Program-made: the position numbers and the translations under genes
Shown: positions 1 through 60,339 of the stretch, piece after piece
How the letters are laid out: every line of letters starts with the position of its first letter
How positions within the stretch are numbered: position 1 is the first letter of the stretch
From: Marine group II euryarchaeote REDSEA-S11_B3N4
GTDB lineage: Archaea; Thermoplasmatota; Poseidoniia; Poseidoniales; Thalassarchaeaceae
DNA length: 60,339 bases
Assembly: GCA_001628485.1 (NCBI GenBank)
Contig: LURR01000003.1
Span: 1 to 60,339 of the forward strand
Direction: 5' to 3'
The notes under the pieces: model-generated
Databases searched by the model: none
What the model was told of the DNA's origin: nothing
The model's input: the letters and a program-made list of their open reading frames with translations, nothing else

Positions 1-155
1 TGGCCCTGTCCTTGGCCCTGTCCTTGGCCCTGACCCTGTCCTTGGCCCTGGCCCTGTCCTTGGCCCTGTCCTTGGCCCTGTCCTTGGCCCTGTCCTTGTC
101 CTTGTCCTTGTCCTTGGCCCTGTCCTTGTCCTTGTCCCTGTCCTTGGCCCTGACC
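1..155. repeat. Hexanucleotide tandem array encoding (Gly-Gln)n
   Basis: More than 25 consecutive 6-bp units built from gga/ggc/ggt plus cag/caa codons (minus strand) run without a frame break to the edge of the window. Third positions vary (GGC, GGA, GGT; CAG, CAA) while the Gly-Gln peptide stays perfect, so the array is not a freshly expanded microsatellite and the peptide appears to be maintained by selection. Confidence 0.95.
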
Positions 156-656
156 GTCCTCTCCTTCTCCACCGCCCTCGGTGCCACCGTCTCCGGTTCC
201 GTCACCTTGGAAGTCTGGATCGTATGCGTCGGGTATGCCGTCGCCATCCGAGTCCGAGGCGGCACCGTCGTTGGGGTCGTTCGGATAGGGGTCATTCGCG
301 TCGGAGGTACCATCGCCGTCGGTATCTGCGTTGTTCGGGTTGGTTCCTGCCTGATACTCCTCCAAGTTGTCTAGTCCATCCCCGTCTGGATCTGCACTGC
401 TGTCACTGGCGGAGTTGGGGTTTAGTCCATAGTTGACCTCCCACCCGTCCGGCATACCGTCGTTGTCGGTATCTGCGTTGTTCATGTCTGTCCCAGCGGC
501 TTGCTCTTCCGCATTGGTCAAACCGTCCCCATCCCAGTCGGCTCCTCCGTCGGAGGGGTCAAGGGGGTCTGAACCATCGGCTGCTACTCCGGTAGAACCG
601 GCCATCAGCACCAATAGCATGGCTGTCAACAAACTTGCTTTCTTCTGATTGTACAT
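1..656 (-). CDS. Secreted thrombospondin type 3-repeat protein with Gly-Gln tail (3' end outside window)
   Basis: The frame is open from an ATG at 654-656 to the window edge, so about 218 residues are visible and the C-terminus is missing. Residues about 5-22 form a hydrophobic signal peptide after a short basic start (NQKKAS). Five Asp-rich calcium-binding motifs follow, for example DWDGDGLTNAEE, DTDNDGMPDGWE, DPDGDGLDNLEEY, DTDGDGTSD and DSDGDGIPDAYDP, typical of thrombospondin type 3 / EF-hand-like repeats. A Gly/Glu/Asp-rich linker then leads into an uninterrupted Gly-Gln dipeptide tract that runs off the window. A purine-rich AGGAAGTGA lies just upstream of the ATG. Inference: an exported calcium-binding surface or matrix protein. 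The Gly-Gln tract could be a flexible stalk or a substrate for cross-linking. Identity beyond the repeat class is unknown. Confidence 0.8.
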   Translation of the reverse strand, partial: MYNQKKASLLTAMLLVLMAGSTGVAADGSDPLDPSDGGADWDGDGLTNAEEQAAGTDMNNADTDNDGMPDGWEVNYGLNPNSASDSSADPDGDGLDNLEEYQAGTNPNNADTDGDGTSDANDPYPNDPNDGAASDSDGDGIPDAYDPDFQGDGTGDGGTEGGGEGEDGQGQGQGQGQGQGQGQGQGQGQGQGQGQGQGQGQGQGQGQGQGQGQGQGQG

Positions 657-908
657 TTGTAATTCACTTCCTAGTTTTCCAATTATCCAGAGTAGGTTGG
701 ATGGTTGCTTAGAGCGAGTCTAGACACGTGTCCTGCAACTGTAAAAACGCTGCACTGAGCGCAATCCCAGATGTTTTCGAACACTCTTGATCCTGTCCTG
801 ACTCCTCCTTTTCTTGTCATCCAATCTCACTGGCTTTCTCAGGGAACCCTCCGTTCCCTCTGGGGTAGGAGAGGCATGTTACGTATTTCAAGGGTTCCTG
901 CGCTGGCC

Positions 909-1340
909 TCAGGGGGTAATCTTTGCCAATTCGGCTAGGAACCTGGTCTTCCCCATTATGTGAAGAACCGGGATGATGAGTGAAGAAATCGCCAGGACGC
1001 CGAAGAAAAGCCCGGACCAGAGCTCTATCCCCCTGCCTATGGAGAGGAAGAGGATCCACCCCATGAGCACCGATACCCAAGGTAGGTGCCTCCTCGTGTA
1101 GAGGGACAGCCTGGCATTGAGAATCTCGTCCGAGTACAGTTGCGGGGTGTCTTCGGGATCTGCCAGACCATGCTGGACGCCGCACCTCGCGCAGACCTGG
1201 TACCTAGGCCCGTTCCCGGTAATGAACTGGGACTGGGGATAGTTCTGCTTGCACAACCTGCATACTGGCATTACGCTCGTAACAACCAGCGGAGGATTGT
1301 CCTTCAAGGCTACGGTCTGGGAGCCTGTCTCAGTTGTCAT
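909..1340 (-). CDS. Zinc-ribbon protein with two C-terminal membrane helices
   Basis: About 143 residues. A CxxC...CxxC zinc ribbon (CRLC, then CARC 23 residues on) sits near residues 27-53. An Arg-containing linker and two closely spaced hydrophobic helices follow at about residues 88-132. The start overlaps the end of the 2867-residue surface-protein gene: the ATG at 1340 lies in the last codons before that gene's TGA at 1330-1332, which suggests translational coupling. Other starts are 1352 (same frame) and 1271 (just before the ribbon). No family is recognised. Inference: a small membrane protein co-expressed with the giant surface protein, perhaps in its anchoring or quality control. Confidence 0.7.
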   Translation of the reverse strand: MTTETGSQTVALKDNPPLVVTSVMPVCRLCKQNYPQSQFITGNGPRYQVCARCGVQHGLADPEDTPQLYSDEILNARLSLYTRRHLPWVSVLMGWILFLSIGRGIELWSGLFFGVLAISSLIIPVLHIMGKTRFLAELAKITP

Positions 1341-4300
1341 CCAGGGCGTCATCTAGGAATGATACATCGATGTCGTCACCCTCTTCCTCGAGTTCGTCTG
1401 CTAGGTCGTTCAGGCCCTCCAGGCCGATTTCCTCGGTCTGCGCGCTCAGAATCTCCCCGACCGAGGCATCGGGCTCCCATGACTCATCCAACGGGATTTC
1501 TTCCATGGTGGTTTCTTCCACATCTTCGGTTTGGTCCTCTGAAATACTATCTGTCTGACTCAGAATCGAGCTTGAAGCTATCTCCTCCTCCTCTGATATG
1601 CCGAGGGCCTCCCTGGTCAGCTCCTCCTCCAACTCTACCTCCTGTGTCCCCATCTCCCAGGGTTGTGGTGCTGCTCTCTCCCTGGGTCTGATGATTAGGG
1701 CAGCGCCAAGGATGATCATCAGAGCAGAGACCATCAGGATGAAGGTGTTCAGATCCCCATCCACCAGCTGGTCGAACCACGACTCTCCCCCTGAACCTGA
1801 ACCATCTCCATTTCCTCCGGGGGACACCTCGGAGAGTGGGTATACCCTGATGGAGTCCACGGCTAGCCTGTGGACTTCCCCATCGAATGCGACTACTGCT
1901 ATCCAGTATGCGGTCGAGGGGTTAACGGGGGTCGGGCCTATGGACTCGAAGGACGAGTTCGTGGATGTTATCGAGGACTGCACAGGAATGGCGTCCCTGG
2001 TGTCTGAGAATTGCATGGTGCTGGCATACATCGTGTACGATTTCACCTGGGGATCTTCAGAGTCTGTCCAAAGGACCTCGATTCGATTTCCCGATGGGTC
2101 CCAGTATGCCATGATCTCTGAGACCTCGGGGAGGTGCATTCCCGGGTCCTGTGAGTTCTCGTCCACCGGGCTTATCATGGATGTCTCCAGATTGTCAGTC
2201 CAGGCGTTCCCTGATGTGTCCACGGGCACCACTGCAACCCAGACGGGTATGTCTGGTCGGATGGCTCCACCTCCGGAGACCTTCTCGAGTAGGGTGCGTC
2301 CCCACTGGGTCCTGTCCAGAGTCAATGCTGGCTCGAGACCCTCGGTGCTGTCGAATGGGGCTCCTGCGACCGCGAATAGGAGGTATTCTCCGATGTCCTG
2401 GGCCGTACTGGAGGGGAACGTGACGAAGACCCCGTCGCCGGAGTCGGGCGACCTGTCCTCCAAATCTGGGGCCGCTAGCCTCTCAGGGGGGAACATATCG
2501 CCCCTGTTGTCTATTGGGGTGACTAGAGCCAAGTGATCGCTTAGTCCAGACAGGAAGACGTTGCCAGCGATGTCATGGATGGTGACCGTGACGTAGAGGG
2601 GTATGTCTGGCGATATGCGAGACGGTGTCAGTGAGCCTGGTTCGGAGCCATACAGGGCAGTCGTCAGAGTCACATCCAGTCTTGGAGAGTTTCCTATCTG
2701 CCTCTGGTCTATCGTCAAGGCGTTGCAGTTGCCACTTGCCTCGCATGATTCGTATACGTCTGTCAGGTCATCCAGAGGGAAGTCGGATGCCCAAACGGTG
2801 TAGTGGCTGAAGTCCTCTGCCATCGTCCTGTCCCAACTGACGTCTATCGCGGTTCCATCGTCCTCGGGATGGTCCCAGGCTTGTAGGCCAGAGACTAAAT
2901 CGGGCGGGGAGAATTCGGAAGAGTCTAGCTCGGAGTAGCTGGCTGTTTCTACCACTAGGACATCGTCTACGTTCTGATTGCCCCAGTCATCCACTGCCAC
3001 GACCCCGATCCAGTAGACGATGTCGTTCTCCAGGGTGGTGTTTCCGATTGAGTCTATGATCACCTCATCGGTGGTGCAGTCGGGAATGATCTCGGCTATT
3101 GGCCAGCCGTCTACGGAGGTAGGAGAGGTCCATCCAGATGCAGGGAGGATGTAGATGACGTGGTAGGAACAGTCCGCCTCCTGGTTTGGGTTCCAGCTTA
3201 CCTCGATTCGGCTTCCCTCGTCGTTGGGGGCGTCGTTCGCGGAGGTCCCGGTAATCGGCATTGGGGCTATCCCGTCATTGAGGCCTCCAGCAGTCACAAC
3301 TGGACCCACGACTGTGGCGTTAGAGGGATCAAACTGTCCCGACTCGTCGACGCACACGACTGCGAACCAGTATGGGACGTTTCCATCTAACTCAAGCGTG
3401 GTCGAGTTGCCAGCAGCGAATGCGAAGTCCATCGGTTCGGAAAGAGCCAGGGCGTTGGTTATCTCCTGCTGGACAGCCCAGATTCTGGTTAGTTGTGGGT
3501 CTAGCTCCTGACAGGCAGACCACTCTGCTGTCACGGTTCCGGGAACCCCTCCTGACACTGGTTGGACGTCTAGCCATTCTGGCGGAGATGGAATCTCATC
3601 GGTCGGAGTAGCGTTGCCTTCCCATGAAGTTGGGTCTCCGAGGCTTCCGTCTGGATACTCGATTGCTATTGCGGCCCTGTACTGCCTCTGATCTGATAGC
3701 GGTACCTCAGAGCCATTGCTGTTGCCTGTTTGGAACACAGTGGTAGTCTGAGACCAGTACGGGATTCTCTGGTATGAGGGTAGGTCGTCGAGTTCGTCCT
3801 TGGTTGGATTCCAGTCTGGATTGTCAGTGGAATCCCAAAGATACACCCTGTAGGCGTACCATGCAGAGTCCTGAGCAGGCATCCAGGATGCATGCAGGAC
3901 ACCGCCTCCGTCATTTGGCCTGTCATAGAGGCTGGTCATCACTGTGGGAGCCTCTAGTCTCTCCCAATCGTAAGTGATCCTGATCTTGAGTTTACCATCG
4001 TTAGGTGACTGCATCTGGAGGTGCACTGTAGAGGATAGCGATCCTGGTTGTGTATCGAATATCGCAGTCTGGAAAGCCTCCTCTATTCCATGGTCAAGAG
4101 AAGCCAGGTCCCAGCTTCCAGTGTAGTTCAGGTTGGTCGATCTGGCCCATACCCACGAGCCGCTCTCCGGAGAAGAGAAGGTGAGCGCCCCGGGATAAAG
4201 GAGAATCTCCGAAGAGTTGTCCTGGTTCTGGTCCAGTGGGATCGTGATCGGGTTATCTGAGGACGCGAATACGGTCTGCATCCCTGGTCTGGTGCTTTCT

Positions 4301-7300
4301 GTGATGTCCATGGTCCTGTCAGCGAAAATAGCAGTTAGCGGTAAGGCCCGCCGCTGATTCTCCCTTGGAATCTCCCTCAGGGTCTCCATCGGCTTGAATA
4401 TGTGAAGTCCGTCTTCTCCGATTACGGCTAATCCCATCCACAAATCTGCATCCCCAGATACCGCTCCAGCCATTTCTCCAATCTTGACGACTCCATGGTC
4501 GCCGGTTGCCTCTACAATGCTAATCTTGCTGGCTGAGATAGCAGCTAAGTGATTTCCATCGGATGTCAGTTCCGTGATTGGCCAAGCCTGGAGATCTATT
4601 CCACCTGGTCCGGCCTCTATTTTCATCGAGGATGCGTTCCAGTGGACTAGAGGCTGGATGGAGGTGGCAATATGCACCCCCCAGAGATCGGTCTCCACGG
4701 CGCTTACGTCATTGCTGGGGATCATGTCGATATTGTACGTCCCGTTTGAGCTGTCGGTTCCCAGGTCCCAAGCAGAGACCCCTGGCCTAGTCAACCCCTG
4801 TCCATTGTGGGAGATGAAGAGGGCGGCGTCATGGTGTATGGTTACCATAGAGCCAGTGGATGTGTCGTTCACTTCCCTGGAGACCGAGTCTGCATAGACA
4901 ATCCCGGAAACGAAGTCTCCGACTAGGCCATCCGCTCTTCCGATTGAGCCAACAATCCCGAGGTTCTGATCCAGGACGATCATCCCAGTCGGTCCTCCGA
5001 TGAGGACAGAGCCGTTTCCGAGAACGGGGGAAGGAGGAACGAAGAGGTGGTTAGAAATCGGTGTCGGCAGGCCGTCGACAGTTGTGATAGGGTCGTCCCA
5101 GTCATACTTTGTCTGATTCCAAAGGCCTATTCCACCGTGAGTGGAAATCAGGACATGCTCGCCGAACTGAACGAAGTCAGTGACTATGTTGCTGGGCAAT
5201 CCAGCCAACAGGCTTCCCTGGCCCCAAGTGCGAGAGCCCGGATCGAAGGACTGGAAACCAGCAGAGCTGCCATCCCAACCCATCAAGCCAACGAACATCT
5301 GCTCTCCGTCTATGAGAAGCCCGTCCATCTGATTGTGGAGAGGTGGGGGGGTTGGTTGGAATGACCTCTGGGTGAGGTTGAACGATAAGAGCCCGTTCCC
5401 AACGGTGGAAGCCCATATCTCCTCGTCCACTAACAAGATCTCGTTTATTGATTCGGTGAATGCTTCGAAACCGTATTGCCAGAAGACTGACCCATTATCC
5501 AGAATTTCCCCCTGCAGTACCGTAGAAGCCAGGTACGAATACTCGGAAGACCCCACCGTTACCCATACGTGAGTCCCGTTCGAAATCATCTCGTGAACGA
5601 CTCCAGAGGGGAGGCCCACGAGCTCGTCGAAGCCTCCCTCTATGAGGCCGGTTGCATCAAGCCTGTCCACCCTGTTAATCCCAGAAAGGTCGCCAGACCT
5701 GCCGATCGCGTAAGAACGCGCAGCAGTGGGCGCTCTGACTATTGAGCATGAATCCATACCTTGTCCGATTACTTGCCCGGAAGTGGCCGATGTGCCCGAT
5801 GTTAATACACGAGTGATTCCCCCCTCACCATCGAAGTGAGCGACCAACAGTAGGTCCTCGTCGAAGAGCATTCCACCAGGGAAGACTGGGTCCTCCGAGA
5901 CACCCATTTCCGGGGTTAGAGTATCTAGGAAGTTATTGGATGAATAGTCGAATCGATCTATCCCTACGTTATCGGTATCGAATCCCACGTACAGAATCTC
6001 ATTCTGTTCGTCGCAGGCTAGTGCTCTTGCATCCCTGTCTACCATATTCGAGTTGTCTTCTGTAATCGGCGTAATCCACTCCTCTGTCACGCCATCGCCA
6101 TCATGGTCAGAAAGATCGAAGCGAGCTATCCCCCCACCAACCGCCCACCATTGCCATGCGGAGAAGCCTACCGCAATGTGTACTATGTCTTGGCAGAGCA
6201 CGATGTCAGCACCATACCCATCGGGGATATCATTGGTATCCACGTCCCAAACAGTCCAGTTACTGTTGTTACCTGAAAGTCGCATGACATGTCCGTCATC
6301 ACCGTATCCAGAAGCGGCCCAGAGGTCGTTCCCTACCACTTTCATGGAGTAGAAGTCCAACTCAGAGTCTTGAGGTAGGCCGTCTCCGGGAAGCCATGAC
6401 GAGAGCCAAGTCTGATTAATTGGGTCCCATCTGAGTACCCCATTCATGCTAGCGAAGAGGTACTCGCCTTGGAATTCGACCATTCCCCTGATTCTTCCGT
6501 CGACGTCGTCCCACTGATTGAGCAGAGTCATATTCGGGACAGAGAAACGTCTGAGGATATCCTCCCCGTAGGCTACCCAAAGCTCGCAAGAAGCGTTTAG
6601 GGGGAAGCAATCCCCTAGGTATTGGGCATTTACCCTGCCTACGTCTCCAATGGTCTGTAAGTCGTCCTCCCAGTCTCCTGAAGTCGTATTCCACCTGAGG
6701 ATAGTTCCTGGGTCTCCGGAGCCGCCCCAACCCGATGTCTCAACTACGCTTATCCAGACTTCATCCCCTATCTGGTTCATGCCGTGGACGACCCCGTTGA
6801 ACCCAAGGCGAGCACCGGCATCAATGGAGGGTAGGGAGGTATTGTTGTCCAGGTTAATCCTAGAAACCTCGTCCCTAGTATTCCATGGATTTGCCCTTTG
6901 TGGAGAGTAGTACATCAAGTTGTCAACAATCAGTATCTCAGCCGGTGAGTAGTTCGGTAGAGTAGGTCCGTCCTGGTTATTTCCCCTATCCCACTGAACT
7001 AGGACAGTGCCGTTGACCAGGTCGATTAGGGTAAGGCCAAAGTCCCCTCCAGCCCACATTGTACCCTCTTCCCTTCCCTCTATCAGAACCGTAACATCGT
7101 CATCTTCTAGTATTCCTTGAGATCCATCCCATGAGGGTAGCCAGTTTCCAGATGTGAGATTGAAGCGAGCTATCCCGAGGTTCTCAAAGCCGAGGTAAAG
7201 AGTGTCGAGGTACTTGTGGGCTCTAGCCCTCTCGGTATCGTCTCCTGCCGTCCAAACCTCAACTACTGTCCCATTTGAGGTGTTGATTACTGCGGCACCC

Positions 7301-9933
7301 TCGGTTGTTCCGGCATAGAGTAGGTCGGGACCAATCGGATCAACGGCAATTACGAAGCGAGAAGGCATGCCATCCCCTCCCCCTCCTCCGCCGCCATTTC
7401 CTCCAGTGGTCCAGCAGTCCTCGAGCGTGAACTGCGATTGGGGGTTGTTTGGGTCAGGCCAGTTCCACATACAGGCCCCTCTGTTAGTTCCAGCATAGAC
7501 TCCGTTGGCATCGCTGGAAACATCGTAGAACTCGAAGGGATCGTTGTTCCAGCCGGGAATGCTGGTGGGAAGCAGTTGCCAATTGGAACCGTCCCCCCTT
7601 GCCAAGCCTCCGTTTGAGTTGGCACCGGTGTTCTGTACCTCCGAGCCGACCAACAGGCCACCAAAGAAGTCCAATGCCAGAGTGTTCACATCTTCATCCG
7701 GAATTCCATTCGGGTCGTCCGGAGTCCACAGGTCTACTATATCGCTCGTCAGCCTATCGATTAGGAGTATCCCTAGTCCTGGAAGGCCTAGGTAAATCAC
7801 CTCTCCATCGACTGCAACGGGAGCCGTGTCTAGATTGTCCACACCGAGAGATTGCCAAGAGCCGATTATTTCGGGAGTGCTTAGATCGATTCTCATCACT
7901 CCAGCATCCTCTGTAGCGATGTATGCGATTCCGAACCTGGTGGCGATGTCCCTGATTCTGTCAGAGTCGAGTCCCTCCGACTCGGAGAATGTCCCGATTA
8001 CGTTATTCGAATCGGTGGAGTAGAGGGAGATTCCTGCATCTGAGTGTCCGATAACTAGAGTTGCAGTATTGGAGTCGAAAGCCAAACTGGTAATCGATTC
8101 CGAATTGGTTCCCTGGATTTTTCCGAAGTGGGACCCGTCTATATTGCTGAGCCTGTGGACCCCACTACCAGAGGTTCCAATCCAGACCCAACCGTCTTCG
8201 TCTTGTTCTATCGATGTGATTGAAACCTCTCCCGAATCTATCGAAGGGATGCTGTCAGAGATGTCCACGGGCTCCTTCCAGAGATTGTCTCTCTTGTCCA
8301 TCATATCGATGATTGTTCCAGAGGCAATCCAGAACTCGCCTGCCTCTCCGTCATCTATTATCGCTGTGATCTGTGCATCCTCGATTGAAGGGCTACTGAC
8401 TAGTGGAAAGGATCCGTCTGAGACGTCGCCCAGGACTCTACCCATCGTCCCGGAGGAGTCGCCGATTATCGCCAAAGAGTCTGAGGGGGAACGAGATTGT
8501 CCTCCTGGCCAAGGGCTGATGCTGTTTCCGGATCCTGAGAGACCCAAGTCGGATAGGGAGATTTCGCTGCTGAAGAGCAAGACATCAGTATCGTACATCT
8601 GGACCTGCTGCTCGCCTAGAATGTAAAGCCATCCCGGGGTGACAGCCAGACCGATTGTAATGTCAGAAGATAGCCAATTAGATGAAGTCCAGGATGGGAC
8701 CCATGACTCAGATGAGATGTCGAACCTGTCTATTCCAGAGTCAGAAGTCGCTATGTAAAGGATGTCATCGGAAACAGCGATGTCGGCGATCGAATTCCCA
8801 GAGAGCAGGTTGGAGTCGTCCCAAACGATGTTTCTTTCGATTACTATTGACGTTGAATCGCCCGATGATACGTTGTACTCTATCACCCTGATGCCATGGT
8901 CCTCTGTTGCCAAGAACAGGGTCCTGCCATCAATGTACAATTCCAATGGAGTTTCCTCCTGAGAGGTAGAACAGAAGTCTAGAGACTTCCAGAGAGATCC
9001 CTTTGCGGGCATCAAGTAGTGGATAGAGCAGTCGGACGCTCCCCACAATACTCCGAATATGTCCGTTTTCAATGCAAGAATTGGATCCGTCATTGATGAG
9101 TTGACTTCTTCGGGGAAATCTGAAACATAACCTGAGTCGGATAGGCCCATGGCAGTTACATTCCCATCTTCATTACCAATGTAGAGCATGTCCCTATTCG
9201 GATCCGTAGCGATAGATCTCCCGGATATATCTGGAATTATATCGATGATGCGCTTGTTTGCGTTGTCATCCAACACCAGCAGATCGTCGTCGACCAGAAT
9301 GTACAGACTTCCATCGAATGGGTTGTAAGCACTACCATGGATTGAGACCTCTATGGGGCTGAATGACAGCTTTGGGTCAACAGGGCGGAGGGCCTGGATA
9401 ACCAAGTCTGTGATTTCAATTCCAGTTGGAATCTGCCAGGATGCGTCACTGATTGTGTTTGGCTTTAGGGATGAGTCGAGAATGCCGTCCAGAAGGCTTG
9501 GCGAGTTGTCTGAGAAGGCGTTCTGCCTCCCTAGGTCACCGCGTCCTCTCCAGTCCAAAACACTGGTCTGAGTGTCCATAACTGCAATCTGAGGTTGATT
9601 CGCCCAATATCCATCGCTTCCGTTAACGGCCACTTCGAAAGTCAGGTTGTCAATAACGGCACCGGGCGCGAACTCCATGAAGAAGTCAGAAAGTGCGGGA
9701 GTCCCGTTTTCAGGGTCTGATCCGGTAGCATCTAGGACAATCCAACCAGTGTCATTGCTACCATTTACTCCCCATGACTTGCTGGAGATATAGTTAGTAT
9801 CCATGTAGTCTGTTTCTTTCATTTCCAAGTCTGATGGAGGGGACTGATTTGCACCCCATGGGAGTAAAATCATCAAAGTAACCAAGGCAATTGCCTTGGC
9901 TCTCTCACCGTTTGTCTTGCCACTAGAGTACAT
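1330..9933 (-). CDS. Giant cell-surface protein: signal peptide, beta-propeller repeats, FN3 domains, single TM anchor
   Basis: 2867 residues. The N-terminus has a basic stretch and a hydrophobic signal peptide (about residues 11-30). From roughly residue 180 to 1900 there are many propeller-type repeats of the kind found in two-component-regulator or YVTN-like propellers (recurring forms such as LYIATSDSGIDRFD and DGWVWIGTSGSGVHRL). A poly-Gly linker lies near residue 849. About six fibronectin type III-like domains occupy residues 1990-2700, with Trp/Tyr-rich strands (for example RIEVSWNPNQEA and IEVLWTDSEDP). A Gly-rich linker, a membrane helix at about 2722-2745, an RPRER stop-transfer motif and a very acidic tail of about 118 residues complete it. 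Many NxS/T sequons fit a glycosylated exterior. A TATA-like ATAAATT at 9961-9967 lies about 30 bp before the ATG, suggesting a leaderless transcript. Role inferred: adhesion, polymer binding or surface sensing. No enzyme domain was seen. Confidence 0.9.
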   Translation of the reverse strand: MYSSGKTNGERAKAIALVTLMILLPWGANQSPPSDLEMKETDYMDTNYISSKSWGVNGSNDTGWIVLDATGSDPENGTPALSDFFMEFAPGAVIDNLTFEVAVNGSDGYWANQPQIAVMDTQTSVLDWRGRGDLGRQNAFSDNSPSLLDGILDSSLKPNTISDASWQIPTGIEITDLVIQALRPVDPKLSFSPIEVSIHGSAYNPFDGSLYILVDDDLLVLDDNANKRIIDIIPDISGRSIATDPNRDMLYIGNEDGNVTAMGLSDSGYVSDFPEEVNSSMTDPILALKTDIFGVLWGASDCSIHYLMPAKGSLWKSLDFCSTSQEETPLELYIDGRTLFLATEDHGIRVIEYNVSSGDSTSIVIERNIVWDDSNLLSGNSIADIAVSDDILYIATSDSGIDRFDISSESWVPSWTSSNWLSSDITIGLAVTPGWLYILGEQQVQMYDTDVLLFSSEISLSDLGLSGSGNSISPWPGGQSRSPSDSLAIIGDSSGTMGRVLGDVSDGSFPLVSSPSIEDAQITAIIDDGEAGEFWIASGTIIDMMDKRDNLWKEPVDISDSIPSIDSGEVSITSIEQDEDGWVWIGTSGSGVHRLSNIDGSHFGKIQGTNSESITSLAFDSNTATLVIGHSDAGISLYSTDSNNVIGTFSESEGLDSDRIRDIATRFGIAYIATEDAGVMRIDLSTPEIIGSWQSLGVDNLDTAPVAVDGEVIYLGLPGLGILLIDRLTSDIVDLWTPDDPNGIPDEDVNTLALDFFGGLLVGSEVQNTGANSNGGLARGDGSNWQLLPTSIPGWNNDPFEFYDVSSDANGVYAGTNRGACMWNWPDPNNPQSQFTLEDCWTTGGNGGGGGGGDGMPSRFVIAVDPIGPDLLYAGTTEGAAVINTSNGTVVEVWTAGDDTERARAHKYLDTLYLGFENLGIARFNLTSGNWLPSWDGSQGILEDDDVTVLIEGREEGTMWAGGDFGLTLIDLVNGTVLVQWDRGNNQDGPTLPNYSPAEILIVDNLMYYSPQRANPWNTRDEVSRINLDNNTSLPSIDAGARLGFNGVVHGMNQIGDEVWISVVETSGWGGSGDPGTILRWNTTSGDWEDDLQTIGDVGRVNAQYLGDCFPLNASCELWVAYGEDILRRFSVPNMTLLNQWDDVDGRIRGMVEFQGEYLFASMNGVLRWDPINQTWLSSWLPGDGLPQDSELDFYSMKVVGNDLWAASGYGDDGHVMRLSGNNSNWTVWDVDTNDIPDGYGADIVLCQDIVHIAVGFSAWQWWAVGGGIARFDLSDHDGDGVTEEWITPITEDNSNMVDRDARALACDEQNEILYVGFDTDNVGIDRFDYSSNNFLDTLTPEMGVSEDPVFPGGMLFDEDLLLVAHFDGEGGITRVLTSGTSATSGQVIGQGMDSCSIVRAPTAARSYAIGRSGDLSGINRVDRLDATGLIEGGFDELVGLPSGVVHEMISNGTHVWVTVGSSEYSYLASTVLQGEILDNGSVFWQYGFEAFTESINEILLVDEEIWASTVGNGLLSFNLTQRSFQPTPPPLHNQMDGLLIDGEQMFVGLMGWDGSSAGFQSFDPGSRTWGQGSLLAGLPSNIVTDFVQFGEHVLISTHGGIGLWNQTKYDWDDPITTVDGLPTPISNHLFVPPSPVLGNGSVLIGGPTGMIVLDQNLGIVGSIGRADGLVGDFVSGIVYADSVSREVNDTSTGSMVTIHHDAALFISHNGQGLTRPGVSAWDLGTDSSNGTYNIDMIPSNDVSAVETDLWGVHIATSIQPLVHWNASSMKIEAGPGGIDLQAWPITELTSDGNHLAAISASKISIVEATGDHGVVKIGEMAGAVSGDADLWMGLAVIGEDGLHIFKPMETLREIPRENQRRALPLTAIFADRTMDITESTRPGMQTVFASSDNPITIPLDQNQDNSSEILLYPGALTFSSPESGSWVWARSTNLNYTGSWDLASLDHGIEEAFQTAIFDTQPGSLSSTVHLQMQSPNDGKLKIRITYDWERLEAPTVMTSLYDRPNDGGGVLHASWMPAQDSAWYAYRVYLWDSTDNPDWNPTKDELDDLPSYQRIPYWSQTTTVFQTGNSNGSEVPLSDQRQYRAAIAIEYPDGSLGDPTSWEGNATPTDEIPSPPEWLDVQPVSGGVPGTVTAEWSACQELDPQLTRIWAVQQEITNALALSEPMDFAFAAGNSTTLELDGNVPYWFAVVCVDESGQFDPSNATVVGPVVTAGGLNDGIAPMPITGTSANDAPNDEGSRIEVSWNPNQEADCSYHVIYILPASGWTSPTSVDGWPIAEIIPDCTTDEVIIDSIGNTTLENDIVYWIGVVAVDDWGNQNVDDVLVVETASYSELDSSEFSPPDLVSGLQAWDHPEDDGTAIDVSWDRTMAEDFSHYTVWASDFPLDDLTDVYESCEASGNCNALTIDQRQIGNSPRLDVTLTTALYGSEPGSLTPSRISPDIPLYVTVTIHDIAGNVFLSGLSDHLALVTPIDNRGDMFPPERLAAPDLEDRSPDSGDGVFVTFPSSTAQDIGEYLLFAVAGAPFDSTEGLEPALTLDRTQWGRTLLEKVSGGGAIRPDIPVWVAVVPVDTSGNAWTDNLETSMISPVDENSQDPGMHLPEVSEIMAYWDPSGNRIEVLWTDSEDPQVKSYTMYASTMQFSDTRDAIPVQSSITSTNSSFESIGPTPVNPSTAYWIAVVAFDGEVHRLAVDSIRVYPLSEVSPGGNGDGSGSGGESWFDQLVDGDLNTFILMVSALMIILGAALIIRPRERAAPQPWEMGTQEVELEEELTREALGISEEEEIASSSILSQTDSISEDQTEDVEETTMEEIPLDESWEPDASVGEILSAQTEEIGLEGLNDLADELEEEGDDIDVSFLDDALDDN

Positions 9934-9960
9934 GGGACGGAGCGAGTCCCTCGTTGTGCA

Positions 9961-9967
9961 ATTTATG
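9961..9967 (-). promoter_or_regulatory. TATA-like box for the giant surface-protein gene
   Basis: ATAAATT on the minus strand ends about 28 bp before the ATG at 9933. That is archaeal box A spacing for a leaderless or nearly leaderless mRNA. Read by eye only. Confidence 0.4.
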
Positions 9968-10039
9968 AAGGGTAGGGGTAGTCGTCCGCGACTTGCTCAT
10001 CATCTGAAAAAATGCTAGACCTGAAAAAACCGTAAACAA

Positions 10040-10069
10040 GGCCATATTGGCCGATAATCATACGATAAT
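10040..10069. promoter_or_regulatory. Candidate operator upstream of malic enzyme: inverted repeat plus phased direct repeat
   Basis: Between the divergent surface-protein and malic-enzyme genes lies a perfect inverted repeat GGCCA-TAT-TGGCC (10040-10052). It is followed by two copies of CGATAAT at 10052-10058 and 10063-10069, exactly 11 bp apart, so both face the same side of the helix. Position (54-83 bp before the GTG start) and phasing suggest a transcription-factor site. The factor is unknown. Confidence 0.4.
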
Positions 10070-10122
10070 GAATAGGATAGCATCAAAGGAGATGGTTGTT
10101 CCGGGATATCCGAGGTGACACT

Positions 10123-12411
10123 GTGAGCAATGACCAGTTGCGCGAAGACGCATTGGAATACCACTCTTCCGAGCCAAGAGGGAAGGTTACAGTGGTCCCA
10201 ACAAAGCCACACGGTACGCAGAGGGAGCTCTCTCTTGCTTACTCTCCTGGTGTGGCATATCCCTGCGAAGAGATTAGAGATAACCCCGCAGAAGCATACA
10301 AGTACACGTCAAAGGGGAATTTAGTGGCCGTTATCAGCAATGGCACTGCAGTCCTAGGGCTGGGAGATATTGGTCCTCTTGCTAGCAAGCCAGTAATGGA
10401 GGGCAAGGGGCTTCTGTTCAAGGCATTCGCAGATATCGACGTTTTCGACATAGAGGTAGATAGAACCGATGTGGATGGATTCGTTGAAGCGGTGAAGGCA
10501 ATAGCACCTACTTTTGGAGGTATAAATCTCGAGGATATTGGGGCACCTGAGTGCTTCGAGATTGAAAGAAGGCTTGTTGAAGAATTGGACATTCCGGTAA
10601 TGCACGATGATCAACATGGAACCGCAATAATCTCCGGAGCAGCCTTACTGAATGGGCTAGAAGTCGTTGAAAAGGAGATTGGGGATGTTAGCGTGGTAAT
10701 ACTCGGAGCCGGGGCCTCTGCCATATCATGCGCGAGGCATTACCGAAGACTAGGAGTGAAACCCGAGAATATGACGATGGTCGACTCGAAGGGGATTGTA
10801 ACATCCAAGAGGATGGAGAATGGCGAATTGAACGAGTACAAGTCTGAGTTTGCCAGGGATGTACCTGAAGGCGGAATCAGTGAAGCCTTGGATGGAGCAG
10901 ATGTTTTCCTTGGACTGTCAAAAGGAGGATTAGTGTCTGCTGATATGATCAAAAATATGAGAGAAAAACCCTTGATTTTCGCACTGGCCAATCCTGATCC
11001 AGAGATTACCCCCGAGCAAGTATCTAGCGTGAGGGATGATGCCATAGTTGCAACTGGAAGATCCGACTATCCTAACCAGATTAACAACGTTCTCGGGTTC
11101 CCATACATCTTCAGAGGGGCCTTGGATGTTCGAGCTAGCGAAATAACAGAGGGAATGAAGATGGCAGCGACCAAGGCGCTTGCTCAACTTGCGAAGGAGC
11201 CTGTGCCAGATGACGTTTCATCCGCCTATCAGGGTGAGCAGATGTCATTCGGGTCCGACTACTTGATTCCCAAGCCTTTCGATGCGAGGGTACTGATCTG
11301 GGAAGCAAGCGCAGTGGCTGAAGCAGCTGTAAAAGAGGGGGTTTCCGGACTTTCTGCGGAGGAGTTCGACGTAGACTCATACCGAGAGAAGTTGGAGTCC
11401 CGACTAGGACTGACCAGATCAATAATGAGGAGAGTCATTAACCAAGCCAAGAGGGATAAGAAGAGGATTGTTTTCTGCGAGGGAGAGGACCCCACTATCG
11501 TAAAGGCGGCATCCCAGTGCATTTCAGAAGGAATATGCGAGCCAATTCTTCTAGGACAGAAGAAGAGGATTGAAGCAGTTAAGGAAGAGTTAGGGCTGAG
11601 TTTTGATTGTGAAATGATTGATGTCAGATACGATGAAAGGAGGAGAGGTAGTTACGCTGACGAACTGCATCAGCAAAGAGGCAGGAGGGGACTGACTAGG
11701 GAGGATGCTATTAGACAGTTGAAGTCAACCACATTCTTCGCTCCGATGATGGTCAGAATGGGCGATGCCGATGGCTATCTTGGTGGTATTTCCCACCAGT
11801 ACCCGGATATAGTGAAGCCTTGCTTGCAGGTAATCGGACCTGATCCGAATTCCCACAGAATAGTGGGGATGTACATGATGACTGTGAATGGTCAGTTGAT
11901 GTTCATCGGGGATGCAACTATCAATATTTATCCAGATGCTAGAACGTTAGCAGAGATAGCTGTTCAGACGGCTAAAGTTGCAAAGAGGTTCGGAGTGAGG
12001 CCGAAGGTTGCAATGCTTTCCTTCTCGAATTTCGGGACATCTGCGGAAATGAGGACAGATAGGATCGAAGAGGCAATTGAGATAGTAAGGGATATTGACC
12101 CTGATTTGGTAATTGACGGGCCCATGCAGGCAGATACTGCCCTGGTTCCTGATATACAACAAGACTACCCATTCATGTCATTCAACGGCCCGGCCAATGT
12201 TCTAATTTGTCCCAATCTTGCTTCCGCAAATATTGCCTACAAGTTACTTCAGAGAGTAGCAGGGGCCGAGATGACCGGCCCAATATTGGAGGGCCTCTCC
12301 AGGCCTGCTCACGTCCTTCAGCGTAGAGACAGTACGAGAGACGTGGTGCATATGGCAGCGATTTGTTCAGTAGATGCTCAGAGAGCGGCCAGTCAGAGAC
12401 TAATCGATTAG
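10123..12411 (+). CDS. maeB: NADP-dependent malic enzyme, MaeB type with phosphotransacetylase-like domain
   Basis: About 762 residues. It decarboxylates malate to pyruvate with reduction of NAD(P). The malic enzyme domain (about residues 1-425) contains the SLAYSPGVA and [20 protein letters not shown] signatures, the HDDQHGTA metal/substrate segment and a Rossmann motif [12 protein letters not shown] near residue 190. A phosphate acetyl/butyryltransferase-like domain follows from about residue 435 ([17 protein letters not shown]). In characterised bacterial MaeB proteins this domain is regulatory and binds acetyl-CoA. The GTG at 10123 is preferred because GAGGTGA ends 4 nt before it; the frame extends to a TTG at 10096. 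The stop codon overlaps that of the convergent pckA by 2 bp. Length and order match bacterial MaeB. Confidence 0.93.
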
Positions 12412-14021
12412 ACGAGTGGTTTCGGACCAGCTGCTATTACTTCCTCGGAACAGCCATCTGCATACTGCTGGAAGTTCTCGATGAACATCTGAGCAAGAAG
12501 GTTAGCAACGTTGTCGTACCTAGTCTCATCATCCCATGTTTCTCTGGGCTGTAGTATACGGTCTGGCACTCCCTCGCAGGTAGTGGGAATCTCAAACCCG
12601 AATCGCTCGTCTTTGACGAAAACGACATTGTCCAGATTTCCGTTGATTGCTGCATTGAGAAGATTTCTAGTCCAGCTAATCTTGATTCGGCTACTTGCAT
12701 CTGCCCCACCGGCAATCCACCCAGTGTTGATCAGCCAGCACTTTGCATCATTCTCACGGATCTTCTTCGACAGCAAATCTGCGTATATGCTCGGATGCCT
12801 CGGCATAAATGGGGCCCCAAAGCAAGTCGAGAACGTGGCCTGGGGTTCAGTAACACCCATCTCGGTACCAGCAACCTTAGCAGTATATCCCGACATGAAG
12901 TGATATGCGGCTTGTTCGGGAGTTAATCTTGAAAGCGGAGGGAGCACACCAAAAGCATCACAAGTTAGGAACACCACGTTGTTCGGGTTGCCAGCCATCG
13001 AATCCGGAGTACGATTTTCTATGAATTCGATTGGATACGATCCTCTGGTGTTCTGAGTTAGAGAGCCGTTGTCGAAGTCAGGAGATCCGTCTGCATTCAA
13101 TACCACGTTCTCTAGAATTGATCCGGGCATCTTTGTAGTTGCATATATCGCCGGTTCGTCCTCCTTAGAGAGGCGGATTAGCTTAGCATAGCACCCTCCC
13201 TCGAAATTGAAAACCCCGTTGTCTGACCAGCCATGCTCATCGTCTCCGACAAGTGCTCTGTTTGGATCTGCAGATAGTGTCGTTTTACCGGTACCGGAAA
13301 GCCCGAAGAAGAGAGCTGCGTTCTCCCCGTCTGTATTGGCAGAACAATGCATTGGGAGAAGTCCCTTGGAAGGCAAAATATGATTCATTATTGTGAAAAT
13401 AGCCTTCTTAATCTCGCCAGCATAGTGAGTCCCCCCTATTATCACCATTCCTCTGTCCAGAGCAATTATGACGAAGACGTCGGAGTTCACTCCGTCGCTC
13501 ATACTGGACTTCATCTCTGGAACATGGAGAATCGTGAACTCGGGAATGTGAGATGGGATCTCCTCTTCCGTAGCTCGAACGAACATATTGTGCATGAATG
13601 CTGCATGCCATGCCTTCTCAGTCACTAGCCTAACTGGCATCCTGTAGTCCTTGTCAGCTCCGCAGAAGGCGTCCTTGACGAATACATTCTCTACCGAATT
13701 GAGGTGTTCTTGGACCTTTACTAATAGCCTATCGAAAACCGCCGGAGCCGTTGGTCTATTGACCTCCCCCCACCAGACCTCCTCTGCCATTCCAGCCTCA
13801 TCCACAATGAATCTGTCATTTGGAGAGCGTCCTGTTCTCTCTCCAGTAACTGCAAGTAATACAGAGTCTGATGTGAGTTTGGCCTCGTTCAAATCAACCG
13901 CCATTTGATGCAGCTCTTCAGGACCCATATTCCAGTGAACGTTTCCACTGGGTTCCAAACCGTGCTGTGACAAATCAACAGCCCTACTTTGAGAGGAACT
14001 CTGAATCGCAACTCCCCCCAA
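12408..14021 (-). CDS. pckA: Phosphoenolpyruvate carboxykinase (ATP)
   Basis: 537 residues. It converts oxaloacetate plus ATP to PEP, ADP and CO2, the entry step of gluconeogenesis. ATP-type hallmarks are present: TGERTGRSPNDRF, the P-loop-like kinase motif GLSGTGKTTLSADP (about residues 239-252), GDDEHGW, and FEGGCYAK with the downstream Arg-containing substrate loop (TRGSYPIEF). The size is that of the bacterial ATP-dependent family, unlike the GTP enzyme. The frame opens at a TTG (14021) followed by a G-rich stretch, so the exact start is uncertain; a conserved-looking region begins about residue 16. It lies tail to tail with the malic enzyme gene. Confidence 0.93.
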   Translation of the reverse strand: MGGVAIQSSSQSRAVDLSQHGLEPSGNVHWNMGPEELHQMAVDLNEAKLTSDSVLLAVTGERTGRSPNDRFIVDEAGMAEEVWWGEVNRPTAPAVFDRLLVKVQEHLNSVENVFVKDAFCGADKDYRMPVRLVTEKAWHAAFMHNMFVRATEEEIPSHIPEFTILHVPEMKSSMSDGVNSDVFVIIALDRGMVIIGGTHYAGEIKKAIFTIMNHILPSKGLLPMHCSANTDGENAALFFGLSGTGKTTLSADPNRALVGDDEHGWSDNGVFNFEGGCYAKLIRLSKEDEPAIYATTKMPGSILENVVLNADGSPDFDNGSLTQNTRGSYPIEFIENRTPDSMAGNPNNVVFLTCDAFGVLPPLSRLTPEQAAYHFMSGYTAKVAGTEMGVTEPQATFSTCFGAPFMPRHPSIYADLLSKKIRENDAKCWLINTGWIAGGADASSRIKISWTRNLLNAAINGNLDNVVFVKDERFGFEIPTTCEGVPDRILQPRETWDDETRYDNVANLLAQMFIENFQQYADGCSEEVIAAGPKPLV

Positions 14022-14147
14022 CTAGCCCGAGAGGGGACAAGACTTCAAGCGTTACGGCTCGAAAAAATAACTCTTCATTTCAATAGTGTTCGTTTATCGT
14101 CCCATTAGGGGATGTGATTATGCAATACATCCTCTGTTAGGGGACCA
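14022..14147. promoter_or_regulatory. Divergent promoter region between pckA and the polytopic membrane protein
   Basis: 126 bp separate two divergently transcribed genes. An A/T tract (aaaaaataa, 14063-14071) could serve the minus-strand pckA promoter. GTTTATCG about 50 bp before the plus-strand ATG resembles box A for the membrane-protein gene. Assigned by position and composition only. Confidence 0.35.
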
Positions 14148-17100
14148 ATGGGAGACGATGAGTCACCAGACAAGGTCATCCGAGAAAGGGAGTTCAGGCT
14201 TCCATCAGGAATCGACATAGGAAATCTAGATGTATCTGAAAATGTCGATGATTCGAAGAAGGCTCAGAAACAGGACGATGCAATAGGGGACTTATTCGAT
14301 CCATTCGCTGAGCCCGATGAAGATTCACCAGGAAGGGTAAGCAGAGACGGCAGTGTTTCTTCTCCGCCAGAGAGAGATATTGTCTCCCAACTATCAACGG
14401 AGGGCGAACAGAGGGTAAATTGGATTCTTATGGTGTCGATGATCGTAATTTACAGTGCCATAAGCATACAGATTGGCAGAGTGTTTGAGGCCCAGATTGG
14501 GACAATTCTACTTTTATTTCTTGCATTTTTTGGTTTTGGCCTAGGAGAATTATGGGTTCCCAAGGAGAGACTTAGCCTACTGGGAATAACCTGGGTGATT
14601 ATCTCGATGAAGGTCCTCTACGGACTAGCAATAGAGTTGAGGAACTGGGGGGTTATCGAGGATGATCTTTTGCTCGGCATTGTATTATTACTACTAGTAG
14701 TGGTCAATATTTTGGTCGCCTATAGACACGATCATGATGCAATAGCTGCTCAATCCACGCTGGTCCTTCTTGCAATTGGATCTACTGCAGGGACAGAATT
14801 CGGGGAGTTAGGGGTGGCAGTTATGATCCTAATTGCAACCATAATTCTACATGGGATTGCAATAAACAGGGGATCTGGGAACCTAGCCTCTCTCGGAATT
14901 GCGTCTTCTAATCTATGGATTGGGATGCATGCGATAACACCGCAATTTTCTGCCGGACCTCTGCAGGTCTTACCAATTGAGGAACCATTACTATTGTTTC
15001 TGCTTCTAATGGTAGTCACCTCGTTGAACGCTTACATGGCAACTGTCTTCTCGAAGAATGAGAACTGGTTCTCCAAGGGATTCGAAACTTTGGGTCTTGG
15101 AAAACCAGGACTATGGGGGGTCTCGATTTCGCTAGGTATGGTTGGGGCCGTTCTAGCTGTCGCATCAAATCGTGAGGACTTGGGGTACGCTCTCGGAATG
15201 GTGACCTTCCTCGGAGGAGCATTTGGTGGTTCATATCTGGTTGTTAGGGGGGTTCAGTCACGTAGGGTATCTAGACCACTCCTGATTACTGCCACAGTTC
15301 TCACATTTGTATTGCTCAACGATGGATATGTTGACGAGTCTCTCGGAGTGTCGTCTTACCATATCTTCACGGCGATTGGAGCTGTAGTGACTGTCGCCAT
15401 TATCCTCAGAGATCAGAGTAGCGTCTCGGACAGAGTCCTATGGGTTGGATCTGTTGTCGTATTAGCAATACTGGTCCTGCTAGTCCCTACTGATAGCAAA
15501 TCCGATGGTGATGGTGGATTCACTCTTTTGGGAATACTATCGCTACTACACATTGGAACAGCGGTTCTGGCGGTTAGAAGAAATTCTTCCTCTCTGACAG
15601 GAGTTACTGTAATTCTTCCTTGGTCGTGGATTGTTACAGAGAAAATGATCGAAGAGACCGTGCGAACGATAATGATCGCTAATGACTTGAACGAGCATAA
15701 TGGAATGGTTCACTTGGAACCTCTGCCCCTCGCGATTTATCTGTCGCTTTCATCGGTACTCCTGTTTCTGGTAAACTCAAAGATGGGCGATAGCGGGGTA
15801 AATCTTGCGTCTGGATTCTTGGGGATTACCGAAATCTCTGCTTCAATAAGAGACTCAGGATTGCTGAATCTATGGAGTATTGGCCTGTGGTTACCGATGC
15901 TGACAATTGTAATCCTAGCTCAGTTTGATGGGTTCAATACATTATCTCTGGTTTCTCTACTAGCGCTAGTTTCCTTCTTGCACATCCTGAGTTTTGCTCT
16001 GGGACTGAGGAATAGTAGTGAGGAGGGTATTATCTGGATTGTCGCAATTACTTATCTGACAATCCAATGGAGGCATGGACTTGATGAGTCGATATTTGTT
16101 CTGATGTGTCTGTCTATCTCTTCAATATTGTACTTCGGAAAAGACGCTGTATACGGGCTAGGAATTGGAATGGTCGCCGTTCCAATGCTTGTTTTCTGGA
16201 CAGGGAGGGACCCCTCTAGGGGATTATCCTCTCCAAAATGGATCTCTGATTTGGACTCAGGAGTCTTCTCTGGTACCTTATTCGATACTGAGTTCTTGGC
16301 TGTAGCATGTACGATTGTGGTTCTATCTGTCTATTTGCCTAGGGCTGAATATATGGAAAATATGCTTAGGCCTGCTTGCTCGGCGCTGATTCTAGTAGTG
16401 ATCTCGAGTATTCTTTCTTTGGAGTCCGACAACGCTCTCCTTCAGTTTTCATCTGCGATGGTTTTCATTTTCACTTCGTTTTGGCTTATTTCTAGAGGGG
16501 AGATTAGATCGGAACTGAAGACCATTGCCAAGAGAGAGACAGTGATCAGCATGGTCTCTGAGGGAGGCCTTTCCCCCGGCTTGGGGTCATTGTCCTCCTA
16601 CAGCCCCAAGGTGGCTGAGATGGAGCAGCTACGAAGGAGCAAGAGGGAGTTGTCGGATACAGAGGACATTTCAGAACTGCTTTCATCTGAGATCACCCAT
16701 ACTCCTGTGGTTGGAATGGTCATCCTCATGATAGTATTGCTATCAGGGATTCTAGGTTCTGCTGTACTCGGAATGGGGCCATTGATATTAGTCTCCACAG
16801 GTGTTTTCTGCTGTGCAACGGTATTCCTAATCAAAAAGAGAACCAAGGGACTAGAGTTGGATTTACCGCACATCCTGGGAATCGAGATGCCCATTGCACT
16901 CTCAGTGACTGGAGTGTGTTTGATTTTACTATCTGCACACGTTTTCCCGCCGGGAAGTAGTCCTAGGCTACTTCTGGATATGGCCGTCGCATGCTCGTTA
17001 ATTCTTGTTTTGTTGATGGTTTCACTGCTGGAACACAAGAATCTGATTGACAGGATATCTATCGCTATCGACTGGTTTGTTATCCCGCTGTTGTTGACCC

Positions 17101-17876
17101 GTCTTATTGGGGGGGCATTGGTTGGGGCCCTGCCTCTCCCTTTCACTGTGGAGCCTTTCGATGGAGATAATCTGGAGTGGACTATGCCGTGGTTACTTCT
17201 GGAGTCGATTCTTGTTTTGTGTGTTATTCTAGGTTTCTGGATCGAGGGGAAAAGGAGTAATGTTAGTAGCCGTGAAATGGATGGCTTCGGTTCTGGAGCC
17301 CGAAGTCTAGCGATTGTTATGATGTCATTTGGGCCCGCTGGGATTCTTGCAGCTTCTAGCTCTGCTGTACAGAGTGTTAGAACCTCAAGGCCATCCGAAC
17401 TAGGGATTGCTCTCCCCAGTGGAGTCCTAGCTATTTTTGCGCTATCCAGATGGAACGAAAGTCTACTCGATTGGTTTGGAGAGATTATGCTAATATCCGG
17501 AATAGTTGTAATGATTGGATGTGCACTTACTGTCGTATTGAGACTACCCAAATGGACATTCACTCTAGCCGCTAACGGCCATATTTTCGTTATCTCTGGG
17601 GCGATTACAGTTGGAATGGTCGGGAACTTTGGTTTGCCGGTTCTAATGATTTTGATGTCCACTGAGATTTGGATTATCGGAATCCTACAACTGAGAAAGG
17701 GTTTCAGGATCTGGGGCCTCTCAGATCTCGTTGCAGCCATAGTTTGCTTCCTTGTATTCGCATCTGGAGATATTGGGCAGAGCGAAATATTGCTTGGAAT
17801 GACCGTTCTAGCAGTGGAGCTGGGGGTAGTGGCCTGGCTGGGACTAGCCAATCAAGATGAATTGGTCAAGGACTAA
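14148..17876 (+). CDS. Very large polytopic membrane protein of unknown function
   Basis: 1242 residues starting at an ATG. The first 90 or so residues are charged, acidic and presumably cytoplasmic (including FDPFAEPDEDSPGR). From about residue 92 to the C-terminus hydrophobic helices follow almost without a break, of the order of thirty by eye. One long polar loop near residues 800-860 contains LGSLSSYSPK and a charged RRSKRELSD segment. No transporter, kinase or glycosyltransferase motif was recognised. The helices are short-loop and rich in Ile/Leu/Val/Ser, as in DUF2339-like or other giant multi-pass proteins, but I cannot assign a family. The next two genes lie downstream on the same strand, 46 bp and 42 bp apart. 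Confidence 0.8.
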   Translation: MGDDESPDKVIREREFRLPSGIDIGNLDVSENVDDSKKAQKQDDAIGDLFDPFAEPDEDSPGRVSRDGSVSSPPERDIVSQLSTEGEQRVNWILMVSMIVIYSAISIQIGRVFEAQIGTILLLFLAFFGFGLGELWVPKERLSLLGITWVIISMKVLYGLAIELRNWGVIEDDLLLGIVLLLLVVVNILVAYRHDHDAIAAQSTLVLLAIGSTAGTEFGELGVAVMILIATIILHGIAINRGSGNLASLGIASSNLWIGMHAITPQFSAGPLQVLPIEEPLLLFLLLMVVTSLNAYMATVFSKNENWFSKGFETLGLGKPGLWGVSISLGMVGAVLAVASNREDLGYALGMVTFLGGAFGGSYLVVRGVQSRRVSRPLLITATVLTFVLLNDGYVDESLGVSSYHIFTAIGAVVTVAIILRDQSSVSDRVLWVGSVVVLAILVLLVPTDSKSDGDGGFTLLGILSLLHIGTAVLAVRRNSSSLTGVTVILPWSWIVTEKMIEETVRTIMIANDLNEHNGMVHLEPLPLAIYLSLSSVLLFLVNSKMGDSGVNLASGFLGITEISASIRDSGLLNLWSIGLWLPMLTIVILAQFDGFNTLSLVSLLALVSFLHILSFALGLRNSSEEGIIWIVAITYLTIQWRHGLDESIFVLMCLSISSILYFGKDAVYGLGIGMVAVPMLVFWTGRDPSRGLSSPKWISDLDSGVFSGTLFDTEFLAVACTIVVLSVYLPRAEYMENMLRPACSALILVVISSILSLESDNALLQFSSAMVFIFTSFWLISRGEIRSELKTIAKRETVISMVSEGGLSPGLGSLSSYSPKVAEMEQLRRSKRELSDTEDISELLSSEITHTPVVGMVILMIVLLSGILGSAVLGMGPLILVSTGVFCCATVFLIKKRTKGLELDLPHILGIEMPIALSVTGVCLILLSAHVFPPGSSPRLLLDMAVACSLILVLLMVSLLEHKNLIDRISIAIDWFVIPLLLTRLIGGALVGALPLPFTVEPFDGDNLEWTMPWLLLESILVLCVILGFWIEGKRSNVSSREMDGFGSGARSLAIVMMSFGPAGILAASSSAVQSVRTSRPSELGIALPSGVLAIFALSRWNESLLDWFGEIMLISGIVVMIGCALTVVLRLPKWTFTLAANGHIFVISGAITVGMVGNFGLPVLMILMSTEIWIIGILQLRKGFRIWGLSDLVAAIVCFLVFASGDIGQSEILLGMTVLAVELGVVAWLGLANQDELVKD

Positions 17877-17922
17877 TCCGGAAGTGCCAACGTTGATGAC
17901 ATACTGGTAATTCTAACCACTT

Positions 17923-18888
17923 GTGACGAGGTCGTGGATATCTGATACTCCTGATGAGGTTGAGCACCCTCCAATCCCTCTGGGACTCAACAAAATGGCT
18001 GTTCCCAGAGTCACCATAGTTCTCTCTGTAATCACCGGAATAGGCCTGTTATTGAGTTCGGTCTGGGTGGGAATTTCTGCAATCGGTTTCCTTGACGAAA
18101 TAGACACCGTTTTCGGAACAACAGATATTGACGCCCTTAACGAAGACGGCCGGTGGCTCTGGGAAGTTGGGTTGCTTTTCGACGCATGCTCTCCTAGAGA
18201 AGATGACTGGGAGTGGCCTCATGGATCTCTATCAGAGCAGGAAGGTGTGTTCTTACTCCCTGGAGAGGTTAGATGCGACTGGACGCACCAGGGCAATGGA
18301 GACTCGGCCAGTGTGGTCGTTTACAATAGAGCGAACCAGACTCTCAATCTTGTATTGGAGATAGCCGGAGGAGGAGTTGTTTTTGCCTCAAATAACGAGC
18401 CTTACGTGATAGTAAACGATCTAGCGGGAAATGATAGCACTGTAATGGAGGTGAATTTGATTGAGGATATCTCAGAGAGAGAGATTAGCATTACTGCCAC
18501 CCATATTTCGAACCTAGAAGCCCAAGTTAGGTTAGATGTGAATATCTTCCAAGGCCTAGAAAATAGAGATGTTCACATACAGAATGGGGATCCTTTTGCT
18601 GTACAGTATACTGTGTGGGATGCTGATTCAGAGGAAGAGTTGGATAGCGGCGACTGGAGTGATTCGGCCGGTGAAGGATGCAATTGGTCCATCGAGGGTT
18701 TTTGTTGGTCTGCGATCGGACTGGACATTGACAACGATAGAGGGCTAATCCCAGGAATCAACACCGGAACGACTCATACGACCCTTCTGCCCCCTGATAT
18801 TGCTTATGGCAACAGCGATGGGCACCAGCTTCAGGAAAAATGGCTGAGGTTCGAGTTGACCCTGAGAAGTGCCCCGATATCAGAGTGA
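17923..18888 (+). CDS. Signal-anchored exported protein of unknown function
   Basis: 321 residues from a GTG at 17923; an internal Met at residue 25 just before the hydrophobic segment is an alternative. A Pro-rich cytoplasmic start is followed by one membrane helix at about residues 28-52. The rest is acidic and polar, rich in Asp/Glu/Asn/Trp, with beta-like segments and NxS/T sequons (DNDRGLIPGINTG, AIGLDIDNDRG), as expected outside the membrane. It carries Cys residues near 85, 117, 252 and 259. No family is recognised. It follows the 1242-residue membrane protein after 46 bp and probably shares its transcript, so the two may work together at the cell surface. Confidence 0.7.
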   Translation: MTRSWISDTPDEVEHPPIPLGLNKMAVPRVTIVLSVITGIGLLLSSVWVGISAIGFLDEIDTVFGTTDIDALNEDGRWLWEVGLLFDACSPREDDWEWPHGSLSEQEGVFLLPGEVRCDWTHQGNGDSASVVVYNRANQTLNLVLEIAGGGVVFASNNEPYVIVNDLAGNDSTVMEVNLIEDISEREISITATHISNLEAQVRLDVNIFQGLENRDVHIQNGDPFAVQYTVWDADSEEELDSGDWSDSAGEGCNWSIEGFCWSAIGLDIDNDRGLIPGINTGTTHTTLLPPDIAYGNSDGHQLQEKWLRFELTLRSAPISE

Positions 18889-18930
18889 GTTCCACGAAAG
18901 AGACTTGACTAAGTTCCAACGGGAACGACC

Positions 18931-20232
18931 GTGGAAGAAGGGGAGCACACTGCAATAGTTCCTTCGAAGAGGCTGGTTACTAATGCAAAGAGGAAGAGTG
19001 AACCAAAGTCCTCGAGGAAAGGAGAGCCTTCTTTCTTCATGAGCGAGGGTATGAAGAGGTTGTCCACCCCATGGTCAGTAGCCTCGATTAGAGCTAGACA
19101 GATTGATCCTATGGCGCTTCCTGCTGGTATAATCCTAGATGCGGCTGCTGGTTCAGGAATCCAACTTATCGCATTTTCAAAAATTCTCAAACGTCCTGCA
19201 CTTGGTGTGGAGATAGATCAGGATGTGGCCAAACTCTGTGCCGCAAATATGTTTCTCAATTCGGAGGGAGATGTCCAACGTTCTCTCGACAGAGTCTTGG
19301 TGGGAGATGGTTGTTCTGCTGAATCTGCAGTTTCAACATACTGGTCTAGTCTGAGAGAAGCGGGAATTAGGGCTCATCCCCCTGTTGCAATGCTGCATAT
19401 TGATCCGGCGAGACCTAGAGATGCTCAAAATCATAGTCTAGATGAAATGGAACCTGACATTAAATCGGTTCTGAAGGGGTGGAGTAGTCATCTACAAACT
19501 GGACCAAAAGGCCCTGCGGTATTGTTGGATCTTTCTCCAAGACTTGACTCAGTACAACGTGCAATGATCGATGGCATTCTTGAGACGACTTTCCCAGGTG
19601 CTTCGTGGACTTGGGAATGGCTAAGCAGAGGCGGTGGTAGAGTAGATAGGCTCTCAGTCTGGGTAGGGTCCCTTTCATCTGACAGTCCGAACAGATGCAT
19701 AAGAGTAGGAAGGAAGAGGGTTATTTCAAGCATCGAAGGAAGAGGCTCTGGGGCTAATTCAACATCATTCGGAAGTGTAATGGAAATTCCACGGGATGCA
19801 TATCTAACAATTGTGGATCCAGTACTAATCGAGAGTGGCCTTCAGAGTTCGTGGCACGGCAAGGCAATTACGAGTGGGACCGGTTCATCTTGGGTTAGAA
19901 CCGAAGGGAGGAGGCCTTTGCTAATACATACAGACGAAATATCTGATGACGATGATGTGAGGGGCTTTGTAGTGGCGACCGGTCGGATTGTGCAGCACAG
20001 GTTGTCCCCCCCAGAGTTGAATACTATCGATCAGGTTGCATCTTCTGTGGCAAGGCAGGGGATATCCAATATCACCCTTAGATGCAATCTGGATCCAGAG
20101 ATTCATCCTACGCTTCAGAGGAGGATAACTCGGGAGTTAAAGGGGTCAGAAGGCACTAAGGGTTTCATGGTAGACATGGAGATAGAAAGACCGTCGGGGG
20201 CTCAGAAGTTATACGTAGTCTGCAAGGAGTAG
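18931..20232 (+). CDS. Class I SAM-dependent methyltransferase with THUMP-like C-terminal domain
   Basis: 433 residues from a GTG. SAM-binding motif I is ILDAAAGSGIQLIAF (about residues 67-81), followed by an acidic residue closing the next strand (GVEIDQD). The segment HIDPARPRD near residue 157 matches the DPARR signature of the THUMP-like methyltransferase family, in which it replaces the usual catalytic motif IV. The last 80 residues (RGFVVATGRIVQHRLSPPELN to the end) fit the THUMP-like RNA-binding fold. The family is assumed to act on RNA, but substrate and position are unproven. It ends 60 bp before the ribosomal protein cluster, consistent with a translation role. Confidence 0.75.
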   Translation: MEEGEHTAIVPSKRLVTNAKRKSEPKSSRKGEPSFFMSEGMKRLSTPWSVASIRARQIDPMALPAGIILDAAAGSGIQLIAFSKILKRPALGVEIDQDVAKLCAANMFLNSEGDVQRSLDRVLVGDGCSAESAVSTYWSSLREAGIRAHPPVAMLHIDPARPRDAQNHSLDEMEPDIKSVLKGWSSHLQTGPKGPAVLLDLSPRLDSVQRAMIDGILETTFPGASWTWEWLSRGGGRVDRLSVWVGSLSSDSPNRCIRVGRKRVISSIEGRGSGANSTSFGSVMEIPRDAYLTIVDPVLIESGLQSSWHGKAITSGTGSSWVRTEGRRPLLIHTDEISDDDDVRGFVVATGRIVQHRLSPPELNTIDQVASSVARQGISNITLRCNLDPEIHPTLQRRITRELKGSEGTKGFMVDMEIERPSGAQKLYVVCKE

Positions 20233-20291
20233 TCGTTCCAGCAAAAAATTGCACCTCCAATCGGTTCAAATAGGGACTGTAGGTCGCGAAG

Positions 20292-20801
20292 ATGCCCAAA
20301 AGGCCACCGAAAGGTGAACACGGGGGAACCGTAATGCCAAAAGTAGACGAAGCAGAACTAGGAGACGACTTCTCATATATCGTCAGAATAGCCGATACTG
20401 ACATTGACGGGTTGAAGCCAATCACATACGGATTAACATCAGTCAAGGGCATAGGAATCAGGACATCGATGATGATCTGCAAGATGTCTGGAATTGACGG
20501 TACCAGGTTAGGAGGGCACCTATCTTCTGATGAGCAGGACCTGCTCAGAAGCGCTATCGACGAATATGCGACAAACGTTCCTTGGTGGATGGTTAACCGG
20601 CAGAGGGATTTAGAATCAAATGAAGATGCTCACATTATTGCCAATGAGGTAGGGATGACCAAGGATGATGATGTGGCGAGGTTAGCAGAAATCAAGACTT
20701 TCCGTGGAATGAGGCACAGGAGTGGACACAAGGTGAGGGGGCAGAGGCTCAGGTCAAACGGCCGGAGAGGGTCTGCACTCGGCGTCCAGAGGAAGAAGTG
20801 A
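20292..20801 (+). CDS. rps13: 30S ribosomal protein uS13
   Basis: 169 residues. Recognisable archaeal S13: YIVRIADTDIDG, the helix-two-turn-helix segment (LTSVKGIGIRTSMMICK), the central NRQRDLE, and the basic C-terminal tail GMRHRSGHKVRGQRLRSNGRR that contacts tRNA in the ribosome head. The first ATG (20292) gives an MPKRPPKGEHGG extension; an ATG at 20334 preceded by GGGGGAA is an equally good start. It heads the conserved archaeal S13-S4-S11-RpoD gene order, with S4 9 bp downstream. Confidence 0.95.
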   Translation: MPKRPPKGEHGGTVMPKVDEAELGDDFSYIVRIADTDIDGLKPITYGLTSVKGIGIRTSMMICKMSGIDGTRLGGHLSSDEQDLLRSAIDEYATNVPWWMVNRQRDLESNEDAHIIANEVGMTKDDDVARLAEIKTFRGMRHRSGHKVRGQRLRSNGRRGSALGVQRKK

Positions 20802-20810
20802 GGTTAGACA

Positions 20811-21413
20811 ATGGGCGAACCAAAGTTTTCCAGGCCTAGAACACAGACTCCCACTCACCCCTGGAAGCAGGCTAGGATTGACGAAGAGCACGATCTCAAG
20901 GAAAGGTACGGCCTGAAGAAAGTCGGTGGCATGAGAGAAATATGGAGAGAGAAATCTGCACTTAGAAGACATCGGAATCAGGCGATGAAATTGATAGGAA
21001 GGGTCGACTCAACCGAAGGTCACTATGCCAAGGAAAAAGAGCAATTACTGAATTCGCTGACAAAGAAAGGGCTCCTACAAACCGGTGCAGACGTTGGAGA
21101 CGTTCTCGAGATTAACGTTGAACACATGCTATCCAGGAGGCTACAGTCAGTAGTATACTACAAGGGATTGGCCCCGTCTATGAGAGCTGCAAGGAACCTA
21201 ATCGTACACGGACATATCTGCATCGGTGACCAGAGGATGACTGTGCCAGGGTATCATGTTCTGAAGGAGGAAGAGGATTCTCTACAATACAGCGAAAACT
21301 CTCCTTTCGTTGACCCCGAACATCCATTCAGGAAGGAGTTGGAGACTCTCAGGTACCAGGAAGACGATGAAGAGGAATTGGAAGAAGATTCCGCAGAAGA
21401 GGAGGAGTCATGA
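20811..21413 (+). CDS. rps4: 30S ribosomal protein uS4, with acidic C-terminal tail
   Basis: 200 residues. Archaeal S4: the N-terminal KFSRPRTQTPTHPW region, then the S4 RNA-binding domain around residues 103-147 (MLSRRLQSVVYYKGLA ... ARNLIVHGHICIGDQRM). It binds 16S rRNA and nucleates small-subunit assembly. The last 20 residues are almost entirely Glu/Asp/Ser (DDEEELEEDSAEEEES), an unusual acidic tail for a ribosomal protein, although acidic tails do occur in archaeal S4. GTGAGG lies 10 bp before the ATG. The stop overlaps the start of uS11. Confidence 0.96.
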   Translation: MGEPKFSRPRTQTPTHPWKQARIDEEHDLKERYGLKKVGGMREIWREKSALRRHRNQAMKLIGRVDSTEGHYAKEKEQLLNSLTKKGLLQTGADVGDVLEINVEHMLSRRLQSVVYYKGLAPSMRAARNLIVHGHICIGDQRMTVPGYHVLKEEEDSLQYSENSPFVDPEHPFRKELETLRYQEDDEEELEEDSAEEEES

Positions 21414-21793
21414 TGGGTCACAAAGCAATTCTGCACATCTACAGTACTTTCAACAATGTTCTGATTACCGCTACCGATCTGACTGGTGCAGAGACGGTCT
21501 GCAAGGTGTCAGGAGGAATGGTGACTAAGGGTGGAAGCGACTCTGGTGGGCAGTTTGCTGCTACAAGGGCTGCTGAGAAGATTGCCGAAATGCTAGCTGA
21601 GAAGGATTTTGATCAAGTTATTGTGAAATACAGAGGAGCCGGGGGCAACAGATCTAACAGCGCTCCAGGAGCAACCGCCGCCATTAGAGCGCTCACTCGT
21701 GCTGGTGTCAGGATAACGAGGATTGAGGACGTGACTCCAATGCCGACTGATGGAACCAAGAGCAAGGGTGGAAGAAGAGGCAGAAGAGTTTGA
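21413..21793 (+). CDS. rps11: 30S ribosomal protein uS11
   Basis: 126 residues. Hallmarks include HIYSTFNNVLITATDLTGAE, the GGMVTK turn, AATRAAEKIAE and the C-terminal IEDVTPMPTDG with a basic GGRRGRR tail. It forms part of the mRNA exit platform. Two adjacent ATG codons (21410 and 21413) overlap the S4 stop in ATGATG; GGAGGAG lies just upstream inside S4, so translation is probably coupled. Third gene of the S13-S4-S11-RpoD operon. Confidence 0.96.
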   Translation: MGHKAILHIYSTFNNVLITATDLTGAETVCKVSGGMVTKGGSDSGGQFAATRAAEKIAEMLAEKDFDQVIVKYRGAGGNRSNSAPGATAAIRALTRAGVRITRIEDVTPMPTDGTKSKGGRRGRRV

Positions 21794-21807
21794 ATTGGAG
21801 TGATAAA

Positions 21808-22695
21808 ATGGTAAAGACCAAGATACTGAAAGAAGAGGACAACAAAATACAGGTACTTCTGTCAAAGACAGACAGGAGCTTTGCCAATGCGCTCAGGAGG
21901 TCACTAATCTCGGATACTCCAAAGATGGCTATTGACAGCGTTAGATTCCAGCTCGGTACAAAGGAGCAAGATGAGGAGATATGGGAGACTACCGGACCCA
22001 TTCCCGACGAAATGGTCGCTCAGAGACTTGCTATGATTCCTATTCCTACCGTGCATGACAAGTTCTACTTCCAAGATGAGTGCCCTAATTGCAAGGATCT
22101 TGTTGAGGCCGACAGGGGTTGTTTAGAATGCCAGATGATTTACACATGTGTGGTCTTCGGAACTGAGGAAGGACGTTGGGTTACCGCAGGCGATATGAAG
22201 TATCTTGGAGAGGAAGCTCTTGAGATTCCAGACGAGTTCAAGAGCATACCAATTACCAAACTAATGAAGGGGCAAATGATAGAATTCTATGCGACTGCCA
22301 TCATGGGTCGGGGAAGGGATCATACAAAGTGGTCCCCAGTATGTGGTGTAACTTTCCGCCCCAGAAGGATTGGGGTGCTGAACAACAAAACCAAGGCAAA
22401 GATTCTCTGGGACATGGACCTAGAAATCTCAGCCAAGGATTTCAACAAGGATGGAAAGTTGGAAGATGTAGACAAGGTTGCCATTCTTTCTGATGAGCTG
22501 AATCACGTAGGAGAGGGGACAGAGGCATCAAGGACATTCAAAGATGCAATTTCTCTCGAAGAGGTTTCAGGAGAGTTTATTCTATCGTTTGAGACAGATG
22601 GTTCAATGAGTCCAAAAACCGCTTTCATGAAAGCAGTCGAGGAGCTTGCAGGAAGGTTTGGATCTCTTGAGAAGGACCTTACAAGTTCTCTGTGA
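21808..22695 (+). CDS. rpoD: DNA-directed RNA polymerase subunit D (Rpo3)
   Basis: 295 residues from the ATG at 21808, which has GGAGTGAT 7 nt upstream; the frame extends to a TTG at 21790. It is the archaeal counterpart of Rpb3 and bacterial alpha N-terminal domain, and forms the assembly platform with subunit L. Dimerisation-domain motifs are clear: RSFANALRRSLISDTPKMAID and DEMVAQRLAMIPI. Cys residues at 92, 95, 105, 108 and 114 (CPNC and CLEC) form a metal-binding loop in domain 2, like the Rpb3 zinc loop. The domain-3 region has no cysteine cluster, so the Fe-S cluster of some archaeal RpoD proteins appears to be absent. Last transcriptional gene of the cluster. Confidence 0.95.
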   Translation: MVKTKILKEEDNKIQVLLSKTDRSFANALRRSLISDTPKMAIDSVRFQLGTKEQDEEIWETTGPIPDEMVAQRLAMIPIPTVHDKFYFQDECPNCKDLVEADRGCLECQMIYTCVVFGTEEGRWVTAGDMKYLGEEALEIPDEFKSIPITKLMKGQMIEFYATAIMGRGRDHTKWSPVCGVTFRPRRIGVLNNKTKAKILWDMDLEISAKDFNKDGKLEDVDKVAILSDELNHVGEGTEASRTFKDAISLEEVSGEFILSFETDGSMSPKTAFMKAVEELAGRFGSLEKDLTSSL

Positions 22696-22734
22696 ATTAC
22701 AATGATTCATTACCATCTTGCTGGATGAATTACC

Positions 22735-23712
22735 ATGTCTATAGTTCTGGGCAGGGGCCAATGCGGGGCGCACATCACTCTTCTTTTCACGATTGATGAT
22801 TCAAGTGAAGATTTGGTGTGTCAAGGAAGCAGAGGTGCGGGTATTTGCCTCAAAGACGGAGTAGAGGCAATAGCGAAAGGAGACAATGGCTCCGGAGAGA
22901 TAATTGTCAGATTCAAGGATGGAGAATACGACTCAAGAATGTATCAAGACGTACTGTCGGAGTTAGTGGAGGAGATTCCTGAGATAGGAAATTTTGATTG
23001 GGAGCTGGACATCATAATGTCCTTGCCGACATCTCAGGGTTTCGGAATGTCGGCTTCGGGTGCAGTGGCATCATCGATGGCTATTCAGAGAGCAATCGGA
23101 ATCCCCCACGAAGAGTGTGTGAGAAGATCTTTTCTCGTTGCCCACATTGTTGAAAGAAAGCGATCTAGCGGTTTGGGCGACACGACTGCTCTTTCCTCGG
23201 GAGGAGTGGAGAGAAGAATTGCAGCGGGTTCCCCATTTTCTGGATCTCTTTTGGATAATGGACCAGGAGTATCCCAGGGTTGGTCTGTAGAAATCCCGAT
23301 TCTAATTTCTTGGAAAGAAAAGACGGGCAGGCACACATCAAGTTACATAGATAATGAGGATTGGAGAAGGAAAATTTGCCTTGCAGGGGAACATGCAATG
23401 GAGAGAATCGGTAAAGGAGAATGGAAGGAGCACAGGTGGTCGGAGCTTATTGAGGAATCACTGAGATTCTCATCTGATAGCGGTCTTGAGGAGGATGCAT
23501 CGAGATCGGAAATTATCGAATCCGTGAAAAAGGCGATAGATAGTTCAGAATTCTCTGAAAGTTTGTCTGCTATGCTTTGTATGTTGGGCGAGAGTGTCGT
23601 AATCGTACCAAAGGACCCACATGGGCAAGAAGATTGGATCTACAAGATTTCTGAGGAATTGGAGGGTTACGGACTCTCTTCATTCTCCAGTAGAGTAGGA
23701 GCATTACGATAG
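22735..23712 (+). CDS. Pantoate kinase (archaeal GHMP kinase of CoA biosynthesis)
   Basis: 325 residues. A GHMP-kinase ATP loop LPTSQGFGMSASGAVASS lies at about residue 98-115. The N-terminal GRGQCGAHITLLF and the SSGLGDTTALSSGGVERR segment match archaeal pantoate kinase, which phosphorylates pantoate to 4-phosphopantoate before phosphopantothenate synthetase. This is the archaeal alternative to the bacterial PanC/PanK order of CoA synthesis. The ATG lies 39 bp after rpoD, replacing the L18e-L13-S9 genes that usually follow rpoD in archaea. Other GHMP kinases (mevalonate, homoserine) are less likely given the Gly-Phe-Gly-Met-Ser-Ala loop. Confidence 0.8.
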   Translation: MSIVLGRGQCGAHITLLFTIDDSSEDLVCQGSRGAGICLKDGVEAIAKGDNGSGEIIVRFKDGEYDSRMYQDVLSELVEEIPEIGNFDWELDIIMSLPTSQGFGMSASGAVASSMAIQRAIGIPHEECVRRSFLVAHIVERKRSSGLGDTTALSSGGVERRIAAGSPFSGSLLDNGPGVSQGWSVEIPILISWKEKTGRHTSSYIDNEDWRRKICLAGEHAMERIGKGEWKEHRWSELIEESLRFSSDSGLEEDASRSEIIESVKKAIDSSEFSESLSAMLCMLGESVVIVPKDPHGQEDWIYKISEELEGYGLSSFSSRVGALR

Positions 23713-23715
23713 AGG

Positions 23716-24795
23716 CTAAGACTTAGAGTTCTCATGGAAGTCCTCCAGTGGCTTTAGATCCAAAGGACTGGAGTCGAGCTTGATCGCCCCTCTTAGCCTT
23801 AGTCCATCGCAGAAGCCATGTCGATAAACTAGGGCTCCATGCCCATACTCGGCTACATACCTGTCTACCTGCTTCTGAGTTTTCTTCTTTGGAAACTTCA
23901 GATCGGCCCCGAAGAAGTGCTTAGCGTCTATCCAGGCACATGGAATCCCATTTATTCTGACATCATCGATCAGAAGCAGGTCTGGAGTTATGATTGCTCT
24001 ACCTTCCTCTTTTGTTTGTTCCCTGAGTAGTTCCTCTTGACGTCTGAATCGTATCCCTAAAGAGGAGAAGTGGTCACATAGTATCTCTTCGAAAACCTCG
24101 GCTGCACTCTGAGTCTCGGTCTGGTTGACCGAGCTAACTCGGTCAACTGACTCAGCGAGTTCGAATTGCTCTCTATCTCTCTGGTTTAATTTGGAGGGAT
24201 TCTTGTTTAGTGTGTCCTTAATCCTGGTCTTGGTCCAGCCTCGTCCGGTTAGTATAGCCCTGAATGTGTTAACTGGTGGTGCATCAAACCTCTTGGAGAG
24301 AGCAATCACGCTTTCTCCTGAATCATACCTCCTGCTGAGCTCATTCGATCTACGCATCAATTTTGAGTGAGAGTAAACGCTCTTCTCCTGATTTAGTGCC
24401 GCTCTGAGGGAGAGGGCCTGTTCCAATGAGATTGGTAGACCATCCAGATCTGAAGCAATTTCTTGCACTCTCTCCTCCGGAAGAAAGCCAAATTCGCCCG
24501 GGATACATGCAATCTTCCCTGCTCTATTCTGGACCTCCCTAGAAACCGCGTTCGTGTTCCATCTGATTTCTATCTTCCTTGGGGGTGGATCAATTTCTGC
24601 TGGTATTCCCATCGGTCTGGGATCTAGATCAAACCTGGACAGTGCTCTTTCGATGTCCTCTGTTTTGGCGCCCCTGCCCTTATCCTTGGAGGGTTTATTC
24701 CCTTTCCTCGGTCTTCGGCGGCGGCCCCGACGTCCTCGACGCCGCTTGTAACTCCCGTCTTCACTCAATGGTACCTCCAGATGTTGGAGCCCCAT
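23716..24795 (-). CDS. CDIN1/C15orf41-like TPD-motif nuclease homologue
   Basis: 359 residues. It begins with a very basic tract (KRRRGRRGRRRRPRKGNK), followed by helical regions including a helix-turn-helix-like stretch (SGESVIALSKRFDAPPVNTFRAIL). The C-terminal 100 residues carry the TPD-family signature: TPDLLL at about 273, WIDAKHFFG at about 289, a Gln-x-x-x-Tyr segment and YGHGALVYRHGFCDG. The order TPD ... W-I-D/E-x-K ... FG ... Y-x-x-x-x-G-x-G-x-x-x-Y matches human CDIN1 (C15orf41), a PD-(D/E)xK-like fold protein linked to congenital dyserythropoietic anaemia type I. Archaeal homologues are known but uncharacterised. Its ATG follows the DCC gene by 18 bp, so it is probably the third gene of a leuS transcript. 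It ends 3 bp from pantoate kinase, tail to tail. Confidence 0.75.
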   Translation of the reverse strand: MGLQHLEVPLSEDGSYKRRRGRRGRRRRPRKGNKPSKDKGRGAKTEDIERALSRFDLDPRPMGIPAEIDPPPRKIEIRWNTNAVSREVQNRAGKIACIPGEFGFLPEERVQEIASDLDGLPISLEQALSLRAALNQEKSVYSHSKLMRRSNELSRRYDSGESVIALSKRFDAPPVNTFRAILTGRGWTKTRIKDTLNKNPSKLNQRDREQFELAESVDRVSSVNQTETQSAAEVFEEILCDHFSSLGIRFRRQEELLREQTKEEGRAIITPDLLLIDDVRINGIPCAWIDAKHFFGADLKFPKKKTQKQVDRYVAEYGHGALVYRHGFCDGLRLRGAIKLDSSPLDLKPLEDFHENSKS

Positions 24796-24813
24796 GAACC
24801 CACCTGTCAGAGA

Positions 24814-25158
24814 CTACTTTCTCATTCTTGCATAAGCATCGTAGAAGAAGTCCCGAATTGGCCAAGGTACGAGAAACATTGTTGATGCTAAAGACCATGG
24901 AAATGCTAGTTGTCTGCATACTCTCCAAATTGCAGCGCTCTTAGGGAACCATCTCCCGTCATTAGAAATCAGGAAAATAGAATCCAGTCCCTCCATTTCC
25001 TTTGGGATGTCAAGTAAAATCTCCTTTCCTTGTTCACTGTTCTGGCCCACTAATTTTACTCTCGAACCCGGGTCCCTTTTCTTGATGAAATCTGCCCATC
25101 TGGTACATTTACTGCATTGGTCGTCGAAAAGGACGGTGGTAGTAGATTTTGTAGCCAT
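24814..25158 (-). CDS. DCC-family (DUF393) thiol-disulfide oxidoreductase-like protein
   Basis: 114 residues. The signature VLFDDQCSKCTRWADFI at the N-terminus is the DxxCxxC motif that names the DCC family, followed by the expected LDSIFLI strand and a KSAAIWRVCRQL helix before a hydrophobic PWPIRDFFYDAYAR C-terminus. The family has a thioredoxin-like fold and unknown substrates. It starts 7 bp after the leuS stop on the same strand, so co-transcription with leuS is likely. Confidence 0.85.
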   Translation of the reverse strand: MATKSTTTVLFDDQCSKCTRWADFIKKRDPGSRVKLVGQNSEQGKEILLDIPKEMEGLDSIFLISNDGRWFPKSAAIWRVCRQLAFPWSLASTMFLVPWPIRDFFYDAYARMRK

Positions 25159-25165
25159 GGTTCAC

Positions 25166-28021
25166 CTACAGGAAAGCAATTCCGGGTTCTAATGGGAAGG
25201 AAATTCGTGCCTTCCCCCCGACGTCTTCTCCTTCTCCTACCCTGTAGGCTTCGACATTCTCGACTCCTAGGGCTGATGCAATGAAATCTGAGTTAGCCGA
25301 GATTATACCTAGTTCATCGATTCCCTGTGATAGTAGATATCTGGATCCATCTGACCAAGTGTAGATTTTTCCTCTAGTTTTCTTGCCTCCAACTGTAATT
25401 GAGTTCCAGGTATGAAAAACCTCCCCCCTTGTTGACTCTTCATTGAATATTTCCAGAGATTTGACATGCTCCTGACCGTTTGCTTTGAAGTCAAACTCAG
25501 AGAAATGAAGTTTGATAGCCTCCGATGCTAGATCCGATTTCCAGATTGGAGACGTCTGTATGACTACTCTGGAAATCGGTTTCTTGGAGTGTCTCTCTGC
25601 CAGAGTCCTGAGATTCCTCGCACTGGATATGATGTTCTTCACGTATTCCTCTTCGGCCAAGATGTGCAAGTCATCTGATTCGATGCTGAGAGTAGGAATC
25701 TCAAGTGCCGCAAGGAGGTCTTTTCCGCCGAACTTATTCCAGAATTCCTCTGCAATGTGAGGTGTTGCGGGGGCGAGCATCGGAATCCATCCCTCTAGGA
25801 ATTTCATTGCAGTAGTTCTATCCAGACCCCCTCTTCGAAGGTACCAATTCCAATCCGACAGCATTTCGAAGTGGCTTATCATCACCCCCTCCCTTAGACT
25901 GACGTCGGACATTGCTTCAATCCATCTATTCTGACTCGCTCTCATTCTCGATAACAGCCATCCATCAATTTTCGAAGGAGCGTCCGAAAGTGCCATTGCT
26001 TCATCGATAGCGCCGAAAAGAGAGTTGATTTGGCGATGGTTAGCTTCCAAGGCGCTATCAGACCAGTCCATTCCTGCCTCAGGATTAGCACCGAATAAAA
26101 TGAACAGCCTCACCGTATCCGCTCCGAATCTGGAAATCATTTCTTCGGGGCTAACGGTGTTTCCAAGAGATTTGCTCATCTTTGCTGATCTGGTTGAAAG
26201 TTCTTTTCCGCAGGTTGGGCAAGCGGATTCGAAGTAGTCAACATGGTACTCAGAATTGCAATCGGAGCAGTAGGGGGCAGGAGCATTGAGCATGCCCTGA
26301 CAGACCAACCTTCCGAATGGTTCCCCGACCTCGTTCATCCCAGCATCTCTGGTGAATTTTGTGAAGAATCTAGCATAGAGTAGATGCATGACAGCGTGTT
26401 CTATCCCCCCTATGTACAGGTCAACTCCGCCATCCATCCAATAATCTACAGCAGAGCGATTGAACGGGTACTCGTCGTTGTTCGCATCGCAAAATCTCAT
26501 GAAATACCATGATGAGTCGTAGAATGTGTCCATTGTATCGGTCTCTCGCCTTGCCTCACTTCCGCATTTAGGACAAATGGTTTGCACAAAGCTATGATGC
26601 GACTCGAGAGGATTGCCACTTTGGTCTTCGGTAAACACTACGTCTAGTGGTAACTCAACCGGAAGATCTTCCCGAGGTACGGGGACAATTCCGCATGACT
26701 TGCAATGAATCATGGGGATAGGAGTCCCCCAGAACCTCTGTCTGCTCAGTAGCCAATCCTTCAGACGATACTCAACTTTGCCATGTCCTGCTTGCTTCTC
26801 TTCTAGAGCGGAAATTACGGCACTCTTTGCTTCATCTCCGGAGAGTCCGTCAAAACCGTCTATTGGAGAGTTGATCATTGGGCCGTATCCTTCGAATGCC
26901 CTATTCATTGGTTCGTTGGTGTCGACACCCCGGTTTTCTTCGAGTACCCTCCTTATCTCGAGATCGTACTCGGTTGCGAAATCGAAGTCTCTTTGATCGT
27001 GCCCTGGGACTGCCATCACCGCTCCCGTTCCATAAGTAGAGACCACGAAATTACCAGCGTATATTGGAACCCTCTCATCGTTCAGTGGATTGATTGCATG
27101 CCTCCCTAGGAAGACCCCCTTCTTCTCCTTCAGCATGTTTACTCTCTCGAACTCAGACATTCGTGAGCATTCTTCTTTGAGGGCTCTCCATCCTTCTTCC
27201 CACTCACTACCTGAGCACAACTCTTCACACAAAGGATGCTCTGGCGACAAAGTGAGGAAAGTTACTCCGAAAATGGTGTCAGGCCTGGTAGTAAATGCTC
27301 CAATTACTGATGAAGAGTCGGCCACTTGGAATTCGATATGTGCTCCATTGGAGCGCCCAATCCAGTTCCTCTGCATAGCCTTAACATTCTCGGGGAACGA
27401 GATATTTTCTAGTTCATCGAGCAACTCGTCGGAGTACTCGGTCATCCTTACGAACCACTGTGCCATGTCTCTCTGGACTACTTCCAATCCGCATCTCCAG
27501 CATCTATTGTTTCTTACCTGTTCGTTAGCCAGAACGGTATCACAGTCGATGCACCAGTTTACTGGAGCCGACTTTCGCTCAATCAGACCCATCTCATTGA
27601 GGATTAGGAACATCTCCTGGTTCCAACGGTAGTAATCCACATCTGATGTCGCCAAGAATCTCCTCCAATCGTATGAGTAGCCCATCCTTTCTTGGTCGGA
27701 ACGAATGCTAGAGATGTTGCCATGCGTGACATCATGAGGGTGCCCGCCTTCTTTCTTGGCGGCATTCTCCGCTGGCATTCCGAATGAGTCATACCCCATC
27801 GGATAGAGTACGTTCTTTCCCATTAATCTCTGGAAGCGTGCCATAGCATCGCCGATAGAGTAGTTCCTGACATGGCCCATATGCATGTGTCCAGATGGAT
27901 ATGGGAACATCTCAAGGCAGTAGAACTTGGGTTTAGAGTCATCAATTTCGGCCTCGAAGACCCTGTCTTCGGACCATTTCTTCTGCCATCTGGATTCGAT
28001 CTCTTGGGGGTCGTATGGCAT
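25166..28021 (-). CDS. leuS: Leucyl-tRNA synthetase, bacterial type
   Basis: 951 residues from the ATG at 28021. HIGH-class motif PYPSGHMHMGHVRNYSIGD (about residue 40) and KMSKSLGN (about residue 619) flank the usual bacterial-type arrangement, with the CP1 editing domain containing TTRPDTIFGVTF and the leucyl-specific GWxxLKEE-like region. Two zinc-binding Cys clusters are visible (CIDC...CWRC and CSDC...CPTC). The HMGH and NWIGRS motifs point to the bacterial LeuRS family, not the archaeal/eukaryotic one, implying horizontal replacement. An upstream in-frame ATG at 28060 lies within the likely TATA box, so the shorter start is preferred; residues from MPYDPQEIESRW align with the normal N-terminus. 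Confidence 0.95.
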   Translation of the reverse strand: MPYDPQEIESRWQKKWSEDRVFEAEIDDSKPKFYCLEMFPYPSGHMHMGHVRNYSIGDAMARFQRLMGKNVLYPMGYDSFGMPAENAAKKEGGHPHDVTHGNISSIRSDQERMGYSYDWRRFLATSDVDYYRWNQEMFLILNEMGLIERKSAPVNWCIDCDTVLANEQVRNNRCWRCGLEVVQRDMAQWFVRMTEYSDELLDELENISFPENVKAMQRNWIGRSNGAHIEFQVADSSSVIGAFTTRPDTIFGVTFLTLSPEHPLCEELCSGSEWEEGWRALKEECSRMSEFERVNMLKEKKGVFLGRHAINPLNDERVPIYAGNFVVSTYGTGAVMAVPGHDQRDFDFATEYDLEIRRVLEENRGVDTNEPMNRAFEGYGPMINSPIDGFDGLSGDEAKSAVISALEEKQAGHGKVEYRLKDWLLSRQRFWGTPIPMIHCKSCGIVPVPREDLPVELPLDVVFTEDQSGNPLESHHSFVQTICPKCGSEARRETDTMDTFYDSSWYFMRFCDANNDEYPFNRSAVDYWMDGGVDLYIGGIEHAVMHLLYARFFTKFTRDAGMNEVGEPFGRLVCQGMLNAPAPYCSDCNSEYHVDYFESACPTCGKELSTRSAKMSKSLGNTVSPEEMISRFGADTVRLFILFGANPEAGMDWSDSALEANHRQINSLFGAIDEAMALSDAPSKIDGWLLSRMRASQNRWIEAMSDVSLREGVMISHFEMLSDWNWYLRRGGLDRTTAMKFLEGWIPMLAPATPHIAEEFWNKFGGKDLLAALEIPTLSIESDDLHILAEEEYVKNIISSARNLRTLAERHSKKPISRVVIQTSPIWKSDLASEAIKLHFSEFDFKANGQEHVKSLEIFNEESTRGEVFHTWNSITVGGKKTRGKIYTWSDGSRYLLSQGIDELGIISANSDFIASALGVENVEAYRVGEGEDVGGKARISFPLEPGIAFL

Positions 28022-28050
28022 TTGCTCAAACTTAGCGCTTGGTATCGCTT

Positions 28051-28058
28051 GTATATGC
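28051..28058 (-). promoter_or_regulatory. TATA-like box for leuS
   Basis: GCATATAC on the minus strand is centred about 33 bp before the chosen leuS ATG. The in-frame ATG at 28060 overlaps this box, which argues against that start. Spacing predicts a very short leader. Confidence 0.45.
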
Positions 28059-28094
28059 ATTACGACTTTGTCCTATGTCTTACTCGCAAGGTTC

Positions 28095-28802
28095 ATGCTG
28101 TCCGAGGGAGAGTTTCATACTTCGATTTGGGAAGATGGAGTAGAAGTCTGGGTAACCCAAATGGGCAACCTGATGAACATGAATACTGCCTTCGTGGACA
28201 GAGCCAATGAAATTGTCGCAATCGTTGATCCGTTCGACGCCGAGAAGTGGTGCTCTAAGTTAGAAGAAGAGGGGCTCCGACCTACACACCTCCTGTATAC
28301 GCATACTCATCGAGACCATGCAGCAGGATTTCCAGGAATGATCGATAGATTCCCCGATCTTGAGGTCTGGGGGCATGAAGATGCAAGAGTTCCTAGCCTA
28401 TTGGGGAATATTGTATTCAGAAAGGTGGACTTCACCAATACTTGGGATTGTGAACCCGGGGAAAGTGAGGATTGGTCTGCAGGATCTATTGAGATTACTG
28501 TTACTCACTCACCCGGTCATGCACCTGGTCACGTCACCTTCCACGGACATGGAGTCTACCATGCTGGTGATCTTCTCTTCGTCAGGAGCGCTGGGAGAGT
28601 GGATCTTCCCGGAGGGGATCCGCAAGCACAGCAGAGGAGCCTGATTAGAGCCAAGCAGATTCTCAGTAGTCTGCCTCCGGATTGGAGATTGATTCCCGGT
28701 CACAGATATGATAATTTCAAGGGCGAGGTACCGGACTGGATTAGTCTAGAAGATGCACTGAAGCATAACTACTTCCTTTCCAATATTACTATGATTGAAT
28801 GA
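28095..28802 (+). CDS. Metallo-beta-lactamase fold hydrolase, glyoxalase II-like
   Basis: 235 residues from the ATG at 28095; the open frame extends upstream into leuS but the homologous region begins here. Metal ligands are in the expected order: HTHRDHAAG (HxHxDH), HSPGHAPGHV, the bridging Asp in HAGDLLF, and the final His in IPGHRYD. The set resembles glyoxalase II / persulfide dioxygenase-like MBL enzymes that hydrolyse thioesters. Substrate not determined. Divergent from leuS with about 73 bp between starts; its stop is adjacent to that of the convergent LETM1-like gene. Confidence 0.85.
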   Translation: MLSEGEFHTSIWEDGVEVWVTQMGNLMNMNTAFVDRANEIVAIVDPFDAEKWCSKLEEEGLRPTHLLYTHTHRDHAAGFPGMIDRFPDLEVWGHEDARVPSLLGNIVFRKVDFTNTWDCEPGESEDWSAGSIEITVTHSPGHAPGHVTFHGHGVYHAGDLLFVRSAGRVDLPGGDPQAQQRSLIRAKQILSSLPPDWRLIPGHRYDNFKGEVPDWISLEDALKHNYFLSNITMIE

Positions 28803-28803
28803 G

Positions 28804-29298
28804 TTATCTGCCGAGCATCCTTCGAACTTGGGTGCTTTCATGATCCAAAGAAGGTGCTTCTTCCTCCCTGATTTTCTTCAGGGCGTTCAGAGGAATCCAA
28901 GCATCAGGAACTAGTCGCCAAGGAGTAACTCGTGCCATTATCCCCAGCAGAATCTGACTTCCAGGAATCATGAAAACTCTCAGAGGAGGCACTACTATAC
29001 TCAAAGCAGCCAAGTCGTCTCTAGCCTGAATCCTCTCCTTTCTACTGACCCTTCTTCCAATCAGTATGTTGGCCAATGTTCCTGATGTCTTTTGGAAATG
29101 CTCAGCCCCTATTCTCGAAGCATCCCAAGCCTTCTCCAATCCCTCCCCCCACTTGCGTGGCTCCTTTGCTACTTCTCTGATTTCGTTCTGAGATTTATCC
29201 GGGAGTCTACGATAGGCTAACGAAGCTCCCGTGATGACCCATGGAACCCATCTAAACGTAAATCTGACAGCGTTTGAGACTCTACCCAATGTAATCAC
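28804..29298 (-). CDS. LETM1-like domain protein
   Basis: 164 residues. An N-terminal amphipathic/hydrophobic stretch (FRWVPWVITGASLAYRRL) is followed by charged helices. The C-terminal half has SRKERIQARDDLAALSIVVPPLRVFMIPGSQILLGIMARVTPW with LVPDAW, the pattern of the LETM1-like ribosome-binding-like domain (conserved E/D, then VP, F-x-IPG, L-P-S/D-A/W). In mitochondria LETM1 acts in ion homeostasis and membrane protein biogenesis; bacterial and archaeal copies are uncharacterised. Its ATG overlaps the aceE stop (ATGA), indicating coupled translation. Domain call by eye, moderate certainty. Confidence 0.55.
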   Translation of the reverse strand: MITLGRVSNAVRFTFRWVPWVITGASLAYRRLPDKSQNEIREVAKEPRKWGEGLEKAWDASRIGAEHFQKTSGTLANILIGRRVSRKERIQARDDLAALSIVVPPLRVFMIPGSQILLGIMARVTPWRLVPDAWIPLNALKKIREEEAPSLDHESTQVRRMLGR

Positions 29299-31949
29299 TC
29301 TGTCTTGTCTATTCTCTCTTTGCTTAGATTCCTCTTTTCCAATTCTTTCTTTACCGTGCCAGAAGGTACTTTTCCTTCCTGCTCCAATGCCGATATCGCT
29401 GCAACAACAATGCTATTTGTATCTATTTCGAAGAACGAACGGAGGGCTTCTCGTGTGTCGGATCTTCCGAACCCATCTGTTCCGAGTACAATGTATCTGC
29501 CTCCTATCCATCTCTGAATCATCTCAGGGACGGAGCAGATGTAGTCGGAAGTAGCGACTGTGGGCGTTTGGTCTCCAAAACACCTGGAGACGTATGGTTC
29601 GTCGGAAATTTCAGGATTCAGGCGTCTTGATCTTTCATGCTCAAGACCTTCCCTGCGAAGTTCCCCATAGGAGGTAACGGACCAAACCTCTGATGATATC
29701 CCGTGTTCACTGAGTAGTTCCGAGGCTGCCTCCCTAACGTTCCTCAGGATTGGGCCGGATCCGAGTAGCCTAATCTTTTTTCTTCCCTCTCCCACTTCTT
29801 CTATTTTGTACGCCCCCCTAACGATGCCATCATCCACGTCAGGTGGCTTTGGCATCTGCTGCTGATTCTCATTGTAAAGCATCACATAGTGGAAGACATC
29901 AAGATTCTGGCCCCACATCTCATCTATTCCATGTCTGATGATAGCGGCTAGCTCGTAGGCATATGCAGGATCCCATGCTCGACAGTGAGGAACTGCCGAG
30001 GCCATTAGAAGACTGTGTCCGTCCTGATGTTGTAGGCCCTCTCCGTTAAGCGTGGTCCGCCCTGCTGTCGCGCCCATCAGGAAGCCGCGCGCACGGGCGT
30101 CTGCAGCACTCCAAATCTGATCCCCCACCCTCTGGAATCCGAACATTGAGTAGAAGGTGTAGAAAGGCAGGGTAGCGGAGTTTGCACTAGAATACGAAGT
30201 AGCACTTGATATCCATGAGGCAATGGCTCCTGCCTCCGAAATTCCTTCCTGAAGGACCTGGCCTGATTCCGACTCCTTGTAGTTTAGGAGCATCTTATGG
30301 TCTACTGGAGTGTACTTCTGGCCTCTAGAAGCGAAGATCTCAAACTCGCTGAATAGTGGATCCATTCCGAAAGTTCTGCCTTCATCGGGGATGATGGGCA
30401 CGACTCTGGAGCCTATCTCTGATTTCATCAGATTTCTTAGCAGGCGAACGAAAGCCATGGTTGTAGAAACCTCTTGACCTTCTGGGGTACCCTGGTCGAA
30501 TGCTGAATATGTGTCTTTTCCAGGAAGATCGAAGTTAATTTTCGAGGGCTTTCTTGAAGGTAGATATCCACCGAGTTCGGTTCTTCTTTCGGTCAGATAC
30601 TTGATCTCATCCGAGTCTTCTTCTAGTGCGATGAAGGGATTTTCTTCGAGTCTGGAATCCCCGATATCAATCTCCAGAGCATCACGGTAAGCCTTCAGGT
30701 CGTCGATAGTCATCTTCTTCTTTTGGTGGGTTGAGTTCCTACCCTCGAAAGAGTCGATTCCCCAGCCTTTCACTGTATGTGCCAAAATCACAGCTGGACC
30801 CTTTGCAGAAATAGCTGATTTGTATGCGGAATACACCTTTACTGGATCGTGACCTCCTCTGGTAAGGCCTTCTATCTCAGAATCAGAAATTGAGGTTCCT
30901 AGGGCCTTCAGAGATTCGCTTCCAGAGAACATCTCTTCTCGGAAATCGTCGATTGATAGGGTGCTGAGTCGTTGCCAGTCTCCATCGGCGATACTCTCCA
31001 TCTTCTCCAGAAGTTCTCCTTTTGTGTCTCTTTGGAATACTCTGTCCCATCCTGACCCCCAAATTAGCTTGATTACTGTCCATCCTGCTCCTCGATAGAG
31101 GCCCTCTAATTCCTGGATAATGCTGGAATTCCCTCTTACTGGACCGTCTAGCCTCTGTAAATTGCAATTTACTACTACGATTAGATTGTCCAACTGTTCC
31201 CTACCGGCTACTGCTATGGAAGCTATTGACTCTGGTTCGTCCATCTCTCCGTCTCCTAAGAAGGCGAAAACTCGACTCTCCGATGTATCTGCAATTCCTC
31301 TTTGGTCGAGATACTTCCAGAATCTCGCCTGCATTACGGCACCAAGTGGCCCTAATCCCATTGAAACGGTGGGATACTCCCAGAAATCTGGCATTAGTCT
31401 TGGATGGGGGTATGAAGACAGTCCCTCCACGAAGGCCTCCTGCCTGAAGTTTGAAACCTGATCTGTGGAAATTCTTCCTTCTAGGAATGCTCGAGCATAA
31501 ATTCCAGGACTAGCGTGTCCCTGGATGAATAAGGCGTCTCCGATGCCATTGTGATCCTTTCCTCTGAATACATGCTGGAATCCTACTTCGTACAAAGTCG
31601 AGCTTGAGGCGTAAGTGGAAATATGCCCGCCTATCCCGTCCATTCTCCTGTTTGCATCTGAGACCATAGCGGCCGCATTCCAGAGTACGTGACTCTGGAT
31701 CTTTTTCTCCAATGTTAGGTTTCCAGGATATGGAGGCTGTTGTTCAATAGAAATTGAGTTTAGGTACGGAGTTCTAGATGGTGAAATTTCAATACCCAAG
31801 GAAGACGCTTCTGACATTACCTCCTGTAGGAGTAGCCGCGCCCTTGACTTGCCCTGTGACGATGCTAGAGTCCTCAAGGATTCCAGCCATTCATCCGTCT
31901 CCTCTGGGTCCGTATCGGGAAGAGTCTGTCGGGGTTCTGGGGGGGGCAT
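29295..31949 (-). CDS. aceE: Pyruvate dehydrogenase E1 component, homodimeric type
   Basis: 884 residues from the ATG at 31949 (a GTG three codons upstream would give 887, the length of E. coli AceE). It catalyses ThDP-dependent decarboxylation of pyruvate and reductive acetylation of lipoyl-E2. Signatures are clear: GGHISTYASSSTLYEVGFQH, the ThDP motif GDGEMDEPES...NCNLQRLDGPVRGN (about 233-270) and the transketolase-like DEGRTFGMDPLF and GRTTLNGEGLQHQDGHS loops. This is the gammaproteobacterial single-chain E1, unusual for archaea. No E2 (lipoyl acyltransferase) or E3 gene lies in this window. It probably forms a transcript with the upstream GNAT and downstream LETM1-like gene. Confidence 0.95.
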   Translation of the reverse strand: MPPPEPRQTLPDTDPEETDEWLESLRTLASSQGKSRARLLLQEVMSEASSLGIEISPSRTPYLNSISIEQQPPYPGNLTLEKKIQSHVLWNAAAMVSDANRRMDGIGGHISTYASSSTLYEVGFQHVFRGKDHNGIGDALFIQGHASPGIYARAFLEGRISTDQVSNFRQEAFVEGLSSYPHPRLMPDFWEYPTVSMGLGPLGAVMQARFWKYLDQRGIADTSESRVFAFLGDGEMDEPESIASIAVAGREQLDNLIVVVNCNLQRLDGPVRGNSSIIQELEGLYRGAGWTVIKLIWGSGWDRVFQRDTKGELLEKMESIADGDWQRLSTLSIDDFREEMFSGSESLKALGTSISDSEIEGLTRGGHDPVKVYSAYKSAISAKGPAVILAHTVKGWGIDSFEGRNSTHQKKKMTIDDLKAYRDALEIDIGDSRLEENPFIALEEDSDEIKYLTERRTELGGYLPSRKPSKINFDLPGKDTYSAFDQGTPEGQEVSTTMAFVRLLRNLMKSEIGSRVVPIIPDEGRTFGMDPLFSEFEIFASRGQKYTPVDHKMLLNYKESESGQVLQEGISEAGAIASWISSATSYSSANSATLPFYTFYSMFGFQRVGDQIWSAADARARGFLMGATAGRTTLNGEGLQHQDGHSLLMASAVPHCRAWDPAYAYELAAIIRHGIDEMWGQNLDVFHYVMLYNENQQQMPKPPDVDDGIVRGAYKIEEVGEGRKKIRLLGSGPILRNVREAASELLSEHGISSEVWSVTSYGELRREGLEHERSRRLNPEISDEPYVSRCFGDQTPTVATSDYICSVPEMIQRWIGGRYIVLGTDGFGRSDTREALRSFFEIDTNSIVVAAISALEQEGKVPSGTVKKELEKRNLSKERIDKTE

Positions 31950-32022
31950 GGCGATCACTAACCTGTTGGGCAGAATCTCCAGTCAAGAGGTGTTTTTTGA
32001 ATGGGTCGACGGTAGTGTCTGC

Positions 32023-32634
32023 CTAAGATGGGGATGTTCCTGGCCCCAACTCTATCAAATGGCACTCGTGCATTGTCCTGATTCCAGCGACAGTGATCGG
32101 TGAATCTCCCGAAACGCATCTCTCTCCTTTCCATTTCCTGACGGTTCTAATTACGGTCTTTGAACCGGCTGTATTGTTGGGGTCGACCTTGACTTCTACA
32201 ATCATTTCGCCAACCTGTCCCAACCAATCCAGAACTGAGTCTATACTTCGCCTGGCATATCCGTGTCTCTGTTCAGAGCTCCTTACCCAATATCCCAAAT
32301 TCCAAGTCGCCCTCTCGGATCTAGTAACCCTATCAAAGCCTACTAAACCAATGACAAAACCATCCCAAGGACGTATCATCACCCAGTGATGAAGGAGGCC
32401 CGATCTGCCCTTTCTCTCTGTGTCTCTGATGAAATCCTCGATTTGAGGTCTTATTTCCTTATCTGGATTAATCCACGGCATAGCCCTCATCACATCTGGC
32501 CAGGTCTCCTCGAATGCTTCGACTATTTCTGCTATGTGAGACTTTGAAGCTGGTCTTAGAACCAGCCCCTCATCCACTCGAATGGTGGAAGTGGCTCGTC
32601 TCTGCATCATTCTCGGGGAAGGGTCCCACCGCAT
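32023..32634 (-). CDS. GNAT-family N-acetyltransferase, RimJ/RimL-like
   Basis: 203 residues; adjacent Met codons at residues 9 and 10 are alternative starts. The RimJ/L-like layout is visible: LVLRPASKSHIAEIVEAF at the N-terminus, a central strand FVIGLVGFDRV, LGYWVRSSEQRHGYARRSIDSVLDWL (acetyl-CoA pyrophosphate loop, R/Q-x-x-G-x-A) and VEVKVDPNNTAGSKTVIR near the end. Such proteins acetylate N-termini of ribosomal proteins or small molecules; substrate unknown. It lies between the zinc-ribbon/TPR gene (22 bp upstream) and aceE (about 70 bp downstream) on the same strand. Confidence 0.8.
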   Translation of the reverse strand: MRWDPSPRMMQRRATSTIRVDEGLVLRPASKSHIAEIVEAFEETWPDVMRAMPWINPDKEIRPQIEDFIRDTERKGRSGLLHHWVMIRPWDGFVIGLVGFDRVTRSERATWNLGYWVRSSEQRHGYARRSIDSVLDWLGQVGEMIVEVKVDPNNTAGSKTVIRTVRKWKGERCVSGDSPITVAGIRTMHECHLIELGPGTSPS

Positions 32635-32656
32635 CAGTTCTGCGTCGACATCTAGG

Positions 32657-33763
32657 TTATGAAATCAGTTTCTCACTTGCTCGAACTAGGTCCGGGTCAT
32701 CCGGATGAAGTTTTACCGCGGATTCCACCATCCTCCTAGCTTCTGAATTCCTACCAATCGACATTAGTAGCCTCCCTACTGAATACACCAATGAGGTCCT
32801 GTTCCCCAGATGAGGACCTACTTCATCCAATAGCACGGTGGCTTGGGCTGTATTCTGCTCCTTTGCTGATCTGATTGCAGATTGCAATTGTTTGATTATT
32901 TCTGCAGCGGGCCATTCTTCTTGTTGCTGCCAAGGCCAAAAAGTAGGGGGCTCTTCAGAGTGCTCATTTGGTTCTGCAGGAGTTTCTTGTTCAGGGATGA
33001 CTGGGGCCGAGGGCAACTTTGGTATTGTTTCTGGTGAGGGTGCGACTCTTTCCTCTTGTACAGGAAGAGAGGTGATTTTGGGGATTGAGAACGAAGGAGC
33101 AGGTGGTATTTCTGGTGAGGTGTCCGTTATCGTCGACTCTGTGGAGAATGCCGCTTCGAATTCGTCAATCATACCATCTCCATCGAAGTCTTCTGGCTCC
33201 AATTGTGGTTGATTAGGAAGCGGCACACCACTCTCCTCTGCATCGATTAATTCACTTGGAGGTGAAGGCTGTACGAACGTTGGTGTTTCAGAGTTTGGTT
33301 GAATTAATTCGATTTGTCTCTGCTCAATAATTTCCTCTTCGTCTGGTAAATCCTTTGGAACCTCAAACTTCTGGACAAATTGGGGGATGTCATCTGCAGT
33401 CAGTTCGTATTCCTCATCGACATCTTCCTCTGGACGGACCATTGAGTCGAAGTCTGGCTTTCTATCGAGTACGATTTCTTCTCCCTCCCCGTATTGTGAT
33501 ACTTCGACTGTTAAGTCATCTAATGCAAATGAAGGGGGCGCGATTTCCTCCTCCTCCTCATGTTCAATCTCGGTCATTAGTTGATCTAGGAGATCTGTAG
33601 ATTCATCCTCTTCTAGACCGGAATTCTGCTGGAAGGAAGGTCGGTCAATCTGATAGTAACATCTCGTACAAACCTTCGTTCCCTCTTGGTTAGTATGCTG
33701 GCAGGATGGGCAAACTAAGCCCTTAGAATTTGAATTGCTCCATGACTTGAATCTGTCAAACAC
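32657..33763 (-). CDS. Zinc-ribbon, acidic linker and TPR-like protein with an EF-hand-like motif
   Basis: 368 residues. The N-terminus has a zinc ribbon (CPSC...CTRC, about residues 18-35). A long acidic, Pro-rich linker of low complexity follows. Within it DFDGDGMIDEFEAAF (about residue 193) is a good single EF-hand calcium-loop match. The C-terminal 100 residues are helical with a TPR-like unit (SVGRLLMSIGRNSEARRMVESAVKLHPDDPDLV). No signal peptide is seen, so it is probably cytoplasmic. Function unknown; an adaptor or scaffold is plausible. First gene of a possible transcript with GNAT-aceE-LETM1-like; divergent from the helicase gene. Confidence 0.75.
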   Translation of the reverse strand: MFDRFKSWSNSNSKGLVCPSCQHTNQEGTKVCTRCYYQIDRPSFQQNSGLEEDESTDLLDQLMTEIEHEEEEEIAPPSFALDDLTVEVSQYGEGEEIVLDRKPDFDSMVRPEEDVDEEYELTADDIPQFVQKFEVPKDLPDEEEIIEQRQIELIQPNSETPTFVQPSPPSELIDAEESGVPLPNQPQLEPEDFDGDGMIDEFEAAFSTESTITDTSPEIPPAPSFSIPKITSLPVQEERVAPSPETIPKLPSAPVIPEQETPAEPNEHSEEPPTFWPWQQQEEWPAAEIIKQLQSAIRSAKEQNTAQATVLLDEVGPHLGNRTSLVYSVGRLLMSIGRNSEARRMVESAVKLHPDDPDLVRASEKLIS

Positions 33764-33890
33764 CAGTCCCGTCCCCCCTGGATGTCCCCCTCGAATACTT
33801 CGAGCGTTTAATTCTCACTGGAAATGGATTGATTATTGAGTCAGAGGCTCATCAAGTAACCGTGATAGGGGCTGGAGGTGAGGGTAGGTC

Positions 33891-35819
33891 ATGGCAGGTT
33901 CAGAGGAGAATATTGCGAGTCGCTTCCAGAGGAGCCAGGACCACCATGAAGCCTATCTTCGTCTAATCAGATGGGAATTAGAAGACGAATTAGCAATGAC
34001 TGAGGAGAGATTGAGGAATTGGTCGGATAAGAAGCTCGAAGCAAATGGAATTGCTCTTTTTGGTTTGAGCGCTAAGGCTGATGGCTGGTTATTCGGCCAA
34101 CGAGTGATAAGATTCCGAAGAGGAGCTGGGAGGGGCCTGGGCTCTCACAGATTCAGGCAGGGCGACATCATCATGCTCAGTAGGAGCAATCCATTGACTG
34201 AAAAACCCATAGAGGCAGTAGTCAGCAATAGAAGCAGAGACTCGATTAGAGTGGTGGTACCCGAGGCTCCAAAGGGACTTAGAAAAGGAACGTGGAGAAT
34301 TGACAGGGGAGCCAATCGAGTTGCATTCGACAGAATGAGAGATGCATTGAATTCAATTTTCGAAGAGGGTGGAGGCGCCCCCCTGAGGGAGCTTCTACTT
34401 GGCCTTGTACACGATCCAGAAGCTACCGCTTCCCTGATTCCAGAGATGAAAGGGGCAAAGGAGGTCAGGGTTCCACTTCCTAGTGACCTGAACGAGTCCC
34501 AGAGGGAGGCTGCCAAGATGGGAATCAGTAGGAGATTGACTTTGATTCAGGGTCCCCCGGGTACGGGAAAGACTCATACTGCGGTAAGAATATTGGAGAA
34601 CTGGGCGATTCAAGATACTGGTACCGTCCTAGCTGTCGCAGATTCTAATGTTGCTGTCGATAACCTGCTAGAGGGCCTGCTTGAAAGAGGAATCAGGGCT
34701 GTAAGGCTCGGACAACCAGTGAAGGTTAGAGAGAGCCTGAGAGAAGCCACAATGGATGCTAGGATGGAGAGTCACGAGCTTAACAGGGACTTGATCGAGG
34801 AGATTGAGAGGAATGAAAAGCTATCCCGTAGGATAAAGGGGATGCGAGGAGGGAAGGAAAAAGGACTTGCACATAGGGACTTGAGTCGAGGGTGGAAGGA
34901 GGTAAGGAGGCTTGAAAGACAGATTAGGGATGATATTCTGGATAGGGCTCAGGTTCTGTGTTGTACCTGCATAGGTTCTGGACACGATCTACTCGACGGA
35001 AGGAGTTTTTCTAGGGTTCTTATCGACGAGGCAACTCAGGCGACAGAACCAGCATCATTGGTTCCCTTAGTTAAGGGATCTAGACAGATTGTCCTTGTCG
35101 GAGACCATAGACAACTGCCGCCAACCGTCATTTCACGTCGAGCAGAGAAAGGTGGTTTGGATAGGTCCCTATTCGAACGCCTAGTTGAGATGGGTATCGC
35201 TCCGCTAATGCTTACCACCCAATACAGAATGCACCCTTCAATTTCTGATTTTCCGAACAAGAGATTCTACGATGGGAAACTCGAGGATGGGGTGGATAAA
35301 TCGGATAGAGCGACTCCTGCAGGTATGCTCTGGCCAGATTGGGATGCTCCTCTAGCGTTCCTACCTGTCGAGGGCGAGGAGTTACTTTCTCCAGACGGAG
35401 CCTCGAAGGAGAATTCCGTGGAGGCTTCATGGGTCGTGAAGATATTGATGGGACTAATCGAAGAGGGTGGACTAGAATTCCCGGACATAGGGATAGTCAC
35501 CCCATATGCCGGCCAAGTACGGGCGATAAGGGACATGATTCCAGAGTCAATGCAGGATGTTGAGGTAAGGACGGTGGATGGGTACCAAGGAAGGGAGAAG
35601 GACGTGATAATCTTCTCCAGTGTAAGATCTAACCCCGATGGGAATGTAGGTTTCCTTTCGGATGGTAGGAGATTGAACGTAGCACTAACCAGGTCTAGGA
35701 GAGGCCTCATAGTGGTCGGTAACCCGGAAACTCTCAGACATGACGATAATTGGAGAGCTTGGATTGATCACATCAGGAGTAGCAAACTTGAGGCATGGCA
35801 TCTCTTGGGGACAGCGTGA
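33891..35819 (+). CDS. Superfamily 1B helicase, UPF1/IGHMBP2/DNA2-like
   Basis: 642 residues. An N-terminal OB/accessory region precedes the helicase core. Walker A GPPGTGKTHTA (about residue 220), motif II DEATQATEPA (about 379), motif III VGDHRQLPPTV, motif IV QYRMHPSISDFPNKRFYDGKL, motif V VDGYQGREKDVIIFS and motif VI LNVALTRSRRGLIVVG are all present. The order and wording match the UPF1-like family, which unwinds RNA or DNA 5' to 3'. A strong Shine-Dalgarno GGAGGTGA lies 9 bp before the ATG. It is followed on the same strand by RDD, Sua5 and methionine aminopeptidase genes. Confidence 0.92.
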   Translation: MAGSEENIASRFQRSQDHHEAYLRLIRWELEDELAMTEERLRNWSDKKLEANGIALFGLSAKADGWLFGQRVIRFRRGAGRGLGSHRFRQGDIIMLSRSNPLTEKPIEAVVSNRSRDSIRVVVPEAPKGLRKGTWRIDRGANRVAFDRMRDALNSIFEEGGGAPLRELLLGLVHDPEATASLIPEMKGAKEVRVPLPSDLNESQREAAKMGISRRLTLIQGPPGTGKTHTAVRILENWAIQDTGTVLAVADSNVAVDNLLEGLLERGIRAVRLGQPVKVRESLREATMDARMESHELNRDLIEEIERNEKLSRRIKGMRGGKEKGLAHRDLSRGWKEVRRLERQIRDDILDRAQVLCCTCIGSGHDLLDGRSFSRVLIDEATQATEPASLVPLVKGSRQIVLVGDHRQLPPTVISRRAEKGGLDRSLFERLVEMGIAPLMLTTQYRMHPSISDFPNKRFYDGKLEDGVDKSDRATPAGMLWPDWDAPLAFLPVEGEELLSPDGASKENSVEASWVVKILMGLIEEGGLEFPDIGIVTPYAGQVRAIRDMIPESMQDVEVRTVDGYQGREKDVIIFSSVRSNPDGNVGFLSDGRRLNVALTRSRRGLIVVGNPETLRHDDNWRAWIDHIRSSKLEAWHLLGTA

Positions 35820-35828
35820 GGCGTGACA

Positions 35829-36401
35829 ATGGGCGATCATGACTCCCCAATCTCTATACACGGAGGAGGGACTCTAGCAAAGGCCATTGTTTCTCAGGAG
35901 CAGGGGCACTGGTCGGTCCCGGATGGTACAATCCTCTCCTCCGGATCAAAGAGGCTTGTGGCCTTCGTGATTGACGTAGTTATCGTTGTCTCGATTCTAA
36001 ACCTGGCTACTAGAGGAATGATTGCAAACGCATTGAACATCTCCCTATGGTCTTCCTGGGATTTCCACTATGCTGTTGCTTTCGCTGCTGTTTTTCTCAC
36101 CACCCACTGGCTTTACTGGAGATTAACGGGTTTGGCATTCTCTAGGTCTCTTGGTCAAAAAGTTCTGGGAATTGCCATCGTTATGGAAGATGGGAGTAAA
36201 GTGGAAAGCAATATTTGGGATAGGAGGTCCTTTGCGAAGTTACTCTACCTACTTCCAGTTGTAAACCTGTACTTCGGTGTTTACGAATTAGCGAGGATTT
36301 CGCAGAGGCATACCCATCAATCAAATCTCGATCTAAGTGTGGGTACAATCGTCGCACATTCTGAGTCGCTTCCTCCAGCGAGTAGGAAGAATATCAGGTA
36401 G
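35829..36401 (+). CDS. RDD-family membrane protein
   Basis: 190 residues. The RDD signature appears as GSKRLVAFVIDVVIVVSILN near residue 39, followed by TM helices at about 45-65 and 80-100, then SRSLGQKVLGIAIVMEDGSKV and a further helix LLYLLPVVNLYFGVYELARI. The family consists of small integral membrane proteins, a few linked to Na+/H+ exchange; substrate unknown here. The ATG follows the helicase stop by 9 bp with GAGGCGTGA in between. Confidence 0.8.
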   Translation: MGDHDSPISIHGGGTLAKAIVSQEQGHWSVPDGTILSSGSKRLVAFVIDVVIVVSILNLATRGMIANALNISLWSSWDFHYAVAFAAVFLTTHWLYWRLTGLAFSRSLGQKVLGIAIVMEDGSKVESNIWDRRSFAKLLYLLPVVNLYFGVYELARISQRHTHQSNLDLSVGTIVAHSESLPPASRKNIR

Positions 36402-36409
36402 GTGTAGAC

Positions 36410-37012
36410 TTGGAAGATGCCATCGAATGGGTTCTCTCAGGAGGTTGTATCGTTTATCCTACGTCGACTCTGCCTGCACTTGGTTGTATCCCAGATTCAA
36501 ATGCTTTAGACAGACTTTACGGGATAAAGGGAAGGAATAGTGGAGCTCCTGTGAGTCTCGGTGTTGTGAGTCTGAGTCAGGCTAGTGAGATAGTTCATGT
36601 CCCCGATGATGTAAACGAAATTCTTGGTGTGTTTCCAGAAGGATCTCTGACTGTTATACTTAGAGCAAAGGAGGAGATGGACTCCAGACTCGGGGGGAAC
36701 AAGGTGGCCGTTAGAGTGGTTTCGAACAGAACGGCCAAGGAGTTGCTTAGTAGGACGGGTCCGCTGACAGCAACGAGTGCAAATATTTCTGGACAGGAGC
36801 CGTTGTTAGATTGTGCAGAAGCCGCAGAGTCTCTTCAAAGGACCGAGGAGTCAATTATCGGCGTCGATGGCGTCTGTGAAGGAGGACCACCCAGTACTTT
36901 GATAGCATGGCATACGGTCTGCGAATCACCTGAGTCGTTGAGTATTGAGGTAGTCAGAGAAGGGAAGATTAGTTCGGAGGAAGTTTTGTCATGGTGGAAG
37001 AGCAGGATCTGA
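36410..37012 (+). CDS. Threonylcarbamoyl-AMP synthase, Sua5/YrdC family
   Basis: 200 residues from a TTG at 36410 preceded by AGGTAGGTG. It makes threonylcarbamoyl-AMP from threonine, bicarbonate and ATP for tRNA t6A37. The family core is intact: GGCIVYPTSTLPALGCIPDS, LDRLYGIKGRNSGAPVSLGV (basic nucleotide-binding residues) and the TATSANISGQEP loop, with PPSTLI near the end. It lacks the extra Sua5 C-terminal domain, so it is YrdC-length. The end overlaps the map start by 22 bp. Confidence 0.88.
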   Translation: MEDAIEWVLSGGCIVYPTSTLPALGCIPDSNALDRLYGIKGRNSGAPVSLGVVSLSQASEIVHVPDDVNEILGVFPEGSLTVILRAKEEMDSRLGGNKVAVRVVSNRTAKELLSRTGPLTATSANISGQEPLLDCAEAAESLQRTEESIIGVDGVCEGGPPSTLIAWHTVCESPESLSIEVVREGKISSEEVLSWWKSRI

Positions 37013-38004
37013 AACAATGGCGAGATGCCGGTCACGTAGCCAGAAGAACCCTTGAGGGAATAAAGGGGGAGATTGTAGAAGGAAAGGAGTGGTCTGAAGT
37101 AATAGATTCAGCAGAGAGGTTCATCAGGAGGCACGGAGGTAAGGCTGCATTTCCTGTGACTATATCTGTTAACGAAATGGCCGCACATTACACTTCCAAC
37201 ACAGAGCTGACTCCTCCTGAGGGTTTCGAGGGCGAGATGATCTTCCAGAAAGGGGACTTGGTCAAGCTAGATGTTGGCGTCCACATCAAAGGGGCCCTGG
37301 GAGACAATGCTCTTACAGTAGAAGTGGGGAATGGGGGAGAGCATACTGAGCAGATCAGAGCAGCGAGAGAGGCACGAGATGCAGCTATCGAAAAGATGCA
37401 CCCGGGAACTCCATGGCATGTGATCGGAGAGGCGGCACAACAAGCATCGATAGATGCTGGCTTTGAACCAATCAGGAATCTTAGCGGTCACAAGATGGAA
37501 AGATGGAATCTTCACTCTGGGGTTTCGATACCTATGTTCGCATGCGGTCCCAACAATCCTGGTTACAAAGGGGAGGTTGAGGCAGGGGGGGTATATGCTA
37601 TTGAGCCATTCAATACCACAGGAAAAAGTGGGATGATTGAGAATGTCCCTCCCTCTGATTCATCCAATATTCTTAGAGTGACTGGAGACGTGAAGATTAG
37701 GAAGGCCCTATCCAAGGGTAAGTTGAAACCACTGGGCGCTACTATGGCAAGATATATCGAAGAGAGGTACAACACCCTACCTTTCGCAGAGAGGTGGGCA
37801 TTCCCTCTGCTTAGCAAACCCTTCCCAGAGGAGGGCGAAGAGTCCCTGAGAAGGAAATGGAGAGCTCTGATCAAGAAGTTGACATCGATCAGGTTCCTAG
37901 AGGTCTACAGCGCACTCAGGGATGTCGATAAGGGAGTTGTAGGGCAATTCGAGCACACGGTATACGTCACAGAGGGCGGTCCAGAGATTCTGACAGTGGA
38001 GTAA
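36991..38004 (+). CDS. map: Methionine aminopeptidase, type II
   Basis: 337 residues. The five metal ligands are visible in order: Asp in VKLDVGVHI, Asp in GALGDNAL, His in LSGHKMERWNLH, Glu in YAIEPFNTTG and Glu in VTEGGPEILT. The helical insertion around residues 215-300 (IEERYNTLPFAERWAF) marks the archaeal/eukaryotic type II enzyme. It removes initiator Met co-translationally. The ATG lies inside the end of sua5, suggesting coupled translation. Last gene of the helicase-RDD-Sua5-map run. Confidence 0.94.
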   Translation: MVEEQDLKQWRDAGHVARRTLEGIKGEIVEGKEWSEVIDSAERFIRRHGGKAAFPVTISVNEMAAHYTSNTELTPPEGFEGEMIFQKGDLVKLDVGVHIKGALGDNALTVEVGNGGEHTEQIRAAREARDAAIEKMHPGTPWHVIGEAAQQASIDAGFEPIRNLSGHKMERWNLHSGVSIPMFACGPNNPGYKGEVEAGGVYAIEPFNTTGKSGMIENVPPSDSSNILRVTGDVKIRKALSKGKLKPLGATMARYIEERYNTLPFAERWAFPLLSKPFPEEGEESLRRKWRALIKKLTSIRFLEVYSALRDVDKGVVGQFEHTVYVTEGGPEILTVE

Positions 38005-38009
38005 ATTGA

Positions 38010-38022
38010 TATTCTTTTTCTA
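38010..38022 (+). terminator. Candidate T-rich terminator after map
   Basis: A short run of Ts (TTTTT at 38015-38019) begins about 10 bp after the map stop, in the convergent gap before the DMT transporter gene. Archaeal intrinsic termination needs only T-rich tracts, but this one is short. Confidence 0.3.
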
Positions 38023-38203
38023 GGGTTCTGGCTAGATTTTCTCTCATTCCTCACAACGATTAACTATTGCCTCCTGCCTGCCATGACCGTACAGGACGAA
38101 AGGTTCTCGCTGAGTGCATCCCATCCCCTCGCATTTATCTCTCTCCTGTACACCTCTTGGTTGGTTAGCGGACCGCTTAAAATAGGCAGGAAATTTTCAA
38201 GTT

Positions 38204-39127
38204 CTAATTGAGATTATGTTTTTCGGTCTGAGACTCCCCAAACAAAGTCACAGCGATGATAGCCGAGAAAATGAGGGCCATCCCAACTATCTGCTGTAAC
38301 GAAGGCTGCTCAGAAAGAAGGATTACACCCCAGACTATTGTGAGAACCGGTTGTAATAGAACCGCGAAGGAGGTATGTGCAGCTGGAAGGCGAGGGAGAG
38401 CGAATGTAATCGCAATCCACCCAATTACTTGGCATGATATGGCTAAAAGGAATAGCCACCCATGACCGGGCCAGTTCATTGTGAAGTCAATTGGTTCGAT
38501 GTCCAATCTTTTCAAGGGAGCGATTCCAACCAGAAGAAGCCCAATTGCTGCTCCTATGGTAGCATCGAATTGGAGATTCGAGGATGGGGCTTGGATTCTA
38601 TTCGAGTACCTGTACAGAATCAGGAAAGAAGAGTAGAAGATTGCTGCGACGATGCCTCCGATGACTCCCTTCAATGGATCTTCCCCATATGGTTCATCAT
38701 CCCAAATACCAGCTATGAAAACGAGTCCAATCATTACCATCGGCAATGCCAGTAATATCATCCGATTTGGCCTCTCACCGAATAGCCACCAACTAACTAA
38801 TGTGACAATGATTACCTGAGAGTTTCCGATCAATGTTGCTATTCCACTTCCAATGTAGTCAATGGCACTGTGATATCCTGCGAAGTCAATGGCTAGAAGG
38901 ATTCCAGCGACAAAGGTGAGAATCCTGCTTTTGAAGGATCTCTTATCTTCCCTGTTCAAATACAAAACTAGGATGAATAGGATTGGGATTGCGTAAACCA
39001 TTCTGAAGAAGGCCCCGGTAATCGGTGTTGTTTCGGATTGTATGTAGAGCAGTGGGGCAAACGAGAGTACAGAGGCGCCTGCAAGGGCTATCAGCATAAT
39101 TCGCCGGTCATCTGCCGGCGCCGTCAT
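38204..39127 (-). CDS. EamA/DMT-superfamily metabolite transporter
   Basis: 307 residues with about ten hydrophobic helices arranged as two EamA repeats. Recognisable family segments are the first-repeat end GSGIATLIGNSQVIIVTLVSWWLFGERP and the second-repeat end PAAHTSFAVLLQPVLTIVWGVILLSEQP, each followed by a G-x-x-L/I-I helix. Members export or import amino acids, nucleosides or other small metabolites; the substrate cannot be read from sequence. Convergent with map; the Grx4/BolA genes lie upstream on the same strand (9 bp between grx stop and this start). Confidence 0.9.
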   Translation of the reverse strand: MTAPADDRRIMLIALAGASVLSFAPLLYIQSETTPITGAFFRMVYAIPILFILVLYLNREDKRSFKSRILTFVAGILLAIDFAGYHSAIDYIGSGIATLIGNSQVIIVTLVSWWLFGERPNRMILLALPMVMIGLVFIAGIWDDEPYGEDPLKGVIGGIVAAIFYSSFLILYRYSNRIQAPSSNLQFDATIGAAIGLLLVGIAPLKRLDIEPIDFTMNWPGHGWLFLLAISCQVIGWIAITFALPRLPAAHTSFAVLLQPVLTIVWGVILLSEQPSLQQIVGMALIFSAIIAVTLFGESQTEKHNLN

Positions 39128-39136
39128 CGGCCCCCC

Positions 39137-39484
39137 TCACTCCGATGCTTTACTTTCATCGTTGAGCATGTTCTGAAGATCTCCCGATTCATACAGCTCT
39201 AGGGCGATATCGGACCCCCCAATCAATTCTCCATTGATGAAGACTTGAGGAATGGTCGGGAAATCTGACCACTCCTTCAGCGCTGGTCTTGCTCTAGGAT
39301 CCGAAAGGACGTTGACACTAGCAAATGTCTCCATGCCAAGTTCATTTGCTACCATGCTGATCACTTGAGCTCCTCTTGCTGAGAATCCACATTGTGGCTG
39401 GTCGGGTGTGCCCTTCATAAAAATCACAATTTTATTTTCGTCAACAACTTTTTGCAGTTCTTCGGGTGTCCAGTCAAAACTCAT
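39137..39484 (-). CDS. Monothiol glutaredoxin, Grx4 family
   Basis: 115 residues from the ATG at 39484, which has GGAGTGAT 4 nt upstream; the open frame runs 38 codons further but without homology. Contains IVIFMKGTPDQPQCGFSARG (monothiol CGFS active site), WSDFPTIPQVFINGELIGGSDIALELYESGDL. This family carries a bridging [2Fe-2S] cluster bound with glutathione or a similar thiol and often pairs with BolA. Its 5' end lies 5 bp after the BolA stop. Confidence 0.92.
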   Translation of the reverse strand: MSFDWTPEELQKVVDENKIVIFMKGTPDQPQCGFSARGAQVISMVANELGMETFASVNVLSDPRARPALKEWSDFPTIPQVFINGELIGGSDIALELYESGDLQNMLNDESKASE

Positions 39485-39489
39485 TTCAA

Positions 39490-39813
39490 TCACTCCTTCT
39501 TTGGTCTTCTGATATGTACCCCAAAGAACTCTGTCTCTTGACCGTGTGGGTCGAAAGCTGTCTTTGAATTCTTCTCTGCTTGTTTCGGAGTCATACATTT
39601 TAGATCTAGAGCATGCACAGTATTGTCGGAGATAAACTGCTTGAAATGGTTGAGAATTGGCTTCTGTCTTTGGAGCGGCATCACTCCCTCAAAGCTCTGG
39701 GAAATAACTCTGACATGGAAGTGGTCGCCTGTTCCATGTAAATCGGATACTTCTACCTCGGCGTCGGGAACTATCTTGAGAATCTCGTTTGTCATCCAAT
39801 CGGAGGTTACCAT
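39490..39813 (-). CDS. BolA-family protein
   Basis: 107 residues from the ATG at 39813 (39831 and 39795 are alternatives). BolA signature: VEVSDLHGTGDHFHVRVISQSFEG, with the conserved Gly-x-x-His-Phe-x-Val strand and a later His; RQKPILNHFKQFI is the C-terminal helix that normally reads RH..V...L. The acidic tail FDPHGQETEFFGVHIRRPKK is not typical. BolA proteins form Fe-S-bridged heterodimers with monothiol glutaredoxins. The Grx4 gene is immediately downstream, so a functional pair is very likely. Confidence 0.85.
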   Translation of the reverse strand: MVTSDWMTNEILKIVPDAEVEVSDLHGTGDHFHVRVISQSFEGVMPLQRQKPILNHFKQFISDNTVHALDLKCMTPKQAEKNSKTAFDPHGQETEFFGVHIRRPKKE

Positions 39814-39843
39814 GGCCCCGAAAGGAGGCATTCCGATATTAAA

Positions 39844-40524
39844 CTAAGTTTCCATGGCATTGGTTATTGATTCTAAATTCTCGGATATGGTTCCGTTATT
39901 GTTAATCAGTCCTGATCCGACCACTGCGACATCGACCCCCCAGTCTGCCACCAGTTTTGCATTGTGAAACTTGATCCCGCCGTCTATCATCAGTTTCGTT
40001 TTCCTCCCGCCATTTTCAATCTGCATATCTATTTCTTTACGCAGAGTCCTTACCTTTTCCTCTACTTCTGGAATGAATGACTGGCCCCCCTTTCCCGGGA
40101 CTACGGACATGACTAGAACTAGGTCAAGATCGTTCAGGATAGGCAGGACGTCCTTTACAGGAGTGTCAGGGTTTAGAACACAACCGGATAGGATACTGGA
40201 ATTGTGGAGACTGGAGATTAACCCTGGAAAATCTTCTACAGCCTCGATATGGGCGATTACCATGTTCACTCCTGCATCTGCATATTGCTCCCATGTCTCT
40301 TCTGCATTGTTGATCATCAGATGACAGTCGATGAAAACGTCCGGCCCTACTCTTTCCCTTACTGATCTGATTAGTGCTGGCCCAAACGTGATTGTCCTAT
40401 TTATGACCCAATTGCCGTCCATTACGTCCATATGTAACCAATCTATTCCAGCTTCGATGGCTGCATCCAGAGTTTCGCCTAATCTGCAGAAGTCTGCGGT
40501 AAGGATACTAGGTGTAATCTGCAT
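39844..40524 (-). CDS. rpe: Ribulose-phosphate 3-epimerase family protein
   Basis: 226 residues from the ATG at 40524 (AGGAAA just upstream); the frame extends 12 codons further. A TIM-barrel enzyme of the D-ribulose-5-phosphate 3-epimerase family: ITPSILTADFCRLGE at the start, WLHMDVMDGNWV with metal-binding His and catalytic Asp, FIDCHLMI, MSVVPGKGGQSF and LMIDGGIK with the second Asp. It interconverts ribulose-5-P and xylulose-5-P, or a related sugar phosphate. It lies just upstream of the BolA gene on the same strand. Confidence 0.9.
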   Translation of the reverse strand: MQITPSILTADFCRLGETLDAAIEAGIDWLHMDVMDGNWVINRTITFGPALIRSVRERVGPDVFIDCHLMINNAEETWEQYADAGVNMVIAHIEAVEDFPGLISSLHNSSILSGCVLNPDTPVKDVLPILNDLDLVLVMSVVPGKGGQSFIPEVEEKVRTLRKEIDMQIENGGRKTKLMIDGGIKFHNAKLVADWGVDVAVVGSGLINNNGTISENLESITNAMET

Positions 40525-40625
40525 ATTTCCTGTCAAAGGGGAAGGGGGGATGGTTCTCAATACCTTCTAAGAATTTCTAAATTCCAACACACATGTTGAT
40601 AGGATGCAATTGATTAGGTGGAATA

Positions 40626-40946
40626 ATGGGCAAGGTTGTTGATACTGGTGATGCAGACTTTGACGTGATGACAAAAAGTGACGAGTGGGTGCTTGCAGAT
40701 TTCTGGGCTCCATGGTGTGGACCCTGTAGGATGGTAGGGCCCGTTCTATCACAGATTGCAGATGAGAGGGAGATTACTATTGCAAAGGTGAACACTGATG
40801 TTAATCCACTTACCTCCGGAAGATTTGGAATTAGAGGCATACCAGCCCTAATTCTATTTAGAAACGGAGAGGTAGTCGACAGGATGACTGGTGCAATGCC
40901 TAAGCAAAGTATGGACTCGTGGCTAGACAGGCATATGAGTTCCTAG
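40626..40946 (+). CDS. Thioredoxin
   Basis: 106 residues with the classical active site [16 protein letters not shown] at about residues 26-41, the cis-Pro loop [17 protein letters not shown] and a normal-length thioredoxin fold. It reduces disulfides in the cytoplasm; no signal peptide. ATG preceded by AGGTGGAATA. Its stop overlaps the convergent STAND gene by 4 bp. Confidence 0.95.
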
Positions 40947-42517
40947 TTCTCATTTCTATTCAGTCTGTCCAATCTTTCTTGGAAGGGCTTTCCAACTTCT
41001 CTCAATAGCCTGGCTCGTAGAGCTTCATGTAACCACATCCCCTCTTCTAATTCTAACATCAAACCCCTCTCGATTAGTTGTCCAGGAGGGTTGCCATCTA
41101 CTCCAGCGGCCTTGGCTAGTTTTTCCCATGGTACTGGCCTATCAGAGGTGGCCAAAATGGATAGGATCTCCCTGTGTGGTTTTGGAAGAACATTGAGAAT
41201 CTCTTCATCCAGGAACCTGAGCCAGTCTTCATGCATTGTCTGTCCGTACAACTCGAGCAATTCTACGGCCAGAGGATGCCCTCCTGTCGCCCTATGTATC
41301 TCAGAAGCATGAACGTTCTCGGGTATGTTGATTTGTTCTATCCATGATTCTATCTCCTCTTGTTTCAGGCCTGATAAGGCCATTTCTGATACCTTATCCA
41401 AGGTATGCACATATCTACGATCGTAGAATGCCAAATTCGTGCGGGAGATCATCAATAGTCTCAGATTGGTATTTTCGGCTATCTGGAGAAGTGCCCCGAA
41501 GAGATGGTCTCCCTGACTACCAATATTGTGAACGTCATCTAGAATTACCAGGGTTTCGATTCCTTGATTGTGCTCAATTAATGAGTCCTCGTCTTGAAGA
41601 TGGGCAGTTAGACGGCGTCTGAATGAGTCGATTTCCAATCTCGCTGCTGGTTTGTAGGGGAGGGTATCTAAGACGTTGTACGGGTCTTCGGATTCATCTC
41701 TGATACCTATTCGATGTAGGAGACTAGTGGCGATACCTAAGGAGGAATCCCAAGGCTGACAAGGATAGTACATTGTATTTAGTCCACTAGAATTGGTCAT
41801 TAACTCAGAAATCCAGTGTGAGACTAGAGTGGTCTTACCACATCCGGCTATCCCAGAAAGAGTGAGGAGCGGTTTTCCTGATTGGTACCAGTTATCGAGA
41901 CTTGTCATTTCTTCCTTTCTTCCATGAACTATACGAGTCTTTGGTGGAGCGGTGTTGTATGTTGAATGAGCACCAGTGAGGAGTGAAATCGACCCCGGTT
42001 TCGGTTCTGCAGTGCCTCCGGCCACGAGGGCCCCAAAACGAATATCTCCGAAATTTAGTACACCCTCATGTTGTGCATGCATCAAAATCTGCAATAGGCT
42101 TAGGCCAGCCTGGAGTTTGTTCGCAGCCTCATCTGCTCGTATTTCCAGTACCTCTCCCTCTTTCGATCTAATCAGTACTAAAATGGAACGAAGTTCAGAA
42201 ATCCTCTCTCTTGCGGTTTCCCTCCCTTCATCGGTTAGTTGCCATGTCTTTTGTCTTCGGTTGTCTCCTCTGACTGGCCTGCTGTGTTGCGAAATAAGTC
42301 CCTGAGAGTTTAGTTGCCTCATTGCTCGAGAGACATTTGGAGGATGCAAGGCGCAGGATTCTGCTATCCCAGAGCGAGTTACATCTGAGGTGACTATGAA
42401 GTGGTCCGCTTGAAAGTCCTGCTCCCAGAGATGTAGAATTATCCTATCAGGAACCGGGACATTGGGGCTTGAATTATGGCGTGCCACGGAATAGACGGTA
42501 GGGGAATGTAGCATCAA
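40943..42517 (-). CDS. Winged-helix / STAND-type ATPase transcriptional regulator
   Basis: 524 residues. Residues about 20-105 form a MarR-like winged helix ([27 protein letters not shown], then a basic wing [20 protein letters not shown]). After a linker, a STAND/NB-ARC ATPase follows: P-loop [14 protein letters not shown] at about residue 220, Walker [13 protein letters not shown], sensor LLMISRTN and a [14 protein letters not shown] motif typical of NACHT/NB-ARC GxP regions. The C-terminus has a second helical winged-helix-like region. Such proteins are ligand-gated regulators. The target is unknown. The small ORF at 42535-42762 lies just upstream on the same strand. Confidence 0.85.
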
Positions 42518-42534
42518 GGTTAGGGACTTGCAAT

Positions 42535-42762
42535 TCAGTCGATTTCAACGATGCAAAACGGATATTCTGATTGCATAGGCGGTAAAAAAAGTTGATTGCA
42601 GTCTCTAACAACAGAAGACAGGCTCAGTATGCTTCCTACCCCCATGCTCACTGAAACTGGCATCATTGAAACCGGGCTAGGAATGTAGTCTTCGCCTGTC
42701 TGAGATAATATTAGCTGTATTCCATATCGGTCCACTAATTGCACGATCGCGCGAGTCTGCAT
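42535..42762 (-). CDS. Possible small protein upstream of the STAND regulator
   Basis: 75 codons from an ATG, filling most of the gap between the ferritin-like and STAND genes. The N-terminal half reads like a protein (TRAIVQLVDRYGIQLIL), and the Met/Val/Ser-rich middle is moderately hydrophobic. No Shine-Dalgarno sequence is seen, but CTAATATT lies just upstream. The rest of this region holds nothing else. It could be a leader peptide or noise; kept with low confidence. Confidence 0.35.
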   Translation of the reverse strand: MQTRAIVQLVDRYGIQLILSQTGEDYIPSPVSMMPVSVSMGVGSILSLSSVVRDCNQLFLPPMQSEYPFCIVEID

Positions 42763-42795
42763 GAATATTAGGGATTAATGTCAGGATGTTTCCGG

Positions 42796-43218
42796 CTATT
42801 CTTTCATCATCATCCTAAGCTCCTCTACTGAGCGTTGTTCGTCGAAGTAGACTACTTCTAGCGAGTCATAAAGTTCCGAGTCTCCGAGTTCCTCTACCAA
42901 AGGCAAAATCCTGCCATAGATTTCCGCTGCTGCCTTTTCTGTTTGGTACGCCTCTTCGAGTATTTCCTTGTAATTTGAAGTGTGAACTATCGGAGATGGG
43001 TCTCTCTCAGTTATGGCAGTTCCATCCAGTTTTACGATAGCGGAGCGAACTGTGGCAGCGTGCATCACAGATTCGTTCACTTCATTGCTGAAGTGAGCGG
43101 ATAGATGGAGCCTATGAATCCCTGAGACGTATGCAGAATAGTGAGCATACATGGCTATTGCTCTTAGTTCCCAAGATAAAGCTTGATTTAGCGCTTCGAC
43201 TAATTGACTGTTCGACAT
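42796..43218 (-). CDS. Ferritin-like / bacterioferritin-like di-iron protein
   Basis: 140 residues from the ATG at 43218 (GGAG about 10 nt upstream). Four-helix bundle with ferritin-like iron ligands: WELRAIAMYAHYSAY, SNEVNESVMHAATVRSAI, AYQTEKAAAEIYGRIL and YFDEQRSVEELRMMM. Glu residues plus E-x-x-H-type motifs recur in the expected helices. Roles in the family are iron storage or peroxide detoxification. The gene is divergent from the M32 peptidase gene. Confidence 0.78.
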   Translation of the reverse strand: MSNSQLVEALNQALSWELRAIAMYAHYSAYVSGIHRLHLSAHFSNEVNESVMHAATVRSAIVKLDGTAITERDPSPIVHTSNYKEILEEAYQTEKAAAEIYGRILPLVEELGDSELYDSLEVVYFDEQRSVEELRMMMKE

Positions 43219-43319
43219 ATCTCTCGTACTCCTATTTGTGGCGAGTGCTATCAATACTCGCTTTCGACTAGAGTTTTTTCGGCCGCAACATATGTGTCTG
43301 TGTCCTGACTCGAGTAGAC

Positions 43320-44822
43320 GTGAGTGCGTACGAAGAATTACTGACGAGGCTGAAAGATATCGACTTGATTAGACAGATAGGGAGCCTATTGAGTTGGGAT
43401 CAGGAGGTGCTGATGCCTCCAAAGGCAGCTCCTCTGAGGGCGGAGCAACTTGCTTGGATTTCGAAGACTGCCCATGAGAGGCTAACTGACGCCAGAATAG
43501 GAGAAATATTGGATGAGATCGAGTCCAATGATGATATGGATGAAATTACATCGGCGAATATCAGGCTTGCGAGGGAGGCTTTTGACAGGGCAACGAAATT
43601 GCCTACAGAGTTCGTCGAAGAGATGGCGAAGCATCGTTCCAGGGCTCTGATTTCTTGGACTGAGGCGAGGGAGAAGGACGATTTCTCAATCTTCCGTGAT
43701 GATCTCGAAATAGCGATTGGTCATGCAAGGATGAAGGCCGATTTCTTCGGATATGATGGTCTGAGATACGATGCCCTGCTCGATCTTTATGAGAGCGGTC
43801 TAACCGTGGAAAGACTCGACCCGCTGTTCTCGGGTCTTAGAGAAAATGTGGCACCCCTGATTAAGGAAGTAGTGGAAAGGGGCGAAGGGCCAGACCTCTC
43901 ATGGGTTACTGAAAGCACATGGAGTCAGAAAGCACAGGAGGAGTTGAGCCAAAGTGTTTCTGAGGCAATAGGTTTCGATTTCGAGGCAGGGAGGAGGGAT
44001 CTATCCACTCACCCTTTCTGTGGGGGGCCTAATCCCGACGATGTTAGGTGGACAACTCGCTATAGTGAAGAGGATCCGTTCGGATCGCTGTTTGGTTCAA
44101 TGCATGAAACAGGTCACGGCACGTACGAACAGGGTAGACCTAGGGATTTGGACTTCCAACCAGCAGGGAAGGCAAACGGTCTCGGGATTCACGAGAGTCA
44201 AAGTCGCCTCTGGGAGAATCAGATAGGAAGATCCAGGGAATTTTGTGAATGGTCCATCCCGTTGTGGAGGAAGTTCTTCCCAGAAAATATGGACGGAGTC
44301 AGCGCAGAGCAACTATGGCAGGCAGTTAATTTGGTGAAGCCTGGGTTAATCAGGGTAGATGCTGATGAGGCCACATACAATCTACACATCATGATAAGGT
44401 ATGAGATCGAAAAGCAACTCATTGCTGGCGAAATAGATGTAGATGATCTTCCTGATGCTTGGGACGAAATGTACAATGAATACTTGGGAATTAGAGCTCC
44501 GAACCGTACACTGGGGGTGCTTCAGGATATTCACTGGTCAATGGGTGCAATCGGCTACTTCCCAACGTACACTCTCGGGAATTTATACGCTGCTCAACTG
44601 CTCGAGTCAGCTAGAAATGATCTCCCAGAACACGACACTCAGATTAGGGAGGGGGACTTCTTCCCGCTACTCAAATGGATGAGAGATAATGTCCACTCAA
44701 GGGGGAGCGTGCTAGAGCCAGCGGAATTAATCAAGGAAGCAACTGGACAGGACCCTTCCCCTGATGCTTTCATAAGATATCTTGGCTCAAAGGTTGAGAG
44801 GCTGTACGGAGTTAGTGCTTAG
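43320..44822 (+). CDS. Carboxypeptidase Taq, M32 family metallopeptidase
   Basis: 500 residues from a GTG at 43320, the usual length for the family. The zinc motif HETGH (in MHETGHGTYEQG) lies near residue 261, with a Glu about 30 residues later in GIHESQSRLWEN as third ligand. The N-terminus (LTRLKDIDLIRQIGSLLSWDQEVLMPPKAAPLRAEQLAWIS) is the typical M32 opening, and the C-terminus (GYFPTYTLGNLYAAQLLE) is also diagnostic. It removes C-terminal residues from peptides. A propeller-protein gene follows 16 bp downstream. Confidence 0.95.
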   Translation: MSAYEELLTRLKDIDLIRQIGSLLSWDQEVLMPPKAAPLRAEQLAWISKTAHERLTDARIGEILDEIESNDDMDEITSANIRLAREAFDRATKLPTEFVEEMAKHRSRALISWTEAREKDDFSIFRDDLEIAIGHARMKADFFGYDGLRYDALLDLYESGLTVERLDPLFSGLRENVAPLIKEVVERGEGPDLSWVTESTWSQKAQEELSQSVSEAIGFDFEAGRRDLSTHPFCGGPNPDDVRWTTRYSEEDPFGSLFGSMHETGHGTYEQGRPRDLDFQPAGKANGLGIHESQSRLWENQIGRSREFCEWSIPLWRKFFPENMDGVSAEQLWQAVNLVKPGLIRVDADEATYNLHIMIRYEIEKQLIAGEIDVDDLPDAWDEMYNEYLGIRAPNRTLGVLQDIHWSMGAIGYFPTYTLGNLYAAQLLESARNDLPEHDTQIREGDFFPLLKWMRDNVHSRGSVLEPAELIKEATGQDPSPDAFIRYLGSKVERLYGVSA

Positions 44823-44838
44823 AAGAGATGGGGTGCAT

Positions 44839-45924
44839 ATGACAGTTTCCAGTCTTAATGACTACTCCTCCCTAATCAGGAATATTGGAGGGGAGTGTGC
44901 CTTCGTCAGAGTCTCAGGTGAATTACTGTTATCGGGTTCCAAATCAGGAGAGGTTGCTTGCTGGGATTTGAACAGCGGTAAAGAGATGTGGAGGTCCAAG
45001 TTTGAGGGTCCTTGTTCCAATGCGGATTCCAACAAAGATTTCCTGTTCTTCACAGAGTCAGATAGAGTTCATGCAATTATGTTGTCCTCTGGAGATGAGG
45101 CTTGGTGCGTGGAGCTTGAGGGTTCGAGCGATCTTGTTAGAGTTTCATCAGAATGTGTTTGGGTGACTTCGTCTGTTTACAACTTCGAGATTCAGGACTA
45201 TTCAGATGGTTCGGTATGGAAAATTGACTATTCCGGAAAAGTTAGGTGGAAGGGGGACACGATAGGGAGAGCCTGGTCTCTTTCTGATTTTCAGGGACAG
45301 GCAATCATGGGACTTAGTAGGCCTAAGTGTGGATATGCCATTGCATCCGAAACAGGGATTGAATATCTTGAGTTGGAAGAAAAAAAGCCGATAACTGCTG
45401 GATGTAAATTAGATGGGGGAGGGATAGTTTTCGGGCATAGCAATGGATCAGTGACTGAGATATATGGGGGAGTTAGCTCTACCGTTAGCTTAGGAGACTC
45501 TGCTATCCGCGCGATGGATTGCGGAAGTAGTTGGGTTGTAGGGCTCGATTCTGGAGTCGTTTCAACCGGCAAATCCCTTGGATCTTGGAAGATAGAGTCT
45601 TTGGAGTCCATTGATGTAGTTTCATTCGGTCCTTCGTTGGACGATGTCGCAGGCATATGGTATTCGTCATGGAACGATAAAGGAGGAATTTTCCTAGTCG
45701 ACTCGTCAATTGGGAGTCTGCAGCTCGAGCTCTCTCACGAATCTAGGATAGTAGCGTGTTTCGCTACTGAGCATACGATTTGCTTTGGGGATATTAGCGG
45801 ATGCATACATGTGATCGAGGAGGAGGTTCTCCGGCGTCGTTTCGGAAGGCTCCCAGAAACAGATATTGAATCTGGAAGAGAGTCGGAGCTCAGGAAGAAA
45901 ATACGTGCACTGCGAGGTGCCTAA
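44839..45924 (+). CDS. PQQ-like beta-propeller protein
   Basis: 361 residues from the ATG at 44839; a frame extension to 44782 overlaps the peptidase gene and is less likely. Repeated strands such as LLSGSKSGEVACWDLNSGKEMWRSKFEG and GSVWKIDYSGKVRWKGDT are the PQQ-like/YVTN propeller pattern (GxVxxxDxxSGxxxW). No signal peptide and no cofactor-binding residues can be assigned. It ends with a charged helix (RRRFGRLPETDIESGRESE). Function unknown; likely a scaffold or interaction platform. Same direction as the upstream M32 peptidase. Confidence 0.8.
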   Translation: MTVSSLNDYSSLIRNIGGECAFVRVSGELLLSGSKSGEVACWDLNSGKEMWRSKFEGPCSNADSNKDFLFFTESDRVHAIMLSSGDEAWCVELEGSSDLVRVSSECVWVTSSVYNFEIQDYSDGSVWKIDYSGKVRWKGDTIGRAWSLSDFQGQAIMGLSRPKCGYAIASETGIEYLELEEKKPITAGCKLDGGGIVFGHSNGSVTEIYGGVSSTVSLGDSAIRAMDCGSSWVVGLDSGVVSTGKSLGSWKIESLESIDVVSFGPSLDDVAGIWYSSWNDKGGIFLVDSSIGSLQLELSHESRIVACFATEHTICFGDISGCIHVIEEEVLRRRFGRLPETDIESGRESELRKKIRALRGA

Positions 45925-45988
45925 TTTGCAATGGAAAAACATCCCCAAGAACCCCTATTTCCAGTGAACTGCTCTAATATTGGCGAAA

Positions 45989-45998
45989 TGTTTATGAG
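45989..45998 (+). promoter_or_regulatory. TATA-like box for the structured RNA
   Basis: TGTTTATGAG in the otherwise gene-free 45925-46628 region lies about 25 bp before the GC-rich structured block that starts near 46018. This is box A position for a plus-strand transcript starting about 46018-46024. Confidence 0.45.
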
Positions 45999-46017
45999 CC
46001 ACCCATTACCCTGTGTT

Positions 46018-46590
46018 CTTTGCCGCTCCGGGGGAGTGGTGTGAGGGCGCTTCAGCGCGACTCGCGGGCCACAAAAACCGAGCCCCGAAACCGGGGCGGT
46101 AGAACCGAAATCCGAAAGGAAATCGGGGAAAGGCTGGAGCGTCTGTGGACGCAAAGGCCGCGGCGAATAAATCGGACAAACTGGAGGTAACGAAGGGGAG
46201 AGCGAGATAGGAGCTGAAGAGATACACATGCGTAGGGGGAAGAGAATGAACCTGGGTCATGTAGGTGGGGAACGAGGCAGAGATAACCGGACGCAAGGAA
46301 GGGGAAGGAAACCAAGGGAAACACCGGGCAACAAGGGCGGGGAGACCCGTGGAGGAGCCAGTATCGAGACGTGAAAGGAAAAGCGGAGACGAAGTACCAG
46401 AAGCGGATGCGGCGAGTGAGAGGGAGATCTATCATGAGTCGGAAAACGACAAAGGAAGAGCATGAAGTTCCGGAGTCTTCTACCCGGGGGAACCCGGGCC
46501 TTCGGGCCCGGGGGACACCCGGACCCTGCGGAGTTAACAGGGGGGGAAGCTCCCCCATGTGCTGAACCCCCTGTTGCTCCCACCTGAAAT
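46018..46590 (+). ncRNA. Candidate long structured noncoding RNA, family unknown
   Basis: This GC-rich block fills a 700-bp gap with no credible protein gene. Hairpins read on the plus strand include GCGC-UUCA-GCGC (46047-46058), GCCCCG-AAAC-CGGGGC (46082-46097), CCGA/UCGG over UCC-GAAA-GGA (46105-46126, tandem A-A internal loop), GCGUC-UGUG-GACGC (46139-46152), CGGG-GAGA-CCCG (46338-46349) and an 8-bp GC stem with a UUCG tetraloop (46493-46512), enclosed by CCGGG/CCCGG. A 9-bp stem AACAGGGGG/CCCCCUGUU (46536-46575) lies near the end. GNRA and UUCG loops are orientation-specific and favour the plus strand. No RNase P core (GAAAGUC / ACAGAA) or SRP helix 8 motif was found. Ends are approximate. 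Confidence 0.55.
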
Positions 46591-46628
46591 CGGCCCAGAA
46601 ATTTTCTGAAGACTAGTGAAACTGTTGC

Positions 46629-48230
46629 TTATTCGCTTGGACCAGTCATATCACTAGGTCTGACCCATTCTTCGAACTGCTGCTCATTCACCAGGTCCAG
46701 TTGGATAGCGCTTTGTCTTAGAGTAAGCCCTTTCTCATGGGCATTCTTGGCGATTTTAGCTGCATTGTCGTATCCGATGTGTGGATTCAGAGCGGTGACT
46801 AGCATCAATGAGTTCTCGAGGTGCTCGGCAATCTTTGCTTCGTTTGCGCTGAGTCCGAGTATGCAATTTTCAGAGAAAGATACACAGCTATCTGAAAGCA
46901 GCCTTGTGCTATGCAGGAGATTATGGATCATCAACGGCTTGAAGACGTTCAGTTCGAAGTTTCCCTGACTTCCGCCGATGGAGATAGCAACGTGGTTCCC
47001 CATTACCTGGCAACAGACCATAGTCATGGCCTCAGACTGTGTTGGATTGACCTTGCCGGGCATTATACTAGAGCCAGGTTCGTTCGCGGGCAGAGAGAGT
47101 TCTCCAAAACCACACCTAGGTCCGGATCCAAGCCATCTAACATCATTGGCTATCTTCATCAACGAGGCTGAAAGTGTATTCAGAGCGCCCGAAGCTGCTA
47201 CGATGGCATCGTGAGCTGCTAATTGTGCAAACTTGTTCTCTGCGCTGATGAAGGGTAGTCCTGTCTTCTCTGATATCCTATCAGCGACCAATTCTGCGAA
47301 ATCGGGATGAGTATTGAGGCCGGTTCCAACTGCAGTCCCTCCTAGTGCTAGTTCGTACAAATCGTTCAGGACCGTTTGAATCCTTATCAAGTCGGCATCC
47401 AACATCGACACGTAAGCACCAAACTCCTGTCCAAGTGTTAGCGGGACGGCGTCCATGAGGTGAGTCCTGCCGATTTTGACTATCTCAGAGAACTCTTCCT
47501 CCTTCTCCGCTAGAGAATGTCGAAGTTTCAGTACTGATGGAATTAGCCGATGTTGTATTTCCTCGGCTGCAGCAATGTGCATTGCAGTTGGAAACGTATC
47601 ATTACTAGATTGAGCGCGGTTTACATGATCATTAGGGTGTACAGGAGACTTACTGCCCAGCTTTCCTCCGGAAATCTCAATAGCCCTATTCGCAATAACC
47701 TCGTTTGCGTTCATGTTCGTCTGAGTCCCAGAGCCCGTCTGCCAGATTCTTAGAGGGAAATGGGAGTCTAGATTTCCAGAAATCACCTCTTCGCATGTTT
47801 CCGTGATCAGTTTTCCAATATCATCTTCCAGTACTCCGAGCTTGACATTTGTCTCCGCAGCTGCCTGCTTTAGGATTCCGAATGCACGAATCACTGATCG
47901 GGGCATCTTATCTTCTCCTATATCGAAGTTGATCAGAGATCTTGCTGTCTGTGCCCCATAGTATCTATCAGCAGGAACTTCTATGTCCCCCATTGTATCA
48001 GTCTCAACCCTCACTTTGAGATTGGTCTTGTTCGGCTTGCGAGACTCAATCTCTTCGGAGGTGGACTTGTTGATAACTGCTCCAGAAAGGGAGTTTTCAA
48101 TCATCCTGGAAATAGTGGCAGACCTTCCTGCCCCTCTACCCTTACCAACCCTAGCGTCCAATCTTCTAGCAATATCCTCGGGAATACTGACTGAAATTAT
48201 TCTACGATCGCCCACACGATGCTTCGCCAT
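46629..48230 (-). CDS. fumC: Class II fumarate hydratase with N-terminal ribbon-helix-helix DNA-binding domain
   Basis: 533 residues, about 70 more than a normal class II fumarase. Residues about 8-48 form a CopG/Arc-like ribbon-helix-helix: strand RRIISVSIP, helix [11 protein letters not shown] and helix [14 protein letters not shown] polar linker (about 50-72) leads into the fumarase from [23 protein letters not shown]. Catalytic landmarks are intact: [39 protein letters not shown] and the [11 protein letters not shown] signature (about residue 388). It interconverts fumarate and malate in the TCA cycle. The ATG sits about 29 bp below a strong TATA-like sequence, supporting the long form; an internal Met at residue 80 could give a plain fumarase. 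Confidence 0.93.
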
Positions 48231-48238
48231 GTTATTTG

Positions 48239-48263
48239 TATTAATAACTTATTAATAAATATA
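48239..48263 (-). promoter_or_regulatory. fumC promoter with two TATTAATA palindromes on an 11-bp period
   Basis: TATTAATA occurs at 48239-48246 and 48250-48257, starts 11 bp apart, so both sites face the same side of the DNA. The distal copy overlaps the TATA-like TATATTTA (minus strand, 48256-48263), and the proximal copy lies between the TATA box and the start codon (48230). Ribbon-helix-helix dimers typically bind such phased short palindromes, so autoregulation by the fused domain is plausible. Chance A/T-rich similarity cannot be excluded. Confidence 0.45.
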
Positions 48264-48281
48264 GTTACTGCATTCTTATCA

Positions 48282-48764
48282 TCATACTCTCTCTACACTG
48301 ATTATCTTCTGTGGCGACATCGGTCTATCACCGGGCCGAGTCTCTGTGGACTCAATCTTTCTGACTACTTCCATCCCCTTAGAAACCTCGCCGAATACAG
48401 CGTGATTTCCGTCGAGCCATGGAGTGGGTACCGTGGTAAGAAAAAACTGCGACCCCCCCGTATCTCGTCCTGCGTTTGCCATTGAGAATATCCCAGGCTT
48501 GTCGTGTTTCTTCGCTAATGCTGATGCCTCACATGGTATCTTCCAGCCGGGACCTCCGGTTCCGGCTCTCCCATTGTTTGCATCGCTTGAATATGGGCAT
48601 CCTCCTTGGATCATGAAATCTTTGATTACTCTGTGGAAGTGTAAGCCATCATAGAAGCCATCGTCTACTAATTTCAGGAAGTTGTTTGTTGTCTCTGGGC
48701 ATTCCTCCGTGTACAATTGAATGTCTATTTCTCCAGCACTCGTTGTCATCCTTACGTATGTCAT
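48282..48764 (-). CDS. Cyclophilin-type peptidyl-prolyl cis-trans isomerase
   Basis: 160 residues from the ATG at 48764 (48749 is an alternative start). Cyclophilin signatures: YDGLHFHRVIKDFMIQGGCP with the catalytic Arg, GIFSMANAGRDTGGSQFFLTT and PWLDGNHAVFGEVSKGMEV. It accelerates prolyl isomerisation during protein folding; no signal peptide, so cytoplasmic. Its start is 46 bp from the CsaA-like gene upstream on the same strand. Confidence 0.95.
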   Translation of the reverse strand: MTYVRMTTSAGEIDIQLYTEECPETTNNFLKLVDDGFYDGLHFHRVIKDFMIQGGCPYSSDANNGRAGTGGPGWKIPCEASALAKKHDKPGIFSMANAGRDTGGSQFFLTTVPTPWLDGNHAVFGEVSKGMEVVRKIESTETRPGDRPMSPQKIISVERV

Positions 48765-48809
48765 ACTGTCTATGTAGAAAAGCAGGTTCAATATGGTATT
48801 GTATCGCAG

Positions 48810-49208
48810 CTATGCAACTGTTGAGCCTGGCAGAGTTCCATCTGGGACCTCTAACAGTCTGACTGTACCATCCGCATCTAGGGCGCCCAAAACGAGGAAT
48901 TGGGAAACGAAGCCCGTGGGTAGTGTCTTCTCTCCTAAGTTGATAGCGGCTACTACCATCCTTCCAATTAATTGCGAACGGGAGTAGTTTGTAATCTGGG
49001 CTGAGCTCCATAGTCTTCCCACTATTGGTCCAAAATCAACTCTAATCTTGTAAGATGGCTTTCTCATCTCTGGGAATTCCTGAACATCATCAATTATTCC
49101 GGTTCTCATATCCAAAGAAAGAAATTCTCCGATTCCGATATACTCCTTTCTCTCAAGTTTGGATGGGTGGTATGGCAGATTTTCTGGATCAATGTCGTGC
49201 TGTCCCAT
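48810..49208 (-). CDS. tRNA-binding domain protein, CsaA-like
   Basis: 132 residues. OB-fold EMAP II/CsaA-type tRNA-binding domain: LDMRTGIIDDVQEFPEMRKPSYKIRVDFG, then SSAQITNYSRSQLIGRMVVAAINLG and the C-terminal LLEVPDGTLPGSTV. CsaA is described as a chaperone-like tRNA-binding protein. The PyrE gene lies 5 bp upstream and cyclophilin 46 bp downstream on the same strand. Confidence 0.9.
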   Translation of the reverse strand: MGQHDIDPENLPYHPSKLERKEYIGIGEFLSLDMRTGIIDDVQEFPEMRKPSYKIRVDFGPIVGRLWSSAQITNYSRSQLIGRMVVAAINLGEKTLPTGFVSQFLVLGALDADGTVRLLEVPDGTLPGSTVA

Positions 49209-49212
49209 CTCT

Positions 49213-49797
49213 TCAACTCGCGATATCGGATTTGAGAGTGAGGGGAATTAGGTTTATTCCAGCCTCCTCGAACGCTTCCAATCCTCCCTCTTGCCTATCT
49301 AGTATAGTGATGCAACAGACTACATCACAACCCATCTTATTGAGGGTTCTTGCCGCCTTCAAAGCAGATCCCCCAGTAGTTGTGACGTCCTCAAGAAGAA
49401 CCACTCTATTCCCGGGCTGTAAACTAGATCCTTCTATCCCGGGGGGGTTTCCTGTCTTTCTTCCACCCCTGCCCTTTGGTTCCTTCCTAACAATAAAGCC
49501 TCTCAATGAGGATCCCTTCTCCGCCTTAGCGATTGAAATTCCCGTTAACGGTACAGCTCCTAATTCGAGGCCTCCTACCGCATCTACCTCTCCGATCTTC
49601 TTGATTTGGTCATGAATTAGGACTCCAAGGAGATGAGCGCACTCCGGGTCCATCATGACTGGTTTCATGTCAAAGAAATGCTTACTCTTTCTTCCGCTCG
49701 CTAATGTGAAGTCCTCTTCATCGGAGAAAAGATACGCAAGATCGCGTATTCTGTCAATTAGTATTTCTCGAGCCAGTTCCACTGATATTGGGGTCAT
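49213..49797 (-). CDS. pyrE: Orotate phosphoribosyltransferase
   Basis: 194 residues. Type I PRTase with the PRPP-binding loop VVLLEDVTTTGGSALKAARTL (about residues 117-137) and the flexible catalytic region with GFIVRKEPKGRGG. The N-terminal SGRKSKHFFDMKPVMMDPE is the orotate-side motif. It converts orotate and PRPP to OMP in pyrimidine biosynthesis. Transcribed divergently from the polymerase gene; the CsaA-like and cyclophilin genes follow downstream on the same strand. Confidence 0.92.
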   Translation of the reverse strand: MTPISVELAREILIDRIRDLAYLFSDEEDFTLASGRKSKHFFDMKPVMMDPECAHLLGVLIHDQIKKIGEVDAVGGLELGAVPLTGISIAKAEKGSSLRGFIVRKEPKGRGGRKTGNPPGIEGSSLQPGNRVVLLEDVTTTGGSALKAARTLNKMGCDVVCCITILDRQEGGLEAFEEAGINLIPLTLKSDIAS

Positions 49798-49924
49798 TCT
49801 ACCTGTTTTGGCCTAGAGTAATGTGATGAAGATTGCCGTCGTTGAGGTGAATTTCGAGCAAGATGACGGTGAATGTTCTTGGACGGTCTCTTCGGAGTGG
49901 GTAGTGCTGTTGCGAGGGGAAGGC

Positions 49925-52900
49925 ATGTCGAAAAACATCAGAGCCGAGGAAATAGATGTAAAGAGGCTCGAGATTGAGCGTTCGGATTATTACGAATCTC
50001 TGGATAAGGAAATAGAGGAAGCGTATACAATCGCAGCGGAGGCAAAAAAGAAGGGTCTGGACTTTTCTGAGTCAGTTGAGATACCTAGAGCGTCGGATTT
50101 GGCTAGTAGAACCGAGAAGCTCCTTGAAGACCCGTACCTCTATGTTGATCCGGATAACAGAACTAAGCAGCCCCTAAAAATTGAGGGTCATCTGAGGGAG
50201 CTGCTGCAGAAACACGACAGAGAAAGTGCTGCAATCATGATTGCGATTCATGTTACAAAGGAGATGCATTCTGCAACTGGTGACAGAAGGAGAGCTATTG
50301 ATTCTGGACTAAGAGTGGGATTGGCGGTCCTCACTGAGGCTGTCCTAGTGGCCCCATTGGATGGTATAGGGGAAGTCAGAATAATGAGCAACTCTGATGG
50401 CTCTGAGTTTCTTTCAATCGATTTCTGCGGTCCCATCAGGGCTGCAGGAGGTACTGCTCAGGCTCTAGGTGTACTAATTGGTGACATTCTAAGAAGGGAG
50501 ATAGGAGTGGGCAGATACATCCCAACTGTTCCCGAAGTAGAGAGGGTGAAAGAGGAGTTCGGGCTTTACCGTGCGAATCTCCAGTTTAAACCAGAGCCAG
50601 AAGAGACAGACCTGATCGTCAACGAGTGCCCGGTAATGATCAACGGCGAAGAGACCGAGAGAATGGAGTGTGCGGGTTACAAGGAAGTTCGGAACATAGT
50701 GAATGACAATGGTTCTTTCAGAACCAGAGTAAGGGGGGGCGTGATGCTAGTAATCGCAGAGGGTCTATGCCTCAAGGCTCCGAAGATTCGCAGTCACACT
50801 GAGAGATTGAGGGTTCCGGGATGGGATTTCATTTCCAAATTCGCTGATAAGAAGAAGGGTGGAAAGTCGGAAACTACCGAATTGAAGAGTAGGGTTCTGG
50901 AAAAGGAAGGGCGATACATGGAAGATGTGATTGCAGGTAGACCTGTTTTCGGGGAGCCGCGGGAACCCGGGGGCTTTAGGCTAAGATACGGTAGGAGTAG
51001 AGCTACTGGACTTGCAGCGGCTGGTCTGAATCCGATTACAATGGATGCATTAGGAGGATTCCTATCAGTAGGGACTCAGATGAAGATCGAGGGGCCCGGT
51101 AAGGCCTGTGCAGTTACACCATGTGTGGACATTGATGGTCCAACCGTTCTACTGAGCAACGGGGAGTTCGTTAGAGTCGGGAGTCAGGAGGAGTGGAAGA
51201 GGTGCGAAGGTGAACTGCTCTCGATATGGGATGCGGGAGAAATTCTACTTGGATATGGGGAATTTCTAGAGAATAACAAATCTCTGTCTCCGTCTTCCTA
51301 TTCCGTAGATTGGTGGTCAGTTGATCTTGCAGATTCTCTTGACTCGCATAAGAAGATCGAGTCTTTCGCTGAGATAATCGGAGTAAAAGTGGAGAAATTA
51401 CCACCTGGAATGCCATTCAATGGAGCAATTAGTCGTGGAGGCGAATCTAGATTAGAAAGATCTTTGAGGAGGAGGAGTTGGATTTCCTATCTCAAAAATT
51501 TAGACTTATCTTGGGATATGGTCAAAGAGATATGTGAGAGCTTTGGAACTGCTGTCCCTCCACCATGGAACCTTTGGTGGTCAGATTTGCCAATCCAATT
51601 CCTACCTCCTTTGGCTGATGAAATTGTATCTAACGGAAAAATCGAGGGTTCTTCCCTTAGGATAGGGGGATCGGTGGAGGGCTGGCCATACTCCTTCGAT
51701 AAGGATTCTATTGGAGTTTCAAATCCGATTCTTGGGGAGTGGCCACGTTGGACAGAGGTTTACCGTCATGGATTAGTGAAATCTTCATTGATGACTCTAG
51801 GTCTTGTTCACCATCATGATGGTTCTGATATCGTAATTCCTCTACATTGGGAGGGTCTACTGGATGGTTTGGGTCTTGGAGAAGCCGACGGGAGAGTGAT
51901 AGTCAGAAGGGAGGTTGATTCACTGGTTTCGCAGACAGTAGGAAAGGTGTCAGATGTATTGAATTCCAAAATTTCGGAAGATGGGGAAAAGAGAGTTGTT
52001 GACGACTATCTGGTTGAGAGGTCTCTCAGTTTGGTTCGAAAGGTCTCAGAGCTTCCCAGATGGGAAGACTCTGTCCCCTGTAGAATCGGGGCGAGAATGG
52101 GTAGACCCGAGAAGTCCGGTGTTAGGGAAATGAGTCCGATGGTACACTCGCTCTTCCCAATCGGAGAGAATGGTGGACCTCAAAGGTTGGTTTCAGAAGC
52201 ATCCTCGAGAGGGGCTATCAGAGTGACAGTTGGTCCGAGGATTTGTCAAAAGTGTGGTAGGGAGACTCCTCACGTAACTTGTCATCACCGACCGGACCCC
52301 AAGGAACCCATAGAATGCGGAGGCAGGACCCTGGCAGGACCTTCAAGGAATAAGAGAGGTAGGAGGAAGGGAGAAATCACCGCAGTGAACCTAGGATCTA
52401 TTCTGGAAGTAAAGAGGAGGAAGCTTGGCTTGGACAGGATTCCTAGCAAAATCAAAGCAGTGAAGGGATTGGTCTCAAAGGACCAGGCTCCAGAGCAAAT
52501 CGAGAAAGGGATACTAAGAGGATTACATGGTTTGTCAGTTTTCAGAGACGGAACAGCTAGATTCGACATGAGTGACGTCCCAGTTACTCACTTCAGGCCA
52601 TCAGAGATTGGCACTTCGTGGAAGAGGCTTGTTGAATTGGGATATACCCACGATCACGATGGGGAGCCTCTGAAGAACGACGAACAACTACTGGAGTTGC
52701 TCCCCCAGGACTTCATTCCTTCTAGATTAGCCTCCACTCATCTTCTTTCAACGTGCTCTTTCGTGGATGATCTTTTGGTTAGATTCTACGAAATGTCACC
52801 ATTCTACATGGCTAAGAGCCTGGAAGACATTGTTGGGCATATTGCGATTGGGCTTGCGCCCCATACCTCAGGAGGTGTAGCTTGCCGAATAATTGGGTGG

Positions 52901-53758
52901 ACCGATGCGTCTGCAGGCTACGCCCACCCACTATTTCATGCTGCTAAGCGGCGTAACTGCGATGGGGACGAGGATAGCATAATGATGCTGATGGATGGTC
53001 TACTGAATTTTACTCAGACTATCCTGCCTGCAAACAGGGGAGGTAGGATGGATGCCCCTCTCGTCCTGACGACCCGTCTTAATCCCAGTGAGATCGACAA
53101 GGAGGCTTTGAACGTGGATTGCGCTTGGTTCTACAGCAGAGATTTCTTCGAGTCTACTCTAGACAGACCGCATCCAAAGGACATCAGGGGTCTGATGGAC
53201 ATTGTAGAGGGTAGGCTTGGCATGATTGGTGAGATTAGGGGCTACGGGTGGACTCACGATTCTGGACCATTGGACGCGGGGCCGGAGAATTCCTCATACA
53301 AGACGCTAGTCACGATGAAGGACAAGTTAGACAGCCAACTGAGTCTAGGCAAGGTTCTACGCTCAGTTGCTGCAGATAGAGTCGCTAAGCAGGTAATCGA
53401 ATCGCACTTCCTACCGGACATGAGGGGCAATCTGATGGCATATACCAGACAGAAAATAAGATGTGTGAAGTGCGGAGAGTCCTACCGGAGGATGCCTCTG
53501 GCAGGAAAATGCATCAAGAATAAGCCGGCATCTGGGGGATTCTCAGGAGGAGAGTTGGATTCAGGTTGCGGAGGGAACGTAGTACTGACCGTCTCTGAGG
53601 GCGCTGTTAGGAAGTACATCCAGATAACGGAGGATATCATGAGTGAATTCGGGATAGATGACTACACAAAGCACAGGGTTGGGTGGATGTCTTCAAGCGT
53701 GGACTCGTTGTTCAACAATGACAAGGTTACCGTGATGACCCTGGAAGACTTCATCTAA
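49925..53758 (+). CDS. polC: DNA polymerase II (family D) large subunit DP2
   Basis: 1277 residues from the ATG at 49925 (YYESLDKEIEEAYTIAAEAKKKG is the typical start); the frame extends to 49823. DP2 is the catalytic polymerase of the euryarchaeal replicative enzyme PolD, working with exonuclease DP1. Seen: AGGTAQALGVLIGD near residue 175, a central zinc cluster with CQKCGRE and CHH (about 773), the HAAKRRNCDGDEDS catalytic site with paired Asp (about 1010) and a C-terminal Cys cluster CVKCGES. No intein interrupts the NCDGDED site, where inteins are common. The end overlaps the convergent prepilin-peptidase gene by 8 bp. Confidence 0.96.
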   Translation: MSKNIRAEEIDVKRLEIERSDYYESLDKEIEEAYTIAAEAKKKGLDFSESVEIPRASDLASRTEKLLEDPYLYVDPDNRTKQPLKIEGHLRELLQKHDRESAAIMIAIHVTKEMHSATGDRRRAIDSGLRVGLAVLTEAVLVAPLDGIGEVRIMSNSDGSEFLSIDFCGPIRAAGGTAQALGVLIGDILRREIGVGRYIPTVPEVERVKEEFGLYRANLQFKPEPEETDLIVNECPVMINGEETERMECAGYKEVRNIVNDNGSFRTRVRGGVMLVIAEGLCLKAPKIRSHTERLRVPGWDFISKFADKKKGGKSETTELKSRVLEKEGRYMEDVIAGRPVFGEPREPGGFRLRYGRSRATGLAAAGLNPITMDALGGFLSVGTQMKIEGPGKACAVTPCVDIDGPTVLLSNGEFVRVGSQEEWKRCEGELLSIWDAGEILLGYGEFLENNKSLSPSSYSVDWWSVDLADSLDSHKKIESFAEIIGVKVEKLPPGMPFNGAISRGGESRLERSLRRRSWISYLKNLDLSWDMVKEICESFGTAVPPPWNLWWSDLPIQFLPPLADEIVSNGKIEGSSLRIGGSVEGWPYSFDKDSIGVSNPILGEWPRWTEVYRHGLVKSSLMTLGLVHHHDGSDIVIPLHWEGLLDGLGLGEADGRVIVRREVDSLVSQTVGKVSDVLNSKISEDGEKRVVDDYLVERSLSLVRKVSELPRWEDSVPCRIGARMGRPEKSGVREMSPMVHSLFPIGENGGPQRLVSEASSRGAIRVTVGPRICQKCGRETPHVTCHHRPDPKEPIECGGRTLAGPSRNKRGRRKGEITAVNLGSILEVKRRKLGLDRIPSKIKAVKGLVSKDQAPEQIEKGILRGLHGLSVFRDGTARFDMSDVPVTHFRPSEIGTSWKRLVELGYTHDHDGEPLKNDEQLLELLPQDFIPSRLASTHLLSTCSFVDDLLVRFYEMSPFYMAKSLEDIVGHIAIGLAPHTSGGVACRIIGWTDASAGYAHPLFHAAKRRNCDGDEDSIMMLMDGLLNFTQTILPANRGGRMDAPLVLTTRLNPSEIDKEALNVDCAWFYSRDFFESTLDRPHPKDIRGLMDIVEGRLGMIGEIRGYGWTHDSGPLDAGPENSSYKTLVTMKDKLDSQLSLGKVLRSVAADRVAKQVIESHFLPDMRGNLMAYTRQKIRCVKCGESYRRMPLAGKCIKNKPASGGFSGGELDSGCGGNVVLTVSEGAVRKYIQITEDIMSEFGIDDYTKHRVGWMSSSVDSLFNNDKVTVMTLEDFI

Positions 53759-54755
53759 TCAGGTATGACAGAGGATCTCCAAAGAGGAGCATTGGAAATA
53801 TTGCCAAGAATAGGTAGACTAGAAATGGATGCTTAGTAGTTATCCAGACACTGTCCAAGCCCAATTCCTCGAGAAGCTCGAGCTGTTTGTCCTCGTCTTG
53901 GGCATTTGATAATCTCCTAGAGGGAAGTATCCGATCTACTGCACTCATCTCTCCGTTTTTCTCAATGGCTTCAGTTAGAATCCAAGATTGGTATGATGCA
54001 GAATCTGGGGTTCCCTTGAGATCGGAGATTCTTCTCTTCGTAGCGTGCCATGCCATCTTAAGATCTGAAAGTGAAGAAATGTTACCTCTCGCGGCATTTT
54101 GAATGAAGATTATTGGCGGTGCGACTAGGAATGCAGCAGCGGCCCATATGAAGAGGACCATTGATGGAGGCATTCGAAATAGTGGGTCTTCCACTAGAGG
54201 GTACATCTGATCCGGTACGAATGACCACGAGGGAAATACCAGAGTTACAAGAATGAGCGCCTTTACATCCGCTCCTCCCTGGATTAGCCCTATCCTCCAA
54301 GAACCATAGAAAATAGCAGAGGTCAAGAACGCTCCATTCATGCTCCACCAGAGAGTTGTTTCCTTTGATTCATCGCCCAGGACCAAATCAACGAAATTTG
54401 TATCCGAGTAGGCGTTCGCTCCGTACAGGAATCCAACTAAACCTAGCGCATACACAACCGATAGGAGAGCCTGGTTTTGATTCCAGTCTCTGAAGTCTCG
54501 TGGATCCGGGGGATCAGAGAAGCAGAAAGAGAAGACTGCCACTAACGAGAATACCATGCAGAAGTTGGCCAAACCCATGTTCTCGGATGTCATCTCCACC
54601 AAGAGTATGAGTACAACCGGAGCAGACCATCTGATCCAGTGTCTGTCCCTTACTGACAGTGTGTCGAAGTCTGAACGTGCTGCAACGGCCATGAAGATAG
54701 TTAGAATCGAGATTCTCAGAGTGGACAGGAGAGGGTCGGCCACGACTATTGGCAA
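53751..54755 (-). CDS. Archaeal prepilin peptidase (ArlK/FlaK-like, A24 family)
   Basis: 334 residues with several membrane helices. The two catalytic Asp residues expected for A24 peptidases are visible: ARSDFDTLSVRDR at about residue 27 and GGADVKALILV (about residue 160), the archaeal GxGD-like site. Such enzymes cleave class III signal peptides of archaellins and archaeal pilins. It has an extra cytoplasmic C-terminal stretch before a last helix (QLELLEELGLDSVWITTKHP). It lies 33 bp downstream of arlJ on the same strand, so it probably belongs to the archaellum transcript, and its end overlaps the polymerase gene. Confidence 0.85.
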   Translation of the reverse strand: MPIVVADPLLSTLRISILTIFMAVAARSDFDTLSVRDRHWIRWSAPVVLILLVEMTSENMGLANFCMVFSLVAVFSFCFSDPPDPRDFRDWNQNQALLSVVYALGLVGFLYGANAYSDTNFVDLVLGDESKETTLWWSMNGAFLTSAIFYGSWRIGLIQGGADVKALILVTLVFPSWSFVPDQMYPLVEDPLFRMPPSMVLFIWAAAAFLVAPPIIFIQNAARGNISSLSDLKMAWHATKRRISDLKGTPDSASYQSWILTEAIEKNGEMSAVDRILPSRRLSNAQDEDKQLELLEELGLDSVWITTKHPFLVYLFLAIFPMLLFGDPLSYLIR

Positions 54756-54788
54756 ATGTCGAGCAGCATCAAGGCTTCTGCGCTATCG

Positions 54789-56591
54789 CTATGCCCCTGA
54801 CTGGAACAGACCCACGGACTGATCCAGGATCCAAGCGCTGAAAAAGTTCGCAAGGCCTGCCACCCACATCATCTGGATCATCTGTCCAAGGACCAGGGTA
54901 GTACCGCCCCCCCTAATCCTAGCGGTGATGAGACCGAGAATGACAATCGAGATGACGATGAGGAACGATCCCATGTATTGGAAGACTCGGATATTCTGCT
55001 CAATCCCTCCAGTCTCGGACAAAGCCGGTAGGGCTACGCCTACGCCTCCGGTCGCGCCGCTGACATCTCCCGCTCCATCGACTAGCCCCTGTGCCACCGA
55101 AGCTATCGTCTCACCCAGACCGGCGATAATCGATGTAGTGATGTTGAGCGCGATGATCATTGCAATCAGGAGACCGTAAGAGACGCTCCTCATCACGTTG
55201 GCTGAAATCTGTCTCCTCTGCCTAAGTCCTAGCAAACTGGTTGTACTCTGGGAGACCATGTCTCCAACCAGGCCAGCCTCACCAGTGGAAGAAGATCCCT
55301 CGATGAATACCCTCGTAAACCTGGACACGAGCATTGAATTGTTGTCGGCTGCGAACCAATCCCAAGAGTAGTCGCTGTCTATCCTCATGGACAGCCTCTT
55401 CTCGAGATTGGAGATTGAGTCGTCTAGGGCTCCGAAATCGATACCGGATAGTGCTTTTACCATGGCACTGGGCTCCTGAGCTCTGGCCTGTGCGGTCCCC
55501 CCGAAGGCTCGGATGAACTCTGGGAAGGCGTCGTCCCTCCTTCTCACTCTTGTCTCCTCCTGGAGAGTTAGCAGGGCCGGTGCGAGCAGAGGAGACATCA
55601 TAGCGGCAATCACCAGAAGCCCGAAGTAGTTCCACTGTTCGAAAAGGATATCCGTCCCGTAGAGAACGAAGACTGTGATCATGATCATGACCATTATCGT
55701 ACCGAGTATGCCGGCAAAAATCCACGATCTGCGCATGTCAATCGCCTGTTCTGTGTTGAATCCGTGTTTGGCGAAGAGGTCCTCGTCCGGAATAACCAGA
55801 GTGAATAGGTACCATGCTCCGATCTGTAGCAATGCGAAGAGTGTCCCCGTGAGGAGGACCCACCTCGCCCTGACGATCACCTCGAACGGATTCGAGGTCT
55901 CTGATCCCGTCTGGAAGAGTATTAGATGGAGGCCGGAAACCACTAGGAGGAGGAGACCTGTTGTAGTTAGGGACACGAAGGTCTCCCTCAGAGTGTCCAA
56001 CTGCTCGAGCCTAGCATCGTAGATGGTGGTATAGGCCTGCTCGAAGGTCTCGTTCTCGCTGGAGAAGAACTCCCCGATTGGTTGCCCCACTTCCACGGAG
56101 AAGGCCATCCTGTCGAGGAAGTCGCTCCATATAGCCGATGGGCTCTGTCTTCCGACTATTCTTGCTGCCTCTGGGAGGTTAGTGTGCCATTTGGTGACTA
56201 GAGTCTCTATCGCCTGGATCTCTTTGGCCAGTGCTCCGTAGTCACCCATCTCCTTCAGTACGTCGAACATCCCCTTCTCAGCCGACTCACCCATGGAGAG
56301 AATGCCCATCCTCGTCATGAACATGTGCATATCTTGCTCTATCTGGATTGCCTCCGCTGAAACCTGCGCCACCGGATAAGCGAGAGTGCCAGCAAATGCC
56401 AGAGCAGGGAACATGAGGATCATGAGAACTGCGGAAGGTCCCGTGATGACGTCGCTCACGGTATACCAGACGGCGAGACCGGCGACGAGGGCCACTATGG
56501 ACACTGGCAGTGCGAAGAAGAGAAGGTAATTCCTGAATGGCATTCCCAGTCGCAGGAGGGCGATCTCCCATGTGCTGGCCTTGTCCTCCAT
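54789..56591 (-). CDS. arlJ: Archaellum assembly protein ArlJ (FlaJ)
   Basis: 600 residues, a polytopic T2SSF-family membrane protein. An N-terminal pair of helices (YLLFFALPVSIVALVAGLAVWY and an adjacent PSAVLMILMFPALAFAG) is followed by a long cytoplasmic helical region, a second cluster around residues 210-340, a cytoplasmic T2SSF-type repeat (FPEFIRAFGGTAQAR) and three C-terminal helices. It is the membrane platform for the ArlI ATPase. It starts 12 bp after the arlI stop. The family also serves type IV pili, so a pilus is possible, but arlH and the FlaF/FlaG-like genes argue for an archaellum. Confidence 0.92.
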   Translation of the reverse strand: MEDKASTWEIALLRLGMPFRNYLLFFALPVSIVALVAGLAVWYTVSDVITGPSAVLMILMFPALAFAGTLAYPVAQVSAEAIQIEQDMHMFMTRMGILSMGESAEKGMFDVLKEMGDYGALAKEIQAIETLVTKWHTNLPEAARIVGRQSPSAIWSDFLDRMAFSVEVGQPIGEFFSSENETFEQAYTTIYDARLEQLDTLRETFVSLTTTGLLLLVVSGLHLILFQTGSETSNPFEVIVRARWVLLTGTLFALLQIGAWYLFTLVIPDEDLFAKHGFNTEQAIDMRRSWIFAGILGTIMVMIMITVFVLYGTDILFEQWNYFGLLVIAAMMSPLLAPALLTLQEETRVRRRDDAFPEFIRAFGGTAQARAQEPSAMVKALSGIDFGALDDSISNLEKRLSMRIDSDYSWDWFAADNNSMLVSRFTRVFIEGSSSTGEAGLVGDMVSQSTTSLLGLRQRRQISANVMRSVSYGLLIAMIIALNITTSIIAGLGETIASVAQGLVDGAGDVSGATGGVGVALPALSETGGIEQNIRVFQYMGSFLIVISIVILGLITARIRGGGTTLVLGQMIQMMWVAGLANFFSAWILDQSVGLFQSGA

Positions 56592-56603
56592 TTGGAATCC
56601 GTC

Positions 56604-58352
56604 CTAGTGATTAACTCCCGTCCAAGTCTCCAGTGCGGCTGCGAACCTGTCCCAACCCTCTTTGTAGTACACGTCAAGGAGGTCGAACACGTCATCGTAG
56701 TGAGTGAGATCCCTGTCGCACATCCTCTGGATGGCCTCGGTCCTTCTCTGCAACTCATCGTAGATGTCTCGCTTGCTCCGGAATCCCATCCTAGGGGCAA
56801 TCTTGTTCTCCAGCATGTCCGACTGGAACATCCCTCTGAAGTAGACCTCGTCGGCCACAGGGTCCCACTCGAACATATTCCTGGTGAGGATTCCGTCGGC
56901 GGTCTTGTCGAATCCAATCACCTCGCTGACGCCGGTGATCCTCCTGGCTACGCCCCCTCCTGGGGCTTCGACCACTTCCTGGAAGATTGCGAAATTCAGG
57001 TTATCGAAGAATCGGGCTGGGACGTTGATCGGGTCTCCTGTGAATCGCTGGATTAGCTTGACGATGTTAGAGGCGTGAAAGGTACCGACCACGGGGTGCC
57101 CTGTCTGCATTGCTTGGAAGGCGATTGCACCCTCAACCCCCCTTATCTCCCCAATGATGATGTATCGGGGTCTGGATCTTAGTGCTGCCTTGAGCAGATC
57201 GAACATCTCAACACGGGAGTCCTCATTCTTTGAGTCCCTAGTGATTAGCCTCTGCCATATTGTGTGAGCCACCTTGACCTCAGGAGTGTCCTCTGCTGTG
57301 TATATCTTGACGTTGTGATCTATGAATGGCAGTACCGCATTCAGCGTGGTGGTCTTCCCGGAGGCGGTCTCCCCGGAGACCAGCATGGACATCCCGGACT
57401 CCAGACCAAGCCAGATGTATGCGGCCATCTGAGCTGAAAGTGTCTTCCACTTGATCAACTGGATTATGGATATGGTCTCCTCAGCGAACTTCCTTATGGT
57501 GAATGAAGAACCTTGGATAGATACGTCGTCGCTGTAGATAATGTTGATTCTGGATCCATCTAGCAGGGCACCGTCGACGATCGGCTTGCTGTCTGATACT
57601 GGCCTCCCGATCCTTTCTGACATTGACCTCAGGTACTTGGTGAGAAGCTCCTGGTCCTTGAATGCGATATTTGATGTCAGCATCGGGAAGACCTTGTGAT
57701 CCATGTTTATCCTAGACAGCCCGATCGAGTGTATGTCCTCCAGCATCTCGTCAGCTAACAGTGTCTCTAGAGGGCCGTTGTTAACCAGGTCCCTGACCAC
57801 CACGTACTTGAGACGGTCGAGTTGCTCTGGTGTGACTTTGATTGGGGCCTCCCCCATGCCTATTAGTTCCCTTGCCTGGTTCACAACTGGATTGGAGAGC
57901 AAGGATGACGAAGTGGTGGTGGTCATCTCGTCCATCATTTCGTGAATCATCGCGATGAATTCCGCGTCATTGTCGAATCGCTCCTTCTGTGGTGCGTCTC
58001 TGAGGAGCCTTTCCACGATTCTGTCTCTGATATCGTCCTCCTCCTCTGTGATTGTGGGCTCCAGCCCGAACCAGAAGGTGTTCCCTGCTCCTTCGGCTCC
58101 CTCAGGAGGGGAGTAAACATGTGCGAAGCAAGGGGGCTTAGTGGCGTAAATCAGGTTACGGGGGCTGACGCTCTTCGCATCCCTGTCTAGGGGTCCATAG
58201 TAAATCGGCCTGGACCCGTGCTCTGCCTCGAATTGCTCGACCCATTCTCGGATATGAGGGTACTCGGCCATGAGGCCTCCGAGGTCGCCGGGCTCGATAT
58301 TGAACTCTGGCTCTTTTCGGTCTTCCTCGTTGGACTCTTGCTCAGTAACCAT
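56604..58352 (-). CDS. arlI: Archaellum/type IV pilus secretion ATPase ArlI (FlaI)
   Basis: 582 residues. Secretion ATPase features are complete: the N-terminal domain, then Walker A SGETASGKTTTLN (about residue 327), the Asp box, Walker B IIIGEIRGVEG and the His box MQTGHPVVGTFHASNIV. It powers assembly and rotation of the archaellum with ArlJ and ArlH. The acidic first 30 residues (SNEEDRKEPEFNIEPGD) are unusual but consistent with a short extension. It starts 10 bp after the arlH stop. Confidence 0.96.
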   Translation of the reverse strand: MVTEQESNEEDRKEPEFNIEPGDLGGLMAEYPHIREWVEQFEAEHGSRPIYYGPLDRDAKSVSPRNLIYATKPPCFAHVYSPPEGAEGAGNTFWFGLEPTITEEEDDIRDRIVERLLRDAPQKERFDNDAEFIAMIHEMMDEMTTTTSSSLLSNPVVNQARELIGMGEAPIKVTPEQLDRLKYVVVRDLVNNGPLETLLADEMLEDIHSIGLSRINMDHKVFPMLTSNIAFKDQELLTKYLRSMSERIGRPVSDSKPIVDGALLDGSRINIIYSDDVSIQGSSFTIRKFAEETISIIQLIKWKTLSAQMAAYIWLGLESGMSMLVSGETASGKTTTLNAVLPFIDHNVKIYTAEDTPEVKVAHTIWQRLITRDSKNEDSRVEMFDLLKAALRSRPRYIIIGEIRGVEGAIAFQAMQTGHPVVGTFHASNIVKLIQRFTGDPINVPARFFDNLNFAIFQEVVEAPGGGVARRITGVSEVIGFDKTADGILTRNMFEWDPVADEVYFRGMFQSDMLENKIAPRMGFRSKRDIYDELQRRTEAIQRMCDRDLTHYDDVFDLLDVYYKEGWDRFAAALETWTGVNH

Positions 58353-58362
58353 TCAATCAACC

Positions 58363-59046
58363 TCATGCTACAGCTGTGATATCCACGATGAATCCCATCT
58401 CGGGCATTACCTTCCAGCCGATTCGCTCTGTAACTGGTCCCGCCGCACGAAGGAACCGGGTTACGCTGACGGTCCTGACAAGTTGTCCGCCGACGACTGC
58501 GGTCATCATATCCAGCACGACCTCAGCGGAGTTCTTCATATCCCTGAGGGTGTGGTCGTCCATCTCATCGGGATCGATTGTCAAAATCAGCGTGCGACCC
58601 TCTGATGTGAACTTCCGGAGAACCCGCAAAAGGTCCTTGCTAGGCATTTCATCTGGGACCAATTCTGAGGCTCTGTCAATTATAACCACGTCTGCCTCCT
58701 TCGAGGCCGGTGACTCAAGTAGGTTCAGCAGGCTTACTGGCTCTTCGGATGGTTCTGCAATCACGCCGAAGCTGGAAATAAGGTGGAAGGAGCCTTCGTC
58801 TATCCTCTTGTCCATGTAGTATCCTATGCTAGAGACCTGCTCAAGCCAGCCCCTGGTGGTCAGCTCGGTTGTGTATAGCGACACTTTGACGTCGTTTGCC
58901 GTCATTCCGAATGACATTCGCTGCCCCATTATGCTCTTGCCCGATCCTATTCCCCCGCAAACAAGCATCAGGGCCCTGTTCGGGATAGCGGTTCCCATGC
59001 TCTGGCCGAGGCTGTCCTGAATCACCCCGAACTCGAAATTATCCAC
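58363..59046 (-). CDS. arlH: Archaellum regulatory ATP-binding protein ArlH (FlaH)
   Basis: 227 residues from a GTG at 59046, just after the FlaG-like stop. RecA/KaiC-like fold: Walker A CGGIGSGKSIMGQR (about residue 34), Walker B ADVVIIDRASELV and a TLILTIDPDEMDDHTLRDM segment. ArlH binds ATP without strong hydrolysis and switches ArlI between assembly and rotation. The longer frame to 59118 overlaps the upstream gene and lacks homology, so the GTG is preferred. Position between the FlaG-like and arlI genes matches the euryarchaeal order. Confidence 0.9.
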   Translation of the reverse strand: MDNFEFGVIQDSLGQSMGTAIPNRALMLVCGGIGSGKSIMGQRMSFGMTANDVKVSLYTTELTTRGWLEQVSSIGYYMDKRIDEGSFHLISSFGVIAEPSEEPVSLLNLLESPASKEADVVIIDRASELVPDEMPSKDLLRVLRKFTSEGRTLILTIDPDEMDDHTLRDMKNSAEVVLDMMTAVVGGQLVRTVSVTRFLRAAGPVTERIGWKVMPEMGFIVDITAVA

Positions 59047-59047
59047 G

Positions 59048-59527
59048 TTAGCTTGTGACAAGTCTGACTTCCTCCGATACCGTGTGCGCCCCGGCGTATC
59101 CTGCGTCAGACGATACAACCGTTATTGTGATTATGACATCGTTGGTTCCCGTGTAGTCAAGGGTGTCGCTGGTGTCATCCACTGTGAACTGTACCACATC
59201 GCCAGGAATCCATGTGGTAGAGCCATCTGCGACTGAAACGGAAAGGGAGGTGGAAGCGATGAAGACCGCCACTGTATCAAGGTCTAGTTGGTTCTCACCA
59301 GAGTTCTGTAAATACAATGTCGTCGTCTTCTCCGCATTGTCCCAAGCGATGTTTAGGGGGTCATTAACCAAGGATGCTCGGGTCCTGACATCGGCAGCAC
59401 TCTCCTTACCCCTTTCTTCTAGTGCTGCGTCCATGTCGTCCCATGTTTCCAGTAGGACACCAGAGACTAGGCCCGCCACTATCAGTCCTGCGCAAAGCAG
59501 AATTATCTCTCCCGGTCCGTTTGCCAT
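59048..59527 (-). CDS. arlG: Archaellum stator protein ArlG (FlaG)-like
   Basis: 159 residues. A class III-like N-terminus (GEIILLCAGLIVAGLVSGVLL) forms one hydrophobic helix, followed by a beta-rich extracellular domain (TTTLYLQNSGENQLDLDTVAVFIAS, VVQFTVDDTSDTLDY, ITITVVSSDAG). The strand pattern is that of FlaF/FlaG proteins, which anchor the archaellum motor to the S-layer. Assignment to ArlG rests on its position directly before arlH. It overlaps neither neighbour after start correction. Confidence 0.8.
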   Translation of the reverse strand: MANGPGEIILLCAGLIVAGLVSGVLLETWDDMDAALEERGKESAADVRTRASLVNDPLNIAWDNAEKTTTLYLQNSGENQLDLDTVAVFIASTSLSVSVADGSTTWIPGDVVQFTVDDTSDTLDYTGTNDVIITITVVSSDAGYAGAHTVSEEVRLVTS

Positions 59528-59536
59528 TTTCTTCCC

Positions 59537-60262
59537 TCATGTTATTGTTACAGACTCCGCGTCGTTGTAATTGTATATAGCAAGGAAGGCCCGATCAGGA
59601 TCGTCTACTGCGTCGAATCCATGGGTGTTGGGGTCCAATGGAAAGGGGTTGGTTGATATTTGCTCGCCCGGAAAAAGATATTGATTGGTGCCGGAATAGT
59701 GATCGACGAACGGGGCAAACGGATTCCCTTGTATCGAAGACCCTGTGTCAGAGAAAGTAATGAAGATGTGTGATAAATCGACTGTCTCGGAACCTGTGTT
59801 TGTTATCGATATGGTGTTTTGATCGTGAATGGCGCCCACGGTGAAGTCTGCAGAGTTTGGGTTAGACCCGCAATCTATTGTGACGGTCTCCCCATCTGTA
59901 TACCCAGTTCCGGATATTAGGTTGATGCCAAAATTAATGACGTTGCCGGATGCATTGGCAATCACGTTCACCGAGGCTCCAGTACCAGAAATCGAACTCA
60001 CAAGATCGCACTGGGTGACCCCTGGCGTATATCCGCTACCAGCGTTGTTTGTGCCCGGCTCGCTGTAGGTTAGGAAATGGATGGGTCCGGTTGACTCCTG
60101 CTTGTCTGTTATGCTGACTATTTCCACCCGTGGCTCCGGAAGCTCATAATCTGCGTTCTTTATCGACTCGTTCACGCTGTCGACGAGTGAGACTGTGGCC
60201 ATTCCGAAAATCATTATGAAGACGGTGCCTACGACCATCGCAGCGACGCTAGAACCAGCCAA
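59537..60262 (-). CDS. arlF: Archaellum stator protein ArlF (FlaF)-like with inserted repeat module
   Basis: About 241 residues from a TTG at 60262, which has GGGAGGAT about 8 nt upstream and follows the stop of the preceding gene by 13 bp; the frame extends to another TTG at 60307, and an ATG occurs 8 codons later. One N-terminal helix (MVVGTVFIMIFGMATVSLV) precedes a beta domain ending in TISITNTGSETVDLSHIFITFSD, typical of FlaF. Between these (about residues 70-135) lies an insertion with two copies of a GSGYT/GTGYT-DG...VTxxDC-like motif. In other proteins such Gly-Tyr repeats are found in viral and surface adhesins. Assignment by order and fold; ArlG is the alternative. Confidence 0.7.
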   Translation of the reverse strand: MAGSSVAAMVVGTVFIMIFGMATVSLVDSVNESIKNADYELPEPRVEIVSITDKQESTGPIHFLTYSEPGTNNAGSGYTPGVTQCDLVSSISGTGASVNVIANASGNVINFGINLISGTGYTDGETVTIDCGSNPNSADFTVGAIHDQNTISITNTGSETVDLSHIFITFSDTGSSIQGNPFAPFVDHYSGTNQYLFPGEQISTNPFPLDPNTHGFDAVDDPDRAFLAIYNYNDAESVTIT

Positions 60263-60275
60263 TACCCCATCCTCC

Positions 60276-60339
60276 CTAGGGAGTCCCCTGAGCCCTCCAA
60301 GCCTCAATCATGGCGGCGAACGTCAGCAGTGTCCTGTTG
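60276..60339 (-). CDS. C-terminal end of an upstream archaellum-region gene (partial)
   Basis: The window ends inside an open frame read on the minus strand whose stop TAG is at 60276-60278. The visible C-terminus ends in TFAAMIEAWRAQGTP. It is followed 13 bp later by the proposed arlF start. Its identity cannot be read; order suggests an archaellum accessory gene such as the D/E component. Confidence 0.5.
   Translation of the reverse strand, partial: NRTLLTFAAMIEAWRAQGTP

Follow-up and report, generated by a model that had tools for sequence, protein, structure and literature searches.

The window analyzed here, a stretch of 60,339 nucleotides from the Marine group II euryarchaeote REDSEA-S11_B3N4 (contig LURR01000003.1), contains a block without genes between the gene for a PQQ-type beta-propeller protein of 380 aa (44782–45924, plus strand) and the convergent fumarase C gene, fumC (46629–48230, minus strand). 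Few archaea of the surface ocean are as abundant as those of Marine Group II, of which we know no cultured member. An earlier note, made from the sequence alone, had proposed that this gene-free, GC- and purine-rich block encodes, on the plus strand, a long structured RNA of unknown family without the diagnostic cores of RNase P RNA or SRP RNA, and had suggested a search of Rfam and an alignment of relatives with a covariation analysis. As judged from sequence comparison, positions 46018–46585 of the plus strand are almost certainly the gene for a long, folded, untranslated RNA (inferred transcript, approximately 568 nucleotides), an assignment that is supported by conservation, covariation and covariance models; the gene appears to be single-copy, independently promoted, without an Rfam family and vertically inherited in Poseidoniales, its ends and promoter being conserved and its interior fast to change. 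Across the copies, the RNA ranges in length from approximately 500 to 930 nucleotides, with approximately 570 in the window.

The composition described earlier was confirmed: the GC content of the block is 0.58–0.59 (genome mean, 0.509), and purines make up 68–69% of the plus strand in its 500-nucleotide windows, which rank 62–79 among the 25,490 windows of the genome. The most purine-skewed 500-nucleotide windows of the genome, above the RNA block, are located at G000:C29:20801–21251 and 3551–3751 (73–76% purine). The absence of genes also proved correct, in that the open reading frames of the minus strand (up to 168 aa) reflect composition, and open frames change between relatives. The 168-aa frame at 46052–46558 of the minus strand, which lies over the RNA, is such an artefact and could be called as a gene by automatic annotation. 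A protein-coding gene was rejected, since insertions and deletions within the genus are all of 1 or 2 nucleotides and reading frames are not conserved.

The region upstream of the block carries a conserved element consisting of a left half-site at 45925–45939 (TTTGCAATGGAAAAA; family consensus, CAGTGGAAA), which almost every copy in the two families considered below retains, and a right, inverted half-site at 45957–45972 (ATTTCCAGTGAACTGC). This element is followed by a BRE/TATA box, CGAAATGTTTATG, at 45984–45996, which is conserved in relatives and lies approximately 25 nucleotides upstream of the inferred start; the TATA-like box of the earlier note is present as TTTATG at 45991–45996. In family f1 (Thalassarchaeaceae, MGII.B), almost every copy is preceded by the bipartite site (CAGTGGAAA, approximately 20 nucleotides, TTTCCAGTGnACTGC) and a TATA box; the forms in family f2, presumably MGII.A, are more degenerate. 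A profile of the right half-site and TATA box scores 60.3 bits here and 6.3 bits at the next best place in this nearly complete assembly; the genome contains no other such site and no regulon was seen, and the factor that binds it therefore appears, on the evidence of these scores, to serve the RNA gene alone.

Predicted structure and covariation

The hairpins with GNRA and UUCG loops described in the earlier note are all present, with GAAA at 46111–46120, GAGA at 46337–46350 and approximately 46416–46435, and UUCG at 46493–46512, and hairpins capped by GNRA or UNCG tetraloops are more frequent than in shuffled sequences (three observed, 0.6 expected, p = 0.01). The folding energy is only modestly unusual relative to shuffled sequence, and equally so for the two strands (z = −2.35 and −2.20), so that the case for an RNA rests on conservation and covariation, both of which proved strong when relatives were aligned.

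The predicted 5′ domain comprises five hairpins. P1 (46022–46040), the 5′-terminal hairpin GCCGCUCC-GGG-GGAGUGGU, is conserved more than any other element in the two families, is paired in 100% of cases and takes a covarying form, GUCGCUCU/AGAGUGAU, in genus g2. It is followed by P2 (46041–46065), which has a UUCG-type loop (UUCA here) and six pairs changed on both sides, by P3 (46077–46100) and the GAAA-capped P4 (46105–46126), both supported by covariation, and by P5 (46133–46158), which has a UGUG loop and a purine internal loop that turns Watson–Crick in some genera. In this domain, 22 of the 39 pairs are changed on both sides, compared with 8.5 by shuffling, and none of 500 shuffles reached 22; when the structure was slid along the alignment, only 2–7 such pairs were obtained. 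The GUGG of P1 (46036–46039) could also pair with a conserved CCAC (46069–46072), which would make P1 and an extended P2 mutually exclusive; this alternative is possibly a switch and possibly a misreading.

In the interior, the helix-level test described below supports P8 (ACAUG/CAUGU, 46226–46262) and P10 (GCGGG-GAGA-CCCGU, 46337–46350), both also found in the consensus, as well as the P11/P12 stem (46369–46406) and the GAGA-capped P13 (46415–46436). Toward the 3′ end, P16/P17 (46484–46522) is a CCGG/CCGG helix around the UUCG-capped hairpin, and P18/P19 (46528–46581) is a 3′-terminal stem, GCGGAG...CUCCC, that encloses ACAGGGGG/CCCCCUGU and has a C-rich loop. Across both families, 8 of the 17 pairs of the 3′ stem are changed on both sides (4.7 in shuffles) and 96% are paired. 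The C-rich loop (46550–46556) reads CUCCCCC here and CCACCC or CUCCCC in other genera, with changing flanks, and is possibly a docking or base-pairing site. At the genus level, the consensus further contains a predicted short helix between the GGG of CGCGGGCCAC in the conserved 5′ part and the CCC of GGACCCUGCGG in the conserved 3′ part, but this helix is invariant and remains a prediction only.

An unguided helix search of 58 f1 sequences, performed with a rate-preserving, tree-based null, identified 27 significant windows on nine mutually compatible diagonals; the same search yielded two conflicting diagonals on shared columns in fumC and none in the PQQ gene. This helix-level test was purpose-made and is not R-scape; its first null was too lenient, giving 12 windows in the fumC coding control, and was replaced by the rate-preserving one. 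Tests at the level of single pairs have little power: no significant column pair was obtained with a G statistic and a tree-based null, and an event-counting test gave only four.

Two hairpins of the interior consist largely of purines. Purine hairpin 1 (46181–46196), CUGGAG-GUAA-CGAAGG, is inferred to have G-A pairs below its GNRA cap, and its closing pair swaps G-C with C-G (8:7); purine hairpin 2 (46285–46304), AACCGGAC-GCAA-GGAAGGGG, the pairing of which is likewise inferred, has a closing pair that is C-G in 11 cases and G-C in five, and is the one that occurs in multiplied form in other genera. The 67 extracted sequences contain 88 instances of the motif GGA[C/G/U]-GNRA-[G/C/A]GAA, where 3.6 would be expected, and in some genomes the hairpin is found at four or five places of the RNA. 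Below the cap, units like GGAGAGAACU on one arm are matched by units like GGGGAAGGAA on the other, and each 10-nucleotide unit, if drawn as an antiparallel duplex, would contain eight purine–purine oppositions and two standard pairs. The number of units is equal on both arms in 61 of the 88 hairpins, compared with 30.5 by permutation, although the hairpins in this count are not independent, including as they do related species and repeated copies of one hairpin. The element thus appears to be a recurring GNRA-capped hairpin, built mostly of purine–purine pairs, that gains 10-nucleotide units on both arms together. The purine–purine duplex itself, for example in the hairpin GGAGAGAACUGGAC-GCAA-GGAAGGGGAAGGAA, is an inference, and G-quadruplexes or single-stranded purine runs are rival interpretations. 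The paired growth of the units offers a naturally selected example of an extended non-canonical RNA duplex that can be tested.

Distribution and synteny in Poseidoniales

Of 60 relatives, 31 gave a match to the block in a plain DNA search, with 79–98% identity over approximately 640 nucleotides in most members of the genus, whereas in this set of species the amino-acid identity of the protein encoded by the upstream PQQ gene drops to as little as 37%; the RNA is therefore the slow-changing part of the locus. More distant copies were sought with covariance models, of which R1 (5′ domain) and R2 (3′ domain) were built from the family of the window and R3 was built from divergent genera only, with the f1 copies outside its training set. 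R1 identified copies in 128 of 293 Poseidoniales genomes, one of which was judged to be a chance match, comprising f1 copies and weak but syntenic f2 copies; R3 identified copies in 148 of the 293, including the f1 copies not used in training. Thus, R1 and R3, which derive from different genera, each recover the copies of the other. For most of the distant copies, R2 placed the 3′ domain where it was expected; the scores of several were weak. The combined range covers every genus of f1 and 3 of the 11 tested genera of f2 (g14, g16 and g22), and the models found no copy outside Poseidoniales among 390 genomes of the phylum. Among the public records with this conserved 5′ motif are Candidatus Thalassarchaeaceae and Marine Group II metagenome-assembled genomes (MAGs), in agreement with the placement in Poseidoniales suggested by the earlier note. 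The model match in genome G261 (locus L185) was discarded, since it seemingly lies in a protein-coding stretch, as judged by eye. A pattern scan of viral sequences was also set aside: the first pattern was too loose, and the three matches of a tighter one were judged to be chance without a closer look.

Nearly all copies checked, in both families, are located between the PQQ beta-propeller gene and the convergent fumC. A riboswitch or mRNA leader would precede the gene under its control and share its direction, unlike the present RNA gene, the next neighbour of which, fumC, points the opposite way in these copies. In the f2 genera g11, g12 and g15, the interval between the PQQ gene and fumC contains other sequence or almost nothing, so that the gene was lost there or never gained. 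Intervals of f2 genera without a copy include L260, L265 and L266 (genomes G038, G047 and G044), and in G044 the two genes are almost back to back. The absence of the gene from several f2 genera, judged both from synteny and from the models, indicates that the RNA is not indispensable in the order.

Genera g4, g8, g10 and g6 (loci L025, L028, L029 and L030) carry an extra domain that is absent from the genus of the window, in which two copies of GGGGAAAAC(A)AAACCGAACC surround a UUCG-type hairpin inside a CUGG/CCAG stem. A second match to the 5′ model was found in genome G019 (L268:3989–4117, contig C32, E = 2.7e-7), inside an AGUGC...GCACU outer stem and between unrelated genes; a conserved paralogue was rejected, because only approximately 37 nucleotides, in the P1/P2 region, are shared and the locus is not conserved elsewhere in the family.

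Identity and possible function

A cmscan search of the window against Rfam 15 gave no match above the gathering threshold and none at a relaxed threshold (best sub-threshold E = 1.9), and no Rfam match was obtained in nine loci that included distant copies. This absence, together with the conservation and covariation in relatives, upholds the proposal of a structured RNA of unknown family. The exclusion of RNase P and SRP RNAs was also borne out. Both are likewise structured RNA genes of the same genome, but they are encoded on other contigs and neither model matches 46018–46585: the sole match to archaeal RNase P RNA (RF00373) is at C19:3179–3470 (237.6 bits) and the sole match to archaeal SRP RNA (RF01857) is at C16:2015–2327 (112.2 bits).

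We favor the interpretation that the RNA works as a stable architectural RNA, because it is long, single-copy and independently promoted, with hairpin-closed ends, a fixed core and a modular periphery. In the proposed scheme, the terminal hairpins would protect the RNA, the 5′ domain (P1–P5) and the 3′ domain (P16–P19) would form the fixed core, the GNRA-capped purine–purine rods of the interior would offer repeated docking surfaces to protein or to other copies of the RNA, and its synthesis would be governed by the bipartite activator site, dedicated to this gene, that precedes the TATA box. The explanation as a whole, an RNA gene with an architectural role, is the best available and is given a probability of approximately 0.55; the role taken by itself, which is derived from anatomy and analogy only and without transcript data, is tentative. 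It is conceivable, at somewhat less than even odds, that the gene belongs to an unrecognised class of large Marine Group II RNA, the interior of which consists of sheared G-A type rods that gain 10-nucleotide units on both arms and are copied to several places, so forming a modular structural RNA and possibly a large particle, alone or with protein. A long RNA with a dedicated promoter, kept by all of f1 and part of f2, points to an unstudied cellular function, and no comparable large ornate RNA has, to our knowledge, been described in archaea.

The nearest in kind, although not relatives, are ROOL, GOLLD and OLE, in which A-minor contacts, kissing loops and an A-A helix hold homo-oligomers together (PMC12286853). 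They resemble the Marine Group II RNA in being long, elaborately folded and untranslated, of unclear function, and composed of a conserved core and variable parts; however, they are bacterial, whereas the present RNA is archaeal, is syntenic beside fumC and has purine-rich hairpins that grow by 10-nucleotide units, and the cmscan search against all of Rfam 15 gave no match to them.

The literature search revealed no prior description of the RNA, aside from a possible link to Tan1 (Thalassoarchaea ncRNA 1), an abundant Marine Group II ncRNA of 229 nucleotides that a 2016 metatranscriptome study names alongside the RNase P and SRP RNAs. It is reported to be complex in structure and highly abundant in the northern Red Sea and to have relatives of 75–79% identity in Ca. 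Thalassoarchaea (PMC5069720). That the RNA is, or contains, Tan1 and is hence partly known is somewhat unlikely, in the absence of a sequence comparison; this question concerns identity and is compatible with the other readings. The same archaeal clade, the complex structure and the unknown function are common to both, but 229 nucleotides differ from approximately 570, the lengths that the same study gives for the RNase P and SRP RNAs are nearly full (PMC5069720), and the genome has other gene-free gaps. If Tan1 is part of the RNA, high expression has already been demonstrated, and the novelty lies in the full extent, range and structure.

Two other roles remain possible beside that of an architectural RNA. 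In one, which we consider unlikely, the RNA is a regulator or decoy, the 3′ C-rich loop and/or G/A-rich hairpins of which bind mRNAs or titrate an RNA-binding protein, with copy number tuned by hairpin multiplication; the persistence of the loop despite changing flanks, the four- to fivefold multiplication of one hairpin in some genomes and the dedicated promoter are consistent with this, but no target or partner has been identified, and the length and the number of covarying helices exceed the needs of a simple decoy. In the other, which is slightly less likely still, the RNA is part of an RNP that serves translation either as a catalyst or by guiding modification, in the manner of RNase P or guide RNAs. 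Wide conservation, syntenic inheritance and a conserved core with a variable periphery, as in housekeeping RNPs, would fit such a component; the RNase P and SRP RNAs are, however, encoded elsewhere in the genome, no Rfam guide-RNA match was obtained, and some f2 genera lack the gene. Finally, a DNA element (an origin or recombination site) or a decayed gene could account for the inverted repeats and the long open stretches of the minus strand, but it is very improbable in view of the compensatory changes in helices, the plus-strand type of the tetraloops, the promoter directly upstream, the unconserved frames and the G-U pairs, which within the helices are four times as frequent as A-C (161:40), and a DNA element was rejected.
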